A stretch of 64,000 nucleotides of DNA from Acidobacteriota bacterium (GTDB lineage: Bacteria; Acidobacteriota; Vicinamibacteria; Vicinamibacterales; JAFNAJ01): contig JAHDVP010000007.1 of assembly GCA_023384575.1 (NCBI GenBank), positions 44,742-108,741 of the forward strand. Reading direction: 5' to 3'. Below, piece after piece: positions 1 to 64,000 of the stretch. Under the pieces are notes generated by a model. That model was not told where the DNA came from, ran no database searches, and was given only the letters and a program-made list of their open reading frames with translations. Made by a program: the position numbers and the translations under genes. The stretch's first letter is position 1; each line of letters begins with the position of its first letter.

Positions 1-230
1 TCCTCTCGCAGCGTCTCTCGCAGCGCCGCGTCGCCCGCTCGGATCTCCTCCCGCAACTGAGATCGCGTGAGGACCAGTTCGTCGACGATGGCAGAAGTGT
101 GAGCGGCGATGCTCGCGTCAAGTTGCAGAATCTGCGCCTCGATCGCATCGAATCTGGCGGGAACCCCCGCCAGCCCGTCGAGCTGTGCCTCGGCTCTGGC
201 CATGCGTTTCTCCAGGTTCGCTCTGCTCAT
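1..230 (-). CDS. Coiled-coil protein, C-terminal part cut by window edge
   Basis: An open frame on the minus strand begins with ATG at 230-228 and runs off the left edge after 76 codons without a stop. A run of six G bases lies 3 bases upstream of the ATG and would serve as the ribosome binding site. The visible protein starts MSRANLEKRMARAEAQ and is rich in Ala, Glu, Arg, Gln and Leu with heptad-like spacing of hydrophobic residues, so it is probably a soluble coiled coil. It has no signal peptide, no membrane segment and no recognised motif. It is transcribed divergently from the Mla operon, and the 200-odd bases between them must hold both promoters. Function unknown. Confidence 0.6.
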   Translation of the reverse strand, partial: MSRANLEKRMARAEAQLDGLAGVPARFDAIEAQILQLDASIAAHTSAIVDELVLTRSQLREEIRAGDAALRETLRE

Positions 231-436
231 TGCCCCCCTCCGACCGGCGCCATGTGCCCCCCTGGCACGCGGCGGTGGAAGAAAAACAGGGCGAAACCCA
301 TGCCATCGCTGACGACGAGTGGTGCGGGCCGGCATCGGCAAATCTCTCGGACGCAGACGACGGTAGCATCGTCGCCCGAGGGACTCAACCCGCCTACCGC
401 GACAGCCGGAAGCCGCCGCGGCAGACGTGATACCTT

Positions 437-1402
437 GTGCCCATGCGAGCCGGTCCGTTGTCGAGTGGGTCCGGCCGGAGGCCCGCCCTTCCCGGGATCA
501 CCCGATGCCGGGGGGCGTCGTGGCTGCTCGCGTTGGTGGTGCTCTCCGGCTGCAGCCAGGCCGTCCGCCTGCCTGTCGAGGACATGACGCTGGCGTTTGC
601 AGTACGCACAGCCATCGTCAACGACGCCGAGGTCGGCATGGCGCCCATCGAGGTGACCACGCGTGACGGTGTCGTGACGCTCGAAGGCCGCGTCGCGACG
701 TCCGGCGAGCGCGACCGGGTCGTGTCGCTGGCGCGGGGCGTGGCGGGCGTCCGACGGATCGACTCACGGATCACCCTCGGCGTGGCCGCGGAGAGCGGCG
801 AGCCGCCCGGATCGACCGCCACGCCCGCGCGGTCGGCCCTGCCGCCGGCCGATCCGTGGCCGCCGGGCCGGCACTTCGCCATCGGCGGCGCCGTCGAGGC
901 CTCGCGAATGCGCTCGGGCGCGCTCGACGGCACGTGGTCGCTCGGCCCCGTCTTCCGTTTCGGCCGCGGCTCCGGCGTGCGTCCGACGTTTGGCATCGCG
1001 CGGCTGCGCTCCGACCTCCCGCCGACGTCCGGCACCGGCGCGTTCGGATCGCTGCGGCAGGCCGTGGTCGTCGGAGGCGTGGCGTATGCGTTCACGGGTG
1101 AGCGCTGGTCGCTGCAGACCTCGCTCGCGGCCGGCTTCAGCTTCAATCACATCCGCCTCGACCCCGGCCCGGTCGTCCCGGCCGACGCCAGCCTGCCCGT
1201 GGCCGTCGACGGCAGCCTCGCGCTCGTACCGAGCGTGACGCTCTGGCGCGAAGTCTCGCGACGCGCCTCGGTGGGCGTGTCGACGGGGTACCTGATCACG
1301 CGCCCGAATGCGAGCTGGCTCGAGGGCGACCGGTTCGTCCGCCGGCGTCTGACCGCCGATGCGCTCGTCGTCGGGGTCAACGCGGCGTTCTGGGTGTTCT
1401 GA
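437..1402 (+). CDS. BON-domain outer-membrane lipoprotein, first gene of Mla operon
   Basis: About 320 residues. The start may be GTG at 437 or ATG at 443, two codons apart. An N-terminal signal region ends in a lipobox, LSGC, near residue 38, so the protein is probably a lipoprotein. Residues about 45-120 look like a BON domain: an amphipathic helix (TLAFAVRTAIVND) and then VTTRDGVVTLEGRV, a phospholipid-binding fold found in OsmY and DolP. The rest is rich in alternating hydrophobic residues and glycine (GGVAYAFTGERWSLQTSLAA) and ends in Phe, which suggests beta-strands at the outer membrane. Its TGA overlaps the ATG of mlaE, so it is translationally coupled to the phospholipid transporter and probably acts with it. 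A TACCTT box at 431-436 lies only 6 bases before the ATG. Confidence 0.75.
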   Translation: MPMRAGPLSSGSGRRPALPGITRCRGASWLLALVVLSGCSQAVRLPVEDMTLAFAVRTAIVNDAEVGMAPIEVTTRDGVVTLEGRVATSGERDRVVSLARGVAGVRRIDSRITLGVAAESGEPPGSTATPARSALPPADPWPPGRHFAIGGAVEASRMRSGALDGTWSLGPVFRFGRGSGVRPTFGIARLRSDLPPTSGTGAFGSLRQAVVVGGVAYAFTGERWSLQTSLAAGFSFNHIRLDPGPVVPADASLPVAVDGSLALVPSVTLWREVSRRASVGVSTGYLITRPNASWLEGDRFVRRRLTADALVVGVNAAFWVF

Positions 1403-2184
1403 TGGCGCCGCCGGTCACGAGCCGTCTCGTCCGCGCGCTGGCCGTCGTCGGCGACTTCTCCGCCTTCGCGGGCCGCGCTCTCGTCGACATCGTGCGTCCG
1501 CCGTTCGAGGGACGCGAGACGCTGCGGCAACTGGTGGAGCTCGGCTGGCGTTCGGTCCCCCTCATCGGCGCGTCGGGCTTCGCCGTCGGCATCGTGCTGT
1601 CGCTGCACACCCGAGCCTCGCTCGAGCGATTCGGCGCCGAGGCCCTGGTACCGGCGGGCCTCGGCATCGCGCTCATCCGCGAGACCGGCCCGCTCACGGC
1701 CGGCCTGCTGCTGGCCGGCCGGATGGGCGCCGGCATCGGCGCCGAGGTCGCGGCGATGAAGGTCACCGAGCAGGTCGACGCGCTCGAGGCCACGGCCGTC
1801 GACTCGTTCCGGTTCCTCGTGGTGACACGGGTCCTCGCGTGCATCATCGCGCTGCCGCTTCTGACGACCCTCATGAACTTCAGCGGGATCCTCGGGGGCT
1901 GGCTGGCCGAGTTCGCGATGACCGCCATGCCGCTCGGGCTGTACCTGGAACGCGCGTTCTCGATGATCGATTTCCCGCTCTACCTGCCGTCGACCGCCAA
2001 GACGGCCGTCTTCGGGTTCCTGATCGCCGTCACCGGCGCCTATCAGGGTCTCACCACTTCGGGCGGCACCGAGGGCGTGGGGCGCGCCGCGACGCGCAGC
2101 GTGGTGATGGCGTCGGTCCTGCTCATCGCGGCCAACGTGGTCCTCGTGCGCCTCATCTTCTTCCTCTTTCCGGAGGTGCAGTGA
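1402..2184 (+). CDS. mlaE: MlaE-type phospholipid ABC transporter permease
   Basis: 260 residues, the normal length for MlaE/TTG2B permeases. This is the inner-membrane subunit that moves phospholipids between the inner membrane and the MCE protein in Gram-negative cells. The conserved core is clear: GASGFAVGIVLSLHT, then RETGPLTAGLLLAGRMGAGIGAE and the coupling segment MKVTEQVDALEATAVDS. Five or so hydrophobic segments follow the family pattern, with a final one ending RLIFFLFPEVQ. ATG overlaps the upstream stop (TGATG) and its own stop overlaps the GTG of the ATPase gene, so the operon is tightly coupled. No mlaB or mlaC homologue lies in the cluster. Confidence 0.93.
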   Translation: MAPPVTSRLVRALAVVGDFSAFAGRALVDIVRPPFEGRETLRQLVELGWRSVPLIGASGFAVGIVLSLHTRASLERFGAEALVPAGLGIALIRETGPLTAGLLLAGRMGAGIGAEVAAMKVTEQVDALEATAVDSFRFLVVTRVLACIIALPLLTTLMNFSGILGGWLAEFAMTAMPLGLYLERAFSMIDFPLYLPSTAKTAVFGFLIAVTGAYQGLTTSGGTEGVGRAATRSVVMASVLLIAANVVLVRLIFFLFPEVQ

Positions 2185-2933
2185 ACGCGGCGCCGCCGGC
2201 CATCGCGCTCGAGCGCGTCAGCAAGGCCTTCGGCGATCTGAAGGTCCTCGACGAGGTGTCGCTCGAAGTGTCCGCCGGCAGTTGCTGCTGTGTGCTCGGG
2301 CGAAGCGGCACGGGCAAGAGCGTCATGCTGAAACACATCGTCGGGCTGATGGCACCCGATGCGGGGCGCGTCATCGTCGAAGGACACGATCTGGCCGCAC
2401 TCGACCGGCGCGCCCTGGCCCGTGCCCGCCTCCGCATCGGCTTCCTCTTCCAGAACGCCGCCCTGTTTGATTCGGTCACCGTCGGCGAGAACGTCGCCTT
2501 CCCGATGCGGAGGCACACCGATCTGTCCGATGCGGAGATCCGACGCCGCGCGCTCGAGAAGCTCGAGCAGGTCGGCCTCGGCGCGGCGTTCGACCAGATG
2601 CCCGCCGACCTGTCGGGCGGCATGAAGAAGCGCGCGGGCCTCGCGCGGGCGATGGCGCTCGATGCGCCGATCCTGCTCGTCGACGAGCCGAGCGCCGGGC
2701 TCGACCCGGTGACCTCGGCGGAGATCGACGAGCTGCTCGCCGGCCTGAAGCACCACGCCGGCACGACGCTCGTCGTCGTCACGCACAACATTCCGAGCGC
2801 GCGGGCGCTCGGCGACGAGCTGGTGTTCCTGCACCAGGGCCGCGTGCTCGAGCGCGGAACGGTCGAGGCCCTCGAGGCGAGCCCGCACGAGATCGTCGGC
2901 ACGTTCATGGCCTCGGCGGGCAGCACGGGCTGA
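2181..2933 (+). CDS. mlaF: MlaF-type phospholipid ABC transporter ATP-binding protein
   Basis: 250 residues starting at GTG 2181, preceded by GGAGG at 2172-2176 and overlapping the mlaE stop (GTGA). All ABC ATPase motifs are present: Walker A GRSGTGKS (residues 40-47), Q-loop FLFQNAALFDSVTV, the signature LSGGMKKR, Walker B ILLVDEP and the H-loop VVTHN. The signature in the form LSGGM followed by basic residues is typical of MlaF rather than of importers. It powers the MlaE permease on the cytoplasmic face. The reading frame is open upstream of 2181, but that part only shadows mlaE. Confidence 0.93.
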   Translation: MNAAPPAIALERVSKAFGDLKVLDEVSLEVSAGSCCCVLGRSGTGKSVMLKHIVGLMAPDAGRVIVEGHDLAALDRRALARARLRIGFLFQNAALFDSVTVGENVAFPMRRHTDLSDAEIRRRALEKLEQVGLGAAFDQMPADLSGGMKKRAGLARAMALDAPILLVDEPSAGLDPVTSAEIDELLAGLKHHAGTTLVVVTHNIPSARALGDELVFLHQGRVLERGTVEALEASPHEIVGTFMASAGSTG

Positions 2934-2958
2934 CGCGGCTGGCAGGCCAGGAGGCACG

Positions 2959-4320
2959 ATGCACGCACGTCAACAGACCGCCCGGGTCGGGGCCTTCGTG
3001 GCCGGGGGTTTGCTGCTCTTCGCGGTGGGGCTGTTCCTCATCGGCGACCGCCGCCTGCTCTTCGTCGACCACCAGGAGCTCGAGACGACACTGACGAAGG
3101 TGACGGGCCTGCAGGTGGGAACGCGCGTCCGGGTGGCGGGCATGAACGCGGGCGAGGTGACGGCCATCGACGTGCCTCCTCGGCCGTCGCTGCCCTTCGT
3201 CGTCCGCATGCGCATCCGCAGCGACCTGGCGCACCTCATCCGGACCGATTCGGCCGCTGGCGTGCAGACCGACGGGCTCGTCGGCAGCGCCTTCATCCAG
3301 ATCGGCCCGGGCAGCGACGAGGTGGCCCCGGTGGCGCCCGGCAGCCGCATCCGCGGTGTCGACCCGGTGGAGCTGGCCGACGTGCTGACAGAGACCCAGG
3401 CGACGCTGGCGTCGTTTCGCGCCTTCGTCGGCGAGATCTCCGACGAGGTGTCGGGCACGCTCGACAGCCTCACGAACACGGTGACGCAGGTGAACGAGGT
3501 CATCGACGAGGTCGGCACGAGCGTGAAGACGGTGACCGAGTCGACCAACCGCACGATCGCCGAGGGCGAACGCATCCTTCGTGAAGCTGGCGGACTCGTG
3601 GCGGACGTGCGGGGCGGGAAGGGCACGCTTGGCAAGCTGGTGACCGACGACGCGATGTACGACGAGCTCAAGACCGCCTCGACGCGGGTGGCCGAGAGTG
3701 TCGAGCAGGTGCGGGCGACCACGACCGAGACCCGGCAGCACGTCTCGCGGCTGTTCGGGCCCGGCGGCCCCACCGAGGCACTGCTCGACGACCTGCGCGG
3801 CGCGTCAGGGGCAGCCGAGGAAGTCCTGTCGGACCTCGCCGAACACACCGAGGCGTTCAAGCGGAACTTCCTGGTGCGAGGGTTCTTCCAGCGCCGCGGG
3901 TTCTACGACATCGACGCGCTCACGCCCCTCGAGTACCGACAGTTCTCCTCGGATCGCCGTCGGCGAACCGTCCTGCGCATCTGGCTCGACGCCGACGTGC
4001 TGTTTGCGACCGACGAGCGGGGCGAGGAACGGCTGACGACGGAGGGACGGGCCCGCCTCGACCTCGCCATGGGGACGTTCCTCGAGCAGCGTCGCGACAG
4101 CCCGCTCGTCATCGAGGGATACGCGATGGCGGGCTCGACCGCCGAGCAGTTCCTGCGGTCGGATGCGCGCGCCCGCCTGGTGCGCGCCCACGTCGCGCGG
4201 CGGTTCAGGCGCGAGGCGTCGATTACCGGCGCCATCGGTCTGGCGAGCGACGCGCAGGAGAGTCCGAGCGGCGACGCGCGCTGGGACGGCGTGGCGCTCG
4301 CGCTCATCGTGCCGCGGTGA
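2959..4320 (+). CDS. mlaD: MCE-domain MlaD-like protein with C-terminal OmpA-like domain
   Basis: 453 residues, much longer than MlaD of E. coli (about 180). Residues about 10-30 form one N-terminal membrane anchor (VGAFVAGGLLLFAVGLFLIG). An MCE domain follows at about 38-125 (TKVTGLQVGTRVRVAGMNAGEV, DGLVGSAFIQIGPG). Residues about 130-290 are helical and coiled-coil-like, rich in Thr, Glu and Val. The last 120 residues resemble an OmpA C-terminal domain: DADVLFATDERGEERLTTEGRARL in outline, VIEGYAMAG, then SDARARLVRAHVARRF. The key NRR motif of that fold is degenerate. The chain could reach from the inner membrane through the periplasm, with the tail near peptidoglycan or the outer membrane. 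It lies 25 bases after mlaF with GGAGG upstream. Confidence 0.82.
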   Translation: MHARQQTARVGAFVAGGLLLFAVGLFLIGDRRLLFVDHQELETTLTKVTGLQVGTRVRVAGMNAGEVTAIDVPPRPSLPFVVRMRIRSDLAHLIRTDSAAGVQTDGLVGSAFIQIGPGSDEVAPVAPGSRIRGVDPVELADVLTETQATLASFRAFVGEISDEVSGTLDSLTNTVTQVNEVIDEVGTSVKTVTESTNRTIAEGERILREAGGLVADVRGGKGTLGKLVTDDAMYDELKTASTRVAESVEQVRATTTETRQHVSRLFGPGGPTEALLDDLRGASGAAEEVLSDLAEHTEAFKRNFLVRGFFQRRGFYDIDALTPLEYRQFSSDRRRRTVLRIWLDADVLFATDERGEERLTTEGRARLDLAMGTFLEQRRDSPLVIEGYAMAGSTAEQFLRSDARARLVRAHVARRFRREASITGAIGLASDAQESPSGDARWDGVALALIVPR

Positions 4321-4390
4321 CGGCGCCGGCGTCCTTCCCGTCTGGCGGCTACCCCTCAGTCATCACCAACCGACGCCCTGGAGGACACCC

Positions 4391-5794
4391 ATGCCCCGGT
4401 CACGACGCGACTTCATCCGCACCATGGGCGTCGGCCTCGCCGCCGCCGGTGCCGCCGGCAGCCAGCTTGCGTGCGTTCCCGCCGGACGCGAGTCGTCCGA
4501 ACGGCTGCTCGTCGACAACCCGCACCACCCCGCGCCCGCACTGGTCGGCGTCGATCGCCTGCCGCTCGCGTGGTACCAGGCTGCCGCAGCGCGGCTCAAG
4601 GCGCGCGCCGCCGAGCGCGGGGTCGACGCGCTCCTCCTCCAGACCGACCACAACATCGTCTACTTCACCGGCTGCTTCCGCCAGAGCGGCCAGCGAACGA
4701 CGTGGGTGCTGTTCCCGCTGAGGGAGACCGACACGGTCTACTGGTACTCGCCGGGCATCGATCGCGATCTGATTCAGTCGTGGTGGTGCACGGAGAACGA
4801 GTACTACTTCTGCCTGCCCCATGCGGCCGGCGGGTACCCGAACCGGGGCGAGGTCGCGCGCGGGCAGCGTGTCGACATCTGGGAGTGGATGCTCGACGGG
4901 CTGAAGCGGCGGGGGCTCGACGGCAGGACGATCGGCATCGACGTCGAACTCACGCCGTCGCGCCTGAAGACGGCTGCGCGGGTGCTGCCCAGGGCCACGT
5001 TCGTCGACGTGGGCGACATCTGTCTCCGGCTGCGGATGATCAAGACGCCCGAGGAGATCGCGCTCATCCAGCGAGCCTATCGGTACTTCGATCGCATTCA
5101 TGCGTTCGCGCGCGACTACGTCCTCGAGCGGGGCACCGACGCCACCGACTACGAGGTCGGACAGGCGCTGGCGAACTTCGGCGTCGGCCTGCTGATGCAG
5201 GACGTGCAGCGCGACGGCAAGCCGCACAGCGCCGTCGGGATCGACGTGACCTCGCACTACGTGCGCACGGGCGTCGCCACCGCGTACCCCCACCCGAACC
5301 AGTTCTTCCACGCGAAGATCGAGCGCGGGCAGCCGCTCTACGTCAACTGCGACATCCTGCTCGGCGGCTTCGGCGGCGAGTGCTACCGCAACTACGTCGT
5401 CGCCCCCTGGAGCGCGCACCACGAGAAGATGTGGCAGGTCGTGGCCGAGACGGTGCAGATCATGGTCGAGGAAGCCGTGCCGGGACGTCTGTGCTCCGAG
5501 GTCGCCGAGAAGATCCACCGCCACCAGATCAGGAACGGTCTGCAGGAATGCATCTACCACAGGCCGGGACACGGGCAGGGACAGAACTACGAAGGTCACC
5601 AGCCGCCGTACATCGCGCTCGGCGACGACACCGTGATCGAGGAAGGGATGACGTTTTCCGTCGAACCCGGCCTGTACGACGAGTCGCGGGGCATCGGCGT
5701 CAACCCGAGCGACCGCCTGCTGGTGCTGAAGGATCGAGCGGTGCTGATGAGCCGCGTGCCCTTCTCGCGCGAGTGGAGCTTCATCGAGATCTGA
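4391..5794 (+). CDS. Tat-exported M24 (creatinase/aminopeptidase P) family protein with altered metal site
   Basis: 467 residues from ATG 4391, with GGAGG at 4380-4384. The N-terminus has a Tat signal, SRRDFIRTMGVGLAAAGAAG, with Cys soon after. A creatinase-like N-terminal domain occupies about 50-190 and the M24 pita-bread domain about 200-467. Five residues normally hold two metal ions (Asp, Asp, His, Glu, Glu). Aligned by eye, these are N319, E330, H394 (PGHGQGQ), E425 (FSVEPGLYDE) and D441. Three of five differ from the norm, so the protein may be a pseudoenzyme, bind one metal or use another reaction. The M24 homologue at 29779-31143 keeps the usual Asp pair. It probably acts in the periplasm. 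Alternative: a peptidase with an unusual metal site. Confidence 0.8.
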   Translation: MPRSRRDFIRTMGVGLAAAGAAGSQLACVPAGRESSERLLVDNPHHPAPALVGVDRLPLAWYQAAAARLKARAAERGVDALLLQTDHNIVYFTGCFRQSGQRTTWVLFPLRETDTVYWYSPGIDRDLIQSWWCTENEYYFCLPHAAGGYPNRGEVARGQRVDIWEWMLDGLKRRGLDGRTIGIDVELTPSRLKTAARVLPRATFVDVGDICLRLRMIKTPEEIALIQRAYRYFDRIHAFARDYVLERGTDATDYEVGQALANFGVGLLMQDVQRDGKPHSAVGIDVTSHYVRTGVATAYPHPNQFFHAKIERGQPLYVNCDILLGGFGGECYRNYVVAPWSAHHEKMWQVVAETVQIMVEEAVPGRLCSEVAEKIHRHQIRNGLQECIYHRPGHGQGQNYEGHQPPYIALGDDTVIEEGMTFSVEPGLYDESRGIGVNPSDRLLVLKDRAVLMSRVPFSREWSFIEI

Positions 5795-5870
5795 TCGCCA
5801 ACGAGCGATGAGCTCATGCCCGGCCGGCGCGCGCCGATTCCCCTGCTGGGAAGGAGCGTCCTCCGGCATC

Positions 5871-7022
5871 ATGCACACTGTCCAGCTCATCCGCTCGCTC
5901 ATGACAGGCACGCTCGCGATCGCGGTCTCCGTGCCGTGCGCCGCGGCGGGCCAGGGCGAGCTGATCGGCCGGGTGGTCGACATGTCCGGGGCGGCGCTGC
6001 CCGGCGTCGCCGTGACGCTCGAGTCGCCGGCGCTCGCCGAGCCGTTCGTCACCATCACGGATGGCGTCGGCACCTATCACGTGACGCACGTCCCCGAAGG
6101 GCGCTATCGCGTGCAGTTCGATCTCGACGGGTTCGGCCCCGTCGAGGTGCTCGACGTCGTCATTACGCCCGACCAGCGGGTGAGACTGGATCGGGCCCTC
6201 GAGCTGGCCGGGCTGCGCGAGGTCGTCGAGGTCGTCGGACAGGCGCCTGCCGAGCCTCCGCCACCGCCGCCGCCCGCCCGGCGGGTGGTCGCCGACCTGC
6301 AGCTGCTGCCGGTGCACGCCGCGGCATCGGTGTGCGGGCCTGGAGAGGTGGCGCACGACGGCCCGCCGCTCGCCCTGATTGCGCCACACGCCGACGGCGG
6401 CCGACGCCTGATCTACGCGCCGGACGACGCGATTCGGCTCGACCGGGGAGCGGCTGCGGGCCTCGAACCCGGTCAGCATCTCGTGGTGCGCCGGCAGTTC
6501 CGGCTCGGCCTGACGGAGGGCCTGCACGGGGCGCCGGCCACCGGCGAGTACACCGCGGCGCTCATTCAGGTGGTCGAAGTCGAAGCCGAGCAAGCCATCG
6601 CAGCCGTGGTGTACGCGTGCACCGAGATCCGCTCTGGCGACTACGCGTCGGCCTTCGAGCCCACGCCGATGTGGGAGACGCAGCCACGCGGCGTCCCGGA
6701 CCTCGAGCAGACGGCTCGCGTGATCTTCGGCGACGAGGGCCAGTCGCTCGGTTCGCCTCGGCGCTACATGGTCATCGACCGGGGAGGCGTGCACGGCGCG
6801 GTGCCGGGCCAGCGCGTGACGCTGCTTCGCCCACCCCATCGCTGGCGCCACGCGGCGGCGCCGCCGCCCGTGCTCGGCGAGGGCATCGTCGTGGCCGTCG
6901 CGCCCACCTCGGCCCGCATCTGGATCTTCTCGTCGGCCGACGCGGTCGAAGCCGGCGACCTCGCCGCGCTGCACCGCGTCCCGACCGTCGTGTCGCCCGA
7001 ACGCCTCGCCAGCGCCCGTTGA
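5871..7022 (+). CDS. Secreted protein with carboxypeptidase-regulatory-like (CNA-B type) domain
   Basis: 383 residues from ATG 5871 (MHTVQLIRSLMTGTLAIAVSV). This start gives a clean signal peptide ending near AAAGQG. GGAAGGAG lies about 15 bases upstream, and a longer frame from 5808 would put 21 unlikely residues first. Residues about 28-105 are a carboxypeptidase-regulatory-like beta-sandwich: GRVVDMSGAALPGVAVTLES, then DGVGTYHVTHVPEGRYRVQF and LDGFGP. A proline run (about 125-135) separates it from a C-terminal part of about 240 residues with no recognised family. That part has recurring GLEPGQHLVV and GAVPGQRVTLL stretches resembling small beta-barrels. Probably periplasmic or surface-located. 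A hairpin follows the stop codon at once. Confidence 0.7.
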   Translation: MHTVQLIRSLMTGTLAIAVSVPCAAAGQGELIGRVVDMSGAALPGVAVTLESPALAEPFVTITDGVGTYHVTHVPEGRYRVQFDLDGFGPVEVLDVVITPDQRVRLDRALELAGLREVVEVVGQAPAEPPPPPPPARRVVADLQLLPVHAAASVCGPGEVAHDGPPLALIAPHADGGRRLIYAPDDAIRLDRGAAAGLEPGQHLVVRRQFRLGLTEGLHGAPATGEYTAALIQVVEVEAEQAIAAVVYACTEIRSGDYASAFEPTPMWETQPRGVPDLEQTARVIFGDEGQSLGSPRRYMVIDRGGVHGAVPGQRVTLLRPPHRWRHAAAPPPVLGEGIVVAVAPTSARIWIFSSADAVEAGDLAALHRVPTVVSPERLASAR

Positions 7023-7043
7023 GAGCTCCCCGAGCGAGCTCTC
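7021..7043 (+). terminator. Hairpin at the stop codon of the CNA-B-like gene
   Basis: GAGAGCTC at 7021-7028 and GAGCTCTC at 7036-7043 form a perfect 8-bp stem with a 7-base loop, starting inside the stop codon. No T-tract follows, so it may act as a weak terminator or as a 3'-end stabiliser. Confidence 0.4.
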
Positions 7044-7210
7044 CCGGCCCAACGGCGCTCCTTCGAACGCCACCGCGGCGCGGCCCCGCGCGGCGGCCCG
7101 CCCTGCTCGTCTCGGCGGTCCTCACCGCGGTCTCGACGCCGCGAGCCCCTCGCCGTGCGTGTCCCCGAACGGCAGCCGATTGCGTTGTGCCCGAAGGAAG
7201 GAGCACGAGC

Positions 7211-8350
7211 ATGCGCAGCGCGAGATGGCATGCCGGCCGACTGGCCCTGGTGACGGCGACCTGCCTGCTGGCGGGCCAGGCGACGACGGCGCAGGAGTCG
7301 GAAGCGGTCTTCACGATGTCTCGGGATCGCTCGCACACGGTGCAGGAAGCCCTCGCGGCCATCGACGCTGACCGGGCGGCGTTCGTGCACGACCTGTTGA
7401 TGGCGTGGGTGCCGTACGTCGACAACGACGTCTACGACCTCTTCGGCGACCTCGAGGGCGTGGCGATGCGGGCCCCGGCCTGGCAGTTGTACGGCGCCTG
7501 GCTCGTCGGCGACTTCACGACCATGGTGCGCATCCTCCATGGGGAGGAGGGTCCGGGCCGCTACGTGAATCGCCTGCAGCGTCCCGAGGCCCGGACGACC
7601 CACGGCCAGGGCTGGGAGGTGTTCGACCCGGACGCCTTCCCCTCTGGAGCTTCCGACAACCTCGTCTACACGCCAATCACCCCGTGCCGCGTCGTCGACA
7701 CGCGCGGCAGCGGCGCCAGGCAGGGCGTCATTCCAGCACACGGCACGCGGAGCTTCGACCTGAGAGCCCAGGCGTTCTCGTCGGGCCAGGGAGCCGTGGG
7801 ACCGTGCCCTGGGCTGCCAGACCTGGCCCTTCAGGCCGCGTGGGCGGTCAACCTCACGGTCACCGGCTACGGCGGCACGGGCGGACTCAAGGCGTGGGGC
7901 TTCGGCGGCACCGAGCCGGCCGTCAGCGTCATCAACTACGCGCCCGGGCAGCCGGCCCTGGCCAACGGGCTCGTCCTCCCCGGGTGCTACAGCTGTGCCG
8001 ATGACGTGACCATCAAGGCCTTCACCGCGGGCACCCACGTCATCATCGACGTCATGGGCTACTTCCGCCGGGCCGATGCGTTCCAGTCGTCGGTGACTCT
8101 GTTTCCCGGCGCAACGACCTCGGTCTCGGCGGGGTCGCGCGTCCCGGTGTCCGGAGGCGCCTGCCCCGGGGGGACGACGCTCGTCGGCGGCGAGATGACG
8201 CAGAACGGCGTGAACGTCTTCGTCGGCGGGGAGTGGTCGAACTCGACGACGAGGTGGTGGAATTATTGGATGATCAACAACGACGCCGTCGCGCGCAACG
8301 TCACGGTGTGGTCACGCTGTCTGGACACGCCCATCAAGGCGTGGCCCTGA
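7211..8350 (+). CDS. Secreted protein with a PCRVVDTR-type beta domain, function unknown
   Basis: 379 residues from ATG 7211, with AAGGAAGGAGC just upstream. A signal peptide ends near QATTAQE. Residues about 25-140 are mainly helical. From about 155 the protein holds a motif seen in many secreted proteins of actinobacteria and acidobacteria: YTPITPCRVVDTRG, followed by a beta-rich section with AVNLTVTGYGGTGGLKAWG, VSVINYAPGQ, ANGLVLPG and HVIIDVMGYFR. Four cysteines (CPG, CYSCAD) may form disulphides. The final 90 residues (VPVSGGACPGGTTLVGGEMTQ) resemble a second small beta domain. I know of no catalytic residues. Probably a cell-surface or secreted protein. Confidence 0.7.
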   Translation: MRSARWHAGRLALVTATCLLAGQATTAQESEAVFTMSRDRSHTVQEALAAIDADRAAFVHDLLMAWVPYVDNDVYDLFGDLEGVAMRAPAWQLYGAWLVGDFTTMVRILHGEEGPGRYVNRLQRPEARTTHGQGWEVFDPDAFPSGASDNLVYTPITPCRVVDTRGSGARQGVIPAHGTRSFDLRAQAFSSGQGAVGPCPGLPDLALQAAWAVNLTVTGYGGTGGLKAWGFGGTEPAVSVINYAPGQPALANGLVLPGCYSCADDVTIKAFTAGTHVIIDVMGYFRRADAFQSSVTLFPGATTSVSAGSRVPVSGGACPGGTTLVGGEMTQNGVNVFVGGEWSNSTTRWWNYWMINNDAVARNVTVWSRCLDTPIKAWP

Positions 8351-8360
8351 CTGGGGGATC

Positions 8361-8408
8361 GGATCGGGGCGAGTGTCCGGGGCGCTTCTTGGGCACTCGT
8401 CCCGATCC
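8361..8408. terminator. Bidirectional terminator between convergent genes
   Basis: 8361-8375 (GGATCGGGGCGAGTG) and 8394-8408 (CACTCGTCCCGATCC) pair over 15 bp with a single G-T mismatch and an 18-base loop. The hairpin lies between the plus-strand gene ending at 8350 and the minus-strand gene ending at 8463, where it can serve both. There is no clear T-tract. Confidence 0.55.
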
Positions 8409-8427
8409 AGCGATCGATCGACGGGTT

Positions 8428-8449
8428 CGCCCGGGCTGAAGCCCGGGCG
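8428..8449. repeat. REP-like palindrome (GGGCTGAAGCCC family)
   Basis: CGCCCGGGCT-GA-AGCCCGGGCG is a perfect 10-bp stem with GA between the arms. It is followed by TTGTGCGACGGCGCTACG. Related palindromes lie at 10003, 10136, 14601 and 14644. It sits just past the end of the metallophosphoesterase gene. Confidence 0.65.
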
Positions 8450-8462
8450 TTGTGCGACGGCG

Positions 8463-9992
8463 CTACGCGGTGCGCCGCCAGCGCTCGCTGAAGACGCGGC
8501 CAAAGCGATCGGTCGCACGCACGTCGACCTCGCGAACGTCGGGCGCCACCGGCGCGTAGAAGAGGTGATCCGTGCGCCCGGGCTCGACCCAGGGCCTGCG
8601 CACCGGCAGATCCGGCCCCTTGTGCAGCTGGATCGAGAGCGGGTCGTAGCCGTTGCGCCGCGCCATGGGCCCACGCGGCACGCCGTCGGCCACCCATTCA
8701 ACCGACCACTTCGGATCCCAGTTCCACACGTTCGCGACGAGCTCGTCGGGCGCGGTCGCATCGCTGCCGGGCGCGTAGACCCTCACCTGATGATCGAGCG
8801 GCTGGCCCGTGGCCTTGTAGGTCCAGCGCAGCTCCTCGCCGTGTGCCTCGTAGACGCCGTACCCGGCCGGCGTGCCGTCGTGACAGATCGGCCCCGACCA
8901 CCACGCGCCGCACGTCGTGCCGTGCACGTGCTCGTGGAGGCCGCCCTCGAAGACGTGCTCGTTCTCGTGAGTGTGGCCGCTGATGACGTGGACGCGATGG
9001 CCGTCGAACCGCTCGTAGAGCGCGGCCCGGTTGTTCACCGACGTGCCGGGACTCGGCCTGGCATTGCCCTCGCGCTTCCAGCGCATGCCGAGGATTGGGA
9101 TGTGCAGGAACACCACCACCGGCCGGCCCTTCTCGACGAGCGCGAGATCGGCCTCGAGCCAGCGCAGCTGCCGCTCGTCGACGTACCCGACGTAGCCGGT
9201 CCCGTGCCACAGCACGTCCTGCAAGACGACGTAGTGCACCGCCCCGAGGTTGAAGGAGTAGTAGGGCGGGCCGAAGTGCCGCATGAAGGTCGAGACCGTC
9301 AGCTCGGCCGACCGGGCGTCGAAGTCGAGGTCGTGGTTGCCCACGACCTGGAAGAACGGCGCGCCCATCTCGCGCACCGCGCGTTCGTACTCCGGATAGA
9401 GGTCGAGGTGGTCGAACATGATGTCGCCGACGGCGACGCCGAACACCGGGGCGTCGTGTCCCGCGACGAACTGGCGGACATCGGGCACCGTCTCGCCGTG
9501 CAGCAGCGCCATGTCGCGCGCGTCTTCCGTCTGGGTGTCGGGCAACGCGAGGAACGCGTGACGCTCGTCGTCTCCCGCTCGCCGTGTCAGGTCGAAGACG
9601 AGCTCGGCTTCGTCGTTCGTGCCGCCGACGAGGGGCTGGTAGAAGCGTGCCGTCCCGGTGTCGTTGCGAGGGATCTCGTAACCAGCCGGCAGCGACAGGT
9701 ACACGAACGGCTGGTGGCCATCGGCCACGAGCGTGAAGCGGCCCTCGCGGTCGGTCTGGACGACCGTTTGGCCGTCGGTGACCGCGACGCGCGCCAGGCC
9801 GGTGCCGGCCGATCGCACGCGGCCGCGGACGCGGATGGGCCCGACCGAGCGAACGGGCGCCGGCGCCTCCTGGGCGGCAACGGTCCAGGGACCGGCCCAC
9901 CCGCTCGCCGCCATGCCAAGGGTCGTGACCAGGCCGGCGTCGCGCAGGAACGCGCGCCGGCTCGGAAGGACAATGCTCGTGCGATCGGACAT
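8463..9992 (-). CDS. Tat-exported calcineurin-like metallophosphoesterase
   Basis: 509 residues. The Tat signal is PSRRAFLRDAGLVTTLGMAA, cleaved near AAQEAPAP. Residues about 50-110 form a beta-sandwich of the metallophosphatase N-terminal type. The catalytic domain (about 140-350) has D152 in LPDTQ, where the common DxH reads DTQ, D190 in GDIMFD, the GNHD motif at 218-221, HIP and GHTHENEH. A C-terminal domain of about 140 residues (from about 365) matches the extra domain of this phosphoesterase subfamily. It is probably a periplasmic metal-dependent phosphohydrolase with unknown substrate. Its 5' end faces the tandem and palindromic repeats at 10003-10156. Confidence 0.87.
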   Translation of the reverse strand: MSDRTSIVLPSRRAFLRDAGLVTTLGMAASGWAGPWTVAAQEAPAPVRSVGPIRVRGRVRSAGTGLARVAVTDGQTVVQTDREGRFTLVADGHQPFVYLSLPAGYEIPRNDTGTARFYQPLVGGTNDEAELVFDLTRRAGDDERHAFLALPDTQTEDARDMALLHGETVPDVRQFVAGHDAPVFGVAVGDIMFDHLDLYPEYERAVREMGAPFFQVVGNHDLDFDARSAELTVSTFMRHFGPPYYSFNLGAVHYVVLQDVLWHGTGYVGYVDERQLRWLEADLALVEKGRPVVVFLHIPILGMRWKREGNARPSPGTSVNNRAALYERFDGHRVHVISGHTHENEHVFEGGLHEHVHGTTCGAWWSGPICHDGTPAGYGVYEAHGEELRWTYKATGQPLDHQVRVYAPGSDATAPDELVANVWNWDPKWSVEWVADGVPRGPMARRNGYDPLSIQLHKGPDLPVRRPWVEPGRTDHLFYAPVAPDVREVDVRATDRFGRVFSERWRRTA

Positions 9993-10002
9993 CGTGAACC
10001 TC

Positions 10003-10024
10003 CGCCGGGGCTGAAGCTCCGGCG
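10003..10024. repeat. REP-like palindrome, first of a pair
   Basis: CGCCGGGGCT-GA-AGCTCCGGCG has a 10-bp stem with one G-T pair. It is followed by CGACGAGAGCGAGG, like the copy at 14601, which is followed by CGACGACATCC. It lies upstream of the metallophosphoesterase gene. Confidence 0.65.
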
Positions 10025-10098
10025 CGACGAGAGCGAGGTCGCCCCGGTACGACGAGAAGAAGGCGCCCCGGTACGACGAGAGCGAGGACGCCTCGGCT
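10025..10098. repeat. Three tandem copies of a 24-25-base unit
   Basis: The units at 10025-10049, 10050-10073 and 10074-10098 share CGACGAGA(G/A)(C/G)(G/A)AGG, then a variable base and CGCC(C/T)CGG. The array starts directly at the end of the palindrome at 10003-10024 and fills the middle of the gap between two minus-strand genes. Confidence 0.6.
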
Positions 10099-10135
10099 CA
10101 ATGACGATACCCTGTGCGTGCGACAATCACGTAGC

Positions 10136-10156
10136 GGCAGGGGCTTCACCCCTGCC
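10136..10156. repeat. REP-like palindrome, second of a pair, inverted
   Basis: GGCAGGGG-CTTCA-CCCCTGCC has an 8-bp perfect stem. Read on the minus strand it is GGGGTGAAGCCCC followed by TGCCGCTACG, so it belongs to the same family as the copy at 10003 but in the opposite orientation. Confidence 0.55.
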
Positions 10157-10264
10157 GTCCCAACCGCCTCCGCCGGGGCAGCCTTCGACACCGCTCAGGC
10201 CTGGAAAGCCCCGGCGCGACAGGCAATCCGGGCCCACGCGCAACGAAAAGGGGGACGTTCCCGT

Positions 10265-13200
10265 TCACCGGCGTCCGGCGGTCGAGCGCCCCCAGACGCG
10301 CTCGGTGACGAGCGTGACGACGACGTACAGCACCGGAATGATCGCCAGGTTCAGGAACGTCGACACGAACATTCCGCCGGCCACGGTCGTGCCGACCGAG
10401 TGACGCGCAGCCTTGCCGGCGCCCGACGCGAAGACGAGCGGCATCACGCCGAGAATGAACGCGAGCGACGTCATCAGGATCGGCCGCAGACGGATGCGCG
10501 CCGCTTCGACGGCGGCATCGACCACGCCGAGACCCTTGTCGCGCAGCTGCTCCGCGAACTCCACGACCAGAATCCCGTTCTTCGCCGCGAGGCCGATCAG
10601 CATGAGCAGCCCGATCTGGCAGTAGACGTCGTTGGCGAACCCGCGCAGCGACTGCGCACCGAGCGCGCCGAGCACCGCGAGCGGCACCGAGAGCATGACG
10701 ATGAACGGCAGCGAAAGGCTCTCGTACTGCGCGGCCAGCGTCAGGTACACGAGCAGCAGGCCGAGGCCGAAGATGAGCACGGCCTGGCCGCCCGCCTTGA
10801 TCTCTTCGCGCGAGAGGCCCGACCACTCGTAGCCCATGCCGGCCGGCAGCACGCGCGCGGCGAGTTCGTCCATCAACCGGATGGCCTCGCCCGAGCTGAA
10901 GCCTGGCGCGGCACTCCCGGTGATCTCGGCCGACCTGAACAGGTTGTAGTGGCTGATGATCTGCGGCGAGGTCGACTGCGACACGCTGACGACATCCTCG
11001 AGGCGGATCATGCGCCCGCCCGGACCACGGGCGTAGAAGCGCCGCAGGTCGTCCGGGGTCGCCCGGAACGGCTGGTCGGCCTGTACGTAGACCCGGTAGG
11101 CGCGGCTCCCGAGGTCGAAGTCGTTCACGTACACCGAGCCCATGAAGACCTGCAGCGTGCTCGTGATGTCGGATACCTGCAGCCCGAGCGCCTTCACCTT
11201 CTCGCGATCGACCGTCACGAGCACCTGCGGGTCGTTCGCCGTGAACTGCGTGAAGACCCCCTGAAGGCCGGGCGTCTGGTTTCCCGCGGCCACCATCTCG
11301 CGCGTCGCGGCCTCGAGCGGGCCGATGTCGGGGTTGCCCGTCTGGTCGAGCACCTGGAACTGGAACCCGCCGAACTGTCCGACGCCCTGGATCGACGGCG
11401 GCAGGAACGGGACGATCTGGGCGCCGGGGACGGCCATGAACGCGCCGAACAGCCGCCGCTGCACGGCCTGCGCCGACTGGGCGTCGGCCGGACGCTCGTC
11501 GAACGGCCTCAGGCGCACGAAGACGAGCCCGCGGTTCGGGCCGGAGCCGCCGAAGCTGAAGCCCGCCACGGTGAAGGCGCCGTCCACCTCGGGCGTTCGG
11601 CTCAACACCTGCTCGACCTGCTGCATGATGCCGCTCGTGTACTGCAGCGAGGCGCCCTCCGGCGCCTGGACGCCGATGATGATGAGGCCCTGATCCTCGA
11701 CCGGGACGAAAGCGGTTGGCACCCTCGTGTACACCCAGTACGTGATGCCCAGCATCGCGAGAAACGCCACGACGACCGCCGGGCGCCAGCGCATGAGGGC
11801 GCGCAGCACGTGAAGGTAGAACGCCGTGCCGGCATCGATGATGCGGTTGACGATGCGGAAGAACCAGTTCTCGCGGTGCTCGCGGAGCAGCAGCGCGGCG
11901 AGCGCGGGCGTCAGCGTCACGGCGTTGAACACCGAGAGCAGCATCGAGAAGGCGATGGTCAGCGCGAACTGCTGGTAGAGCCGTCCGGTCGTGCCCGGGA
12001 AGAAGGCGACGGGAATGAACACGGCCGAGAGCACGAGCCCCGTGGCGAGCACCGCGCTGAACACCTCGCCCATCGCGACCGACGCCGCCTCGCGCGCCTT
12101 GCGCTTCTCCTCGCGCATGTGCCGCTCGATGTTCTCGATGACCACGATCGCGTCGTCGACGACCAGGCCGGTGGCGAGCACGATGCCGAAGAGCGTGAGG
12201 GTGTTGATCGAGAAGTCGAACGCCTTGACGAACGCGAAGGCCCCCACGAGCGAGACGGGGATCGTGATCATCGGGATGAGCGTCGTCCGCCAGCTCTGGA
12301 GGAAGAGGAACATCACCAGGATGACCAGGGCGATGGCCTCGGCCAGCGTCCGCAGCACCTCGCGGATCGATTCGGCGACGACCGTCGTCGTGTCGAACGC
12401 GAGCCGGTACTTCATGCCCGGGGGGAACCGCTCGGCAAGCCGGTCGAGCTCGGCGACGACGTTGGCGCGGACGTCGAGCGCGTTGGCCGTGGGCAGCTGC
12501 GACACGCCGACGCCGACCGCCTCGACGCCGTTGTAGCGCAGCGCACTCGCGTAGTTCTCGGCGCCGAGCTCGGCCCGTCCGACGTCCTTGATGCGGACGA
12601 GCGCCCCGTCGCGCCCGCGCTTCAGGATGACGTCCTCGAACTCCTGCGCCGACGAGAGACGCCCGACCGCGCGCACGCTGATCTGGTAGGTCTGCCCCGC
12701 GCGCGCCGGCTGCTGTCCCACCTGCCCGGCTGCCACCTGCACGTTCTGGTCGCGCAGCGCCGAAACCACGTCGGCAGCCGTGATCTGCCGCGCCGCGAGG
12801 CGATCGGGGTCGAGCCACAGCCGCATCGAGTACTTGCGCTCGCCGAAGATGACGACGTTGGCCACGCCGTCGATGCGCTTCAGCGCATCCCGCACGTAGA
12901 CGTCGAGGTAGTTGCTGAGGAAGAGCGGGTCGTACTCGCCGTTCTCCGCGTAGACGCCCGCGCCGAGAATGAAGCCGGTCGCGCTCTTCTGCACCGTGAC
13001 GCCGACCGCGTTCACCTCGGCGGGCAGGCGCGACTGCGCCTGCGACACGCGGTTCTGGACGTCGATGGCTGCAAGGTCTGGATCGCGCGTCACGTCGAAG
13101 GTGACCGTGATCTGCGAGGCACCGTCGTTCGTGCTCGTCGAGGTCATGTAGACCATGCCCTCGACGCCGTTGATGGCCTGCTCGAGCGGCGTGGTCACCG

Positions 13201-13381
13201 TCGTCTCGACCACCTGGGCGCTCGCGCCCGTGTAGAACGCGCTCACGTTGACCTGTGGCGGCGCTAGCTGCGGGTACTGCGAGACCGGCAGGGTCGGAAT
13301 GGCCAGGGCGCCCGCCAGGATGATGACGAGCGAGCAGACCGACGAGAGAATGGGACGCCGGATGAAGGTGTCGACGATCAC
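10265..13381 (-). CDS. RND multidrug efflux permease, HAE1 (AcrB/MexB) family
   Basis: 1038 residues, the full length of an AcrB-type inner-membrane pump with 12 membrane segments and two large periplasmic loops. It starts MIVDTFIRRPILSSVCSLVIILAG, the usual first helix. The proton-relay aspartates lie in ATGLVVDDAIVVIENIERHM (near residue 405), and the C-terminal half has GLLMLIGLAAKNGILVVEFA. It exports hydrophobic compounds using proton influx and needs a membrane-fusion protein, which is encoded directly upstream (13427-14572), and an outer-membrane channel, which is not in this window. The gap to the upstream gene is 45 bases, so the two are surely one transcript. The substrate cannot be told from the sequence. 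Confidence 0.95.
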   Translation of the reverse strand: MIVDTFIRRPILSSVCSLVIILAGALAIPTLPVSQYPQLAPPQVNVSAFYTGASAQVVETTVTTPLEQAINGVEGMVYMTSTSTNDGASQITVTFDVTRDPDLAAIDVQNRVSQAQSRLPAEVNAVGVTVQKSATGFILGAGVYAENGEYDPLFLSNYLDVYVRDALKRIDGVANVVIFGERKYSMRLWLDPDRLAARQITAADVVSALRDQNVQVAAGQVGQQPARAGQTYQISVRAVGRLSSAQEFEDVILKRGRDGALVRIKDVGRAELGAENYASALRYNGVEAVGVGVSQLPTANALDVRANVVAELDRLAERFPPGMKYRLAFDTTTVVAESIREVLRTLAEAIALVILVMFLFLQSWRTTLIPMITIPVSLVGAFAFVKAFDFSINTLTLFGIVLATGLVVDDAIVVIENIERHMREEKRKAREAASVAMGEVFSAVLATGLVLSAVFIPVAFFPGTTGRLYQQFALTIAFSMLLSVFNAVTLTPALAALLLREHRENWFFRIVNRIIDAGTAFYLHVLRALMRWRPAVVVAFLAMLGITYWVYTRVPTAFVPVEDQGLIIIGVQAPEGASLQYTSGIMQQVEQVLSRTPEVDGAFTVAGFSFGGSGPNRGLVFVRLRPFDERPADAQSAQAVQRRLFGAFMAVPGAQIVPFLPPSIQGVGQFGGFQFQVLDQTGNPDIGPLEAATREMVAAGNQTPGLQGVFTQFTANDPQVLVTVDREKVKALGLQVSDITSTLQVFMGSVYVNDFDLGSRAYRVYVQADQPFRATPDDLRRFYARGPGGRMIRLEDVVSVSQSTSPQIISHYNLFRSAEITGSAAPGFSSGEAIRLMDELAARVLPAGMGYEWSGLSREEIKAGGQAVLIFGLGLLLVYLTLAAQYESLSLPFIVMLSVPLAVLGALGAQSLRGFANDVYCQIGLLMLIGLAAKNGILVVEFAEQLRDKGLGVVDAAVEAARIRLRPILMTSLAFILGVMPLVFASGAGKAARHSVGTTVAGGMFVSTFLNLAIIPVLYVVVTLVTERVWGRSTAGRR

Positions 13382-13426
13382 GAAGGTCTCCGTGGCGTGG
13401 CGTGGGCTCCGCGCGGCCGGCCGGCG

Positions 13427-14572
13427 TCAGGCGCCAGGGGCCACGGCAATGGGCACGCCGTCGCCGAGCCGCTGCACCCCCGAGACGACGACGCGCTGGC
13501 CGGCTTCGAGGCCTGCAACGACGGTGTAGGCGTCGCCCGCGATGGGACCGAGCGTGACCGGGCGCTGTCGGGCCACGAGCCGCCCGTCGACGTCCTCGGC
13601 CACGAAGACGAACGGCTGGCCGTTCAGCCGCAGCACCGCGAGGACCGGGATGAGGAGACCGGGCGTCGTGGCCCACACGAGACGGGCGCGCACGAACTGG
13701 TTGGCCCGGAGCGTGCCCGGGTTGGCGAAGACCGTCTTGACGAGCACCGACTGGGTCGCCTCGTCCACGCGCGGCGAGATGAACGTCGCCTCGGTGTCGA
13801 CGAGTGGCTCGCCGTCGTCACCGAGGACCTGCACGACGAGGCCGGGCCGCAGGCTCGCTGCCCGCTGGCTCGGGACCTGCACGTTGAGCTCGAGGCGGTC
13901 GATGCTGTCGATCGTGGTGAGCATCGTGTCGGTGGTCACCCGATCGCCCACGCGGATCGGTACGTCGCCGACCGTGCCGGCCGTCGGCGCCACGACCTGG
14001 AAGTAGCGAAGCTGCACCCGGCCCTCGCGCAACTGGGCCCGCGACGCGTCGAGGCCCGCCTCCGACGTCTTGAGCGCCGCCTCGGCCTGGTCCACCTCGG
14101 CCTGGCTCACGACGCGCTCGGCGAGCAGGCTCCGGAGCCGGCCGAGGTTCTGGCGCGCGAGGTCGACGTCGGCCTGCCGCGCGGCCAGCGCCGCTTCGAC
14201 CGTGTCGACCGCGGCCTGCTGGCGGTCGGGATCGATCTGCACGAGCAGCGCCCCCGCGCCGACGCGATCGCCCGAGGCGACGAAGATGCGTGTGACGTGC
14301 CCGGCGACCTGCGGCTGAATCGTCGTCGAGCGCAGCGCCTTGAGCGTACCGATGTAATCGGTGGTCTCGCGCACGTCGGCCGGCTGGACGGCCTCCAGCA
14401 CGACGGCAGCCGGCGGCGGTCCCTGTCCGGTCACGGGAGTGCCGCCGGGGCCGCCGCAGGCCGCGGTGACGAGCATCGACGCACAGAGCGCGCCGAGCGC
14501 GGCGGCGGCTTCGATCCGAAGGCAGCGAGTGCAATGACTGGAGGAGGATGAGGCGATGGGACTCTGCGACAC
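13427..14572 (-). CDS. RND efflux membrane-fusion lipoprotein (AcrA/MexA type)
   Basis: 381 residues from GTG 14572. A longer frame opens at 14674 but would translate straight through the palindrome at 14601-14622, so the shorter form is preferred. The signal sequence ends in a lipobox, LVTAAC, so the protein is tethered to the inner membrane. Then come a beta-barrel strand and lipoyl half (TIQPQVAGHVTRIFVASGDRVGAG), a helical hairpin of about 60 residues (AALAARQADVDLARQNLGRL and following), the second lipoyl half (VVAPTAGTVGDVPIRVGDRV) and beta-barrel and membrane-proximal domains to the C-terminus. It bridges the pump to an outer-membrane channel. A TACAGT box on the minus strand (14580-14585) is 7 bases before the GTG. 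Confidence 0.9.
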   Translation of the reverse strand: MSQSPIASSSSSHCTRCLRIEAAAALGALCASMLVTAACGGPGGTPVTGQGPPPAAVVLEAVQPADVRETTDYIGTLKALRSTTIQPQVAGHVTRIFVASGDRVGAGALLVQIDPDRQQAAVDTVEAALAARQADVDLARQNLGRLRSLLAERVVSQAEVDQAEAALKTSEAGLDASRAQLREGRVQLRYFQVVAPTAGTVGDVPIRVGDRVTTDTMLTTIDSIDRLELNVQVPSQRAASLRPGLVVQVLGDDGEPLVDTEATFISPRVDEATQSVLVKTVFANPGTLRANQFVRARLVWATTPGLLIPVLAVLRLNGQPFVFVAEDVDGRLVARQRPVTLGPIAGDAYTVVAGLEAGQRVVVSGVQRLGDGVPIAVAPGA

Positions 14573-14600
14573 GCCCCTTACTGTAACTCCGATGGGTGTT

Positions 14601-14622
14601 CGCCGGGGCTGAAGCCCCGGCG
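14601..14622. repeat. REP-like palindrome, first of the second pair
   Basis: CGCCGGGGCT-GA-AGCCCCGGCG is a perfect 10-bp stem with GA between the arms, followed by CGACGACATCC. It is nearly identical to the copy at 10003-10024 and lies between the fusion-protein gene and the gene ending at 14655. Confidence 0.7.
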
Positions 14623-14643
14623 CGACGACATCCTCGTCCGTAG

Positions 14644-14667
14644 CGCGAGGGGCGTCAGCCCCTTGCG
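14644..14667. repeat. REP-like palindrome, inverted, overlapping a gene end
   Basis: CGCGAGGGGC-GTCA-GCCCCTTGCG pairs over 10 bp with one G-T mismatch. On the minus strand it reads GGGGCTGACGCCCC followed by TCGCGCTACGGACGA. The stop codon of the upstream minus-strand gene (14655-14657) lies inside the loop, so the repeat supplies the end of that coding sequence. Confidence 0.6.
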
Positions 14668-15641
14668 TCCTCATCGAGCTGGAGCTCCACCTGCAGCCAC
14701 CAGCGGGGCTGCCACTTGATGCGCAACGGAACGCCCGCGAGTGCGCCCTCGAGCGGGTAGACCATCTCGAACCGGGTCCGCTCGCCGGTCGCGAGCGTAC
14801 GAATCTCGAACGCTACGTCGGCTACACGGGCCCCGCCCGTGAGCTCCCGCCGCGGCGACGCCACCAGGGTGAACGACCGCACACGCACCTCGAACTGCCG
14901 CTGGCCGAAGACGTAGGGAACGGACGACCCCCAGCCATCCCGAGCGAATCCATCGATGTGCCACATCGCGGTCGTCCGATCGACGATCTCCGCGACGGCC
15001 GTCAGGAAACCGGGGCGGACCGCCGGGCCAAGGCTCGCGTGATGGCGGACGGCTGTCGCCGTGTCCGATTCGACCTGCCGCAGCAGGGCGCCGACCTGGT
15101 GGATGGTGAGGTCGGACGACGTCTGAACCGGTGCCACCTGCCACGTGGCCTGCCCCCCGTGAACGACGCCACGGATCGCCTGGAAGTCGCCGGTTCGCCG
15201 GCCCTCGCCCACCCGGGCCTCGACCTCGCCGACCGACTGCTCGTCGGATCGCGCCATCACCGCCAGCAGCGTGCCGTCGCGCCCGAGGTGCTGCTCGGCG
15301 ATGTAACCCCATCGATTGAGGCGCCGCGGGGCGACGGCCGGATCGGTGCCGACGAGGAACTCGAACGCCCGCCCCCCCATCTCGTCGGCCCTCCAGACGA
15401 TCCGCGCGAAGCCGACCTCGTCGCGCCCGATCCAGAAGAGCAGCGGGCGGATGCGTCCCGCCATGCGATAGCGGTGGGTCCTGACAATGGACAGCGCCTG
15501 GCCGGGTACCGAGGCGGTCTCGGTCGGGGCGGGCTCCGTCGGAGCCGTCGCCGGCGTGGTGGTGGCCAGCAGCGGTGCGATCCCGACCGCCAGGACGAGG
15601 ACGACGAGGCCCCTGAAGGGTCGGTCGATGATGCGACGCAT
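14655..15641 (-). CDS. Exported protein of unknown function
   Basis: 328 residues from ATG 15641 with GGAGG six bases upstream. An in-frame upstream ATG at 15701 lacks such a site. The N-terminus (MRRIIDRPFRGLVVLVLAVGIAPLL) is a signal peptide. A Pro/Thr-rich stretch follows, then a beta-rich body with many Arg, Trp and Val residues: YRMAGRIRPLLFWIGRDEVG, EFLVGTDPA, FARDGWGSSVPYVFGQRQFE, and a final amphipathic part WQPRWWLQVELQLDEDARG. I do not recognise a family. The body resembles periplasmic lipid-binding or outer-membrane-associated beta-barrel half folds, but that is only an impression. The last codons come from the palindrome at 14644-14667. Confidence 0.6.
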   Translation of the reverse strand: MRRIIDRPFRGLVVLVLAVGIAPLLATTTPATAPTEPAPTETASVPGQALSIVRTHRYRMAGRIRPLLFWIGRDEVGFARIVWRADEMGGRAFEFLVGTDPAVAPRRLNRWGYIAEQHLGRDGTLLAVMARSDEQSVGEVEARVGEGRRTGDFQAIRGVVHGGQATWQVAPVQTSSDLTIHQVGALLRQVESDTATAVRHHASLGPAVRPGFLTAVAEIVDRTTAMWHIDGFARDGWGSSVPYVFGQRQFEVRVRSFTLVASPRRELTGGARVADVAFEIRTLATGERTRFEMVYPLEGALAGVPLRIKWQPRWWLQVELQLDEDARG

Positions 15642-15719
15642 GACGGACCTCCGGCCGAACGGCGCGGCGCGGGCCATGCCCGCGCCGCCCGAGGTCGGCA
15701 CCTCTGGACGCGTGGACGA

Positions 15720-17228
15720 TCAGGCCGCGGGGACCTGCAACTCCGGCATGGGCGCCGCGGCGAACAGCCGCCGGCAGGGCCGGGCGAGCCACCTGGCGAT
15801 GCGCGCGGAGCGGGCTGCGCGCGCCGAGTCGGTCGCGATGCCCGTATTCGCGTACATCTGCCGATAGAGCTTCGAGATCAGAAGGAACGCGAGGCGACCG
15901 CGCAGAGACTTGACGACGCTCGCGCGCGCCCAGATGCGTTGGATCGAGTAGAACCGGTCCCACACCGCCTGCGTCCGCTGGCGGATGTCGTCGGGCGACA
16001 TCACGGGATGGGGCGTGTAGACCTTCGGGCGCCGTTCCTGCGGGATCAACCAGTGCCGGGCGAGCGGCACGCCGTCGATCTCGACCGCGCTGTCCTTCGC
16101 CTCGTGCTCCCAGCGCTCGAAGTCGACCGTGCCGGGAAACGGTGTGAGCATGACGAACTGCGCGAAGGTGAGGTCCGCGCGTTCGGCGAGCTCCGCCGTG
16201 GCGTCGAAAGTGGCGGGCCGATCGCTCGGCAGGCCGAAGATGAACGAGCCCAGCACGTGCACGCCGTGGCGCTTGAACGTGCGGAGACGCTCCACGAGCT
16301 CCTCACCCGCGAGGTTGAAGCCCTTGTAGACGTCCTTCAGGCCCTCGGGAGTCACGGCCTCGACGCCGACGAGCGCGCCGAGGATGCGCGCCCGGCGCAT
16401 CGCATCGAGGAAGGCGGGGTCTTCCGCCGCCTCCATCGTGATCTGCGTGTAGAAGACGAGATCCGCCGGCAGGCGCGAGAGGCGCTCCATGAGGGCGAAC
16501 CGCTCGGCGCGCAGGGCCTCGAGCTCGCGGAGGCGGGTCTTGTCGGCGCGGCGGTCGGCCTGCGCGAGGTCGGCGAGCGTCACGGGGTAGAAGTTGTCGT
16601 CGGCGAGGGCGATGAAGCGGAATCCACGGCGCCGCAACTCGACGACCTCCTCGACCACCGCGTCGACGCCACGCTGCCTCGGCGCCTGGCCGTCGGTACG
16701 CCACACCGAGCAGAACGAGCAGTGCTTCGGACAGCCCCGCACCGTCTGCACGGATGCCCACATGTAGCGGTTGGGCGGCAGCAGATCCCAGCGGGCCTGC
16801 ACGAATCGATCGCCGGGCACGCGCCCCGCGTCGTAGAGGCGCTGGGGCTCGCGGCGAACACAGTCGTTGACGACGCTCGCCCAGATGAGATCGCCATCGC
16901 CCTTGACGACCGCGTGGGCCCCGCCGAGCTCGTGGGCCTCTTCGGGGAACAGCGTGGCATGGATGCCGCCGAAGACGACCCACGCGCCGCGCTGACGCGC
17001 GAGGCGGCCGACCTCGTAGCCGCGAAGCGCATTGCCGGTGTGAATCCCGATGCCGACGACGTCACCGGGCTGGATGGCGGCGGGGTCGAGCAGCTCGAGC
17101 GTCTCGTCCCACAGCAGCGGGTCGCCCCACTCCCGAGGCGTGGCGGCGGCCAGCACGTACAACCACCGGGGCGTGATCACGGCGATGCCGAAGGAAACGT
17201 GGCTGGGGTTCACGAGGTGCACGTGCAT
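15720..17228 (-). CDS. B12-binding-domain radical SAM protein
   Basis: 502 residues from ATG 17228 (MHVHLVNPSHVSF), with GGAGAG eight bases upstream. The frame is open further upstream but without protein-like sequence. Residues about 1-140 form a cobalamin-binding-like Rossmann domain (GDVVGIGIHTGNALRGYEVG, WVVFGGIHATLFPEEA). The radical SAM domain has the 4Fe-4S cluster motif RGCPKHCSFC with C166, C170 and C173, then DDNFYP, TQITMEAAEDPAFLDAMRRA and FIFGLPSD. A C-terminal helical part of about 100 residues is basic. Relatives include P-methylases, hopanoid-modifying enzymes (HpnJ, HpnP type) and B12-dependent methylases. The substrate cannot be told from the window, since no biosynthetic genes lie beside it. 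Confidence 0.85.
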   Translation of the reverse strand: MHVHLVNPSHVSFGIAVITPRWLYVLAAATPREWGDPLLWDETLELLDPAAIQPGDVVGIGIHTGNALRGYEVGRLARQRGAWVVFGGIHATLFPEEAHELGGAHAVVKGDGDLIWASVVNDCVRREPQRLYDAGRVPGDRFVQARWDLLPPNRYMWASVQTVRGCPKHCSFCSVWRTDGQAPRQRGVDAVVEEVVELRRRGFRFIALADDNFYPVTLADLAQADRRADKTRLRELEALRAERFALMERLSRLPADLVFYTQITMEAAEDPAFLDAMRRARILGALVGVEAVTPEGLKDVYKGFNLAGEELVERLRTFKRHGVHVLGSFIFGLPSDRPATFDATAELAERADLTFAQFVMLTPFPGTVDFERWEHEAKDSAVEIDGVPLARHWLIPQERRPKVYTPHPVMSPDDIRQRTQAVWDRFYSIQRIWARASVVKSLRGRLAFLLISKLYRQMYANTGIATDSARAARSARIARWLARPCRRLFAAAPMPELQVPAA

Positions 17229-17320
17229 GCGGAATCTCTCCACGAACGATTCGCCTCTGGCCGATACCGGCCGGCGAGAACTCTGGGTGACCGCAGCACG
17301 CACGCTGCGGCGATCCTCCA

Positions 17321-18733
17321 TCACTGCCTTGCCGTCCTCCGAGCGAACGCGCCTGCGAGGCCGCGGCCCGCCCTCGCGAAGAACCCGCCCGTGGCGAGGC
17401 CGCCCTGCTTCGACGCGTCACCGATGGCGCTCCCTGCCGCGGCGACCCGCTGCCAGGGGCCCGGCTCGTCCGCCGGCAGGCCGGCCGTCGCCGACACGAA
17501 CGGCGGCTGGCCCTGTACGGCGACCACCTGCCGGGCCGCGAGCGGCCGATGGTCGGACGGCGTCACAACGGGCTCTCCGGCCGCATCCGAAACCGGCCAC
17601 GAGCGACGCGCTGGCTCCGCGGCGTCGTTCGGCCTCCGGGCCATCGGTCGCGGGCGCGCGTCGCGCGGCGCTGCGATGCCGTCGGCGGCGGCAGGGACCG
17701 CCATCAGCGTGGCGTCGGCCACGGCAGGCGGTCGAGCGGCCACGCGCGGGAGAGCGGAGGCGAGATCGCGGAACACCACGACCGGCTCCAGTCCCGCCAG
17801 GACGGTCGCCGCCACCGCCACCACGAGCCCGCCGGCCGCCGTCGCAGCGAGGCGCGGACGGCGACCGGGGCGATGCGTGCCGTCCACGAGCCTCTGCACG
17901 CGCCGGAGGAGCGTGCGGCCTGCGCGGGTCGCCCCGGGGGCGAGGCCGGGCGGGTGCGACACGCCAGCGGGCGGCAGGCACACCGTGGCGGCAACGTCCA
18001 CCAGGCACCTGGCGTAGCGTCGCGGGGCGTTCGTGTACGCGACGACCCACTCGTCGCACGCCGCCTCGCGTTCGAAGTCGAGCTGCCGGCAGATCCAATG
18101 CACCGCCGGGTGCGGCGCGGCCACGGCGCCGAGTACGGCCTGGGCGAGCTGCCACCAGTCGTCGCGCCTGGCGAGGTGACCGTATTCGTGCATCACGATC
18201 TGGTCCAGCTCGTCGTCGGACAGCGACTCGACGAGCGAGTCAGGCAACAGCACGGTGGCGCGTCCGAGCCCGAGTGCACACGGGACCGCGACCCGCGATG
18301 AGACGCGAAGCGCGACCGCGCGGCCATCCGGCGGACGCGCGGTCCAGAGGGGAAGACGCGCGGCGCGCTCGCGGGCGATCGGCGTCGAGTCCCGCCGGAG
18401 GCGACCGATGGCGACGACGTCGCGGGCGACCCTCGCGAGCAGGACCAGGGCGACCGCGATCCAGAGTACCAGGGCGAGCCCGACGAGCAGCGAGGGGGGC
18501 GAGGGAACGATCATCGTTGGCGGCGCGGTCACGAGGATCGGCACCATGCCGGTCGGCTCGCCGCTGGTCGAGAGCGCCACCCTGGCCAGCGGCAGCAGGA
18601 CGACCGCGCCGAGCACCGCTCCCCAGAGCAGGTGACGCGTGGCGGCACCCAGGCGACCGGCCGCGTTGAGACCGAGCGCGGCGACGGCAGCCAGCAGACA
18701 GCCCTGCCACATCCAGTCGGCGAACCAGCTCAC
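17321..18733 (-). CDS. M56-family (BlaR1-like) membrane metallopeptidase
   Basis: 470 residues from GTG 18733, which overlaps the blaI stop (GTGA) with GGAGA just upstream. It has three N-terminal membrane helices (about 9-25, 33-55, 80-105), a cytosolic zinc-protease loop and one more helix near 265-295. Zinc site: HEYGH with H182, E183 and H186, and third ligand E223 in EREAACDEW. In BlaR1/MecR1 this protease is activated by a sensor domain and leads to loss of the BlaI repressor. Here the region after the last helix is about 170 residues, rich in Ala, Pro and Arg, and has no penicillin-binding motif, so the signal is unknown and need not be a beta-lactam. Confidence 0.88.
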   Translation of the reverse strand: MSWFADWMWQGCLLAAVAALGLNAAGRLGAATRHLLWGAVLGAVVLLPLARVALSTSGEPTGMVPILVTAPPTMIVPSPPSLLVGLALVLWIAVALVLLARVARDVVAIGRLRRDSTPIARERAARLPLWTARPPDGRAVALRVSSRVAVPCALGLGRATVLLPDSLVESLSDDELDQIVMHEYGHLARRDDWWQLAQAVLGAVAAPHPAVHWICRQLDFEREAACDEWVVAYTNAPRRYARCLVDVAATVCLPPAGVSHPPGLAPGATRAGRTLLRRVQRLVDGTHRPGRRPRLAATAAGGLVVAVAATVLAGLEPVVVFRDLASALPRVAARPPAVADATLMAVPAAADGIAAPRDARPRPMARRPNDAAEPARRSWPVSDAAGEPVVTPSDHRPLAARQVVAVQGQPPFVSATAGLPADEPGPWQRVAAAGSAIGDASKQGGLATGGFFARAGRGLAGAFARRTARQ

Positions 18734-19143
18734 TCTCCGCTCTCCTTCCGCCTGCCCCCGCGCGGCGGCGCAGGCGCGTCGACGAGGGCGCGCGCCTTGT
18801 CGAGCTCGGCGCGGCCAATCGTCCCGCGTTCGATCAGGTTCGCCACGAGCAACTCCGGCGAGTTGTCGAAGAAGCGCTGCAGCAGCGACGAGAGGGCCGT
18901 CTGGCGGGCCTCGGCCCGATCGACCAGCGGCACGTACGCGAACGCGCGTCCGGCCTTCTCGTGCCTCACGTACCCCTTCTCCTCCAGGATGCCGAGCATC
19001 GTCAGCACGGTGTTGTAGGCGGGTTTGCGGGGGAGGACGATGGCGTCGACCACCTCGGCCACGGTGGCCCGGCCGCGCTCCCACAGCACGCGCATGATTC
19101 GCAACTCGCCGTCGGTGAACACCGTCGACCGTCGTCTGGCCAT
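18730..19143 (-). CDS. BlaI/MecI/CopY-family transcriptional repressor
   Basis: 137 residues with the family hallmark near the N-terminus: FTDGELRIMRVLWERGRATVAEVVDAI, a winged helix-turn-helix, then KPAYNTVLTMLGILEEKGYV. The C-terminal part (about 80-125) is the dimerisation region containing the usual site where M56 proteases act. It is likely to repress its own operon with the M56 gene. The promoter (19199-19227) has two inverted-repeat operators, one overlapping upstream and one between the promoter and the start. GAGGAGGA lies about 14 bases before the ATG, a long spacing. An internal start is possible but would cut the domain. Confidence 0.93.
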   Translation of the reverse strand: MARRRSTVFTDGELRIMRVLWERGRATVAEVVDAIVLPRKPAYNTVLTMLGILEEKGYVRHEKAGRAFAYVPLVDRAEARQTALSSLLQRFFDNSPELLVANLIERGTIGRAELDKARALVDAPAPPRGGRRKESGE

Positions 19144-19171
19144 GTCGATCTCGTGAGTCCTCCTCGAGGAA

Positions 19172-19189
19172 CTCCTAATTTATTAGGAG
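19172..19189. promoter_or_regulatory. BlaI operator, downstream copy
   Basis: CTCCTAAT-TT-ATTAGGAG is a perfect 18-base inverted repeat, with core CTAATTTATTAG at 19175-19186. It lies between the predicted -10 box and the blaI start, where bound repressor would block initiation. Its core has the same CTAA-4-TTAG form as the copy at 19229. Confidence 0.7.
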
Positions 19190-19198
19190 CACACCACG

Positions 19199-19227
19199 AC
19201 ACTACGCCTGCGTCGGCCGCTTGTCAA
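19199..19227 (-). promoter_or_regulatory. Sigma70-type promoter of blaI-M56 operon
   Basis: On the minus strand a consensus -35 TTGACA (19227-19222) is followed by a 17-base spacer and a weak -10 TAGTGT (19204-19199). The BlaI operators flank it, one abutting the -35 box and one just downstream of the -10. The leader before the ATG at 19143 would be about 50 bases. Confidence 0.65.
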
Positions 19228-19228
19228 A

Positions 19229-19240
19229 CTAATTCTTTAG
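19229..19240. promoter_or_regulatory. BlaI operator, upstream copy
   Basis: CTAA-TTCT-TTAG, an inverted repeat whose edge is one base from the -35 box of the blaI promoter. Its centre lies 54 bases from that of the operator at 19175-19186, about five helical turns, which would suit co-operative binding by BlaI dimers. Confidence 0.55.
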
Positions 19241-19287
19241 GTCATGGCCTTGGGGCAGCCGGGCCGGTGGCCGGCCGCCGCTGTGCG

Positions 19288-20520
19288 TCAGATGCGCCCT
19301 CGTACCCGCACGCGGTCGGCGTAGAAGTCGAGCGTGGCGTTCGCGATGCTCGTCCAGCTGAACTGCTGTTCGACGCGCTCGCGCGCGCGGCGGGCCATCT
19401 GGAGGCGCAGGCTGGGATCGTCGAGCAGGATGTTCACGGCGGCCCCGAGGTCGCGCGAGAACTGCTCCGGGTGCCGGGGCTGGACCTCGTCGGCGCTGAT
19501 GACCTCGGGCGCGACGAGCAGGCCGGTCTCGCCGTGCTCGACGACCTCGGGGATGCCGCCCACGGCCGACGCCACGACGGGGGTTTCGCACGCCATGGCC
19601 TCGAGGTTGATGATGCCGAACGGCTCGTAGATCGACGGGCAGACGAAGATGGCCGCATGGGTGTAGAGCGTGATCACCTGCTCGCGCGGCAGCATCTCGG
19701 CGATCCAGAGCACGGGATTGCGGCTCTGGGCCTTCGCCCGTTCGACCGCTTCGCCCATCTCGGCCGCGATCTCCGGTGTGTCGGGCGCGCCGGCGCAGAG
19801 GACGACCTGCGTGCCCGCGTGGAAGTAGCGGATCGCGTTCACGAGGTGGATGATGCCCTTCTGTCTCGTGATGCGGCCGACGAACAGCACGTAGGGCACC
19901 TCGGGGTCGATGCCGAGCGAGGCGAGGACGGCGAGATCGGGCGTCGGCCGGTACTGGTCGAGGTCGATCCCGTTGTGGATGACGCGGATGCGCTCCGGCG
20001 GCACACCATAGAGCGATTGCACGTCGTGCTTCATGGCCTCGGAGACGGCCACGACGCCATCCGCGGTCTGGTAGGCCGTGCGCTCGACCCAGGTCGAGGC
20101 GTGATAGGCCGTGCCGAGCTGTTCCACCTTCCACGGCCGGTGCGGCTCGAGCGAGTGGGTGGTGAGCACGAGCGGCACCCCCTGCAGCTGCTTCACCAGA
20201 CAGCCCGCGAAGTGGGTGTACCACGTGTGGCAGTGCACGATGTCGACGTCGGCGAGCCGGCCGCTCATCACGAGGTTCTGGGCAAGCGTCGCGAAGAACT
20301 TCGCGTGGCGCCCGTCGCGCGCCGGCAGGTCGACGGGCGGTTCGACGCCCTCGACGCTGAGCGGCGGCTCGCTCACGCGCTGGTCGCCGAAGCACAGCAC
20401 CTGGACCTCGTGAACGCCATCGTGCACGCGGGCGAGCTCCCTGGTCAGATACTCGACGTGCACCCCGGCCCCGCCGTACGTGTAGGGTGGATACTCGTTC
20501 GTGAGGATGGCGATTCTCAT
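19288..20520 (-). CDS. GT4 glycogen synthase, GlgM-like (actinobacterial type)
   Basis: 410 residues from ATG 20520. A GTG two codons upstream (20526) is also possible, and no strong ribosome binding site is seen. The protein is a GT-B-fold retaining glucosyltransferase. It has the N-terminal nucleotide-sugar loop YPPYTYGGAGVHVEYL, the internal VHCHTWYTHF, the hinge RVIHNGIDLDQYRP, VGRITRQKG and the C-terminal donor motif SIYEPFGIINLEA with the conserved Glu. This pattern belongs to the group annotated as glycogen synthase of the Corynebacterium family, some members of which make maltose-1-phosphate (GlgM). It acts in the cytoplasm in alpha-glucan storage. No other glycogen gene is adjacent. 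Confidence 0.85.
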   Translation of the reverse strand: MRIAILTNEYPPYTYGGAGVHVEYLTRELARVHDGVHEVQVLCFGDQRVSEPPLSVEGVEPPVDLPARDGRHAKFFATLAQNLVMSGRLADVDIVHCHTWYTHFAGCLVKQLQGVPLVLTTHSLEPHRPWKVEQLGTAYHASTWVERTAYQTADGVVAVSEAMKHDVQSLYGVPPERIRVIHNGIDLDQYRPTPDLAVLASLGIDPEVPYVLFVGRITRQKGIIHLVNAIRYFHAGTQVVLCAGAPDTPEIAAEMGEAVERAKAQSRNPVLWIAEMLPREQVITLYTHAAIFVCPSIYEPFGIINLEAMACETPVVASAVGGIPEVVEHGETGLLVAPEVISADEVQPRHPEQFSRDLGAAVNILLDDPSLRLQMARRARERVEQQFSWTSIANATLDFYADRVRVRGRI

Positions 20521-20566
20521 CGCCACGAGACGCTATCACACCTCTGCGGCGGCCGCGCGGGCCGCC

Positions 20567-23500
20567 TCACCCGGTGCCGAGCACCTCGCGCACCTTCGTC
20601 GCCAGGGCCTCGCGCGAGAAGGGCTTCTGGAGGAAGTGCACACCGGGGTCGAGCACACCCTGGTGCGCGATGACGTTGGCCGTGTAGCCGGACACGAACA
20701 GGCACTTGAGCGACGGTCGCAACCCGGTCAGGCGCTGCCAGAGATCGCGTCCGCTCGTCTGCGGCATGATGACGTCGGTGATGAGCAGGTCGATGTCGCC
20801 GGCGTACGTCTCGACCAGACTCACCGCTTCCGCCGCGCTCGCAGCCGGCAGCACGGTGTAGCCCAGCTGCTCGAGCATCTTCGTGCCGAGCTTCAGCAGC
20901 GCGGCTTCGTCTTCGACGAACAGCACGGTCTCCGTGCCGGTCCGGGGCCCGACCTCGAGCCGCGGGGCCGGCGCCTGCGCCGGGGCCGCGACGTGGTGCG
21001 GCAGGTACACCCTGAACGTCGTGCCGTGACCGGGCTCGCTGTAGACGTTGATGAAGCCGTGGTTCTGCGAGACGATGCCGTAGACGGTCGCGAGGCCGAG
21101 GCCGGTGCCCTGTCCTGGCGGCTTGGTCGTGAAGAACGGCTCGAACAGCCTCGCTTTCGTCGCCTCGTCCATGCCGCACCCGTCGTCGCTCACCGCGAGC
21201 AGCACGTACTGTCCGGGACTGAAGCCCTGGTGCGTCTGGCAGTACCGCTCGTCGAATTCGGCGGTCCCCGTCTCGATCGTGATGCGGCCGACGCCTGCGA
21301 TCGCGTCGCGGGCGTTGACGACGAGGTTCGCGAGCACCTGGTCGACCTGGCTCGGGTCGATCGAAACGGGCCAGATCGCCGAGGCCGGCCTGAAGAGCAG
21401 GTCGATGTCTTCGCCAATCAGGCGTCCGAGCATCTTGAGGAGGTGGGCGATGGTCTCGTTCAGGTCGAGGACCTGCGGGGAGATCGTCTGCTTCCGCGCA
21501 AACGCCAGCAGCTGTCGCGTGAGGTCGGCCGACCGCGACGCGGCGGTGCGGATCTCGTTGAGATCGGCCCGCATGGGGCTCGTCGGGTCGGCGTCCTCGA
21601 GCAGGAGGTCGGCGTAGCCGAGAATGGTCTGCAGCATGTTGTTGAAGTCGTGCGCGACGCCACCCGCCAGGCGACCGATCGACTCCATGCGCTGGGCTTG
21701 CCGAAGCTGGTCCTCGAGCCTGCGACGTTCCTCCTCGGCGAGTTTGCGTTCGGTGATGACCTCGGAGAAGAGCACCAGCCCTCCCACCTCTCGCGTCGCC
21801 TCGAACCACGGCCGGATCTCCCAGCGCACCCAGTCGGTGCGGCCGTCGGCTCTGACGAACGCGTCTTCCTCGGCGCGCTCGATGGCCCCGGCGAGGCAAC
21901 GGCGATGAGCGGCTCGCCACCGCTCGGGAATCTCGGGGAAGACCTCGTAGTGCGACCGGCCCGTGACGTCCTGGTCGGGCAGGCCGTAGTCGGTGAGGTA
22001 CCGGCGGCTGACCGCCAGGTAGCGCATGTCGTGGTCGAGCATCGCGATGGCGGCCGGCGCGTGTTCGACGAACAGGCGGAGCCGGTGCTCGCTTTCGCGC
22101 AGGGCGTCTTCGGCCTGGCGCCGGGCGGTGATGTCGGTGTGGGTGCCGAGCATGCGCCTGGGCCGGCCCTCGGCGTCGTATTCCACGATCCGGCCGAGCG
22201 ACAGGATCCATTTCCAGTCACCCTGCCGCGTGCGTTGCCGGAACTCGACCCGGTACTCGTCGCGTCGGCCGGCGATGTAATCCTCGTAGGCACGTGACAC
22301 CGGCTCGTGGTCGTCGGGATGGAGCCGTTCGCGCCATCTCGCGTTGGTCTCGACGAACTCGCCGGGGTCGTATCCGAGCATGCGGGCGTACTCGGGGCTG
22401 ACCTCGGCGTCGCCGGTCTGCACGTCGAGGTCGTAGAGACCCTGATTGGCGGCCCGGAGGGCGAGCCGCAGTTGCGCCTCCTGCCTGGCGAGCGCCCGGC
22501 GGGCGGCGCGATCGGCGGTCTGGTCGCTGAACACCAGCACCACGCCGAGCACGGTCCCGTCTTCGCCGCGGATGGGTGCGGCGCTCGCGCCGACAGGCCG
22601 CTCCGTGCCGTCCCGCGCAACGAGCAGCGCGTGGCCGGCAGGGCCGACGACGGCGCCGTCCCGCAGCACGCGGCTCACCGGGCCCTCCACCGCGGCATGA
22701 CCCTCTTCGTCGACGATGCGGAAAACCTCGCCGCAGGGTCGGCCGCGCGCGTCCGCCTCGCTCCAGCCGGTCAGCTGCTCCGCCGCCCGGTTCATCCGCG
22801 TCACCCGCCCGTCGTTGTCGCAGGCGATCACGGCATCGCCGATGCTGTAGAGCGTGATGCGGAACTCCTCCGCCGCTTCGCGCCGGTTCCGCTCCGATTC
22901 GTACAGCGAGCGGTAGAGCGCGGTCCGTTTCAGGCGCGACACGTAGGCCGTCGCGGTCGTCGCCAGCAGAATCAACGACAGCACGACCACGCTCGTCGCG
23001 CCGGCCCGATACCGGGCCTCGGCGAGCATCTCCTCGCGATCGATCTTGGCCACGTGGAACCAGGGCGAATCGGGAACGGCGCGGACGTCGGCCAGCACGT
23101 CGACGCCGCGGTAGTCCTGCCCGGAGACGACGCCGCGCGCCCCCAGCGCCGCCCGAACCGCGGGGCGCGATGTCTCGTCCAGGCCGTACCGCTTCGAGAG
23201 CGCGGCCCCGGGCAGGTGCTTCAGGCGGCTCGCAACGGCAACGGCCTCGCCGTCCACCTGGACCAGGTACGCCTCGGCGCTGGGGCTGGGGAGGGGCCAC
23301 GATTCGACGAGCGGAAAGAGCACCGCCTCGGTGTCGCTTCGCTGCACCAGCAGCGCGACGAGCTCGCGGGCGTCATCAAACACCGGAGCCACCGCGTCGA
23401 GGAGGACGCGACCGTCCGGTGCCCGGTACAGCTCGGTGAGGACCGGCGCACGGCCTGCAGCGGCCCGCGCCGCCGCCGCACGCGTCTCCGCGCCGACGAA

Positions 23501-23899
23501 GGCGCCCTCGCTCACGCTCGACAGCACCAACGCTCCGTCGGGGTCGAGCAGCAAGGCATCGGCGAAGCCGTACTCGCGCTCCAGGGTCAGGCGGGTGAGC
23601 CATTCCGCACGCTGTTCGGCGCCAAACCCGGATCGGCTCCAGCTCGCAAGCGACCGGCGGAAGAACGGGCTGTCGGTCGGCCGACGGACATCGGCCAACC
23701 GCTCGTTCCGCCATGCGGCGACTTGCGCGGCCTTCAGCTCGCCGATGGCCGAGAGGGCCTGGCGCTTCTCCTCGCGCAGGTCGTTTGCCTCGACGGCATA
23801 GTACCAATACCCTCCGGCGGCGACGCCGAGGGCGACGAGCGCGACGAGCCACACGCGGGCCGACCGGCCCCTCTCGACCTCCGCGTGCTGCTGGCGCAT
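20567..23899 (-). CDS. Hybrid sensor histidine kinase with three PAS domains and receiver
   Basis: 1110 residues. A first membrane helix (about 16-34) and a second (about 302-320) enclose a periplasmic sensor of about 265 residues that looks like a double-Cache domain. Three PAS/PAC units follow at about 343-465, 475-592 and 602-718. The DHp helix has the phospho-accepting His in GGVAHDFNNML (H750), and the ATPase domain has the N-box around N862, DDGCGMD and the G-box GQGTGLGLATV. A C-terminal receiver domain carries D1042 in LITDVIMP and the Lys in FLQKPF. The kinase group (AHDFNN) is typical of hybrid kinases whose receiver passes phosphate within the same protein. No partner regulator lies beside it. 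GGAGAG precedes the ATG. Confidence 0.93.
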   Translation of the reverse strand: MRQQHAEVERGRSARVWLVALVALGVAAGGYWYYAVEANDLREEKRQALSAIGELKAAQVAAWRNERLADVRRPTDSPFFRRSLASWSRSGFGAEQRAEWLTRLTLEREYGFADALLLDPDGALVLSSVSEGAFVGAETRAAAARAAAGRAPVLTELYRAPDGRVLLDAVAPVFDDARELVALLVQRSDTEAVLFPLVESWPLPSPSAEAYLVQVDGEAVAVASRLKHLPGAALSKRYGLDETSRPAVRAALGARGVVSGQDYRGVDVLADVRAVPDSPWFHVAKIDREEMLAEARYRAGATSVVVLSLILLATTATAYVSRLKRTALYRSLYESERNRREAAEEFRITLYSIGDAVIACDNDGRVTRMNRAAEQLTGWSEADARGRPCGEVFRIVDEEGHAAVEGPVSRVLRDGAVVGPAGHALLVARDGTERPVGASAAPIRGEDGTVLGVVLVFSDQTADRAARRALARQEAQLRLALRAANQGLYDLDVQTGDAEVSPEYARMLGYDPGEFVETNARWRERLHPDDHEPVSRAYEDYIAGRRDEYRVEFRQRTRQGDWKWILSLGRIVEYDAEGRPRRMLGTHTDITARRQAEDALRESEHRLRLFVEHAPAAIAMLDHDMRYLAVSRRYLTDYGLPDQDVTGRSHYEVFPEIPERWRAAHRRCLAGAIERAEEDAFVRADGRTDWVRWEIRPWFEATREVGGLVLFSEVITERKLAEEERRRLEDQLRQAQRMESIGRLAGGVAHDFNNMLQTILGYADLLLEDADPTSPMRADLNEIRTAASRSADLTRQLLAFARKQTISPQVLDLNETIAHLLKMLGRLIGEDIDLLFRPASAIWPVSIDPSQVDQVLANLVVNARDAIAGVGRITIETGTAEFDERYCQTHQGFSPGQYVLLAVSDDGCGMDEATKARLFEPFFTTKPPGQGTGLGLATVYGIVSQNHGFINVYSEPGHGTTFRVYLPHHVAAPAQAPAPRLEVGPRTGTETVLFVEDEAALLKLGTKMLEQLGYTVLPAASAAEAVSLVETYAGDIDLLITDVIMPQTSGRDLWQRLTGLRPSLKCLFVSGYTANVIAHQGVLDPGVHFLQKPFSREALATKVREVLGTG

Positions 23900-24122
23900 C
23901 CCCGGTTCTCTCCAGTGAATCCAGCCGTCTTCTGTCTTATCGGCACCGCGCCCGCAGTCCGCGACTCGCCGTGACGGCGCGCCGGCCCCCGGTCACGGCA
24001 CGGGGCGGACGGACCTGGAGGGCGTCCGGCCGTGGGCCGGCTCAAGCATGTCGCGAAGGCGTCGGCCCGCACAAGGGGCGAACGGCTGAACCGACGGCCC
24101 CGGCCTTCCGTCTCATCGCCCG

Positions 24123-26543
24123 ATGGACGTCCTCCGCCAGGATCTCCTCGGCGCCCTGCGTCAGATCACGGCACGCCCGGGCGTCGCCCTCGTCGCCATC
24201 CTCACGCTGGCGCTCGGCATCGGGGCCAACACGGTCGCCTTCACGGCCGCCAACGCGCTCTTCATCAAGGGCGCCGCCGGCACCGACCGTCCTGATACGG
24301 CGTGGATCATGACCAGCGGCCCCGGCGAGGCCACGGGCGCGCTCTCGGTGGCCGAGTTCGAGCGCTTCGCCGACGCGACACGGGACGTGCTCGTGACGGC
24401 GGTCGAAGGCCGCACGTCGCTCGCCTGGCAGCGGCCCGAGGCAACCGACGCCATCTGGGGCCTGCTTGTCTCGGCCCAGTACTTCGCCGCGCTTGAGACG
24501 CGACCACTCCTCGGCCGGTTGCAGGGCCCCGAGGAGGCGGACGCGACGCCGACGGCCGTCGTCAGCGAACGCTTCTGGCGGGATCGTCTCGACGCAGCCT
24601 CCCTTGGCGGCCTCACGCTGGTCCTCAACGGCGTCGACGTCGCCATCGTCGGCGTGCTCGACGACCGCTTCCAGGGGCCGGGCGGCCTGTACACGCCCGA
24701 CGTGTGGCTGCCCTTCGAGGCGCGACACCTGCTGGGGCTGCCCGCCGCCCTCGAGGACCCGACCGAACGGTGGCTCACCATGGTCGCGCGGCTCGCGCCC
24801 GGGCATCACGCGGCCGACGCCCGTGGGCGGCTCGAGGCCGCGGCGCAGGCCATGGCCGAGGCGTGGCCGGGGACGCACGCCGCGCGAGGGGTCCGCTTCG
24901 TCCTGATGCAGGATGGCCACCCCGAGGTCCGCGGCCTCCGGCGCGTCGGGTGGATCGCGATGGGCGCGGTGGGCCTGGTGCTGCTGCTCGCCTGCTTCAA
25001 CGTCGCCAACCTGCTGCTCACCCGCGCGGTCGAGCGCGAGCGCGAGATGGCGATCCGATCCGCAATCGGCGCCGGCCGCGCCCGTCTGGTGCGTCAGCTG
25101 GCGACCGAGGGGCTGGTGCTCGCGACGCTCGCCGGAGCGGTCGCGCTCGTCGTCGCGGCCTGGAGCGACCGCCTGCTCTCGGCCTTCGCGCTCCCGGCGC
25201 CGATCCCGCAGAGACTCGATCTGACACTGGATACCACGGTGCTCGGGTTCGTCGCGGCGACCGTGCTCGTGACCGGAGTGCTCCCCACGCTCGCGCCCGC
25301 GGTACACGCGCTGCGGGTGAGTCTCGCCACCCCGCTCACCGCACAGGGCGTGAGCGTCTGGTCGCCTCGTACGTCGGGGGCCCGGGCCGCCATGGTCGTG
25401 ATCCAGGTTGCGGGCTCGACGGTCTTCCTCACGACCGCGGCGCTCTTCGTGCAGACGGTCTGGTCGGCGAGCGGCGCCGATCTCGGCTTCGAGCGCGAGC
25501 GCCTCGTGGTCGTGGAGCTGCCGGCGCCGGTCGAGGGCCCGGGCGGGGGCACCGAGGGCGCGCGCCGCTTCGTCGATCGGCTGGCGGCGCAAGTCGCCGC
25601 GCTGCCGGGCGTGTCCGGTGCGGCGGTCGCCGACCGCGTGCCGTTCTACGTCGGCCGGCCCCGGCTGACGTCGTACTCGTCGACCGACGCGCGCTGCGTC
25701 GACGAGTGTCCGTCGGTCGCGACGTATGCCGTGGGTCCGGACTTCTTCCGTACGATGGGCATCCCGCTCGTCGAAGGGACGGAGTTCGACCGCACCACCT
25801 CGGCCGACGGCGTGATGGTCAGCGAGAGCTTCGCGCGAGCGCGCTGGCCGGGCGAATCGGCGGTTGGCCGACGCCTGCCGCTCGGAGACGAGGGTGGCAC
25901 GGGCACGGTCGTGGGTGTCGCGCGCGACACGCGGCATCGCCGTCTCGACCCGGACGAGCGCGGGGCAGCGCTGTACGTGCCGCTTGCCGAGGGCGACTGG
26001 CGCAAGCCGATCACGCTCGTCGTCGGCACCGACGGTCCGGCCGCCCTGCTCGTGCAGCCCATCGTTGCGGAGGCCCGCGCGGTGGACCCGGGCGTGGCCC
26101 TGCTCTCGGTGAAGACGATCCGTGAGCGGCTCCGCATGCCGCTCTGGCAGTGGCACGCGACGAGCGGCTTCTTCACGGCCTGCGGCGCGCTGGCGCTGGC
26201 GCTCGCCACCATCGGCCTCTTCGGCGTCGTCGCCTGCTCGGTGTCGCGGCGCGTTCGCGAGTTCGGGGTGCGCATGGCGCTCGGCGCCACGCGCCGCCGC
26301 CTCTTCGCCGGCGTCCTGGCCGACGGCGCGCGCGTGGTCGCGCCGGGCCTCGCCCTCGGCATCCTTGGGGCGGCCGTGCTCACCCGCGGCATCGAAGCGA
26401 CGTTCGTCGGGACGCGCGCCGCCGGCGCGACGACGTTCATGGCCGTCGCGGCCCTCCAGGCCGTGGTGGTGCTCGCCGCCTGCCTCGTGCCGGCACGGCG
26501 GGCCGCCGGCGTCGACCCGCTCGTCGCGATGCGCGCCGAGTAG
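24123..26543 (+). CDS. ADOP-type FtsX/MacB-like ABC transporter permease
   Basis: 806 residues. The N-terminus, LRQDLLGALRQITARPGVAL then ILTLALGIGANTVAFTAANA, is the mark of acidobacterial duplicated orphan permeases. The protein has two MacB-type periplasmic domains (about 40-230 and 420-640) alternating with FtsX-like membrane bundles (three helices near 270-400, three near 680-800). A duplicated MAIRSAIGAGRARLVRQL / VRMALGATRRRLFAGVL pair marks the two coupling loops. No ABC ATPase gene is next to it, as usual for these orphans. MacB relatives export peptides or lipoproteins by mechanotransmission, but for ADOPs the substrate is unknown. No ribosome binding site is visible before the ATG. 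Confidence 0.92.
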   Translation: MDVLRQDLLGALRQITARPGVALVAILTLALGIGANTVAFTAANALFIKGAAGTDRPDTAWIMTSGPGEATGALSVAEFERFADATRDVLVTAVEGRTSLAWQRPEATDAIWGLLVSAQYFAALETRPLLGRLQGPEEADATPTAVVSERFWRDRLDAASLGGLTLVLNGVDVAIVGVLDDRFQGPGGLYTPDVWLPFEARHLLGLPAALEDPTERWLTMVARLAPGHHAADARGRLEAAAQAMAEAWPGTHAARGVRFVLMQDGHPEVRGLRRVGWIAMGAVGLVLLLACFNVANLLLTRAVEREREMAIRSAIGAGRARLVRQLATEGLVLATLAGAVALVVAAWSDRLLSAFALPAPIPQRLDLTLDTTVLGFVAATVLVTGVLPTLAPAVHALRVSLATPLTAQGVSVWSPRTSGARAAMVVIQVAGSTVFLTTAALFVQTVWSASGADLGFERERLVVVELPAPVEGPGGGTEGARRFVDRLAAQVAALPGVSGAAVADRVPFYVGRPRLTSYSSTDARCVDECPSVATYAVGPDFFRTMGIPLVEGTEFDRTTSADGVMVSESFARARWPGESAVGRRLPLGDEGGTGTVVGVARDTRHRRLDPDERGAALYVPLAEGDWRKPITLVVGTDGPAALLVQPIVAEARAVDPGVALLSVKTIRERLRMPLWQWHATSGFFTACGALALALATIGLFGVVACSVSRRVREFGVRMALGATRRRLFAGVLADGARVVAPGLALGILGAAVLTRGIEATFVGTRAAGATTFMAVAALQAVVVLAACLVPARRAAGVDPLVAMRAE

Positions 26544-26588
26544 TCCGGAACGGTCGTCACTCGAAACGCGCGATTGTCGCGCGGCCGA

Positions 26589-26617
26589 TTGACGGTCCCG
26601 GACGGGAGGGCTATGCT
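26589..26617 (+). promoter_or_regulatory. Sigma70-type promoter of the Ser/Thr kinase gene
   Basis: -35 TTGACG (26589-26594), 17-base spacer, -10 TATGCT (26612-26617). It lies 83 bases upstream of the GTG start of the kinase and just after the end of the ADOP permease gene. Confidence 0.55.
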
Positions 26618-26700
26618 GCAGTCCTTCCTCAACAGGGTTCCCGTCGCGCGAACCCGGTCCGGGAGCGCGACCCGTTGCGGGGCCTGCGGGAAGGAGACAC

Positions 26701-29331
26701 GTGGTCGGACGCTCGGTCGGGCCCTATCAGCTGGTCAGGCGTCTCGGTGCCGGCGGCATGGGCGAGGTTTATCTCGCTCGGGATTCGCGGCTCCAGCGGC
26801 AGGTCGCGATCAAGAGCCTGACGAGCGCGGGGCTGACCGAACCCGAGGCGCGCGGCCGCGTGCTGCGCGAGGCCCGGGCCGCGGCCGCCCTGAACCATCC
26901 CAACATCGCGACGATTCACGATGTCGTCGAGGCCGACGACCGCGCGTACATCGTCATGGAGTTCGTGGAGGGCCGCACCCTCTCGGCCCGGATCGCCGAG
27001 GGGGCCCTTCCCGTCGGCGAGGCCGTCGCCATTGGCCTGCAGCTCGCCGAGGCGCTCGACGCGGCGCACGCGCGAGGCATCGTGCACCGCGATCTGAAGC
27101 CCGCCAACATCTGCCAGACCGCATCGGGCACCATCAAGGTGCTCGACTTCGGCCTCGCGCGGCGCGCCGCGCCGTCCACGGAACTTGCGCACACCACGGC
27201 CACGCACGACACGTTCCACGGCCAGACGGCCGGTACGCCGGGGTACATGGCGCCAGAACAGGTGCTCGGCCAGCCGACCGACGTACGCACCGACATCTAC
27301 TCGGCGGGCGTGGTGTTGTACGAGCTGCTGACCGGCAGGAGGCCGTTCGATGGCCCCGACACGCTCGCGATTGCGGTCGCGACCGTCTCGGCCGACCCGC
27401 CACCGCTGCTCATCGTCAACCCGGAGGTCCCGTCGGCGATTGCCGAGGTCGTCGCCCGTGCCATGGCGCGCGATCCGGCCGCCCGCTACCCTTCGGCGCG
27501 CGCGCTCGCCGCCGCGCTGGCCGGCGCGCAGGGGAGCGCGGCAACGGCGCCGATGGCGGCCAGGGGAACGCGCGCGTCCGTGTCCGAGGCACCGGCCGCT
27601 GCCTCGACGTCAGCGCCGCGCACCCGACGGCGCCTGCTGGCGGCCGGCGTGGTCCTCGGCGTCGTGGCCATCGTCGCGGTCGCCCTGGCAACGAGGTGGC
27701 CACGCGCGGCGCCCGAAGCGGTGGCGGGCGTTCCGGTCGTCGCCGTGCTTCCGTTCCTGAGCGACGGCGACGTCCCCGCCAACGAGGCGCTGGCGGCCGG
27801 CTTCTCGGACGTCCTCGTGGCCACGTTGTCGAAGCTGCCGGAGGTGGGCGTCATCTCGTCGGCGGCCACGCGCGATTTCCGCGACCCGGGCCGGGACCTC
27901 GCGCGCATCGCCCAGTCGCTCGGCGCCTCCTTCGTCGTCGACGCCTCGCTGCAGCGCGTGGCCGATCGGATCCGGGTCACCGTCACGCTGGTCGGCGCCG
28001 GGTCGAACCTCGTCGCGTGGAGCGACCACGTCGACGGCACGATCGACGAGGTGTTCGACGTGCAGCGCCGCCTGGCGACCGGTCTGGCCGAGGGACTGCG
28101 GCTTCGCCTCTCGCCGGCGAGCCTGACCGAGCTCTCGTCCACGCCCACGTCGGACCGTGAGGCCTTCACCGACTACGCGCGGGGCCGCGCGCTGCTCGAG
28201 CGCCAGGACGTCCCGGGCCACGTCGACGGCGCCATCGACGCGTTCCGGGCGGCGGCCTCGCGCGACCCGGAGTTCGCCCTCGCGCACGCCGGGCTCGCCG
28301 AGGCGTACTGGGCACGGTACGAGGACACCCGCGACACGGCCTGGGCGCCACTCGCCGTGGCCGCCGCCGAGCGTGCCGCGGCGCTCGACCCGGCGTCGCC
28401 CCGGGTCATCGTCTCGATGGGAAGGATCTATGCCGGTACCGGGCGCACCAACGAGGCCATCGAGGCCTATCGCCGCGCGATGGCCCTGCAGCCGCACGAC
28501 GACGAGGTCCACCGCCTGCTCGGCCGTGTGTTCGAGCGGGCCGGCCGCGCGAAGGAGGCGCAGGAAGCCTACGAGCGGGCCCTCGCGATCCGCCCGGGCT
28601 CGTGGCACAACCACAGCGAACTCGGCGCGTTTCATTTCGGCGCCGGGCGTTACGCGGATGCCGCCGAGTCGTTCCGGCGGGTGACCGAGCTCGCCCCGGA
28701 CAACGCCTGGGGATTCGTCAACCTCGGCGCGGCGTACCACGCCCTCGACGACCGCACCCGAGCCCTGGAGTACTATCAGCGCGCCGTGGCCATCTCCAAG
28801 ATCGAAACGGCGTACTCGAATATCGGGGCCCTCCTCTATCACGAGGGGCGGTTCGGCGAGGCGCGGGCGGCTTTCGAGCAGGCCATCGCGCTCGCCCCGC
28901 GGCGCCCCACGTACCATCGCAACCTGGGCGACGTGCTCATGAGGCTCGGCCGCTCGACCGATGCCCGCGCGTCGTTCGAACGCGCTGCCGAGCTCGCGGC
29001 CGATTCGCTGAAGGTCAACCCGGGCGATGCCCGGCAGCTGGCGTTCCTGGCCGTGGTCGAGGCCAAGCTCGGACGCCACGAGGCCGCGCTCGCGGATGCG
29101 GAGCGGGCGGTCCAGCTCGCGCCGGAGGCGGGCGACGTCCGCTACCGCCTGGGTGTCGTGCAGGCGCTCTCTGGCGCGCACGATCGTGCCCTCGCGACGC
29201 TGGCCGAGGCCGTCTCGCTCGGCTACAGCGTCACACTGCTCCGCGCCGACGACGACCTCGCACCGCTGCGGAGTCACCCGGCCTACGAACGTCTGACATC
29301 CGTGTCCGATTTCACCAAGGAGGATCCATGA
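26701..29331 (+). CDS. Ser/Thr protein kinase with TolB-N-like and TPR domains
   Basis: 876 residues from GTG 26701, with AAGGAG upstream. The kinase domain (about 8-275) has the glycine loop LGAGGMGEVYLA, the ATP-binding K38 (VAIKSL), HRD loop HRDLKPANI with D131, the DFG motif (149-151) and TAGTPGYMAPEQVLG. A basic stretch and one membrane helix (about 307-330) follow. The next region starts AVLPFLSDGDVPANEALAAG and looks like the TolB amino-terminal-like domain found in acidobacterial kinases. From about 485 there are about eight TPR units, for example ALAHAGLAEAYWARY and AIEAYRRAMALQPHDDEVHR. The kinase should lie in the cytosol and the TolB-like and TPR parts outside, giving a receptor layout. 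Its stop overlaps the next start. Confidence 0.93.
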   Translation: MVGRSVGPYQLVRRLGAGGMGEVYLARDSRLQRQVAIKSLTSAGLTEPEARGRVLREARAAAALNHPNIATIHDVVEADDRAYIVMEFVEGRTLSARIAEGALPVGEAVAIGLQLAEALDAAHARGIVHRDLKPANICQTASGTIKVLDFGLARRAAPSTELAHTTATHDTFHGQTAGTPGYMAPEQVLGQPTDVRTDIYSAGVVLYELLTGRRPFDGPDTLAIAVATVSADPPPLLIVNPEVPSAIAEVVARAMARDPAARYPSARALAAALAGAQGSAATAPMAARGTRASVSEAPAAASTSAPRTRRRLLAAGVVLGVVAIVAVALATRWPRAAPEAVAGVPVVAVLPFLSDGDVPANEALAAGFSDVLVATLSKLPEVGVISSAATRDFRDPGRDLARIAQSLGASFVVDASLQRVADRIRVTVTLVGAGSNLVAWSDHVDGTIDEVFDVQRRLATGLAEGLRLRLSPASLTELSSTPTSDREAFTDYARGRALLERQDVPGHVDGAIDAFRAAASRDPEFALAHAGLAEAYWARYEDTRDTAWAPLAVAAAERAAALDPASPRVIVSMGRIYAGTGRTNEAIEAYRRAMALQPHDDEVHRLLGRVFERAGRAKEAQEAYERALAIRPGSWHNHSELGAFHFGAGRYADAAESFRRVTELAPDNAWGFVNLGAAYHALDDRTRALEYYQRAVAISKIETAYSNIGALLYHEGRFGEARAAFEQAIALAPRRPTYHRNLGDVLMRLGRSTDARASFERAAELAADSLKVNPGDARQLAFLAVVEAKLGRHEAALADAERAVQLAPEAGDVRYRLGVVQALSGAHDRALATLAEAVSLGYSVTLLRADDDLAPLRSHPAYERLTSVSDFTKEDP

Positions 29332-29759
29332 GTCGCCTTTCACTGAGCGGGTCGCTCGGTCTGCTCACCCTGGCCGTGCTCCTCGTCGCGCTCGCCACAC
29401 CGCCTGCGGACGCCCAGGGGCAGGGCGCGAGTCCCGGCGACCGCGACGTGGCGATCGTGCTCGTCCCGGGGGACGAAGGCCAGTGCAAGAAGCTCGACGT
29501 GCCGCGTGCAGAGGGCTGGCCCGGACGCGTCGTGCGTTTCCAGGTCTTCAACTTCTGCACGGAGGGCGAGGTGGACGTCGAACTTCGACTGCCCGAGGCC
29601 TTCGAGGTGCGGACGCCGCGAGGCAAGGGCCGGAGCCGCACGCGCCAGCAGATCTCCGCGCGGGTGCGGAGCGCGGCGTCGGCCGGCGTGTACGAGTACG
29701 TCGTGGTCGTCAACGGCGTGGAGATCGACCCCGAAATCGAGATCCGGCGCGGGGGCTAG
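29328..29759 (+). CDS. Small secreted protein coupled to the Ser/Thr kinase
   Basis: 143 residues. The ATG overlaps the kinase TGA (ATGA), and AAGGAGGAT just upstream is a near-perfect ribosome binding site, so it is strongly translated with the kinase. It has a signal peptide (LLTLAVLLVALATPPADAQG) and then about 115 residues with two cysteines (EGQCKK and FNFCTE) that could make a disulphide. The sequence is beta-rich: RVVRFQVFNFCTEGEVDVEL, ARVRSAASAGVYEYVVVVNGVEIDPEIEI. It resembles an immunoglobulin-like or cupredoxin-like sandwich, but I recognise no family. Because it is exported and coupled, it may be a ligand or regulator of the external part of the kinase; that is inference. Confidence 0.75.
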   Translation: MSRLSLSGSLGLLTLAVLLVALATPPADAQGQGASPGDRDVAIVLVPGDEGQCKKLDVPRAEGWPGRVVRFQVFNFCTEGEVDVELRLPEAFEVRTPRGKGRSRTRQQISARVRSAASAGVYEYVVVVNGVEIDPEIEIRRGG

Positions 29760-29778
29760 CGCGCTCGTCTCACCACGC

Positions 29779-31143
29779 TCAGCGGATCGTCCAGAGCTCC
29801 GTCTGCGGTCCCGAGAGGTACTCGGTCCGGCCGTCGGGATGCACGAGCACGTCCTCCTCGCGCATCATCCGCACGGCCTGCCCGCCCCATTCCGGCACCG
29901 CAGTCGTCGTCGAGAACTCGAGCGAGATCCACTCGCCGCCGAGGAGGCGGAAGCGGGGATGGTCGCCGTAGCGCTCGGGCCAGTCGTGGATCATCCAGAC
30001 GCCGGCATCGTGCACCCAGTACCCCTGCACGTGCGAGTAGACGAGCACCTGCAGGCCCTCGGCGCTGGCCCGCGATTCGGCGGCGCGCTTGATCTCGATC
30101 CCGGTCCGGCCCGGCTTCATCTCCTCGAGCACGATCGCCGCCGCACGCTGCGACTCGGCGAACGCCTTCACGAGGCCGGCGGGCGGCGCCGTCTCGCCCT
30201 CCTTGAGCACGTACGCCATCTTCTGCTGGTCGGTGACGATGCCCGACAGCGTCACGCCGAAGTCCACGTGCAGCAGGTCTCCGCGCTCGACGACCGGATC
30301 GTCGGCATCGTCGAGCGAGAGGCCGTCCGGCCGCTGGAGGTCGAGCGACGCCGGGAAGTTGAACTCGAACCCCTGGATCTTGCGCTCGGCGGTGATCCAG
30401 TAGTGCAGGTCCATCAGGCGCGTGCGGCCGGGCGTGATGGCCTCGTTCGAGAAGGCGCGCCGGAGGATGTCGAAGGTGCCCCGGCTGGCCTCCCGGGCGA
30501 TGTCGTGCTCCTCCGCGGTGTGGACCGAGGCGTACTCGACGAGCAGCGGCTCGGACGAGGTGAGCTTCGCGGCGTGTTCCGGACCGATGGCGTCGACCAG
30601 GTAGTCGTTCAGCGAAACCGTCAGACCGTCGAACATGCTGATGGTGCGGGACCGGTTGACGGCAATGCGGCGGGGCCGGCGGTCGTCGACGTACCGCTTG
30701 AGGTGCGGCGCGAGTCCTTCTTCGCCGTAGTTCCGGATCGTGTCGTAGAAGCGCGAGAGATGGCCCGACAGGTGCGTGCCGAGCGCCGTGGTCTCGAGCG
30801 GGCGGTCCCCGCCCGGGTCGAAGAACAGGTAGGCGTTCCGGTGGCCGTACCAGCCGGTGACGCCGTGGCCGCCGAAGAGTGAGACGACCGGGTCGACGGC
30901 GTTCTCCCGGCTCATCACCACGAGGAGATCGACGCCGTGCTTGCGCATCAGCGGCAGGAGGTGCGCGCGCATCTTCTCGGACTTGACCCGCCACTCCCGC
31001 TCGTCGAGCGCGCGGATCCGCTCGGGCGTCACGACGGGCCGCGGCCCCTGCCCGAACGCCGTCGCCGCGAGGGTCGTGACCGCCATCGACACGATCAGAC
31101 CGGCGCGCGCCGCCCTTTCTAGCCCGCCCCTCCCTGCAGTCAT
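29779..31143 (-). CDS. Secreted M24 family metallopeptidase (Xaa-Pro type)
   Basis: 454 residues with AGGAGG before the ATG and a signal peptide (GLIVSMAVTTLAATAFGQG). A creatinase-like N-terminal domain (about 50-215) is followed by the M24 catalytic fold. The metal-binding Asp pair is intact: LLHVDFGVTLSGIVTDQQ, with the two Asp 11 residues apart. The later ligands sit in HVQGYWVHDAGVW (His), ISLEFSTTTAV (Glu) and MMREEDVLV (Glu). This is probably an active dinuclear-metal aminopeptidase of Xaa-Pro type or a related enzyme, outside the cytoplasm. It contrasts with the M24 homologue at 4391-5794, which lacks the Asp pair. It converges on the small secreted protein with a gap of 19 bases. Confidence 0.88.
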   Translation of the reverse strand: MTAGRGGLERAARAGLIVSMAVTTLAATAFGQGPRPVVTPERIRALDEREWRVKSEKMRAHLLPLMRKHGVDLLVVMSRENAVDPVVSLFGGHGVTGWYGHRNAYLFFDPGGDRPLETTALGTHLSGHLSRFYDTIRNYGEEGLAPHLKRYVDDRRPRRIAVNRSRTISMFDGLTVSLNDYLVDAIGPEHAAKLTSSEPLLVEYASVHTAEEHDIAREASRGTFDILRRAFSNEAITPGRTRLMDLHYWITAERKIQGFEFNFPASLDLQRPDGLSLDDADDPVVERGDLLHVDFGVTLSGIVTDQQKMAYVLKEGETAPPAGLVKAFAESQRAAAIVLEEMKPGRTGIEIKRAAESRASAEGLQVLVYSHVQGYWVHDAGVWMIHDWPERYGDHPRFRLLGGEWISLEFSTTTAVPEWGGQAVRMMREEDVLVHPDGRTEYLSGPQTELWTIR

Positions 31144-31177
31144 CCGGACCTCCTCTTCGGTCGTGTCGCCGCGGCTA

Positions 31178-31206
31178 TTGACGCGGCGAACGACTCCGAC
31201 AAGACT
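31178..31206 (+). promoter_or_regulatory. Candidate promoter for proline dehydrogenase
   Basis: -35 TTGACG (31178-31183), 17-base spacer, -10-like AAGACT (31201-31206). The transcript would begin only a few bases before the ATG at 31218, giving a nearly leaderless mRNA. The -10 is weak. Confidence 0.35.
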
Positions 31207-31217
31207 CTACGGCAGCC

Positions 31218-32150
31218 ATGAGCGTGATGAGAAGCCTCCTGCTCGCCGGGTCGGAGAACCGCTGGCTGCGCACCACCGCGCCGAAGATGTGGTTCGTGCG
31301 CCGCGCCGTCACCCGCTTCATGCCCGGCGAAACCATCGACGAGGCCCTGCCCGCCGCCCGGGCGCAGCAGCAACTCGGGATCGGGACGGTCTTCACCCTG
31401 CTCGGCGAGAGCCTGGTCGACCCCACCGAAGCCGACGCCGTCCGACAGCACTACCTCGATGTCCTCGATCGCGTCCAGCAGGGCGGACTCGACGCCGAGA
31501 TCTCCGTCAAGCCGACGCAGCTCGGCCTCGATTTCAGCCGCGAGGCGTGCGACGCTCACCTGTTCGCCCTGGCCGAGCGGGCCGACGCCCTCGGCAACTG
31601 GCTCTGGATCGACATGGAGTCGACCGCGTACACCGATGTGACCCTCGACATGTACGTGAAGCTGCGGGAGCGCTTCCCGCACGTCGGACTCTGCGTGCAG
31701 GCCTACCTGTTCCGAACCGATGACGACCTGAAGCGGCTGATCGCGATCGGCGGGTCGGTCAGGCTCGTCAAGGGCGCGTACCGCGAGCCGCCGACCCTCG
31801 CCTACGCGGCCAAGCGCGACGTCGACGAAGCGTATTTCCGGCACGCGATGATGCTGGTGTCGCCGGAGGCGCGCGAACGGGGCGTGCGCGCCATCTTCGG
31901 GACGCACGACCCGGTGCTGATCCGGCGCATCACCGAGGCCGGGGCCGCGGCGGGCGTGCCGAAGCCACGCCTGGAGTTCCAGATGCTCTACGGCATCCAG
32001 CGGGGCGAGCAGCAGCGGCTGGCCGAGGCCGGCTACCCGTTCCGGGTGCTCATCGCCTACGGCCACGCGTGGTTCGCCTGGTACATGCGCCGGCTCGCCG
32101 AGCGCCCGGCGAACGTGCTCTTCGTCGTGAAGAACCTCTTCAGCCGATGA
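31218..32150 (+). CDS. Proline dehydrogenase, monofunctional
   Basis: 310 residues, the size of single-domain bacterial ProDH/PRODH. It oxidises L-proline to pyrroline-5-carboxylate with FAD and passes electrons to the membrane quinone pool. Motifs of the (beta-alpha)8 fold: ISVKPTQLGLD, VQAYLFRT, RLVKGAYREPP, IFGTHDP, LEFQMLYGIQ and the C-terminal substrate motif YMRRLAERPANV with the two arginines that bind proline carboxylate. A second enzyme for pyrroline-5-carboxylate oxidation is not in this window. The gene is divergent from the M24 peptidase gene, whose action on proline-containing peptides would supply proline; that link is only suggestive. Confidence 0.93.
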   Translation: MSVMRSLLLAGSENRWLRTTAPKMWFVRRAVTRFMPGETIDEALPAARAQQQLGIGTVFTLLGESLVDPTEADAVRQHYLDVLDRVQQGGLDAEISVKPTQLGLDFSREACDAHLFALAERADALGNWLWIDMESTAYTDVTLDMYVKLRERFPHVGLCVQAYLFRTDDDLKRLIAIGGSVRLVKGAYREPPTLAYAAKRDVDEAYFRHAMMLVSPEARERGVRAIFGTHDPVLIRRITEAGAAAGVPKPRLEFQMLYGIQRGEQQRLAEAGYPFRVLIAYGHAWFAWYMRRLAERPANVLFVVKNLFSR

Positions 32151-32189
32151 GCCGACGTCCGTCCCTGGCCTCGTCCGGGGCGGGATCCC

Positions 32190-34418
32190 TCACGGCACGA
32201 CACGCAACGGCGTGAGCAGCCGCTCGCTGGCCCCGGACCGCTCGACCGTCAGCCGAAGGACGTACTCGCCGGCAGCGAGCGGCGCCAGCGCGACCTCGGC
32301 CACGGCCCAGCGATGCCCGTTGTCGTCGCGCACGTTCGTGGTCACCGGGACGGCGAGTGCCTTGCCGTCGCGGTCGAGCAGGTCGGCGGCCGTCTCGGCG
32401 CCCGGTCCGATTGGCAGCTCGACCCTGAAACGCTCGGCCCGGCGGAAGCGCAAATCGGCGGTCGGCTCGAACCGGTTGGCGGTGGCCGGGCCGCGCCTGA
32501 AGAGTCGCGCCGACCCGTGCGCGGCCGACGACGGGTCCACGGGCACGCGCGTCACGTCCGCAAACGGCAGCCCGCCGGCCTGCGGCGTGAAGTGCGACCG
32601 GACGACGAGTTCCCCCGGTGAGAGCGCGGCCGTCTCGAACGTCAGCGTCGCCAGGCGCCCGCCGGCAGCGAGCCTCGCCGCCGTCTCGCCCAGGGGGCGC
32701 CCCGTTCCGTCGCTGAGCGTGACGGAGAGGTCGCCGCCTCCTGCCAGTTCTGGCGTGCGGACCATCGCCGCCGGATCGACTTCGAGCGTGACGAAGACCG
32801 TCGTGCCGCCCGAAGGGCCCGGCGCCCACGCCGCGTGGGTCTTGATGCGGACGTCCGGCCGCATCGCCGCGAGGGTCCCGAGGGCCGTGGACAGAGCGAC
32901 GGCCTCGGCATCGGGCGCCTCGGTCGACGGCGCCGACGTCCCGAGCTCGCCGGGCGTGGCCGCACGATAGCCCCGCCGCGCGCGCACCTCGACGCCCGGC
33001 CGCTTCACGCGCACCGTGATGCGTCGAAACGACCCGTCGAGCGCGTCGTTGGTCGAGTAGTACCCGAAGAGGTAATACGTGGTCAGGTCGGCGACGACGC
33101 GGCGCAGCCCGGCCTCGAGGTCGTTGCTGTTGACGACGGCGACGCCGTCGGTGGCGGTCGCGAGCGACCGCAGGCTCTCGTTGCGCGTCGTCAGCCGGCG
33201 GCGATCTTCCTCCACGGTGAACGGGCGCCGGCCACCACCCACCATGCTCACGCTCTCCCCGAGCGACGTATCCCAGGCGGGCAGGCCGCGCGGATCGATC
33301 GGGTAGAACGTCACGTTGGACCGGTTCGCGCGGTCGAGCAGGTCGTGGTAGTCCTGCTCGATGTCGGCCTGCGACAGGCGCTGCCGGTCGAGCTCGCACT
33401 GCGCCTTCGAGAGGTGGAACGGCCCGCGGTCGCGCTCGAACACACCCAGCCGTCCGGTCGGATCGGTGCGCGGCGCCGGGATCTCGGGCGGCGGCTCGCA
33501 AGGCGAACGTCGCGTGAGGGCGTGGTTCGGCCTGAACAACTGCCAGCCGTCGCTCACGACGAGCACGGCCTTTCGCTCCTCGCGGACGCCGCGGAGCCAG
33601 GTCACGAGATCCGACAGGCCGGCCAGGGCGAGGCTCTCGCGCCGCCGTTCGACCATCTCGCGCGCGATGCCGGCGTAGAAGTTGGCCGGCTCCTCGACCT
33701 CCCGGCCCATGAGCCTGCAGCTGACGCCCGGTGTGACCTCCGGGTAGCACATCTCGTAGGAGTCTTCCTCGGGGTCGCGCCGGTTCGGCTGGTCGCGAAG
33801 GCCGTACTCCCACCACCGCTCGAGCAGGGCCTCGATGGTGTCGGTCCGGCGAGCCAGTGTCACGTCGGCGGCCGACATGTATGGCGTCATGACGCCGATC
33901 AGATCGTCGGGGCCGATGATGCGATCCAGCGAGTTGGCCAGCGCCCGCCGGACGTTGTGCGCCCCGGCGAGGCCGATGTGATAGACGTCCAGATAGAGCA
34001 CGAACACCCGGGCGCGCGGGTCGGCGGCCATGTCGCGCGATTCGGCCACCGTCCGCGGTTCACGGCGAGTGGCCTGCGGTCCCGCCGGCCGGACCTCGAC
34101 CAGCTCGAACTGCTCGATCGACTGCAGCACGCCGTCTTCGAGGATCTCGAAGTCGTCCACGGTCAGGTCGCGCACGGGCTCGCCGTCTTCGGTCACATAG
34201 GCGTCGACGCGGACGTAGGTGGCCTCGACGCGGAAGGGTGGCAGCTGTGGCGGCTCGGTGGCCTCCTGCGGCTGGCGAGGCGCGGACTGGCCCGGAGAAG
34301 GCGACCCGACCGGCTGCGGCACCTCCCCGGACGTCGAGACCGATGCGATGAGGAGCGCCCCGCCGAGCGCCAGAGCGGAACCAGCGGCGAGACGGGTTCG
34401 GCGCGCGCGCACACCCAT
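32190..34418 (-). CDS. VWFA-related acidobacterial domain secreted protein
   Basis: 742 residues from ATG 34418, with GGGAGG at proper spacing. Another ATG at 34448 has its binding site too close. A signal peptide (GSALALGGALLIASVSTSG) is followed by a Pro-rich linker. Then comes the family domain: RVDAYVTEDGEPVRDLTVDDFEILEDG, VFVLYLDVYHIG and SLDRIIGPDDLIGVMTP, i.e. a von Willebrand A fold with a modified metal site, and VTFYPIDPRGL, DGVAVVNSNDLEAGLRRV, TTYYLFGYYSTN. The pattern matches the VWFA-related acidobacterial domain, whose function is unknown. The C-terminal 270 residues look like two immunoglobulin-like beta domains. Three Cys fall in the long inserts. Exported. Confidence 0.87.
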   Translation of the reverse strand: MGVRARRTRLAAGSALALGGALLIASVSTSGEVPQPVGSPSPGQSAPRQPQEATEPPQLPPFRVEATYVRVDAYVTEDGEPVRDLTVDDFEILEDGVLQSIEQFELVEVRPAGPQATRREPRTVAESRDMAADPRARVFVLYLDVYHIGLAGAHNVRRALANSLDRIIGPDDLIGVMTPYMSAADVTLARRTDTIEALLERWWEYGLRDQPNRRDPEEDSYEMCYPEVTPGVSCRLMGREVEEPANFYAGIAREMVERRRESLALAGLSDLVTWLRGVREERKAVLVVSDGWQLFRPNHALTRRSPCEPPPEIPAPRTDPTGRLGVFERDRGPFHLSKAQCELDRQRLSQADIEQDYHDLLDRANRSNVTFYPIDPRGLPAWDTSLGESVSMVGGGRRPFTVEEDRRRLTTRNESLRSLATATDGVAVVNSNDLEAGLRRVVADLTTYYLFGYYSTNDALDGSFRRITVRVKRPGVEVRARRGYRAATPGELGTSAPSTEAPDAEAVALSTALGTLAAMRPDVRIKTHAAWAPGPSGGTTVFVTLEVDPAAMVRTPELAGGGDLSVTLSDGTGRPLGETAARLAAGGRLATLTFETAALSPGELVVRSHFTPQAGGLPFADVTRVPVDPSSAAHGSARLFRRGPATANRFEPTADLRFRRAERFRVELPIGPGAETAADLLDRDGKALAVPVTTNVRDDNGHRWAVAEVALAPLAAGEYVLRLTVERSGASERLLTPLRVVP

Positions 34419-34558
34419 GGCGCGACCTCCCGGGAGGCTGGCGGGCATCTCCCTGAGTCTACGCCCCGCGGCACCCCGTCACAAGCGGCCCGCCGGCGTG
34501 GCGGTCACCCGGCGCGCGCTGGCCAGCAATTCGCAGGATCGAGGAGGCAGTTGACTCT

Positions 34559-34566
34559 GGTACGAT
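34559..34566 (+). promoter_or_regulatory. Extended -10 box GGTACGAT
   Basis: TGGTACGAT with no -35, 16 bases before the ATG of the TPR-protein gene. One of a set of GGTA(T/C)nnT boxes seen in front of several genes here (37476, 39594, 44457, 56072). Confidence 0.4.
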
Positions 34567-34581
34567 GGGCCGACAACGCGC

Positions 34582-35715
34582 ATGCCTCCCAACCGGCCCC
34601 TTCGCGATCGCCTCGTGTCGCTCGCGACCGACCCGCCCGGTCTCTACGTCGTCGTCGTGCTGGCGATGGCAGTGCTGATGACCACCACCGGACTGGCGAC
34701 GCGTGCGTACAACGCGGAACGCGACGCGCGCGCGCGGTCGCACTTCGAGCACGCGCAGCAGTCGGCCGCTGCTGGGAGGCACGAGGCGGCGGTGGCGGAA
34801 CTGCGCGAAGCGCTCGTGCTCGACCGCGGCAACGCGCGCTACCAGCTCGCCCTCGTCACCGCGCTCTACGATCTCGGCCGCCTGCGCGAGGCCGAGAGCT
34901 ACCTGACCGACCTCCTCGCACGCGAGGCCACGAGCGGCCCGGCCAACCTGACGATGGCCAGGATCGCGGCGGCGCTCGGGCGTGACGCCGACGCCACGGC
35001 GTACTACGACCGGGCGGCCTATGGGCGATGGGAGCAGGACACGGCCCGGCGGCGCACCGAGGTCAGGTTCGAGCACGCCACACACCTCGCGCGCCGCGGC
35101 GCCCGTCCCGAACTGCTGGCGCAGTTGCTCGTGCTCGGCGAAGACCTGCCGGCCGACGACGTGGCAGGCCGCAAGCGGGTCGCGGCGATGCTGATGCGCG
35201 CCGGGGCCCCCGAGCGCGCCGGCGACATCTACGCGTCGCTCGTCACGCTGGCGCCGGACGACGCCGAGGTGCACGCTGGTCTCGGGGAGGCCGCGTTCCG
35301 CCGGAGCGACTACATCGCGGCCCGCAGCTCGCTCGCCCGGGCGGTCGCGATCGACCCCGAGGTCCCGGGTGCGACCGAGCGGCTCGACCTCGTCGATCTC
35401 GTCCTCAGCCTCGATCCGACCACGCGTCGGCTCTCCACGGCCGAGCGGTTCCGCCGGAGCCGGCTGGTCCTCGAGCTGGCCCTGGCGAGCTACGAGCAGT
35501 GCGCCGAGTCGGCCACGGCCGACCCCAATCGCGCCCTCGTCACCACGGCCGTCCGCGAGCGTCTGGCCGATCGCCGGCTCCGTCCGAGCGACGAGGCCGT
35601 CGAGGCGAACCTGACCATGGGCGAGCGTCTGCGCACCGAGACCCGTGCGCGGTGCCGAGACGATTCACGCGAGGCGATGGCGCTCGACCTGCTCTTCCGG
35701 AGCATGCGGCGGTGA
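34582..35715 (+). CDS. Membrane-anchored TPR protein
   Basis: 377 residues. One membrane helix (about 20-40, LYVVVVLAMAVLMTTTGLAT) follows a short basic N-terminus, so the rest should be outside the cytosol. Residues about 52-155 and 185-285 are TPR-like helix pairs: RSHFEHAQQSAAAGRHEAAVAE, LVTALYDLGRLREAESYL, AHTHL-type repeats and VHAGLGEAAFRRSDYIAA. The C-terminal 80 residues are charged helices with two cysteines. It is coupled to the CLC channel gene, whose GTG overlaps its stop. No enzyme motif. It may be an assembly or scaffolding partner of the channel, which is inference. Confidence 0.75.
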   Translation: MPPNRPLRDRLVSLATDPPGLYVVVVLAMAVLMTTTGLATRAYNAERDARARSHFEHAQQSAAAGRHEAAVAELREALVLDRGNARYQLALVTALYDLGRLREAESYLTDLLAREATSGPANLTMARIAAALGRDADATAYYDRAAYGRWEQDTARRRTEVRFEHATHLARRGARPELLAQLLVLGEDLPADDVAGRKRVAAMLMRAGAPERAGDIYASLVTLAPDDAEVHAGLGEAAFRRSDYIAARSSLARAVAIDPEVPGATERLDLVDLVLSLDPTTRRLSTAERFRRSRLVLELALASYEQCAESATADPNRALVTTAVRERLADRRLRPSDEAVEANLTMGERLRTETRARCRDDSREAMALDLLFRSMRR

Positions 35716-37466
35716 CGCCGGTGGACCAGGCGGGCGACACCGGCACCGCCACCCCGGGCGACACGAGCGATTTCGAGACGCAGCGGTTCCTGCTGCTCTC
35801 GATCCTGATCGGCATCTTCGGCGGCCTGCTGGTCGTCTGCTTTCACATCGCCATCGAAGTGGTGGCCTGGCGCAGCCTGGGCCTGCTGCCCGAGACGGGC
35901 GTCTGGCGCGCGGTGCTGGCGCCGGCCGCCGGCGGGGCGCTGGCCTTCGCGCTCGTGCGCTGGGTGTTCCCCGCCGCACGCGGCAGCGGCGTGAACTACA
36001 CGAAAGAAGCCCTCTACTCGTCGAATGGCCGGATCCCGTTCAGCACGGTGGCCGGCAAATTCCTCGCCTGTAGCGTGTCGCTCGGCTCGGGCAACTCGCT
36101 CGGGCCCGAAGATCCGGCGTTGCAGATGGGCGCCGGCGTCGCCTCGCTGCTCGGCCGGGCCTTCCGCCTGACGACGTACCACCTTCGGCTCATCGCCCCG
36201 GTCGGCGCCGCCGCCGGCATCGGCGCCGCCTTCAACACGCCGATCACGGCGGTGCTGTTCGTGATCGAGGAGGTCATCGGCGGGTGGAACGCCGCCGTGC
36301 TCGGATCGATCGTGCTCTCGGCCGTCGCGGCCGTCGTCGTGAGCCGGTCGTTCCTCGGCGATGCGCCCCTCTTCCGCGCGCCGGTCGTCGGCCTCGAACA
36401 CCCGTCGGAGCTCCTGGTGTACGCGGGACTCGGCCTGGCAGTCGGCCTGATGGCCGTGGCGTACGTCCGGATCGCGTCCGGACTGCGCGGCCATCTGCGG
36501 CACGCCGTGCCCAGCCGCCGCATTGCGCTGCCGGTCGCGGCGGGCCTCTTCGTCGGCCTCGTGGGCCTGTGGCTGCCGCAGGTGCTGAGCGTCGGCTATC
36601 ACACGGTGGATGGCGCGCTGCACAGCGAGTTCACGTGGCGCATGCTGCTGCTGCTCGGCCTGGCGAAGATCCTCGTCACGTCCGCCTGCTTCGCCGCCGG
36701 CACGCCTGGAGGGCTGTTTGCGCCGACGCTCTTCGCCGGCGCGATGCTGGGCGGCGCGGCGGGCGGCCTCGCGATCGAGTACTGGCCGGCGCCCACCGGT
36801 CCGCTCGGCACCTACGTGCTCGTCGGCATGGGCGCGTTCTTCGCGGCCGTCTTTCGCGCACCGATGACGTCGATCTTCATGGTCTTCGAAGTCAGCGCCA
36901 GCTACGTGGTGATCCTGCCGGTCATGGTGGCCAACACGATGGCCTATCTGATCTCGCGGCGGCTTCAGCCGATCTCGCTCTTCGACCTCGTCGCTCGACA
37001 GGACGGCCTCGAGCTGCCATCGGGCGAGGACCAGCGCGAGGCGCGGGTCATGCGCGTCGAGGACGCGCTGCGACGCCCGCCGTGCGGCCCGGTCGCGCCG
37101 AGCGAGTCGATCGACAGCGCTCTCGCCCGCCTCGACGCGGCCGGCGCCGACCTGCTTGTCGTCCGGCTCGGTGATGGCCGGTGGTCGGTCGTGAGGCGCG
37201 AACTCGTCGAGGTGGCTGCGCGCACCGGGACCGGGCACCTCTCCCTCCACCAGGTGCTCGCGCCGCGGCCCCTGCCGAAACTCCACCCGGACCAGACCCT
37301 CGACGCGGCCCTGCGGCTGCTGCGCGGCACGCCCCTGCTGCCCGTCGTCGGCCGCACCCGCGGCGACGAGCTGCTCGGCGTCATCAGCCTCGACGACGTC
37401 CTCGAGGTGTACGGGCTGCGGCCGCGGGCCGACTCCGGCCCCGACGTCGCCGTCGAGCCGCAGTGA
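35712..37466 (+). CDS. CLC-type chloride channel/antiporter with C-terminal CBS-like region
   Basis: 584 residues from GTG 35712, which overlaps the TPR-gene stop. GTG 35721 is an alternative. The CLC membrane domain (about 20-430) has about ten hydrophobic stretches. Anion-path motifs: GSGVNYTKE where GSGIP is usual, GPEDPALQMG where G(K/R)EGP is usual with the gating Glu kept, and GTPGGLFAPTL as GxFxP. VIEEVIGG holds the inner Glu. The C-terminal 130 residues resemble a CBS pair (VAPSESIDSALARLDAAGAD, LHPDQTLDAALRLLRGTPLLPVV, GDELLGVISLDDVLEVYG), which in this family binds nucleotides. The variant first motif makes ion choice uncertain (chloride, nitrate or fluoride). Confidence 0.88.
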   Translation: MTPVDQAGDTGTATPGDTSDFETQRFLLLSILIGIFGGLLVVCFHIAIEVVAWRSLGLLPETGVWRAVLAPAAGGALAFALVRWVFPAARGSGVNYTKEALYSSNGRIPFSTVAGKFLACSVSLGSGNSLGPEDPALQMGAGVASLLGRAFRLTTYHLRLIAPVGAAAGIGAAFNTPITAVLFVIEEVIGGWNAAVLGSIVLSAVAAVVVSRSFLGDAPLFRAPVVGLEHPSELLVYAGLGLAVGLMAVAYVRIASGLRGHLRHAVPSRRIALPVAAGLFVGLVGLWLPQVLSVGYHTVDGALHSEFTWRMLLLLGLAKILVTSACFAAGTPGGLFAPTLFAGAMLGGAAGGLAIEYWPAPTGPLGTYVLVGMGAFFAAVFRAPMTSIFMVFEVSASYVVILPVMVANTMAYLISRRLQPISLFDLVARQDGLELPSGEDQREARVMRVEDALRRPPCGPVAPSESIDSALARLDAAGADLLVVRLGDGRWSVVRRELVEVAARTGTGHLSLHQVLAPRPLPKLHPDQTLDAALRLLRGTPLLPVVGRTRGDELLGVISLDDVLEVYGLRPRADSGPDVAVEPQ

Positions 37467-37475
37467 TTCAGGGGT

Positions 37476-37483
37476 GGTATCCT
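37476..37483 (+). promoter_or_regulatory. Extended -10 box GGTATCCT
   Basis: TGGTATCCT (TGn-extended -10) with no recognisable -35. It ends 38 bases before the ATG of the amidase gene and 10 bases after the CLC stop. Confidence 0.4.
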
Positions 37484-37520
37484 GCGCCGCGGTGCGCCAG
37501 CCGGCCGTCACAGGAGGAGC

Positions 37521-39161
37521 ATGGCCATGAGACGACGCGATTTCCTCGCGACCGGTGTCGCCGGCGCCGTTGCCGCAGCCGCGGTGCCGGGGTGCGGTCG
37601 CTCGCCCGCACCGGACGCCGGGGCGCCGGCCGCAACGCCCGCCAGCGTTCCCCCCTTCGAGTTCGACGAGGTCGACCTCGCCGGACTGCAGCAGCGCATG
37701 GAGCGCGGCGAGGCGACGGCCGAGGCCATCGCGGAGGCATACCTCGCGCGCATCGACGCGATCGACCGCCAGGGGCCGACGCTCGGCAGCGTGATCGAGC
37801 TCAACCCGGAGGCCCTCGACATCGCCCGGGCCCTCGACCGCGAGCGGCGCGAGCGGGGCCCGCGCGGGCCGCTTCATGGCGTGCCGATCCTCATCAAGGA
37901 CAACATCGACACGGCCGACCGCATGCGGACGACCGCCGGATCGCTCGCGCTCGCCGAGTGGACCCCGCCCCGCGACGCGTTCATCGTCGAGCGACTGCGT
38001 GAGGCCGGCGTGGTGCCGCTCGGGAAGACCAACCTGAGCGAGTGGGCGAACTTCCGGTCGACCCGCTCCACGAGCGGGTGGAGCGCCCGCGGCGGCCAGA
38101 CGCGCAACCCTTACGTGCTCGACCGCAACCCGTGCGGGTCGAGTTCGGGCTCGGGCGTCGCGGTCTCCGCCAACCTGTGCGTCGCGGCCGTGGGCACCGA
38201 GACCGACGGGTCGGTGGTGTGCCCGGCACACAACAACGGGATCGTCGGCATCAAGCCCACGGTCGGGCTGCTGAGCCGCAGCGGGATCATCCCCATCTCC
38301 GCGAGCCAGGACACGGCCGGCCCGATGGCGCGAACCGTGGCGGACGCCGCAGCCCTGCTCGCGGCGATGGTCGGTGTCGACCCGCGCGACGAGGCCACCG
38401 CGGCCAGCCGCCCTCACGCCGGGCGCGACTACGATGTCGCCTCCGCCCCGGACGCGTTGCGGGGCGCGCGAATCGGTGTCGTGCGGGCCTACTTCGGCTT
38501 TCACGATCGCGTCGACGCGGTCATCGAGCAGGCCCTCGACGCGATGAGGGCCGCCGGCGCCGTCCTGATCGACCCAGTCGAGATCGCGACGCTGAAGGCG
38601 TTCGGCGATGCCGAGTTCGAGGTGCTGCTCTACGAGTTCAAGGCCGGGCTCAACGCGTACCTCGGAGGACTCGGGGCGGCGGCACCTGCCCGCTCGCTCG
38701 CCGACCTCATCGCCTTCAACGAAACGAATCGCGAACGTGAGATGCCCTGGTTCGGTCAGGAGATCTTCGAGCGGGCCGAAGCGAAGGGGCCGTTGACCGA
38801 TCAGGCGTATCTCGAGGCCCTCGCGACCTGCCGGCGCGCCACACGGGACGAGGGCATCGACCGCGTGATGAGCGCGCACGCGCTCGACGCGCTGGTGGCA
38901 CCGACGGGCGGGCCCGCGTGGCCCACCGACCCGGTGAACGGCGACCACTTTCTCGGCGGCAGCTCGTCGCTTGCCGCCGTCGCGGGCTATCCGGCCGTCA
39001 CGGTGCCCGCGGGGTTCGTCTTCGGCCTGCCGGTGGGTCTCAGCTTCTTCGGCCGTGCGTGGAGTGAACCGGTGCTGATCCGCCTCGCTTCGGCCTTCGA
39101 GCGAGCGACGAGCGCCCGCCGCCCGCCGGCGTTCGCCCCCACGCTGTCAGTCGCCCCGTGA
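37521..39161 (+). CDS. Tat-exported lipoprotein amidase (amidase signature family)
   Basis: 546 residues. AGGAGGAGC lies a few bases before ATG 37521. The N-terminus has both a Tat motif (RRRDFLATG) and a lipobox-like VPGC with C25. Amidase-signature catalytic residues are readable: K126 in GVPILIKDNID, S207 in NPCGSSSGSG and nucleophile S231 in ETDGSVVCPA. The family hydrolyses C-N amide bonds through a Ser-Ser-Lys triad; members include GatA, peptide amidase and fatty-acid amide hydrolase. With an exported, lipid-anchored start and no gatB or gatC nearby, this one is not GatA. It more likely acts on amides or peptides in the periplasm. Confidence 0.9.
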   Translation: MAMRRRDFLATGVAGAVAAAAVPGCGRSPAPDAGAPAATPASVPPFEFDEVDLAGLQQRMERGEATAEAIAEAYLARIDAIDRQGPTLGSVIELNPEALDIARALDRERRERGPRGPLHGVPILIKDNIDTADRMRTTAGSLALAEWTPPRDAFIVERLREAGVVPLGKTNLSEWANFRSTRSTSGWSARGGQTRNPYVLDRNPCGSSSGSGVAVSANLCVAAVGTETDGSVVCPAHNNGIVGIKPTVGLLSRSGIIPISASQDTAGPMARTVADAAALLAAMVGVDPRDEATAASRPHAGRDYDVASAPDALRGARIGVVRAYFGFHDRVDAVIEQALDAMRAAGAVLIDPVEIATLKAFGDAEFEVLLYEFKAGLNAYLGGLGAAAPARSLADLIAFNETNREREMPWFGQEIFERAEAKGPLTDQAYLEALATCRRATRDEGIDRVMSAHALDALVAPTGGPAWPTDPVNGDHFLGGSSSLAAVAGYPAVTVPAGFVFGLPVGLSFFGRAWSEPVLIRLASAFERATSARRPPAFAPTLSVAP

Positions 39162-39178
39162 CCGGCCGCGCCGGCCGG
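39162..39178. terminator. Short hairpin between convergent amidase and XRE genes
   Basis: CCGGCCG-CGC-CGGCCGG, a 7-bp GC-only stem directly after the amidase stop codon at 39159-39161. It faces the end of the XRE gene at 39196. There is no T-tract. Confidence 0.45.
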
Positions 39179-39195
39179 GGCGCGTCCCTGCCAGG

Positions 39196-39540
39196 TCAGA
39201 ACGGCAGCCGCACGTCGCCTCGCGGGCGGTCGCGCCGCTTCTTGCGCCGCCGGTCGAGGTCCTCGAGCACCGCCTGCGAAACGGCGTCGGACAGCTCCCT
39301 CAGCACGGCGGCGATCAGGCGGTCGCGCCGGTGCCCGATGTCGACGACGCCGTTGAAGAGCTCGGCGAGCGACACATCGAAGGCCGCCGCGATCCGCTCG
39401 AGCGTCTCGGTCCCGCAATGCCCGCCGTGCAGCACGTGCTGCAGCGTGCTCCGGCTGATGCCCGCATGACGCGCCAGCTCGGTCTGCGTCACGCCGCGCT
39501 CGTCGAGCAGTGCCCGGATCCCGTCTCCCCACACGCTCAT
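39196..39540 (-). CDS. XRE-family HTH transcriptional regulator
   Basis: 114 residues from ATG 39540, with AAGGA nine bases upstream. The frame is open upstream but unlike a protein. Residues about 8-65 form the helix-turn-helix: GIRALLDERGVTQTELARHA, GISRSTLQHVLHGGH and LERIAAAFDVSLAELF. The remaining 45 residues are helical and end in a basic tail (DRRRKKRRDRPRGDVRLPF). Divergent from the AI-2E-type exporter gene, with an 86-base gap holding both promoters, so it may regulate that gene; this is inference. Confidence 0.8.
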   Translation of the reverse strand: MSVWGDGIRALLDERGVTQTELARHAGISRSTLQHVLHGGHCGTETLERIAAAFDVSLAELFNGVVDIGHRRDRLIAAVLRELSDAVSQAVLEDLDRRRKKRRDRPRGDVRLPF

Positions 39541-39593
39541 CGTCCCGGTTCCTTCCCGCCGGCCACCTGGACCTGCCCGGCACGCCGATTCAC

Positions 39594-39601
39594 GGTACAA
39601 T
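39594..39601 (+). promoter_or_regulatory. Extended -10 box GGTACAAT
   Basis: CGGTACAAT, 25 bases before the ATG of the AI-2E-type exporter gene and inside the divergent gap with the XRE gene. No -35 is evident. Confidence 0.4.
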
Positions 39602-39626
39602 TCCGTTCGCCCGATCAGCCGCTCCC

Positions 39627-40856
39627 ATGTCACCGCGCCGCTTCCGCGCTGCCAGGCGCCGTCCGTCCGAGCCCCTGCCCACGGCATTCAGAGGGCAATG
39701 GCCAGCCTTCGCGATGACCGGCGGCCTCGCGCTGGCCTTCTTCCTGCTGCTCGGCCAGCCGGTGCTGAAGCGGGTGCTGGTCATTCTGTTCCTGTCGGTC
39801 CTGCTCGCCTATCTCATCTCTCCGGCCGTCGAGGCAATTCGGCGTCGCGTGACCGTGGGACGACGGGCAAGGCCCATCTCGGTCGGAGCGGCCATCGGCC
39901 TCGTGTACGCGGCGCTCGGCGGCACGGTCGCCAGCGTCTGGCTGCTCGCGGGCGAGGCGCTGGTGCGCTCGGCGAGAGCACTTCGGCTCGCCGCGCCCGA
40001 CGCCATCAGCACCGCCGCGCGCCGTGTCGAGGCCGCCGAGGGCCTGCTCGAGGGCGTCCCGGGCTGGAAGCACGTCGAGGCGACCGTTGGCCGGGCCGCC
40101 GCGTCGCTGTCGCTCGACATCGAGCGACAGGCCATCGAGACGGTGTCTCAGCTCGACCACGGCGCCGAGTTCCTGCCGTGGCTCGCCGCCGCCCCCGTCG
40201 TGGCGTTCCTGCTGCTTCGCCACTCGCGCCTGTTCCGCCGATCGTCGCTGAGGGCCCTGCCCCGCACGCACCTGCAGTGGCGGGCCGGCGAGTTCCTGAG
40301 CGACGTCAATGCCGCCCTGGCGGCCTTCGTCCGGGCATCGCTCCTCGCCGCCCTCATCATCGGCGCGGCGTGCACTGCCGGCTTCGCGCTGCTTCGCGTG
40401 CCAGGCGCGCCGCTCGTCGGACTGGCGGCCGGCGTGCTCGAGCTCGTGCCGGTTCTCGGACCACTGACCGTCGCGGTGGTCGCCACCAACGGCCTGTCGG
40501 CCAAACACGCGCTCGCCGTCCTGGTCTTCCTCGGCGCGCTGCGGGTCGTGCAGGACTACTGGATCTATCCTCGCCTGATCCGGCGGCGCCTGCGCCTGAA
40601 CGTCGTGCTCGTCATCGCGGCGATCCTCATTGGCGCCGAACTCGGCGGCATCGCCGGTGTCTTCATCGCCGTCCCGGTGCTCGCGATGCTCTCGGTCAGC
40701 CTCAGGCACTGGCGCGAGCACCGCGAGATCGAAGAGTTCGTGCGCGTGTACGGCCGTCGTCCGCCGGAGCCCGCGACGGCGGGCTCCACTCCTCCTGAGC
40801 TCCCCCTGCCCGCGCCGGCCGACACCCCCCCCAAGGCGGCGGGCTCGGCACCCTGA
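39627..40856 (+). CDS. AI-2E-family (TqsA/YdiK/PerM-like) membrane transporter
   Basis: 409 residues from ATG 39627 (MSPRRFRAARRRP); an upstream frame to 39510 lacks a good start. The basic N-terminus and the first helix pair (GLALAFFLLLGQPVLKRVLVILFLSVLLAYLISPAVEAIRRR) are typical of this family, as are the late motifs GVLELVPVLGPL, VQDYWIYPRLIRRRLRLN, IAAILIGAELGGIAGVFIAVPV and the short charged linker. Some members export autoinducer-2, others act in cation or amino-acid transport; the substrate is not predictable here. The C-terminal tail (about 45 residues) is Pro-rich. Confidence 0.9.
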   Translation: MSPRRFRAARRRPSEPLPTAFRGQWPAFAMTGGLALAFFLLLGQPVLKRVLVILFLSVLLAYLISPAVEAIRRRVTVGRRARPISVGAAIGLVYAALGGTVASVWLLAGEALVRSARALRLAAPDAISTAARRVEAAEGLLEGVPGWKHVEATVGRAAASLSLDIERQAIETVSQLDHGAEFLPWLAAAPVVAFLLLRHSRLFRRSSLRALPRTHLQWRAGEFLSDVNAALAAFVRASLLAALIIGAACTAGFALLRVPGAPLVGLAAGVLELVPVLGPLTVAVVATNGLSAKHALAVLVFLGALRVVQDYWIYPRLIRRRLRLNVVLVIAAILIGAELGGIAGVFIAVPVLAMLSVSLRHWREHREIEEFVRVYGRRPPEPATAGSTPPELPLPAPADTPPKAAGSAP

Positions 40857-41030
40857 CGGGCTCCGGGCGATCCGCGCGCGTTGCAGGACACGCCGGATCG
40901 AACCGGCCCAGATCATAACGCGTCGTGCCGGGCTTGACATCCAATCCGCCCGGATCTCAGGATGGCCGGCGGGCGACGCTCGACGTCGGGCTGGGTCCGA
41001 ATCGAGGGATCACGCCGAAAGGAGGTGCGC

Positions 41031-41282
41031 ATGGGACTGCTGTGGACGATCGTGATCGGCTTCATCGTGGGCGCGCTGGCGAAGCTGATCATGCCTGGCA
41101 AGGATCCTGGCGGCATCATCATCACGATCCTGCTCGGCATCGGTGGCGCCGTGGTCGCCAGCTACCTGGGGCAGATGGCCGGCCTCTATGCCCAGGGGCA
41201 GGCTGCCGGCTTCATCGGCTCGGTCGTGGGCGCGATGATCCTGCTCGGGCTCTACCGCCTCATCAAGGGCAAGCGCGCCTGA
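41031..41282 (+). CDS. GlsB/YeaQ/YmgE-family small membrane protein
   Basis: 83 residues from ATG 41031, with AAAGGAGG six bases upstream. The three-helix pattern and motif GFIVGALAKLIMPGKDPGG and IIITILLGIGGAVVASYLGQ fix it as a transglycosylase-associated (GlsB/YeaQ) protein, usually induced in envelope or general stress. The rest is GSVVGAMILLGLYRLIKGKRA. A TTGACA hexamer at 40934-40939 lies about 95 bases upstream without a convincing -10, so the promoter is not set. It forms a likely unit with the LysM protein gene, which begins 28 bases later. Confidence 0.9.
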   Translation: MGLLWTIVIGFIVGALAKLIMPGKDPGGIIITILLGIGGAVVASYLGQMAGLYAQGQAAGFIGSVVGAMILLGLYRLIKGKRA

Positions 41283-41310
41283 CACTCACCGGCTACCGGA
41301 GGATCTCGCC

Positions 41311-41688
41311 ATGTCACTCACCGCGAAGTACCAACCGCTGCTCGACTACGGCCGGCAACTCGGCATCGCCAACCTGGAAGCCGCCGAAGAGGGCGGCAAG
41401 CTCAGGATCAAGGGCACGACCACCTACCAGGCCGAGAAGGACCTCTTCTGGGATCGCCTGAAGACGCTCGCCGGCTGGGAAGGCGAGGTGTCGGCCGACA
41501 TCCGCACCGAGCGAGACGACATTCACGGCTATCACGTCGTTCAGTCGGGCGACACGCTGTCGAAGATCGCCAAGCTCCATTTCGACAACGCCAATCGCTA
41601 CATGGAGATCTTCAACGCGAACAAGGATCTGTTGAAGGACCCGAACCTGATTCATCCCGGACAGAAGCTCGTCATTCCCAAGAAGTAG
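41311..41688 (+). CDS. Kbp/YgaU-like BON-LysM protein
   Basis: 125 residues, no signal peptide. Residues about 1-65 form a BON domain (YGRQLGIANLEAAEEGGKLRIKG). Residues about 72-122 are a LysM module (YHVVQSGDTLSKIAKLHFD, YMEIFNANKDLLKDPNLIHPGQKLVIP). The same two-domain layout is that of E. coli Kbp (YgaU), a cytosolic potassium-binding stress protein. The absence of a signal peptide here fits. It follows the GlsB-type gene closely and lies 5 bases before the dehydrogenase gene start, so the cluster is probably one operon. Confidence 0.88.
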   Translation: MSLTAKYQPLLDYGRQLGIANLEAAEEGGKLRIKGTTTYQAEKDLFWDRLKTLAGWEGEVSADIRTERDDIHGYHVVQSGDTLSKIAKLHFDNANRYMEIFNANKDLLKDPNLIHPGQKLVIPKK

Positions 41689-41693
41689 CCGCC

Positions 41694-42560
41694 GTGCGCG
41701 TCGCCTTCATCGGACTCGGGGTCATGGGCGGCCCCATGGCGGGCCACCTCGCCGCAGCGGGTCATGAGGTTGTCGTGTTCAACCGGACCCGGTCGAAGGC
41801 CGACGCGTGGGTCGCCGCTCACGCGGGGCGGGTGGCGGACACCCCGGCGGCGGCCGCCGCCGGGGCCGCCGCCGTCTTCACCTGTGTCGGCAACGACGAC
41901 GACGTGCGGGCGGTCGTCGTGGGAAAGGATGGCGCCCTCGCGGGACTGTCGACCGGCGCCCTGTTGGTCGACCACACGACCGTGTCCGCCAGCCTGGCGC
42001 GCGAACTGGCGGCCGCCTGCGCGGCTCGCGGCGTTGGCGCGCTCGACGCGCCCGTGTCTGGCGGACAGGCCGGCGCCGAGCGCGGGCAACTGAGCATCAT
42101 GGTGGGCGGCGAGGCTGCCGACGTCGAGCGGGCCGAACCGCTCCTGCGCGCGTACGGCCGGACCATCGTGCACGTTGGGCCGAGCGGCGCGGGCCAGCTC
42201 ACGAAGATGGTGAACCAGATCTGCATCGCGGGCCTCGTCGAGGGCCTCGCCGAGGCGGTCGAGTTCGCCCGGCGCGCGGGCCTCGACCACGAGAAGGTCC
42301 TGGCCGTCGTCTCGAAGGGCGCAGCGCAGTCGTGGCAGATGGACAACCGCGCGCGGACGATGGTCGAGGGGCGGTTCGACTTCGGCTTCGCCGTCGACTG
42401 GATGCGGAAGGACCTCGCGATCTGCCTCGACGAGGCCCGCCGCAACGGCGCCCGCCTGCCGGTGGCGGCGCTCGTCGATCAGTTCTACGCCCAGGTGCAG
42501 GCGCGGGGTGGAGGCCGCTGGGACACGTCGAGCCTCGTCGACCTGCTGAGACACGACTGA
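41694..42560 (+). CDS. NAD(P)-dependent beta-hydroxyacid dehydrogenase (HIBADH/GarR family)
   Basis: 288 residues from GTG 41694. The Rossmann fold shows GLGVMGGPMAGHLAAAGHEVVVFNRT. The substrate-binding signature is DAPVSGGQAGAERGQLSIMVGG and the catalytic Lys lies in GAGQLTKMVNQICIAG. The C-terminal helical part ends at AQVQARGGGRW. Members reduce tartronate semialdehyde, oxidise 3-hydroxyisobutyrate or reduce succinic semialdehyde; I cannot tell which. Its TGA overlaps the ATG of the next gene, tying it to the SAM hydrolase. Confidence 0.92.
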   Translation: MRVAFIGLGVMGGPMAGHLAAAGHEVVVFNRTRSKADAWVAAHAGRVADTPAAAAAGAAAVFTCVGNDDDVRAVVVGKDGALAGLSTGALLVDHTTVSASLARELAAACAARGVGALDAPVSGGQAGAERGQLSIMVGGEAADVERAEPLLRAYGRTIVHVGPSGAGQLTKMVNQICIAGLVEGLAEAVEFARRAGLDHEKVLAVVSKGAAQSWQMDNRARTMVEGRFDFGFAVDWMRKDLAICLDEARRNGARLPVAALVDQFYAQVQARGGGRWDTSSLVDLLRHD

Positions 42561-43312
42561 TGCGGCCGATCGTGACGTTGCTGTCGGACTTCGGGACGAC
42601 CGACAGCTACGTCGCCGAGATGAAGGCGGCGATCCTGGCCTTCGTGCGCGACGCGATGCTCGTCGACGTCACCCACGAGGTGCCGCCGCAGGATGTCGAA
42701 CGCGCTCGTCTGCTGCTCGAGCGCTACTGGCAGCGGTTCCCGCCTGGCACGGTACACCTCGTGGTCGTCGACCCGGGCGTCGGTACCGCGCGGAAGGCGC
42801 TGGCCGTCGAGTGCGGGCACGCGCGCCTCGTCGGCCCGGACAACGGGGTGCTGTCGCCCGCGCTCAGCCACCGGGAAGCGCGGGCTGTCGAGCTCGTCCC
42901 CTCCGCGCAGGCCTCGGCGACCTTCCACGGTCGCGACATCCTCGCGCCCGCCGCGGCGGCGCTGGCCCTCGGCACGCCGCTCGCGCAGCTCGGCCGCCCG
43001 GTGGCCTCACCTCGCCTCGTGACCACGCCGGTCCCCAGGCCCGGACCGGACGGGGCCATGGACGGCATCGTGCTCACCTTCGACCGCTTCGGCAACGCGG
43101 TGACGAACCTCACCGCCGGAGACCACCCGGGCGACCGGACGGTGGAGGTGGCATCGCGCGTGGTCCCGCTCCTGCGCACGTACGCCGACGTCGCGCCGGG
43201 TGAGGCCCTGGCGCTCGTCGGATCGAGCGGGCTCGTCGAGATTGCCGTCCGCGAGGGGCACGCGGCCCACCGGCTCGGTCTCGAGCGCGGGATGCCGGTG
43301 CGGTTGAGGTGA
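42560..43312 (+). CDS. SAM hydroxide adenosyltransferase (DUF62, SAM hydrolase)
   Basis: 250 residues, the standard length. Its ATG overlaps the stop of the dehydrogenase gene (TGATG). Family motifs: ITLLSDFG-type start TLLSDFGTTDSYVAEMKAAI, LVVVDPGVGT, GPDNGVLSPAL, FHGRDILAPAAAALA and the C-terminal DRFGNAVTN. Relatives of fluorinase in this clade use water instead of halide and split S-adenosylmethionine to adenosine and methionine. The fluorinase loop is not seen. The role could be removal of non-canonical SAM, which is speculative. Confidence 0.92.
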   Translation: MRPIVTLLSDFGTTDSYVAEMKAAILAFVRDAMLVDVTHEVPPQDVERARLLLERYWQRFPPGTVHLVVVDPGVGTARKALAVECGHARLVGPDNGVLSPALSHREARAVELVPSAQASATFHGRDILAPAAAALALGTPLAQLGRPVASPRLVTTPVPRPGPDGAMDGIVLTFDRFGNAVTNLTAGDHPGDRTVEVASRVVPLLRTYADVAPGEALALVGSSGLVEIAVREGHAAHRLGLERGMPVRLR

Positions 43313-43330
43313 TCGGGCCCCTGGGGCTCC

Positions 43331-44410
43331 TCACCCGCCGATGCGATCGGCGAGCAACGCCACGCTGAGCGCATAGGGATGCGCGCAGTTGTACGCGAGC
43401 AGGGCCTCGTAGTTGCGATAGACGAGGAAGGCCCGCGTGCCGGCGCGCACGAGCGACGCGTCGAGCTCCGCCCTGGGCAGCGCCGCGCCGCCCGGCCGCC
43501 TCACGCCGAGCGCCTGCCACTCGGCCAGCGGGCGCGGCTCGGTCATCTCGCGCACGGCACGACAGCCCTCGGTGCGACGCGGCACGCTCGCGTCGACGCG
43601 CCGGGCCGCGGCCTGCGACACCACCACCTCGCGCCCCCATGTCGTCGTTCGGCTCCAGCCATGCGCCTGCAGGTAGTTGGCAATCGATGCGAAGATGTCC
43701 GGCGGCGAGTTCCAGATGTCACGGCGGCCGTCGCCATTGAAGTCGACCGCGTAGGCGAGGTAGCTCGACGGCAGGAACTGCGGCTGACCCATCGCGCCGG
43801 CCCACGATCCCTTCAGGTGTTCGAGCTCGATGTCGCCGCGGTGCACGATCTCGAGCGCGTCGAAGAGCTGCCTCCTGAAGAAGTCGGCCCGGCGCGGCTC
43901 GTAGGCGAGTGTCGCCAGCGCGGCAATGGTCGGCCGGACGCCGCTGAAGCGCCCGTAGTTCGACTCGATGCCCCAGATGGCGACGACCACGCGCGGCTGC
44001 ACGTCGTAGGCGGCACCGACCCGCGCGAGCAGGACCCGGTGTTCGGCCGCGAGCGCGCGGCCCCGTCGCGTCATCGCCGGGGTGAGACGCCGCCTGAGAT
44101 AGGCGTCGAGATCGAGCACGAACTCGGCCTGCGTACGGTCACGTTCGATGACGGTGGGCTCGGGCGCGGTGAGCCCGTCGAACGCACGGTCGACGAGCTC
44201 GGCGCTGATTCCCCGCGCGATGGCCTCGGCGCGCACGCTCGCCAGCCAGTCGCCAAACGGTGGCATCTGGTCGTCGGGGCTGGTCCCGTGCACCGCCGGG
44301 AGCGCCGGAGCCAACGACACGGCACACGCGATGACGAGCATCGCGACGACGACGCGGCGGAGGGGCGGGAGGGCCGCACGGCACGACGGAAGCGGGAGCG
44401 ACCTGGGCAT
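43331..44410 (-). CDS. Lytic murein transglycosylase, MltB family
   Basis: 359 residues from ATG 44410 (MPRSLPLPSCRAALPP); a second ATG at 44341 would cut the signal sequence. The signal peptide (VVVAMLVIACAVSLAPALPAV) lacks a lipobox, so a soluble or membrane-anchored periplasmic form. The catalytic Glu is in WGIESNYGRF (E149), with FLPSSYLAYAVDFNGDGR and LKGSWAGAMGQPQFLPSSY as MltB markers. It cleaves the MurNAc-GlcNAc bond of peptidoglycan and forms a 1,6-anhydro product. The gene converges with the SAM hydrolase, with an 18-base gap. Confidence 0.92.
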   Translation of the reverse strand: MPRSLPLPSCRAALPPLRRVVVAMLVIACAVSLAPALPAVHGTSPDDQMPPFGDWLASVRAEAIARGISAELVDRAFDGLTAPEPTVIERDRTQAEFVLDLDAYLRRRLTPAMTRRGRALAAEHRVLLARVGAAYDVQPRVVVAIWGIESNYGRFSGVRPTIAALATLAYEPRRADFFRRQLFDALEIVHRGDIELEHLKGSWAGAMGQPQFLPSSYLAYAVDFNGDGRRDIWNSPPDIFASIANYLQAHGWSRTTTWGREVVVSQAAARRVDASVPRRTEGCRAVREMTEPRPLAEWQALGVRRPGGAALPRAELDASLVRAGTRAFLVYRNYEALLAYNCAHPYALSVALLADRIGG

Positions 44411-44456
44411 GCCTCGTCGTTCGATTGTCACACAGTGGGCGCCACCCTGCCGCCCC

Positions 44457-44464
44457 GGTATAAT
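44457..44464 (+). promoter_or_regulatory. Perfect -10 box (GGTATAAT) upstream of peroxiredoxin
   Basis: CGGTATAAT carries the full TATAAT consensus (44459-44464) with no good -35. It lies 68 bases before the peroxiredoxin ATG, in the gap with the divergent transglycosylase gene. Confidence 0.5.
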
Positions 44465-44532
44465 GCGAAGACGCTGCGACTCCATCGGACCCCTTCCCTC
44501 GGACCCTCCGACACCTCACCGGGACCTCATCG

Positions 44533-45012
44533 ATGACGATCAAGGTTGGCGACCGCATCCCCGACGCGACGCTGGGCTGCATGACTCCACAAGGCCCGTC
44601 GACCCTCACGACACGCGAGATCTTCGACGGCAAGACGGTCGTGCTCTTCGCCGTGCCCGGCGCGTTCACGCCGACGTGCTCGAAGCAGCATCTGCCGAGC
44701 TACCTCCGGCAGCACGACGCCATCAAGGCCGCTGGTATCGACACCATCGCCTGCCTCGCCGTGAACGACGTGTTCGTGCTCGACGCCTGGGCGCGGCAGA
44801 ACGAGGTCGGCGATCGGATCCTGATGCTGTCGGACGGCAACGGCGAGTTCGTCGAAGCGCTCGGACTCGCCCTCGACGCCACGAAGTACCGCATGGGGAT
44901 CCGCGCGCAGCGGTTCGCCATGATCGTCGAGGCGGGCATCGTCACGCAGATCAATGTCGAGGTCCCCGGCGAGTTCAAGGTGTCGAGCGCGGAGTACACC
45001 TGTCAGCTCTGA
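44533..45012 (+). CDS. Peroxiredoxin, Prx5/AhpE-like family
   Basis: 159 residues. The peroxidatic motif PGAFTPTCS places the reactive Cys at C49, with Pro and Thr at the usual spots. A C-terminal Cys (C157, in EYTCQL) might resolve the disulphide. Motifs of the Prx5 type: VPGAFTPTCSKQHLPSY, VNDVFVLDAW and GLALDATKYRMGIRAQRFAM. It reduces hydrogen or organic peroxides in the cytosol using thioredoxin or glutaredoxin. It is not linked to a neighbour in an operon: the upstream gene is divergent and the next one starts 70 bases later. Confidence 0.93.
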   Translation: MTIKVGDRIPDATLGCMTPQGPSTLTTREIFDGKTVVLFAVPGAFTPTCSKQHLPSYLRQHDAIKAAGIDTIACLAVNDVFVLDAWARQNEVGDRILMLSDGNGEFVEALGLALDATKYRMGIRAQRFAMIVEAGIVTQINVEVPGEFKVSSAEYTCQL

Positions 45013-45068
45013 CCCCCGGCGCGGTCGTGGGCGATCGGTGCGGTGTCTTCTCGCCGTCGCGCGCTTGA

Positions 45069-45076
45069 GGTAGGCT
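45069..45076 (+). promoter_or_regulatory. Possible leaderless promoter box GGTAGGCT before phoD-like gene
   Basis: GGTAGGCT ends 6 bases before the ATG at 45083. If used as a -10, transcription would start at the ATG itself. Weak match, no -35. Confidence 0.25.
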
Positions 45077-45082
45077 CTCGCC

Positions 45083-46666
45083 ATGCCAGCCAGCCGCCGC
45101 GACTTCCTCCGGGGGTCGGTCGCCGCACTCGGCGGGACCGCGTTCGCTGCTCTGGGCTCGCGCGCGCTCCACGCGAGCCGGGCTCCAGCCATCGTCGGGT
45201 CGCTCCAGTCGAGGCCCTCGGCCCCTTACGGCGTCGCGGCCGGCGACGTCAGCGGGAGCCGCGCCGTGGTCTGGAGCCGGTGCGATCGACCGGCCCGCCT
45301 CGTCGTGGAGTACTCGACGACAGAGACCTTCGCCGACCCGAGGCGCGTGGCGGGCCCCGCCGCGATGCCGGAGTCCGGCCTGACGGCGAAGGTCGTGCTC
45401 GACGACCTGCCGCCGGGCCAGCGCGTGTTCTACCGCGTGCTCTTCCAGGACCTCGCCGACCTGCGTTCGTGGAGCGAACCGGTCGTGGGCCAGTTCGTGA
45501 CGCCGCCAGCCGACCGCCGAGACGTGACCCTCGCCTGGTCGGCCGACACCTGTGGCCAGGGGTGGGGCATCAACCCCGACTGGGGCGGCCTGCGCCTCTA
45601 CGAGACCATGCGACGGGCCGAGCCCGACATCTTCGTCCACTGCGGCGACACCGTCTATGCCGACCAGCCCCTGCAGACCGAGGTCGCGCTCGACGACGGG
45701 AGCCTCTGGCGCAACCTCGTGACGGAGGCAAAATCGAAGGTCGCCGAAACCATCGACGAGTTCCGGGCCAGTCACCTCTACAACTTCACCGACCAGCACC
45801 TGCAGCGTTTCGCCGCATCGGTGGCGCAGGTCGTGGTCTGGGACGACCACGAGGTCCGCGACAACTGGTACTGGGAAAGGTCGCTCGAGCGCGACGCGCG
45901 GTATCAGGAGAAGGCGATGGCCCTGCTCGCCGCGCGGGCCGGTCGTGCGTTTCTCGAACACTACCCGATCGGCTCGTACGGCGGCGACGCCGAGCGCTCG
46001 TACCGCGTGCTCCACCACGGGCCGCTGCTCGACGTCTTCGCGGTCGACCTGCGCAGCTACCGCGGCCCGAACTCCGCCAACCTCCAGGAAGTGGCGGGTG
46101 CCGACACGACCATGTTCGGCCAACGGCAGTTCGCCTGGCTGAAGGCGGCCCTGGCCGCGTCGCGCGCCACCTGGAAGGTGATGGCCTGCAGCATGCCGAT
46201 CGGGCTCGTCGTCCGCGACTTCCCCGACCGCTTCGAGGCGTTCGCTCAAGGGGAGGGCGGTCTGCCGCGCGGGCGCGAGATCGAGCTCGCCTCGCTCCTC
46301 CGATTCATCCGCGAGAAGAGCATCCGGAACGTGGTCTGGCTCACGGGCGACGTGCACTACTGCGCGGCACACCATTACAGCCCGGAGCGGGCACGGTTCA
46401 CCGAGTTCACGCCCTTCTGGGAGTTCGTCGCCGGCCCCCTGCACGCCGGCACCTTCGGCCCGAATGCCCTCGACGCGACGTTTGGCCCGGAGGTCCGCTT
46501 CGTCGGCATCCCCGAGGGCATGAAGCCGAACCGGCCGCCGAGCGACGGGCTGCAGTTCTTCGGAACGGTGCGCATCGACGGCGCGACCGAGGTCATGACC
46601 GTGAAGCTGCACGATCTCTCCGGCCGGGCGCTGTACTCGGTCGACCTGCCGCCGGCGCACGACTGA
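45083..46666 (+). CDS. Tat-exported PhoD-family alkaline phosphatase/phosphodiesterase
   Basis: 527 residues with Tat signal ASRRDFLRGSVAALGG. Residues about 40-140 form the fibronectin-like N-terminal domain. The catalytic part carries metal ligands of the PhoD family: SADTC (D155), HCGDTVYADQ (D189, Y192), VVWDDHEVRDNW and TGDVHYCAAHHY. These hold an Fe/Ca centre in known members. It should cleave phosphate mono- or diesters in the periplasm and be used for phosphate supply. No pho box was sought in detail. It is a single gene, close to but not overlapping the reductase gene (29-base gap). Confidence 0.92.
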   Translation: MPASRRDFLRGSVAALGGTAFAALGSRALHASRAPAIVGSLQSRPSAPYGVAAGDVSGSRAVVWSRCDRPARLVVEYSTTETFADPRRVAGPAAMPESGLTAKVVLDDLPPGQRVFYRVLFQDLADLRSWSEPVVGQFVTPPADRRDVTLAWSADTCGQGWGINPDWGGLRLYETMRRAEPDIFVHCGDTVYADQPLQTEVALDDGSLWRNLVTEAKSKVAETIDEFRASHLYNFTDQHLQRFAASVAQVVVWDDHEVRDNWYWERSLERDARYQEKAMALLAARAGRAFLEHYPIGSYGGDAERSYRVLHHGPLLDVFAVDLRSYRGPNSANLQEVAGADTTMFGQRQFAWLKAALAASRATWKVMACSMPIGLVVRDFPDRFEAFAQGEGGLPRGREIELASLLRFIREKSIRNVVWLTGDVHYCAAHHYSPERARFTEFTPFWEFVAGPLHAGTFGPNALDATFGPEVRFVGIPEGMKPNRPPSDGLQFFGTVRIDGATEVMTVKLHDLSGRALYSVDLPPAHD

Positions 46667-46695
46667 TTCTTCCTTCTGTCGTGGAACAATGACGC

Positions 46696-47712
46696 ATGGC
46701 CTCGACGACCAACCACCAGTGGCGCCTCGTCAGTCGTCCCTCCGGCCGGCTGGAGCCGACGAACTTCGAGTGGGTCGAGCTGCCGGTGCCCGAGCCCGGC
46801 GACGACGAGGTGCTGGTCCGGGTGGTCCACCTGTCGCTCGACCCCACGTATCGCGGCTGGGCCGCGCGCGACACCTACGTTCCGGCGGTCGCGCTGGGAT
46901 CGGTCATGCGGGGCTTCGCCGTCGGGATCGTCGAGGCCTCGAGGTCGGCGAGCTTCGCCCGCGGCGACCTCGTCCAGGGCATGCTCGGCTGGCAGGAGTG
47001 GGCGGCCGTCCCGGCGCGCGGGCTCGCCAGGGTCAGCCTGCCGCCCGGCCTGCCGCTCGATGGCGCGCTCGGCCTCTTCGGCCACATTGGCGCCACGGCC
47101 TACTTCGGGCTCGTCGACGTGGCCCGGCCGCGCCAGGGCGAGACGCTCGTCGTCACGGGCGCGGCGGGCGCCGTGGGCTCGCTCGTCGGCCAGATCGGCA
47201 AGATCCTCGGCCTCGAGGTCGTCGGCATCGCCGGCAGCGACGAGAAGTGCGCCTGGCTCGTCGACGATCTGGGCTTCGATGGCGCAGTGAACTACAAGAC
47301 CGAGAGCGTGCGCGCGCGGCTGGGTGAGCTCTGCCCGGGCGGCATCGACGTGCACTTCGAGAACGTCGGCGGCGATCTGCTCGACATCGCGCTGTCGATG
47401 ATCAACCTGCGCGCGCGTATCGTGCTCTGCGGGCTGATCGCCCAGTACAACGAGCGGCTGCCTCCGCCCGGGCCACGCATGCTGGGGAACCTGCTGGTCA
47501 AGCGGGCACGGATGGAAGGCTTCATCGTGCTCGACTACGTCTCGCGGTTTGCCGAGGCGAACCAGGCGCTGGCCGGATGGTGGGCGGAAGGCCGGCTGAA
47601 GTACCGTACCGACGTCGTCCGGGGGTTGGAGCACGCGCCCGAGGCGCTCAACCGGCTCTTCGACGGGACCCACCGCGGAAAGCTGATCGTCGAGGTCTCC
47701 GACACACCATGA
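46696..47712 (+). CDS. NADP-dependent MDR-family oxidoreductase (PTGR/CurA-like)
   Basis: 338 residues. Zinc-free medium-chain reductase of the leukotriene-B4 dehydrogenase/CurA type: SLDPTYRGWAARD, FGHIGATAYFGLVDVARPRQGETLVVTGAAGAVGSLVGQIGKILG (NADP Rossmann loop), VNYKTE, HFENVGGDLLDIAL and GKLIVEVSD. It probably reduces double bonds of enones or prenyl compounds with NADPH. Its TGA overlaps the rhomboid ATG (ATGA), so it may be the first gene of the rhomboid-toxin-immunity operon; no strong ribosome binding site is seen before its ATG. Confidence 0.9.
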   Translation: MASTTNHQWRLVSRPSGRLEPTNFEWVELPVPEPGDDEVLVRVVHLSLDPTYRGWAARDTYVPAVALGSVMRGFAVGIVEASRSASFARGDLVQGMLGWQEWAAVPARGLARVSLPPGLPLDGALGLFGHIGATAYFGLVDVARPRQGETLVVTGAAGAVGSLVGQIGKILGLEVVGIAGSDEKCAWLVDDLGFDGAVNYKTESVRARLGELCPGGIDVHFENVGGDLLDIALSMINLRARIVLCGLIAQYNERLPPPGPRMLGNLLVKRARMEGFIVLDYVSRFAEANQALAGWWAEGRLKYRTDVVRGLEHAPEALNRLFDGTHRGKLIVEVSDTP

Positions 47713-48896
47713 TCCTGCCGCTCGGCGATTCGCCCAACCCGCGCGGGACGCCCGTCGTCACCTACACGCTCATCTTCCTGAATTGCGCGGTGTTCGCTCT
47801 GGTGACGCTGCCGATGAGCGGTCTGGCCCCCGACCCGCGCGATCCCCTGCTGGCCGAGTACCTGAGGACCATGGTGCAGGCCATCGAGGGCGTGAACGTA
47901 CGGCAGCTGCTGCAACAGACGTCGGCCTACGACCTCGTCGTCTTCCAGTGGGGCTTCCGCCCGTCTTCGCCCGACGTGGTGACCGCGTTCACGGCGATGT
48001 TCCTTCACGGCGGGTTCATGCACCTCGCCGGCAACATGCTGTTCCTGTGGATCTACGGCGACAACGTCGAGCACCACCTCGGCAAGCTCGCCTTCCTGTT
48101 CTGGTACCTGGTGACGGGCGTCGCGGCCACGCTGGTGCACGCGCTCTTCGCCGGGAGCTCGCCCGTGCCGATGGTGGGGGCGTCGGGCGCGATCTCGGGA
48201 GTGCTCGGGTTCTACTTCCTCTGGTTCCCGCACAACACCGTGCGGCTCTTCGTCTTCCTCTTCCCGTTCCTGATGACGACGGTTCAAGTGCCGGCGCGCA
48301 TCGTGCTGGGCATCTACCTGGTCATCGACAACCTGCTGCCCTTCGTGGTCGCGCGCGGCGTCGGCGCGGGGGGAGGCGTGGCCTACGGCGCGCACATCGG
48401 GGGGTTCGTCGCGGGCCTTGCGGTGGCCTGGATCGTGAACCGCCGCGGCGTCACCGCGCGACCCGACGAGTATCGTCGCGTCGCACCCGGCGCGGTGGCC
48501 GCTGCGCCGGCCGCGCTTCTCGGCCAGACCATCGACGAGGGCCGGTTCGAGGAAGCCGCGCGAGCGTATTTCGCGCTCGACGCGGGACAGACGCGCCGGC
48601 TGCTCGGGCCGCGTGAATCGCTGCTGCTCGGCAACTGGCTGCTCGAGAACGGTCACGAACGCGCCGCCCTCGTGGTCTATCAGCGTCACGTGCGCGACTA
48701 CCCGAGTGGCCCGGGCACGGCCGAGGCCCACGTCGGCGCCGGCCTCGTGCAGTTCTACGTCCTCGGTCAGGCTGCGGCCGCCTACCAGCACTTCGTCGAC
48801 GCCCTCGGGCTCGACCCGGCGCCAGCGACGGCGGAGCGGGCGAAGACGGCCCTGGCCGAGATCACGGCCCTGCAGAAGCGGCCCTTCGGGAGATGA
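47709..48896 (+). CDS. Rhomboid-family intramembrane serine protease with helical C-terminal tail
   Basis: 395 residues. The ATG overlaps the preceding stop (ATGA). Residues about 15-245 hold the rhomboid core of six membrane helices: HGGFMHLAGNMLFLWIYG (His and Asn of the oxyanion region, H105 and N109), VGASGAISGVLG with nucleophile S159, and YGAHIGGFVAGL with catalytic H229. Residues about 260-395 are a soluble helical part with TPR-like pairs (GQTIDEGRFEEAARAYFALD, AHVGAGLVQFYVLGQAAAAYQH), probably in the cytosol. Rhomboids cut membrane helices of substrate proteins. Its stop overlaps the ATG of the next gene, a single-pass protein with an RNase A-like domain, which is therefore a candidate substrate (inference). 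Confidence 0.9.
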   Translation: MILPLGDSPNPRGTPVVTYTLIFLNCAVFALVTLPMSGLAPDPRDPLLAEYLRTMVQAIEGVNVRQLLQQTSAYDLVVFQWGFRPSSPDVVTAFTAMFLHGGFMHLAGNMLFLWIYGDNVEHHLGKLAFLFWYLVTGVAATLVHALFAGSSPVPMVGASGAISGVLGFYFLWFPHNTVRLFVFLFPFLMTTVQVPARIVLGIYLVIDNLLPFVVARGVGAGGGVAYGAHIGGFVAGLAVAWIVNRRGVTARPDEYRRVAPGAVAAAPAALLGQTIDEGRFEEAARAYFALDAGQTRRLLGPRESLLLGNWLLENGHERAALVVYQRHVRDYPSGPGTAEAHVGAGLVQFYVLGQAAAAYQHFVDALGLDPAPATAERAKTALAEITALQKRPFGR

Positions 48897-49525
48897 ACAC
48901 GCGGCGTCCTCGGCAGGCCGGGCGCAGGTGGCCGGGCGCCCCGGCGATCGCGGCGGTGCTGCTGCTCGCGGGAATCGTCACGTGGGTCGCGACGGACGGG
49001 GGCGCGTGGCGACCCTGGACGCCGGGCCCATCGGCCGACGTCGCCGGGACGGCAGACGGATCGGCCGACGTACTCGAGCCGTCGCCGGAATCAGCAGGTC
49101 GGGCCGCGACGGTGCCCGGCGTGGGACCAACCGACGCAGGGCCCCGCGACCTCGCGGCCGACGAGGCACGCGGAGGCCACACGCTCGCTCGACACGTCGG
49201 CCTCTCCGACGCCGATCTCGTCGCGAGGCTGGGGCGTGAGGCCGGCATCTCGGCGGCCTCCTCGTTTGCCGATCGGGCCACGGCGGAGCGGGTGGTCGCG
49301 GCAGCGCTCGCGGAGAACGCCGCGCGAATCGACGCGTGGCATCGCGGCGAGGCCCGCCGGGCCAACCTGGTCGTGCGTCATCGTGGATCGCCCGATGTCG
49401 TCATCGGCCGCGTCCTCCGGCGCGGCGCGCGGACGGCCCGGCCCGGACACGGCGCCCGAGTCGTGCTGCGGTGGGACGAGGGTCGAGGCGACTTCTACGT
49501 GCTGACCGCGTACCCGGACGACTGA
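48893..49525 (+). CDS. Membrane-anchored RNase A-like toxin (CdiA-CT RNase A family)
   Basis: 210 residues, ATG overlapping the rhomboid stop (ATGA). The N-terminus is basic (MNTRRPRQAGRRW), followed by one membrane helix (about 16-34, PAIAAVLLLAGIVTWVA) and a low-complexity linker (about 35-92). The C-terminal 115 residues match bacterial CdiA-CT-type RNase A domains: GGHTLARHVGLSDADLVARL, AASSFADRATAERVV and GDFYVLTAYP. H101 and R112 are 11 apart and T205 and Y207 two apart, as in the catalytic set reported for the Yersinia kristensenii CdiA toxin (H175, R186, T276, Y278). The positive-inside rule puts the domain outside the cytosol. It lacks any CdiA delivery parts. Immunity gene follows 2 bases later. 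Confidence 0.82.
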   Translation: MNTRRPRQAGRRWPGAPAIAAVLLLAGIVTWVATDGGAWRPWTPGPSADVAGTADGSADVLEPSPESAGRAATVPGVGPTDAGPRDLAADEARGGHTLARHVGLSDADLVARLGREAGISAASSFADRATAERVVAAALAENAARIDAWHRGEARRANLVVRHRGSPDVVIGRVLRRGARTARPGHGARVVLRWDEGRGDFYVLTAYPDD

Positions 49526-49527
49526 CG

Positions 49528-49902
49528 ATGACGAAGCGACGTCGATCCGGCGCTCCGGTGACGCCGGCGCCGCTCGTCGACGCGGCAGAGTATCCGCGTC
49601 TCACGGTGTTCTTCGAGGGATACCTGCACCAGGACTTCGGGGTGGAACACGGCGATGCGGCCGGCGCGTTGCGCGCGTACCGCAGCGACCTGCCTGGCAG
49701 CGCGCGTGCGGAACTCGACGAAGAACGTGTCCGCCTCGGCGCCCTGCTGTCGGGCCACTCGCTTCGTGTCGCGCGGCGCGTGATTGCCCGACTCGGGGCC
49801 GCGTGGTGGCCCGCGTCGCTCGCCGAGGTCCACTCGGTTCTCTCAGGGTCCCCGCCTGCGACGCCTCCTGGCTCCGATCACGACCATCCGCGCAAGCCGT
49901 GA
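49528..49902 (+). CDS. CdiI_2-like immunity protein
   Basis: 124 residues, two bases after the RNase A-like gene. After a basic start (MTKRRRSG) comes EYPRLTVFFEGYLHQDFGVEHGDAAGALRAY in outline, then a helical stretch (SARAELDEERVRLGALL, RVARRVIARLGAAWW). This is the shape of CdiI_2-type immunity proteins of contact-dependent inhibition systems, with the usual aromatic/YLHQDF segment and GDAAGALRAY. There is no signal peptide, so it should stay in the cytosol, where it would bind the RNase domain if the toxin enters the cell. The tail (about 25 residues) is disordered. Identity rests on pattern and context. Confidence 0.75.
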   Translation: MTKRRRSGAPVTPAPLVDAAEYPRLTVFFEGYLHQDFGVEHGDAAGALRAYRSDLPGSARAELDEERVRLGALLSGHSLRVARRVIARLGAAWWPASLAEVHSVLSGSPPATPPGSDHDHPRKP

Positions 49903-50202
49903 TCGGTGACGTGTCGACGACCGGCTGCTCCCGGTGTGACACGGCTCGGCTGGTGATGACCGGACGATCGATCTGACTCGTCCGTGCAATCGACGCAGAT
50001 TCGCGAACGGTCCCACCGGCGGTGGCGCGCAGAAAACGCGCGAAGATCCCGGGACCGGTGCCCAGGAACAGCCGATCTGTTGGTGATCGGCACGTGGCCG
50101 TGCGTTGCAGTCGGATCGGTCGTGAAACCAAGGAGACGACCGTGCCGGACGATTGCTAGACTCCGCACGAGGGGTATCGCCTGTCAGCCAGGGGGTGTGC
50201 AG
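49903..50202. other. Gene-free stretch after the immunity gene
   Basis: About 300 bases with no protein-like frame, tRNA or repeat that I can see. It looks somewhat less GC-rich than its surroundings. It holds the end of the toxin-immunity operon and the promoter of the Uma2 gene. I see no clear terminator. Confidence 0.5.
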
Positions 50203-50763
50203 ATGCCTGCGGGACGACTCGCCACGATCGACGACCTATACCGCGTGCCCGACCACGGCAAGGCCGAACTCGTCGGTGGGAGGCTCGTGGTCATGAGCCC
50301 GACTGGCGATGCGCCGAGCTTCGCGTCGGGCGAGATCTTCGCCAGCCTGCGTGAGCACGCCCGGCGCACCAGGGTCGGCCGGGCCGTGGGCGACAACGCG
50401 GGGTTTCTCGTCGACCTGCCGCACCGGCAGTCGTTCAGTCCCGACGCGGCGTTCCATCTCGGGCCTTCCACCGGTGCGAAGTTCTTCGACCGGGCTCCCG
50501 TGTTCGCCGTCGAGGTCCGATCGGAAGACGACTACGGGCCGGTCGCCGAGGCGCAACTCGCCCGAACGCGGGCCGACTACTTCTCGGCGGGCACGAAGGT
50601 GGTCTGGGACGTGGACGTCCTCAGGGCCCGTGTGGTGCGCGCGTACCGTGCCACCGACCCGCACGCGCCGGCGATCTTCGGCCGCGGCGACATCGCCGAC
50701 GCCGAGCCCGCGGTGGCCGGCTGGTCGATGCCCGTCGACGATCTCTTTCTCTTCCCCTCCTGA
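50203..50763 (+). CDS. Uma2-family (DUF820) nuclease-like protein
   Basis: 186 residues from ATG 50203, with AGGGGG upstream. A GTG two codons earlier is possible, and an open frame to 49984 is not protein-like. The PD-(D/E)XK fold is shown by YRVPDHGKAELVGGRLVVMSPTG (N-terminal strand pair), SFSPDAAFHLG (Asp) and PVFAVEVRSEDD (Glu) with the helix QLARTRADYFSAGTKVVWDVD. The family is large in acidobacteria, cyanobacteria and Deinococcus and is thought to contain restriction-like endonucleases, though activity is unproven for most. It could belong to a defence or transposon context, but no such genes are nearby. Confidence 0.82.
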   Translation: MPAGRLATIDDLYRVPDHGKAELVGGRLVVMSPTGDAPSFASGEIFASLREHARRTRVGRAVGDNAGFLVDLPHRQSFSPDAAFHLGPSTGAKFFDRAPVFAVEVRSEDDYGPVAEAQLARTRADYFSAGTKVVWDVDVLRARVVRAYRATDPHAPAIFGRGDIADAEPAVAGWSMPVDDLFLFPS

Positions 50764-50778
50764 CGCAGGCGCGCGTCG

Positions 50779-52707
50779 TTACTCGCGCAGTTCGTAGAGC
50801 CGGGCGGGCTGTCCTTCCCAGGTCGCGGCGGCGACCGCGCGCAAGGCGGGCGTGTCGTCAGCGGCCCTCAGCATCGGCCCGCAGTCGTTCGGCATCAGGG
50901 CGCAGGTCAGCGACACGTGCGTGACCCCCCGTGAGCGCAGCGCATCGAGCGCGGCCGGCCCAGGGAAGCCCTCGAGCTCGTCGAGCAGAGGCTGGTAGCT
51001 CGGTGGGAAGAAGCCGCTGTACCCGTTCACCATCGCGCGCCCGTGCCAGTGCGAGAAGTACATCTGGGGCAGGCTGTCGATCGCCCCGTCGATGGCAAAC
51101 GGAAACTCGGCGAGCACCACGTCGTCGCGGCCGGCAATCGAGCCATGGATCGCCGGCGGTTCGGGCCACACGCGTTCGAGGACGAGCACCGGGCGGAGGT
51201 CGACGATCGCGAGGCCGACGATCGCGGCGAGCGCGACCGCGCGCTGCGCGCTCGTTCCGCACCGGGCGAGCAGACGCCGCACGCCGAAGGCGGCGAGCAC
51301 CGCCAGACTGATCCCGAGAATGATGCTGAAGCGGGCGGGAACCCGCATGCCCCGGACAGGCATCAGCCACTCGTACAGCGGCGGGTACAGGACGCCGTTC
51401 AGTCCCGTCGACATGTCGAAGGCCACGATCAGGCCTGCGGCGTACGCGAGCCGGACCGCCCCGACCGGCGGCACGAGGCCAACGGCAGACAGCGCCAGGG
51501 CCGTCGTGCCCGGAAAGAGCGCGCGCTCGCCGTGGACCTCCGGCAGGAGCCGTCCCGCGTACAACGCGGACCGGTGGTGCGGCCGCAGATAGTCTGCCGG
51601 CGTGGCGCTGTACGCCGCGACCTCACTCCGTGGCCGCTCACCCTTCACCTCCTGTGCAGCGACATAGGGCCGTGCGAGCGGCACTGCGGCTGAGACCGCC
51701 AGGATGGTGGCGACCGTGAGCGGAAGCAGAAGGCGGGTGGCGCGCGGACGCAGGACCGCGCACAGCACCGCGAGGACTGCCCCCGCATACAACGGGAAGA
51801 ACACGCCGTAGTACATCGACGAGTAGAGCTGCGCCACGAGGCACAGCGCCGCGGCCATGGCGTGCGGCCAGCGCGCCGTCTCGACGAAGCGGTGGAGGAA
51901 GAGCAGCGCCAAGGGCATCCAGTGCGTCATCTGCAGCTCGAGGTGGCTGTAGTGCTCGAACCGGAACGGGTGGAAGCCATAGAGAAGCGCGCCGACGAAC
52001 GCGGCGGACGCCGAGCCCGTGAGGCGAGCGATGAGCAGGTAGGCGGTGACTCCTGACAGCAGGAAGCCCGACAGCAGGACGACGTTGTACGTGGTGACGA
52101 GGGGAAGCGACGCCGCGAGCAGGGGCGCGGCCGTCAGCGACGGCAGCAGCATCGCATCGGAGAGCGTGAGCGTCAGGCGCTCCGGATGAAAGATGTTCGC
52201 GTCGAACAGCGAACGGGGATCGCCCTGCAGTTGCCGGAACACCCAGGCGATGCGCCACATCGAGAACAGCGGGTCGCCGAAATCGGGCACGCCGTCCATC
52301 TGGCCGAGCTGCGCGTGGAGCAGGACGGCGCCCGCCGCGACGAGACCCGCCACCGACAGCACGAATGCCTGCCCTGGTCGTGCGATCTCGACGTCAGGCT
52401 CCGCGTCGGCCGACGGACGGACCCAGCGTCCGAGCGCCCGTCGGGCGCTCCCGGGCGCGCTCCCGAACGCACCGACGCCGCGCGCGACCCACCACCGCAC
52501 GGCGAGCAGCGCAAGCGCCATCAGCAGCGGGCGCTCCGCGCCCCGCGCCGTCAGTCGTGCTCCAGCGACCTCGAACCGAAAGCCCCCGCCGACGGCAATG
52601 ATCGCGGCGGCCACGAGCAGGACCACGACCGCCGCGTCGATGGCCATCGCCAGGCGTACCCGGCGGCGAGGGCGGCCGCCGTGGGGTGACGTCGGCGTCG
52701 AGGGCAT
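50779..52707 (-). CDS. Polytopic membrane protein, GT-C glycosyltransferase-like
   Basis: 642 residues with about 12 hydrophobic segments and a soluble C-terminal domain of about 140 residues (from about 500). The first extracytoplasmic loop contains DGVPDFGDPLFSMWRIAWV, similar to the catalytic Asp loop of GT-C enzymes, and FHPERLTLTLSDAMLLPSLTAAPL. It also shows YGFHPFRFEHYSHLELQMTHWMPLALLFL and MPVRGMRVPARFS. The pattern resembles GT-C proteins such as YfhO and the PMT/ArnT class that take sugars or lipid-linked donors. No sugar gene lies beside it, so substrate and acceptor are unknown. No strong binding site. Confidence 0.65.
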   Translation of the reverse strand: MPSTPTSPHGGRPRRRVRLAMAIDAAVVVLLVAAAIIAVGGGFRFEVAGARLTARGAERPLLMALALLAVRWWVARGVGAFGSAPGSARRALGRWVRPSADAEPDVEIARPGQAFVLSVAGLVAAGAVLLHAQLGQMDGVPDFGDPLFSMWRIAWVFRQLQGDPRSLFDANIFHPERLTLTLSDAMLLPSLTAAPLLAASLPLVTTYNVVLLSGFLLSGVTAYLLIARLTGSASAAFVGALLYGFHPFRFEHYSHLELQMTHWMPLALLFLHRFVETARWPHAMAAALCLVAQLYSSMYYGVFFPLYAGAVLAVLCAVLRPRATRLLLPLTVATILAVSAAVPLARPYVAAQEVKGERPRSEVAAYSATPADYLRPHHRSALYAGRLLPEVHGERALFPGTTALALSAVGLVPPVGAVRLAYAAGLIVAFDMSTGLNGVLYPPLYEWLMPVRGMRVPARFSIILGISLAVLAAFGVRRLLARCGTSAQRAVALAAIVGLAIVDLRPVLVLERVWPEPPAIHGSIAGRDDVVLAEFPFAIDGAIDSLPQMYFSHWHGRAMVNGYSGFFPPSYQPLLDELEGFPGPAALDALRSRGVTHVSLTCALMPNDCGPMLRAADDTPALRAVAAATWEGQPARLYELRE

Positions 52708-52726
52708 CGGGGCTCGCCGCGGGTGG

Positions 52727-55864
<3,138 letters not shown>

Positions 55865-55872
55865 GGCTCGGA

Positions 55873-55878
55873 AGTATA
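55873..55878 (-). promoter_or_regulatory. Candidate -10 box (TATACT) of Asp-box gene, leaderless layout
   Basis: TATACT on the minus strand, 8 bases before the ATG at 55864. No ribosome binding site is seen, which fits a leaderless start. The -35 is weak or absent. Confidence 0.35.
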
Positions 55879-56071
55879 CGCCGACTACCGGTGGGGTCCG
55901 GCGGGAGAGGCCCGGCCAACGTTCTCGCTCGAGGAGCTGACGGCCATCGTCGACACGTCACGGGCGAGCGGTCGGCCGGTTGCGGCCCACGCCGTCACGG
56001 CAGGGGGTATGCGCCATGGGACGGCGCACGGGTGAGGGACGGGCGGCCGTCCGGGAGGGCGGTGTTTGGCG

Positions 56072-56079
56072 GTATGATG
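56072..56079 (+). promoter_or_regulatory. Extended -10 box GGTATGAT before fhs
   Basis: CGGTATGAT, 59 bases before the ATG of formate-THF ligase, in a 274-base gap with the divergent Asp-box gene. No -35. Confidence 0.4.
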
Positions 56080-56138
56080 AATCCGGCGACGCGCCCTCGC
56101 ATCGCCGCCTCCGCAACCCGCCCCTTCCCAGAGCGATC

Positions 56139-57761
56139 ATGCTGCCGATCTCGGACATCGCCGCCAAACTCGACCTTTCCGAAGACCAGCTCGAACCCGT
56201 CGGCCGCCACGCCGCCAAGCTCCGCCTGGAGATTCTCGACACACCGCCCAAGGCCAGCGGGAAGATGGTGCTCGTCACCGCCATCACGCCGACGACCGCC
56301 GGCGAGGGCAAGACCGTCACTTCCATCGGCCTGACACAGGCCCTCTGCCTGCAGGGCCGCCGGGCCGTGGTGGCGTTGCGCGAGCCGTCGCTCGGGCCGG
56401 TGTTCGGCCTGAAGGGCGGCGCCACGGGCTCGGGCCGGTCGGCGGTCGAGCCGCACGAGCGCATCAACCTGCACTTCACCGGCGACTTCCACGCGGTGAC
56501 GGCGGCGCACAACCTCCTGGCGGCCCTGCTCGACGCGCACCTCCACCACGGGAACGCCCTCGGCATCGATCCCACGCAGGTGGTCTGGCCCCGCACGCTC
56601 GACGTGAACGATCGCGCGCTGCGCCGCGTCGTCACGGGCCTCGGCGGCCGCCTGAACGGCCCGATCCGCGAGAGCGGCGTGGTCATCACGGCCGCCTCGG
56701 AGGTGATGGCGATTCTCGCGCTCGCGAGCGGCCGCGACGACCTGAGGCGCCGGCTGGGAGAGATCGTGGTCGCGTACACGGCCAAGGGCACGCCCGTGCG
56801 CGCCTCCGACCTCACCGCCGTCGGTTCGATGATGGTGCTCATGCAGGACGCGCTGCTCCCCAACCTCGTGCAGACCACGGAGGGCGCCCCCGCCATCATT
56901 CACGCCGGCCCCTTCGCCAACATCGCGCACGGCACGAGCAGCGTGCTCGCGCAGCGCATGGGCCTGCACCTGGCCGACTACGTGATCAACGAGGCCGGGT
57001 TCGGCGCCGACCTCGGTGCCGAGAAGTTCCTCGACATCGTCATGCCAGCCTCGGGCCACGTCCCGGCCGCCGCCGTGCTCGTCGCCACGGTGAAGGGCCT
57101 GCGAGTGCCGCCCGCGGGTGCGCCGAAGGACACGCCCGGCTCGTTCGACGTCGGCTTTGCGAACCTCGACAAGCACGTCGCCAACCTGCGGACGTGGGGC
57201 GTCCCGGTCGTCGTGGCCGTCAACCGGTTCCCGAACGATACCGACGACGATCTCGCCACGGTCATGGCGCACTGCGAGGCGCTCGGCGTGCCGGCGGCGA
57301 TCGGCGATGGCTATTTCAAGGGAGGAGAGGGCATGCTCGACCTTGCCGACAAGGTCGTCGCGGCCGCCGAGGCGAGCCAGCCCGAGAAGGTGAAGCCCGT
57401 CTACACGCCCGATACTCCACTCGAGATGAAGGTGGTCACCGTGGCCACGGTCATCTACGGCGCCGATGGCGTGGTCTTCCGGCCGGAGGCCCGCAACGCC
57501 TTGAAGCGTTTCACCGACCTCGGCTACGGCCATCTGCCCGTGTGCATCGCCAAGACACAGTACTCACTGAGCGACAACCCGAAGCTGCCAGGCGCGCCGC
57601 GCGGGTGGGCGCTCACCGTCACCGAGGCGTCGCTCTCGGCGGGCGCCGGCTTCGTCGTCGCGGTCTCGGGCGACATGATGTTGATGCCGGGCCTCGGCAA
57701 GTCGCCGCAGGCCCACCGCCTCGACCTCGACCCCGATGGCCAGATCGTCGGCATGATGTGA
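56139..57761 (+). CDS. fhs: Formate-tetrahydrofolate ligase
   Basis: 540 residues from ATG 56139. The fold of the P-loop type is shown by TAITPTTAGEGKTVTSIGLTQ (nucleotide loop), REPSLGPVFGLKGGATGSG (N-terminal active-site loop) and AGFGADLGAEKFLDIVM and NRFPNDTDDD. The ATP- and formate-dependent enzyme makes 10-formyl-tetrahydrofolate in the cytosol and feeds one-carbon metabolism, here probably for purine and methionine synthesis or formate use. The length is close to the family norm (about 555). No other one-carbon gene (folD, metF) is adjacent. It converges with the second ADOP gene, with an 81-base gap. Confidence 0.96.
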   Translation: MLPISDIAAKLDLSEDQLEPVGRHAAKLRLEILDTPPKASGKMVLVTAITPTTAGEGKTVTSIGLTQALCLQGRRAVVALREPSLGPVFGLKGGATGSGRSAVEPHERINLHFTGDFHAVTAAHNLLAALLDAHLHHGNALGIDPTQVVWPRTLDVNDRALRRVVTGLGGRLNGPIRESGVVITAASEVMAILALASGRDDLRRRLGEIVVAYTAKGTPVRASDLTAVGSMMVLMQDALLPNLVQTTEGAPAIIHAGPFANIAHGTSSVLAQRMGLHLADYVINEAGFGADLGAEKFLDIVMPASGHVPAAAVLVATVKGLRVPPAGAPKDTPGSFDVGFANLDKHVANLRTWGVPVVVAVNRFPNDTDDDLATVMAHCEALGVPAAIGDGYFKGGEGMLDLADKVVAAAEASQPEKVKPVYTPDTPLEMKVVTVATVIYGADGVVFRPEARNALKRFTDLGYGHLPVCIAKTQYSLSDNPKLPGAPRGWALTVTEASLSAGAGFVVAVSGDMMLMPGLGKSPQAHRLDLDPDGQIVGMM

Positions 57762-57842
57762 GCACGACGGCCCCGACGGCCGCACCGAGGGGCGCGCCGT
57801 CGGCGGGCACCATGGCCGGCCGGACGCCGTCGTCTGGCCGGT

Positions 57843-60356
57843 TCAGCATCGAAGGGCGGTGAGCGGCGCCACGCGGGTGGCTCGACGCGCAGGCAGGTAG
57901 CACGCAAGCGCCGCGGCGACCAGCAGCACGACTGGCGCGACGATGAAGACCATCGGGTCGAGCGCGCTGACCTCGTACAGGAGTCGCCCGATCGCCTGGC
58001 CGGCCAGCACGGCCAGCACGACGCCGACGCCCACGCCCACACCGGCGACGGCAAGTCCCTCGCGCCACACCATCCAGAGCACGTCGCGCTCGGTGGCGCC
58101 GAGCGCCATTCTGATGCCGATCTCGCGGGTCCGGCGCGAGACCACGTAGGCCTTCACGCCGTAGAGCCCGACGCCGGCGAGCAGCAACGCCACCAGCCCG
58201 AAGCTCGTGAAGAGCCGCGCACCGGTCTTGACTGCCCACAACATGACGTTCTGATCGCGGAACTCGCCCAGCGTCTGCAGCGAGAGCACCGGCAATCCCT
58301 CGTCGAGCCCACGCAGTTCGTCGCGGAGCGCGGGAAGCCGCGCGCGGTCCGAGCCGCCGGAGACCCGCACGTGCAGCGTCATCGCCGGCTGGAAGTGCTG
58401 TCCGAACGGCAGATACACGTGGGCCACGGGCTCGCGGTCGAACAGGCTGTGCCTGACACCCGCGACGACGCCGACCACCTCGAACACCGCCGGCGATCGA
58501 TCGTCGCGGCCGCTCGGGATCTGCACGCGTTGCCCGATGGGATCGTCGTCGGGCCACAAGCGCCGCGCGAGCGGCTCGTTGATCACGACCGGCCGGGAAC
58601 CCTCGGACGACGTCTCCTCGCCCGGGGTGAAGTCGCGCCCCCGCAGCACCGGCAGCCCGAGTGAGCGGAAGTAGTCGGCGCTCACGATCGTCTGGATCGA
58701 GCGGACGCCGCGGGCGCCGTTCTCGGCGCCGTCGGTCGGCTCGCCCGCGCGGAACACCTGACGGGAGATCGTGAACGCGCCAAACGGCACGATCGACGCG
58801 AGGCTCGCGTGGTCGACACCGGGCATCGCCCGTACTCGCTCCAGGAGCCGCGCGTAAACGGTCCGGCTCCGCACCTCGTCGTACCCGCCGAGCGACGGAT
58901 CGAGGGCCGCGACGAGTCCGCCCGTCATGGGAAACCCGGGGTCGGCCTCGGCGGCTTTGATGGCCCCCCGCACGAAGAGGCCACCAGCGGTGAGCAGCGC
59001 GAGCGACAGCGCGACCTGCGACACCACGAGGAGGTTGCGCGAGGCGAAGAGGCCACGCCCTCCGACACGCCCGCCGAGCACGCCGGCGTGATCCTTCAGG
59101 TCGTCGACGACGCCAGGACGCGCGAGCTTCACGGCGGGCAACAGCGCGAACGCCAGTGTGGCCAGCACGGAGAAGCCGAGCGTGGCACCCAGCACGCGGA
59201 CGTCGGGCATCGAGTCGAGCGCGAAGGTCAGCGGCAGGATGGCGGCCAGCGACGAGACGATCGCGGCCATGGCCCACCATGCGAGCAGCAGGCCGGCGGC
59301 GCCGCCAGCGAGCGCCAGCACCAGTCCCTCGGTGAGCAACTGGCGCACGATTCGCGCGCGGCCGCCGCCGAGCGCCAGCCTGATGGCCATCTCCTTCCGC
59401 CGGGCCGCGTTGCGCGCGAGCAGCATGTTGGCCAGGTTCAGCGACGCGATGAGCAGCACGATGCCGGCCATCGACATGAGCAGCAGCGACAGCCGCACCA
59501 CCTGAGAATCGTCGCTCGGACTCGTCGAGATCCCGACGCGTGACATCGGACGCGCCACGAGCCGTTGATTGCGACTCTCGGCCGGATGCGCCGCCTCGAG
59601 CCGCTCGGACACCTGGGCGAGTGCGGCATCCACCGACCCCACGGAGGCTCCGGCCGCCAGGCGTCCCATCAGCATGAACGGTCGAGTCGCCCGGGCGGTG
59701 AGATCCTGGCGCCGATCGAACACGAGGTCGGTGGCGACCAGATGGTGGGCACCGATGGGCACCCACACTTCCGGGGAGATGAGCGCCGTCGTCCCGGTGA
59801 ACCCTGGCGCCGCCACGCCCACCACCTGGAACAGGTCGCCGTTGAGCCTGATGACCGATCCCAGCACCTCCCCGCCGAGCCGTCGCGCGAGCGGGTCACC
59901 AATCACCACCACGCGCTCGCTCGCCCCGGGCCGTTCCTCCGCCGGCGTGAACGCCCGCCCCCTCGCGACGGGCACGCCAAGCGTCTCGAAGTAGTCCGCC
60001 GCCACGATGGCGGCCATCACGCGCCGCGTCGTGTCGCCATCGGCGAGACCGACCATGGAGATGGTGTGAGCCGTGACGCGCGAGAGGCCAGGCACGCCTT
60101 GACGAACGTCTTCGAACTCCGGCCACGAGAACGCCCGGTAGGCGTCGGGTTCCACGGTGTCCCGGCTGTAGATCCCGACGACCGCCGACTCGACCTGGCC
60201 CGGCAGGGGCCTCACGAGCATCGCGTTGACCAGCGAGAAGACCGCACTGTTGACGCCGATGCCGAGCGCGAGCACGACGATGGCCACCACCGCGAACGCG
60301 GGGTCGTGACGAAGCGTGCGGACGGCGTAGCGCAGGTCCTGGAAGAAGGTCGACAT
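57843..60356 (-). CDS. Second ADOP-type FtsX/MacB-like ABC transporter permease
   Basis: 837 residues from ATG 60356 (MSTFFQDLRYAVRTLRHDPAF), with CGGAGA upstream. An open frame to 60614 is not protein-like. The N-terminal motif FFQDLRYAVRTLRHDPAF followed by AIVVLALGIGVNSAVFSLVNA is the standard opening of acidobacterial ADOPs, usually written DLRYALRTLRRSPGF. Two MacB-like periplasmic domains alternate with two FtsX-like helix bundles; coupling loops are MAIRLALGGGRARIVRQLL and IGIRMALGATERDVLWMV. No ATPase gene nearby. The relation to the copy at 24123 is clear in layout but the sequences differ a lot, so the two are paralogues of long standing and not a fresh duplication. Confidence 0.93.
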   Translation of the reverse strand: MSTFFQDLRYAVRTLRHDPAFAVVAIVVLALGIGVNSAVFSLVNAMLVRPLPGQVESAVVGIYSRDTVEPDAYRAFSWPEFEDVRQGVPGLSRVTAHTISMVGLADGDTTRRVMAAIVAADYFETLGVPVARGRAFTPAEERPGASERVVVIGDPLARRLGGEVLGSVIRLNGDLFQVVGVAAPGFTGTTALISPEVWVPIGAHHLVATDLVFDRRQDLTARATRPFMLMGRLAAGASVGSVDAALAQVSERLEAAHPAESRNQRLVARPMSRVGISTSPSDDSQVVRLSLLLMSMAGIVLLIASLNLANMLLARNAARRKEMAIRLALGGGRARIVRQLLTEGLVLALAGGAAGLLLAWWAMAAIVSSLAAILPLTFALDSMPDVRVLGATLGFSVLATLAFALLPAVKLARPGVVDDLKDHAGVLGGRVGGRGLFASRNLLVVSQVALSLALLTAGGLFVRGAIKAAEADPGFPMTGGLVAALDPSLGGYDEVRSRTVYARLLERVRAMPGVDHASLASIVPFGAFTISRQVFRAGEPTDGAENGARGVRSIQTIVSADYFRSLGLPVLRGRDFTPGEETSSEGSRPVVINEPLARRLWPDDDPIGQRVQIPSGRDDRSPAVFEVVGVVAGVRHSLFDREPVAHVYLPFGQHFQPAMTLHVRVSGGSDRARLPALRDELRGLDEGLPVLSLQTLGEFRDQNVMLWAVKTGARLFTSFGLVALLLAGVGLYGVKAYVVSRRTREIGIRMALGATERDVLWMVWREGLAVAGVGVGVGVVLAVLAGQAIGRLLYEVSALDPMVFIVAPVVLLVAAALACYLPARRATRVAPLTALRC

Positions 60357-60840
60357 CGCGTCTCCGACGTGGGCGACGGGCCGCATGGTCCGTCGCGCAC
60401 ATGGACGGAGAACGACCGGGCCGTGTTCCCCGGGGCGCCACGACCGCCCGGCGAGTCTCGATCGAGATCGCTGGGAAGGACGGCAGTCGAGTCCGGCCGA
60501 GGTGGCCGGAAAGCTCTGTCGTGTCGCATTGGGTGGCATCGCCGGGATCGACGCCGGGTGCGGGCGGTGCCGTGGCGGCCCGGGGGCTGCACGATTCCGT
60601 CCCGGCTTGCGCACTCATTCGGCAGCCGGGCGGACACGCGCACGTGCCGTAGCCAGCTGAACCAGAGAACGACGGAGAGACCCGGACGATCTGTGATTCA
60701 ATACGCGCGGATCCCACACACGCGTCGAGCGCTCCCGCGGAAGGCCGACCCCGGCCCGCCGCAATGGCCGCCGTGTCGGATCGGTGAGGTCCGCTCCCGA
60801 TTTGCCGGTCGGTGACGAAGACGAACAGGAGACAGTCGTG
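60357..60840. other. Divergent intergenic region between ADOP and outer-membrane gene
   Basis: 484 bases with no convincing frame. It contains a perfect 12-base palindrome TCTCGATCGAGA (60456-60467), which might be a regulator site, and an AT-richer patch near 60690-60715. Promoters of both flanking genes should lie here, but I cannot place them with confidence. Confidence 0.45.
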
Positions 60841-62139
60841 ATGCATCTCAGGACAGGGTTCCTCGTTGTGGCGGCGATCGCGTGCGGCACGCTCGTGCCG
60901 ACTCCGGTTCATGCCCAGGCGCTCTCGCGTATCCTGCCGCAGTTGTTCGGCGACACCATCGTCCTCGCGGACACGGGCCACGCCGCACACTTCCGGCCAG
61001 GACCCGAAAGCCTTGAAACGCCCAACCAGTTCAACCAGCAACTCGTGGCGCAACTGGCGACCTTTCCGCTGGGGTCGTCCTCCGGTGGCTTCACGTTCGA
61101 GATCAATCCGGCCCTCGGCACCGTCGAGCCGCGCAGCGTCAGCTTCGGACCGGCGTTTGCCGAACGCGCGCTCACCATCGGCAGGGGGAAGGTGAACTTC
61201 GGGATGAACTACCAGCGCGCGACGTACGACAACTTCGAGGGACTCGACCTCGGCGACGGCGACATCCGCTTCTACGTGCCGCACGTCGACTCGACAGGCA
61301 CCGGTCCACTTGAGCCGTTCTTCGAAGGTGACGTGATCGAGGGGACGCTCCTCATGAAAGCGACAGCGGATACCTGGGCGTTCTTCGTCAATTACGGCCT
61401 TGGCGACAACGTCGACATCTCGGCAGCCATTCCGGTGGTGCGCGTGACGATCGACGCCGCGGTCGACGCGCGGATCCTCCGGCTCGCGACGACGGAGCGT
61501 CCAGGCATTCACCTGTTCGATGGTCCCGACCCCGATCGCGGCCGTTTCACGCGGAACGGCCAGGCCACCGGCATCGGCGACGTCGTGCTGCGCGGCAAGT
61601 GGCGGTTCGTCGATCAGCCGGGCGGAGGGCTGGCGGCGGCCGTGGATCTGCGCCTGCCGACCGGCGACGCCGACAACCTGCTCGGCACCGGCGCAACACA
61701 GGTCCGTCCGTTCCTCGTCGGCTCCTGGACCACCGGCCGGTTCTCGCCGCACGTCAACGTGGGCTACACGTTCTCGGGTGAGAGCGACATCGCGGTGATC
61801 TCCGACGAGTTCAACTACACCGCAGGCTTCGACTACGCCCTGTCTCCCCGGGCGACCCTCGCGGCCGACGTCATCGGTCGCACCCTCATCGACGCGGGCC
61901 GCCTCGTGGAGTCCGACCGGACCTTCCAGCACCAGAACGTGCTCGGCGTACGTGGGTCGACGACGTTTCGCGAGTTGCGGCGCGAGGATGGCCACCTCAA
62001 CCTCGTGCTCGGTGCCGTCGGGATGAAGATCAACGTCGGGGGCACGCTGCTGCTGAATGCCAACGTGCTCTTCCCCCTGACCGACGCGGGACTCCGCGAC
62101 AAGTTCGTGCCGGTCATTGGTCTCGACTACGCGTTCTGA
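60841..62139 (+). CDS. Outer-membrane beta-barrel protein (transporter-like)
   Basis: 432 residues from ATG 60841, with AGGAGA about 9 bases upstream. Signal peptide MHLRTGFLVVAAIACGTLVPTPVHA. The mature part is dominated by alternating hydrophobic residues, with IGDVVLRGKWRFVDQPGGGLAAAVDLRLPTGDADNLLGTGA and FLVGSWTTGRFSPHVNVGYTFSG, and ends in Phe (GLDYAF), which suits barrel assembly. The LPTGDxxNLLGTG motif is that of the MetA-pathway phenol-degradation/transporter family. A role in uptake of small hydrophobic compounds is possible, without evidence for a substrate. Its 3' end faces the last gene of the window. Confidence 0.82.
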   Translation: MHLRTGFLVVAAIACGTLVPTPVHAQALSRILPQLFGDTIVLADTGHAAHFRPGPESLETPNQFNQQLVAQLATFPLGSSSGGFTFEINPALGTVEPRSVSFGPAFAERALTIGRGKVNFGMNYQRATYDNFEGLDLGDGDIRFYVPHVDSTGTGPLEPFFEGDVIEGTLLMKATADTWAFFVNYGLGDNVDISAAIPVVRVTIDAAVDARILRLATTERPGIHLFDGPDPDRGRFTRNGQATGIGDVVLRGKWRFVDQPGGGLAAAVDLRLPTGDADNLLGTGATQVRPFLVGSWTTGRFSPHVNVGYTFSGESDIAVISDEFNYTAGFDYALSPRATLAADVIGRTLIDAGRLVESDRTFQHQNVLGVRGSTTFRELRREDGHLNLVLGAVGMKINVGGTLLLNANVLFPLTDAGLRDKFVPVIGLDYAF

Positions 62140-62161
62140 GCAGCCGCGAGACGGCCCGCCA

Positions 62162-62224
62162 CGTCCCGGACACGATCGCCGGCAGGGGCAAGCACGCCGG
62201 CTGGCGGGGGTCGTGCCCGGGACG
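62162..62224. terminator. Long imperfect hairpin between convergent genes
   Basis: 62162-62175 (CGTCCCGGACACGA) and 62211-62224 (TCGTGCCCGGGACG) pair over 14 positions with one mismatch. The 35-base loop contains GCCGGC repeats that can pair further. It lies between the ends of the barrel gene and the edge gene. Confidence 0.45.
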
Positions 62225-62285
62225 CCCGGCAGGGGCACCGCCTGCTTCGGAGCCATCGCCGGCCAGACCCGGGCCGTCCGGCGGC

Positions 62286-64000
62286 CTACCTGGTTGCGAT
62301 GCTGGCGATCTTCCAGTCGCCCGCCGCCTTCTGGAGAGAGATCACAAGGTCGCTCGTGGTGGGAACACGCCTCCCGCCAGCCCGGGTCACGCACTCGTAT
62401 CGCACGCGAGCCGAGACAGTCGCCGCCCGGCCTGTGGTGTCGATCGAGATCGACTCGTTCTGCGTGGTCACGGTGTAGCTGCGGCACGCCTCGAATGCCG
62501 TCCGGAACTGCTCGGTCTGCGCGGGGCTGAGGCTGGTCCATGCCGCCGCCATCTGCTCGACGCTGAGGTTCTCGTACGCCGCCCGCCAGCGGCCAAGCGC
62601 GGCCCGTACCGCCGGTGTCTCGTCGACGGTGGGTGCGTCATCTCGACGAGGTGCGGCCGGAGGGGGTGGGGCGGGCGTCGGCTCGACTCGCGCCGGGGCA
62701 GGTGTGGAAACCGGAGGCCGCGGCGTGACCTCGGCGGGCGTCGGCGCCGGTCGGTCGAGCGCCGGCGTGGGCGCCGGCGTGGGCGTAACGGTCGGCGGCG
62801 CCGCCACAGGGGTGGGCACCCGGGTCGCGTCAGGGCGCGCCGGCTGCGGTGGTGTTCCGGCGGGTGACGGACGCGACTCTGCCGAGTCGGCCACCGGGAC
62901 GGACGAAGACGCATCGGTGGGTGCCGCGCCAGGAGGTTCGTCGACCGGGGATCCCTCGCCCGAATCGATCGGACGACTCTCGTCGAGTGCGGCCTGGGTC
63001 GTCGGCTCCGGCTGAGTGTCCGCCTCCGGCTGCGTGCTCCGTGTGAGCCAGTACACCAAGGCGAGCAGGAGGATCACCCCCGCCGCGACGACGACCAGCA
63101 CCACCGGGGACAGTGGGGTCCGGCGCGCCGCGGGCGGCACGGTCACGGCCGGCACCGAAGGTGGCGTCCGGACGACGGGCGGTGCACCGACCGGCGCCGA
63201 GGCCGATACGGCCTCAGACTGCTTTGGCCGCGGCCCTGGCGGTGGCTGCGGCATGAACACGGTTTCGTCGGGCGACACGGCCCTTCGTCGTGGCCGGGGC
63301 GTCGTGCCCGGAACGGCCAGCGTTTCGCCGAGGTCGACGGCCTCGTCGGGGTGCAGCAGGGCCTCGCGCCGGGCCTTGAGGAGCGTGAGCGCGGGGGACG
63401 GACCCAGGCGGCTCTCCGCCTCGGCAATGGTCTGGGCGGCCGCGTCGAACTCTCGACGTGCCAGTTGGCCCTCGATCTCCCTCAAGGCGAGGCCGAGATC
63501 GCGCGATGCCGCCTCCCGTGCCGCTCTCGCCCGCACGTCGGCTTCGGCCTTCGCGCGTGCCTCCGCTTCAGCCTTCGCGCGCGCCTCCGCCTCGGCCAGC
63601 GCGCGTGCTTCGGCTTCGGCCTGCCGCCGGGCATCCTCCTCGGCCCGGGCCCGCGCGTCGGCTTCGGCCTTCGCGCGTGCCTCCGCCTCGGCCTGTTGCC
63701 GGGCGTTCTCGGCCTCGATCGCGGCCAGCGCGGCGGTGAACTCGCCAAGCGCCTCGGTGACCCGCTCGTGCGGAGGCTCGAACCGCTGCAGCCTGGCCAG
63801 CGCGTCGCGGTGGCGGCCGCGCGCGAACGCCTGCTGCGCCTTCTCGATCTCTTTGTCGGCCCGTCGGTCGAGCACCGCTTGCGCCCGGCGCGCTTCGGCC
63901 GCCAGGCGCGTCGCCTCGATGTCTTCACGCAACGCCAACGCCGCCGCCTGACCCGAGTCGACCTCCAGCGCCCGCGAGACGTGGCCCTGCGCCTCGTCCC
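62286..64000 (-). CDS. Membrane protein with TPR/coiled-coil region, 5' end beyond window
   Basis: At least 571 residues; the frame continues to the right edge in sense form (DEAQGHVSRALEVDSGQAAALALRED), so a TTG at 63938 is not the true start. The visible N-terminal part is TPR-like, then a repetitive Ala/Glu/Arg coiled coil (AEAEARAKAEADARARAEED and so on), a helical part, a Pro-rich link, one membrane helix (PLSPVVLVVVAAGVILLLALVYWL), a long Pro/Thr/Ala linker, and a C-terminal domain of about 110 residues (ALGRWRAAYENLSVEQMAAAWTSL, TVSARVRYECVTRAGGRRVP) like an NTF2-like domain. The layout fits the C-terminal part of an acidobacterial Ser/Thr kinase or of a signalling membrane protein. 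The kinase part, if any, is outside the window. Confidence 0.7.
   Translation of the reverse strand, partial: DEAQGHVSRALEVDSGQAAALALREDIEATRLAAEARRAQAVLDRRADKEIEKAQQAFARGRHRDALARLQRFEPPHERVTEALGEFTAALAAIEAENARQQAEAEARAKAEADARARAEEDARRQAEAEARALAEAEARAKAEAEARAKAEADVRARAAREAASRDLGLALREIEGQLARREFDAAAQTIAEAESRLGPSPALTLLKARREALLHPDEAVDLGETLAVPGTTPRPRRRAVSPDETVFMPQPPPGPRPKQSEAVSASAPVGAPPVVRTPPSVPAVTVPPAARRTPLSPVVLVVVAAGVILLLALVYWLTRSTQPEADTQPEPTTQAALDESRPIDSGEGSPVDEPPGAAPTDASSSVPVADSAESRPSPAGTPPQPARPDATRVPTPVAAPPTVTPTPAPTPALDRPAPTPAEVTPRPPVSTPAPARVEPTPAPPPPAAPRRDDAPTVDETPAVRAALGRWRAAYENLSVEQMAAAWTSLSPAQTEQFRTAFEACRSYTVTTQNESISIDTTGRAATVSARVRYECVTRAGGRRVPTTSDLVISLQKAAGDWKIASIATR
63538..63714. repeat. 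Degenerate 30-base repeats in coding sequence of edge gene
   Basis: A unit such as GCTTCGGCCTTCGCGCGTGC (with CTCCGC after) recurs. Identical 26-base copies start at 63541 and 63661, exactly 120 bases (four units) apart. The unit codes for the ten-residue AEAEARAKAE-type repeat of the coiled coil. Confidence 0.65.

Follow-up and report, generated by a model that had tools for sequence, protein, structure and literature searches.

Does a protein of the M24 superfamily in which several metal ligands have been replaced remain an enzyme, and if so, of which kind? The question is raised by a gene in the window, which is the whole 64,000-nucleotide stretch of DNA that was analysed. An earlier note, based on the letters of the DNA, had read the product as an M24 protein with Asn, Glu, His, Glu, and Asp in place of the canonical ligands Asp, Asp, His, Glu, and Glu. 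The gene at positions 4391–5794 of the forward strand is real, with an open frame of 467 residues, and so is its membership in the superfamily: the product scores 84.2 bits with the curated Pfam model of Peptidase_M24 (PF00557, cut-off 23) and 44.8 bits with that of Creatinase_N (PF01321, cut-off 22). The protein is far below the equivalog cut-off of each of the 13 NCBIfam models listed, the top scorer being PepQ with 61.9 bits relative to a cut-off of 630.

The start of the protein is Tat-like, with the motif SRRDFI followed by a hydrophobic stretch, and R5 and R6 are invariant across 15 aligned family rows. The scores with the Tat models PF10518 (12.8 bits, cut-off 22.7) and TIGR01409 (15.1 bits, cut-off 16.7) are below the cut-offs. 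Export by the Tat pathway, as named in the earlier note, is suggested by the motif and its conservation, and the curated models do not reach their thresholds. The accompanying idea that the protein is folded with a cofactor before export carries little weight. Canonical five-ligand M24 proteins from the same phylum (L003, L004, and L030) also start with twin-arginine sequences; therefore, export says little about cofactors.

The ligand register was determined with hhalign, which aligned a profile built from 68 members of the family with one built from 11 M24 proteins carrying the canonical residues (probability 100, E 3.4e-48). The alignment of the first two ligands is gap-free, with RGQPLYVNCDILLGGFGGECYRN placed over TGDLVVLDFGGVYGGYCVDLTRT. 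N319 pairs with the first Asp, D321 with a Gly, and E330 with the second Asp, with a spacing of 11 between N319 and E330, as had been proposed from an alignment by hand. The same register of N319 and E330 is obtained with hmmsearch against solved prolidases. D321, the nearby Asp that was named as able to overturn this reading, was ruled out as the first ligand at the level of sequence, because it faces the Gly and is not kept across the family. At the C-terminal end, GVNPSDRLLV is aligned over GVRLEDDVLV, which puts N438 over the Arg of the canonical R-x-E-D motif, S440 over the last Glu, and D441 over the following Asp, a residue invariant in all 11 canonical sequences aligned. S440 and D441 are placed in the same way by comparison with creatinase 1chm and with the solved prolidases 4fkc and 1wn1. 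Thus, D441 as the last ligand had to be abandoned, since both hhalign and hmmsearch show that this register was one residue off; the exchange of the Arg of 'RIED' for N438 had been missed. The ligand set of the query is N, E, H, E, S compared with D, D, H, E, E in the canonical proteins, and the full set of dinuclear M24 ligands is therefore absent (Table 1).

Table 1 Features of the M24-like gene and its product, with positions in the window.
Feature	Position	Strand	Basis
M24-like protein gene	4391..5794	+	467 aa + stop; uninterrupted frame
N-terminal putative export signal, residues 1-28, twin Arg R5-R6	4391..4474	+	signal end estimated
Creatinase_N domain, residues 67-217	4589..5041	+	Pfam score
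Peptidase_M24 (pita-bread) domain, residues 226-445	5066..5725	+	Pfam score, model, fold matches
H301, kept catalytic-type His of 'PH'	5291..5293	+	102/102 rows; hhalign
N319 at first-Asp ligand position (N/A/S/E in family)	5345..5347	+	hhalign, row counts
D321, off ligand positions; marks query subclade with N319 and N334	5351..5353	+	hhalign, row counts
E330 at second-Asp (bridging) ligand position	5378..5380	+	102/102 rows; hhalign
H394, kept His ligand	5570..5572	+	102/102 rows; hhalign
H403, kept catalytic-type His	5597..5599	+	101/102 rows, one X
E425, kept Glu ligand	5663..5665	+	102/102 rows; hhalign
N438 replacing Arg of canonical R-x-E-D	5702..5704	+	102/102 rows; hhalign
S440 at last-Glu ligand position	5708..5710	+	100/102 S, 2 G; hmmsearch, hhalign
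D441, Asp following last-Glu position	5711..5713	+	97/102 D, 5 N; hhalign

The five ligands of MetAP are D97, D108, H171, E204, and E235, and its conserved histidines are H79 and H178, according to one paper (PMC2238726); the five ligands are also given in another (PMC2807865). In this numbering, D97 and E235 are gone from the query, and D108 (as Glu), H171, E204, H79, and H178 remain. H301 presumably corresponds to H79 and H403 to H178. The division of the MetAP ligands between the metal sites M1 and M2 is likewise assumed here, with the kept acid and histidine positions taken to be those of M1.

The altered ligand pattern is a fixed trait of a family and not a quirk of a single protein. A scan of 84,980 species genomes identified 156 relatives, of which the best 80 of 156 were used. 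The family counts refer to 102 rows, 91 of them different, which are related sequences and not independent events; the query copy (L001) was counted once, and three proteins with split or cut frames (L020, L022, and L025) were left out of the rows and of the trees. According to the titles of the records, the rows belong to six phyla, Gemmatimonadota, Aminicenantes, Acidobacteriota, Bacteroidota, Marinimicrobia, and Pseudomonadota (including Sphingobium sp. SYK-6), or to five under the taxonomy of the query's phylum, inside which rows identical to those of Aminicenantes were counted. At E 1e-10, matches occur in 81 of 297 genomes from this phylum; among the matches listed, 24 exceed 270 bits and the rest have at most 75 bits, and these low-scoring matches are other M24 proteins where inspected.

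Residues R102, H301, N303, Q304, E330, Y332, H394, E425, and N438 are identical in all 102 rows, with the constancy of H301, N303, Q304, and H394 inflated in the 80 rows of the scan, because these residues are contained in the patterns that seeded it (TAYPHPNQ, residues 297–304, and a pattern around YHRPGHGQG, 389–397). E330, H403, E425, N438, and S440 lie outside the seeding patterns, and the 22 rows found without peptide patterns agree on H301, E330, H394, H403, E425, and N438. The two ligands that had been described as remaining, H394 and E425, are thus kept throughout, and the two catalytic-type histidines expected near an M24 site are both present, H301 in every row and H403 in 101, the last row having an X. 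The family has lost the first Asp as well as the last Glu with its neighbouring Arg. Position 319 is Asn in 43 rows, Ala in 27, Ser in 23, and Glu in 9, and is never Asp; position 440 is Ser in 100 rows and Gly in two; the Arg has become Asn; and the second Asp is always Glu. The substitutions at 319 and 330 therefore recur in homologues, where the earlier note had advised looking for them. Asp occurs at position 321 in 46 rows, and at position 441 in 97 rows, with Asn in the other five. N319, D321, and N334 are found together in 43 rows. On inspection, these rows make up the clade of 43 (support 100) to which the query belongs, and the co-occurrence suggests that the site was rearranged locally a second time. 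The dN/dS ratios are 0.02–0.25 in eight of eight pairs, calculated from whole open frames that include some codons upstream of the start, with one saturated dS (1.9). As far as can be read from sequences, the change of the metal site surmised earlier is well supported, since substitutions at three of the five ligand positions are fixed family-wide.

The AlphaFold2 model, calculated from 68 sequences, has a mean pLDDT of 90.1 and a pTM of 0.88, with residues 1–31 below 50; structure prediction, suggested earlier as a check, thus gives a confident pita-bread fold. The top five fold matches comprise three creatinases and one prolidase with two entries (Z 36.0–37.2, rmsd 2.8–3.6, 364–380 residues aligned), and among the matches listed the model appears closest to working enzymes. 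The family resembles prolidase, PepQ, and APP in the two-domain pita-bread fold (Z 32.5–37.2 for prolidases and about 27.5 for E. coli APP), in the succession of Creatinase_N and M24 domains, and in the kept His, Glu, and both catalytic-type histidines. By contrast, the five ligand positions are D-D-H-E-E in these enzymes and N/A/S/E-E-H-E-S in the family, the Arg of R-x-E-D is replaced by Asn, and the family has one extra residue after 'PH' (PHPNQ).

Half of the metal site has been erased, yet what is left of the active site is strictly conserved; therefore, the protein probably still performs chemistry, but in a different way. The retention of the E-H-E trio and both histidines, together with the loss of the equivalents of D97 and E235, favours a single-metal site. 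The leading interpretation, offered tentatively, is that the protein represents an exported, uncharacterised M24 subfamily with half of the two-metal site erased, which may function as a one-metal hydrolase. E330, H394, and E425 would hold a single divalent metal ion at the M1 position, and this ion would activate a water molecule with the help of E425, H301, and H403. The substrate might be a small peptide-like or amide compound located outside the cytoplasm. It is conceivable, at somewhat less than even chances, that a one-metal M24 enzyme has arisen here in nature: in a broad family of exported hydrolases, evolution would have removed the M2 half of the site and fixed the M1 half (Glu-His-Glu) across several phyla. 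The number of metal ions needed by M24 enzymes of the MetAP kind is described as 'under intense debate' in one paper (PMC2807865). If the M2 site was lost by descent and the rest was kept, this question could be addressed with a natural protein instead of a mutant. The family is of considerable size, and automatic annotation would probably name its members metallopeptidases despite the incomplete set of metal ligands.

Several observations speak against one metal ion. Tight binding would have to rely on only three side chains, a bridging Glu is gone, and the replacement of Asp by Glu makes one ligand longer. Creatinase, too, retains the His and the fourth-position Glu, so their presence is no proof of a metal. 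In our judgement of the sequences, the single-metal enzyme ranks first, followed by a metal-free enzyme resembling creatinase, a protein without catalysis, and, last, a two-metal enzyme with compensating ligands.

A metal-free C–N hydrolase resembling creatinase is the less probable second choice. E330 and E425 would then hold the cationic group of the substrate, H301 would pass the proton, and the carboxylate would be held by R102 of the partner subunit. Neither creatinase nor ectoine hydrolase is known to use a metal. Creatinases (1chm, 1kp0, and 7yto) share the fold of the model (Z 36.0–36.5) and have the top query TM-scores, 0.67–0.72, among the 50 Foldseek matches listed, and creatinase is the best match of the single sequence among solved structures (1.9e-18). 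Common to creatinase and the query, which are 20–24% identical, are Asn at the first position, the kept His and fourth-position Glu, and the lack of an acid at the last position. In the 1chm alignment, H301 is the equivalent of the catalytic His of creatinase (H232, in 'GAH') and E425 that of Glu358. R102 would fall on Arg64 if this alignment were extended by seven residues without a gap, and E330 is two residues from the place of E262 and hence probably on the same face of the strand. The residue role of Arg64 and the functional roles of H232, Glu358, Glu262, Arg335, and His376 in creatinase are taken here as assumed. However, E262, R335, and H376 of creatinase have no equivalents, the residues of the query being Y332, H403, and S440, and R102 is part of an S-x-E-R stretch that is common in canonical M24 proteins too. 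The five positions of creatinase are N-A-H-E-H, with Ala where the family has E330, so that an invariant Glu at the position of the second Asp is foreign to it. Furthermore, the search of solved structures with the family profile ranks prolidases first (4fkc, 7.4e-28) and creatinase eighth (2e-24), and in the tree described below creatinase, on a long branch, falls at low support with ectoine hydrolase instead of with the family.

The ectoine hydrolases DoeA and EutD have the fold of the model (Z 33.9–34.2) and also depart from the canonical ligands. Unlike the family, they have E-P-Y-T/S-T at the five positions in a MAFFT alignment, and the score of the query with the ectoine hydrolase model TIGR02993 is 34.3 bits relative to a cut-off of 613. 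Membership of the query among creatinases or ectoine hydrolases was ruled out from residues and score. The position of the second Asp is non-acidic in both, with Ala in creatinase and Pro in ectoine hydrolase, which is in line with the one-metal reading of the family. The DMSP lyase DddP, compared at the level of fold, is another M24 fold with non-peptidase chemistry; it is present at ranks 45–48 in the Foldseek list only, and its absence from the VIA-align list is uninformative. DddP keeps the M24 metal ligands and has an extra Asp297, which makes six ligands, and it contains two metal ions, modelled as iron, according to its description (PMC4108388).

It is unlikely that the protein is a pseudoenzyme, that is, a periplasmic protein with a binding, chaperone-like, or regulatory function, like eukaryotic EBP1 and Spt16. 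Three of the five ligands are replaced, the N-domains of Spt16 are fold relatives (Z 27–29), and EBP1 retains two of the five ligands, according to one paper (PMC11266112). However, H301, E330, H394, H403, and E425 are the same in 101–102 of the 102 rows, unlike what relaxed catalysis would leave, and most loci lack one constant adjoining partner gene. This constancy and the low dN/dS ratios make a pure binding protein, the other possibility raised in the earlier note, less likely than a working enzyme. It is improbable that the protein is an M24 enzyme of the ordinary two-metal kind, with D321 and D441 substituting for the missing ligands. Position 321 is Asp in fewer than half of the rows, in a site that is otherwise invariant, and D441 is the Asp that canonical enzymes already carry besides the Glu. 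In favour of this reading, D321 accompanies N319 and N334 in the subclade of the query, D441 is widely kept, and an extra Asp near the first ligand, in the D-x-D pair Asp295 and Asp297, binds metal in DddP (PMC4108388).

The genome of the query encodes 11 M24 proteins, and each of the ten besides the query retains both the first and the second ligand Asp; one of these (L158) is cut by a contig end before the later ligands. A tree of 112 rows was calculated by a quick method; 101 of the rows are different, and the duplicates are family members present in two collections. In this tree, the 102 family rows form a single clade with a support of 100 and a long stem. Two proteins from the same phylum, L026 and L029, have Gly, Glu, His, Glu, and Ile at the five positions and thus the same E-H-E trio as the family, a further point for the one-metal reading. 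In a more careful tree of 45 rows they are sisters of the family (96/97), separate from ectoine hydrolases and canonical proteins; two long branches meet in this join, and the program issued a warning about it. In a tree of the M24 domain only, with creatinase included, L026 and L029 join without resolution, and creatinase, on a long branch, falls with the ectoine hydrolase EutD at low support (80/38). The loss of the canonical site in the family probably occurred separately from that in EutD and perhaps separately from that in creatinase; it may be shared with L026 and L029. A search for the lineage of the latter at E 1e-60 matched one of 199 genomes of the phylum, which is the source of the query protein of that search. 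A second M24 protein in the window (L156, positions 29842–30498 on the reverse strand, G000:C7:74583-75239) scores 43 bits and has Asp at the first two positions.

In the order of the host, three of 149 genomes have a match to the protein at E 1e-40, including the query's own, and the other two proteins are 39–46% identical to the query; three other genomes of the same family of bacteria contain no match above 26%. The MCE gene located directly upstream is present in 34 of 100 genomes of the order and is 69% identical in the sole genome of the same family that has it. DNA similarity to this relative covers positions 581 to 4322; its limit coincides with the end of the MCE gene and immediately precedes the M24-like gene, and the contig of the relative runs only 1.1 kb past this limit. 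The query is the sister of 16 Gemmatimonadota rows in the 112-row tree (17-row clade, support 97). The simplest reading is a horizontal gain of the query gene, with Gemmatimonadota as the nearest relatives. The M24-like gene and the MCE gene have the same GC3 of 0.91; therefore, any gain was by that sign not recent, or came from a genome of like composition. Plasmid carriage was rejected: the protein has matches in 377 plasmid records, all below 60% identity, and there is one DNA match of 108 bases, in a Gemmatirosa record. The interval 4322–4391, directly upstream of the M24-like gene, is a breakpoint at which the similarity to the Mla-type operon of the nearest relative ends.

A search of the literature, judged by titles and the starts of abstracts and with subscription papers mostly out of reach, yielded no description recognised as that of the family. 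The commonest clusters of neighbours within 10 kb are of the S9-peptidase type (16 of 81 regions) and the MacB type (10 of 81), counted without a control. Single loci have S9, M1, and M20 peptidases, amidohydrolases, TonB receptors, and an ornithine cyclodeaminase as neighbours. Amidohydrolases occur in 19 of 80 family loci and in 4 of 20 control regions, which is no enrichment in a comparison where one control (L168) is near a family locus and many family flanks are shorter than the controls. The gene neighbourhood was dropped as a guide to the substrate, since the neighbours are mixed and point to no clear compound. In L036, an asparaginase-like gene, read from its sequence alone, is a neighbour of the family gene. 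Another kind of M24 protein is encoded within about 8 kb in four of the 80 family loci (L036, L068, L092, and L110), and in L068 its gene is located directly upstream of the family gene.
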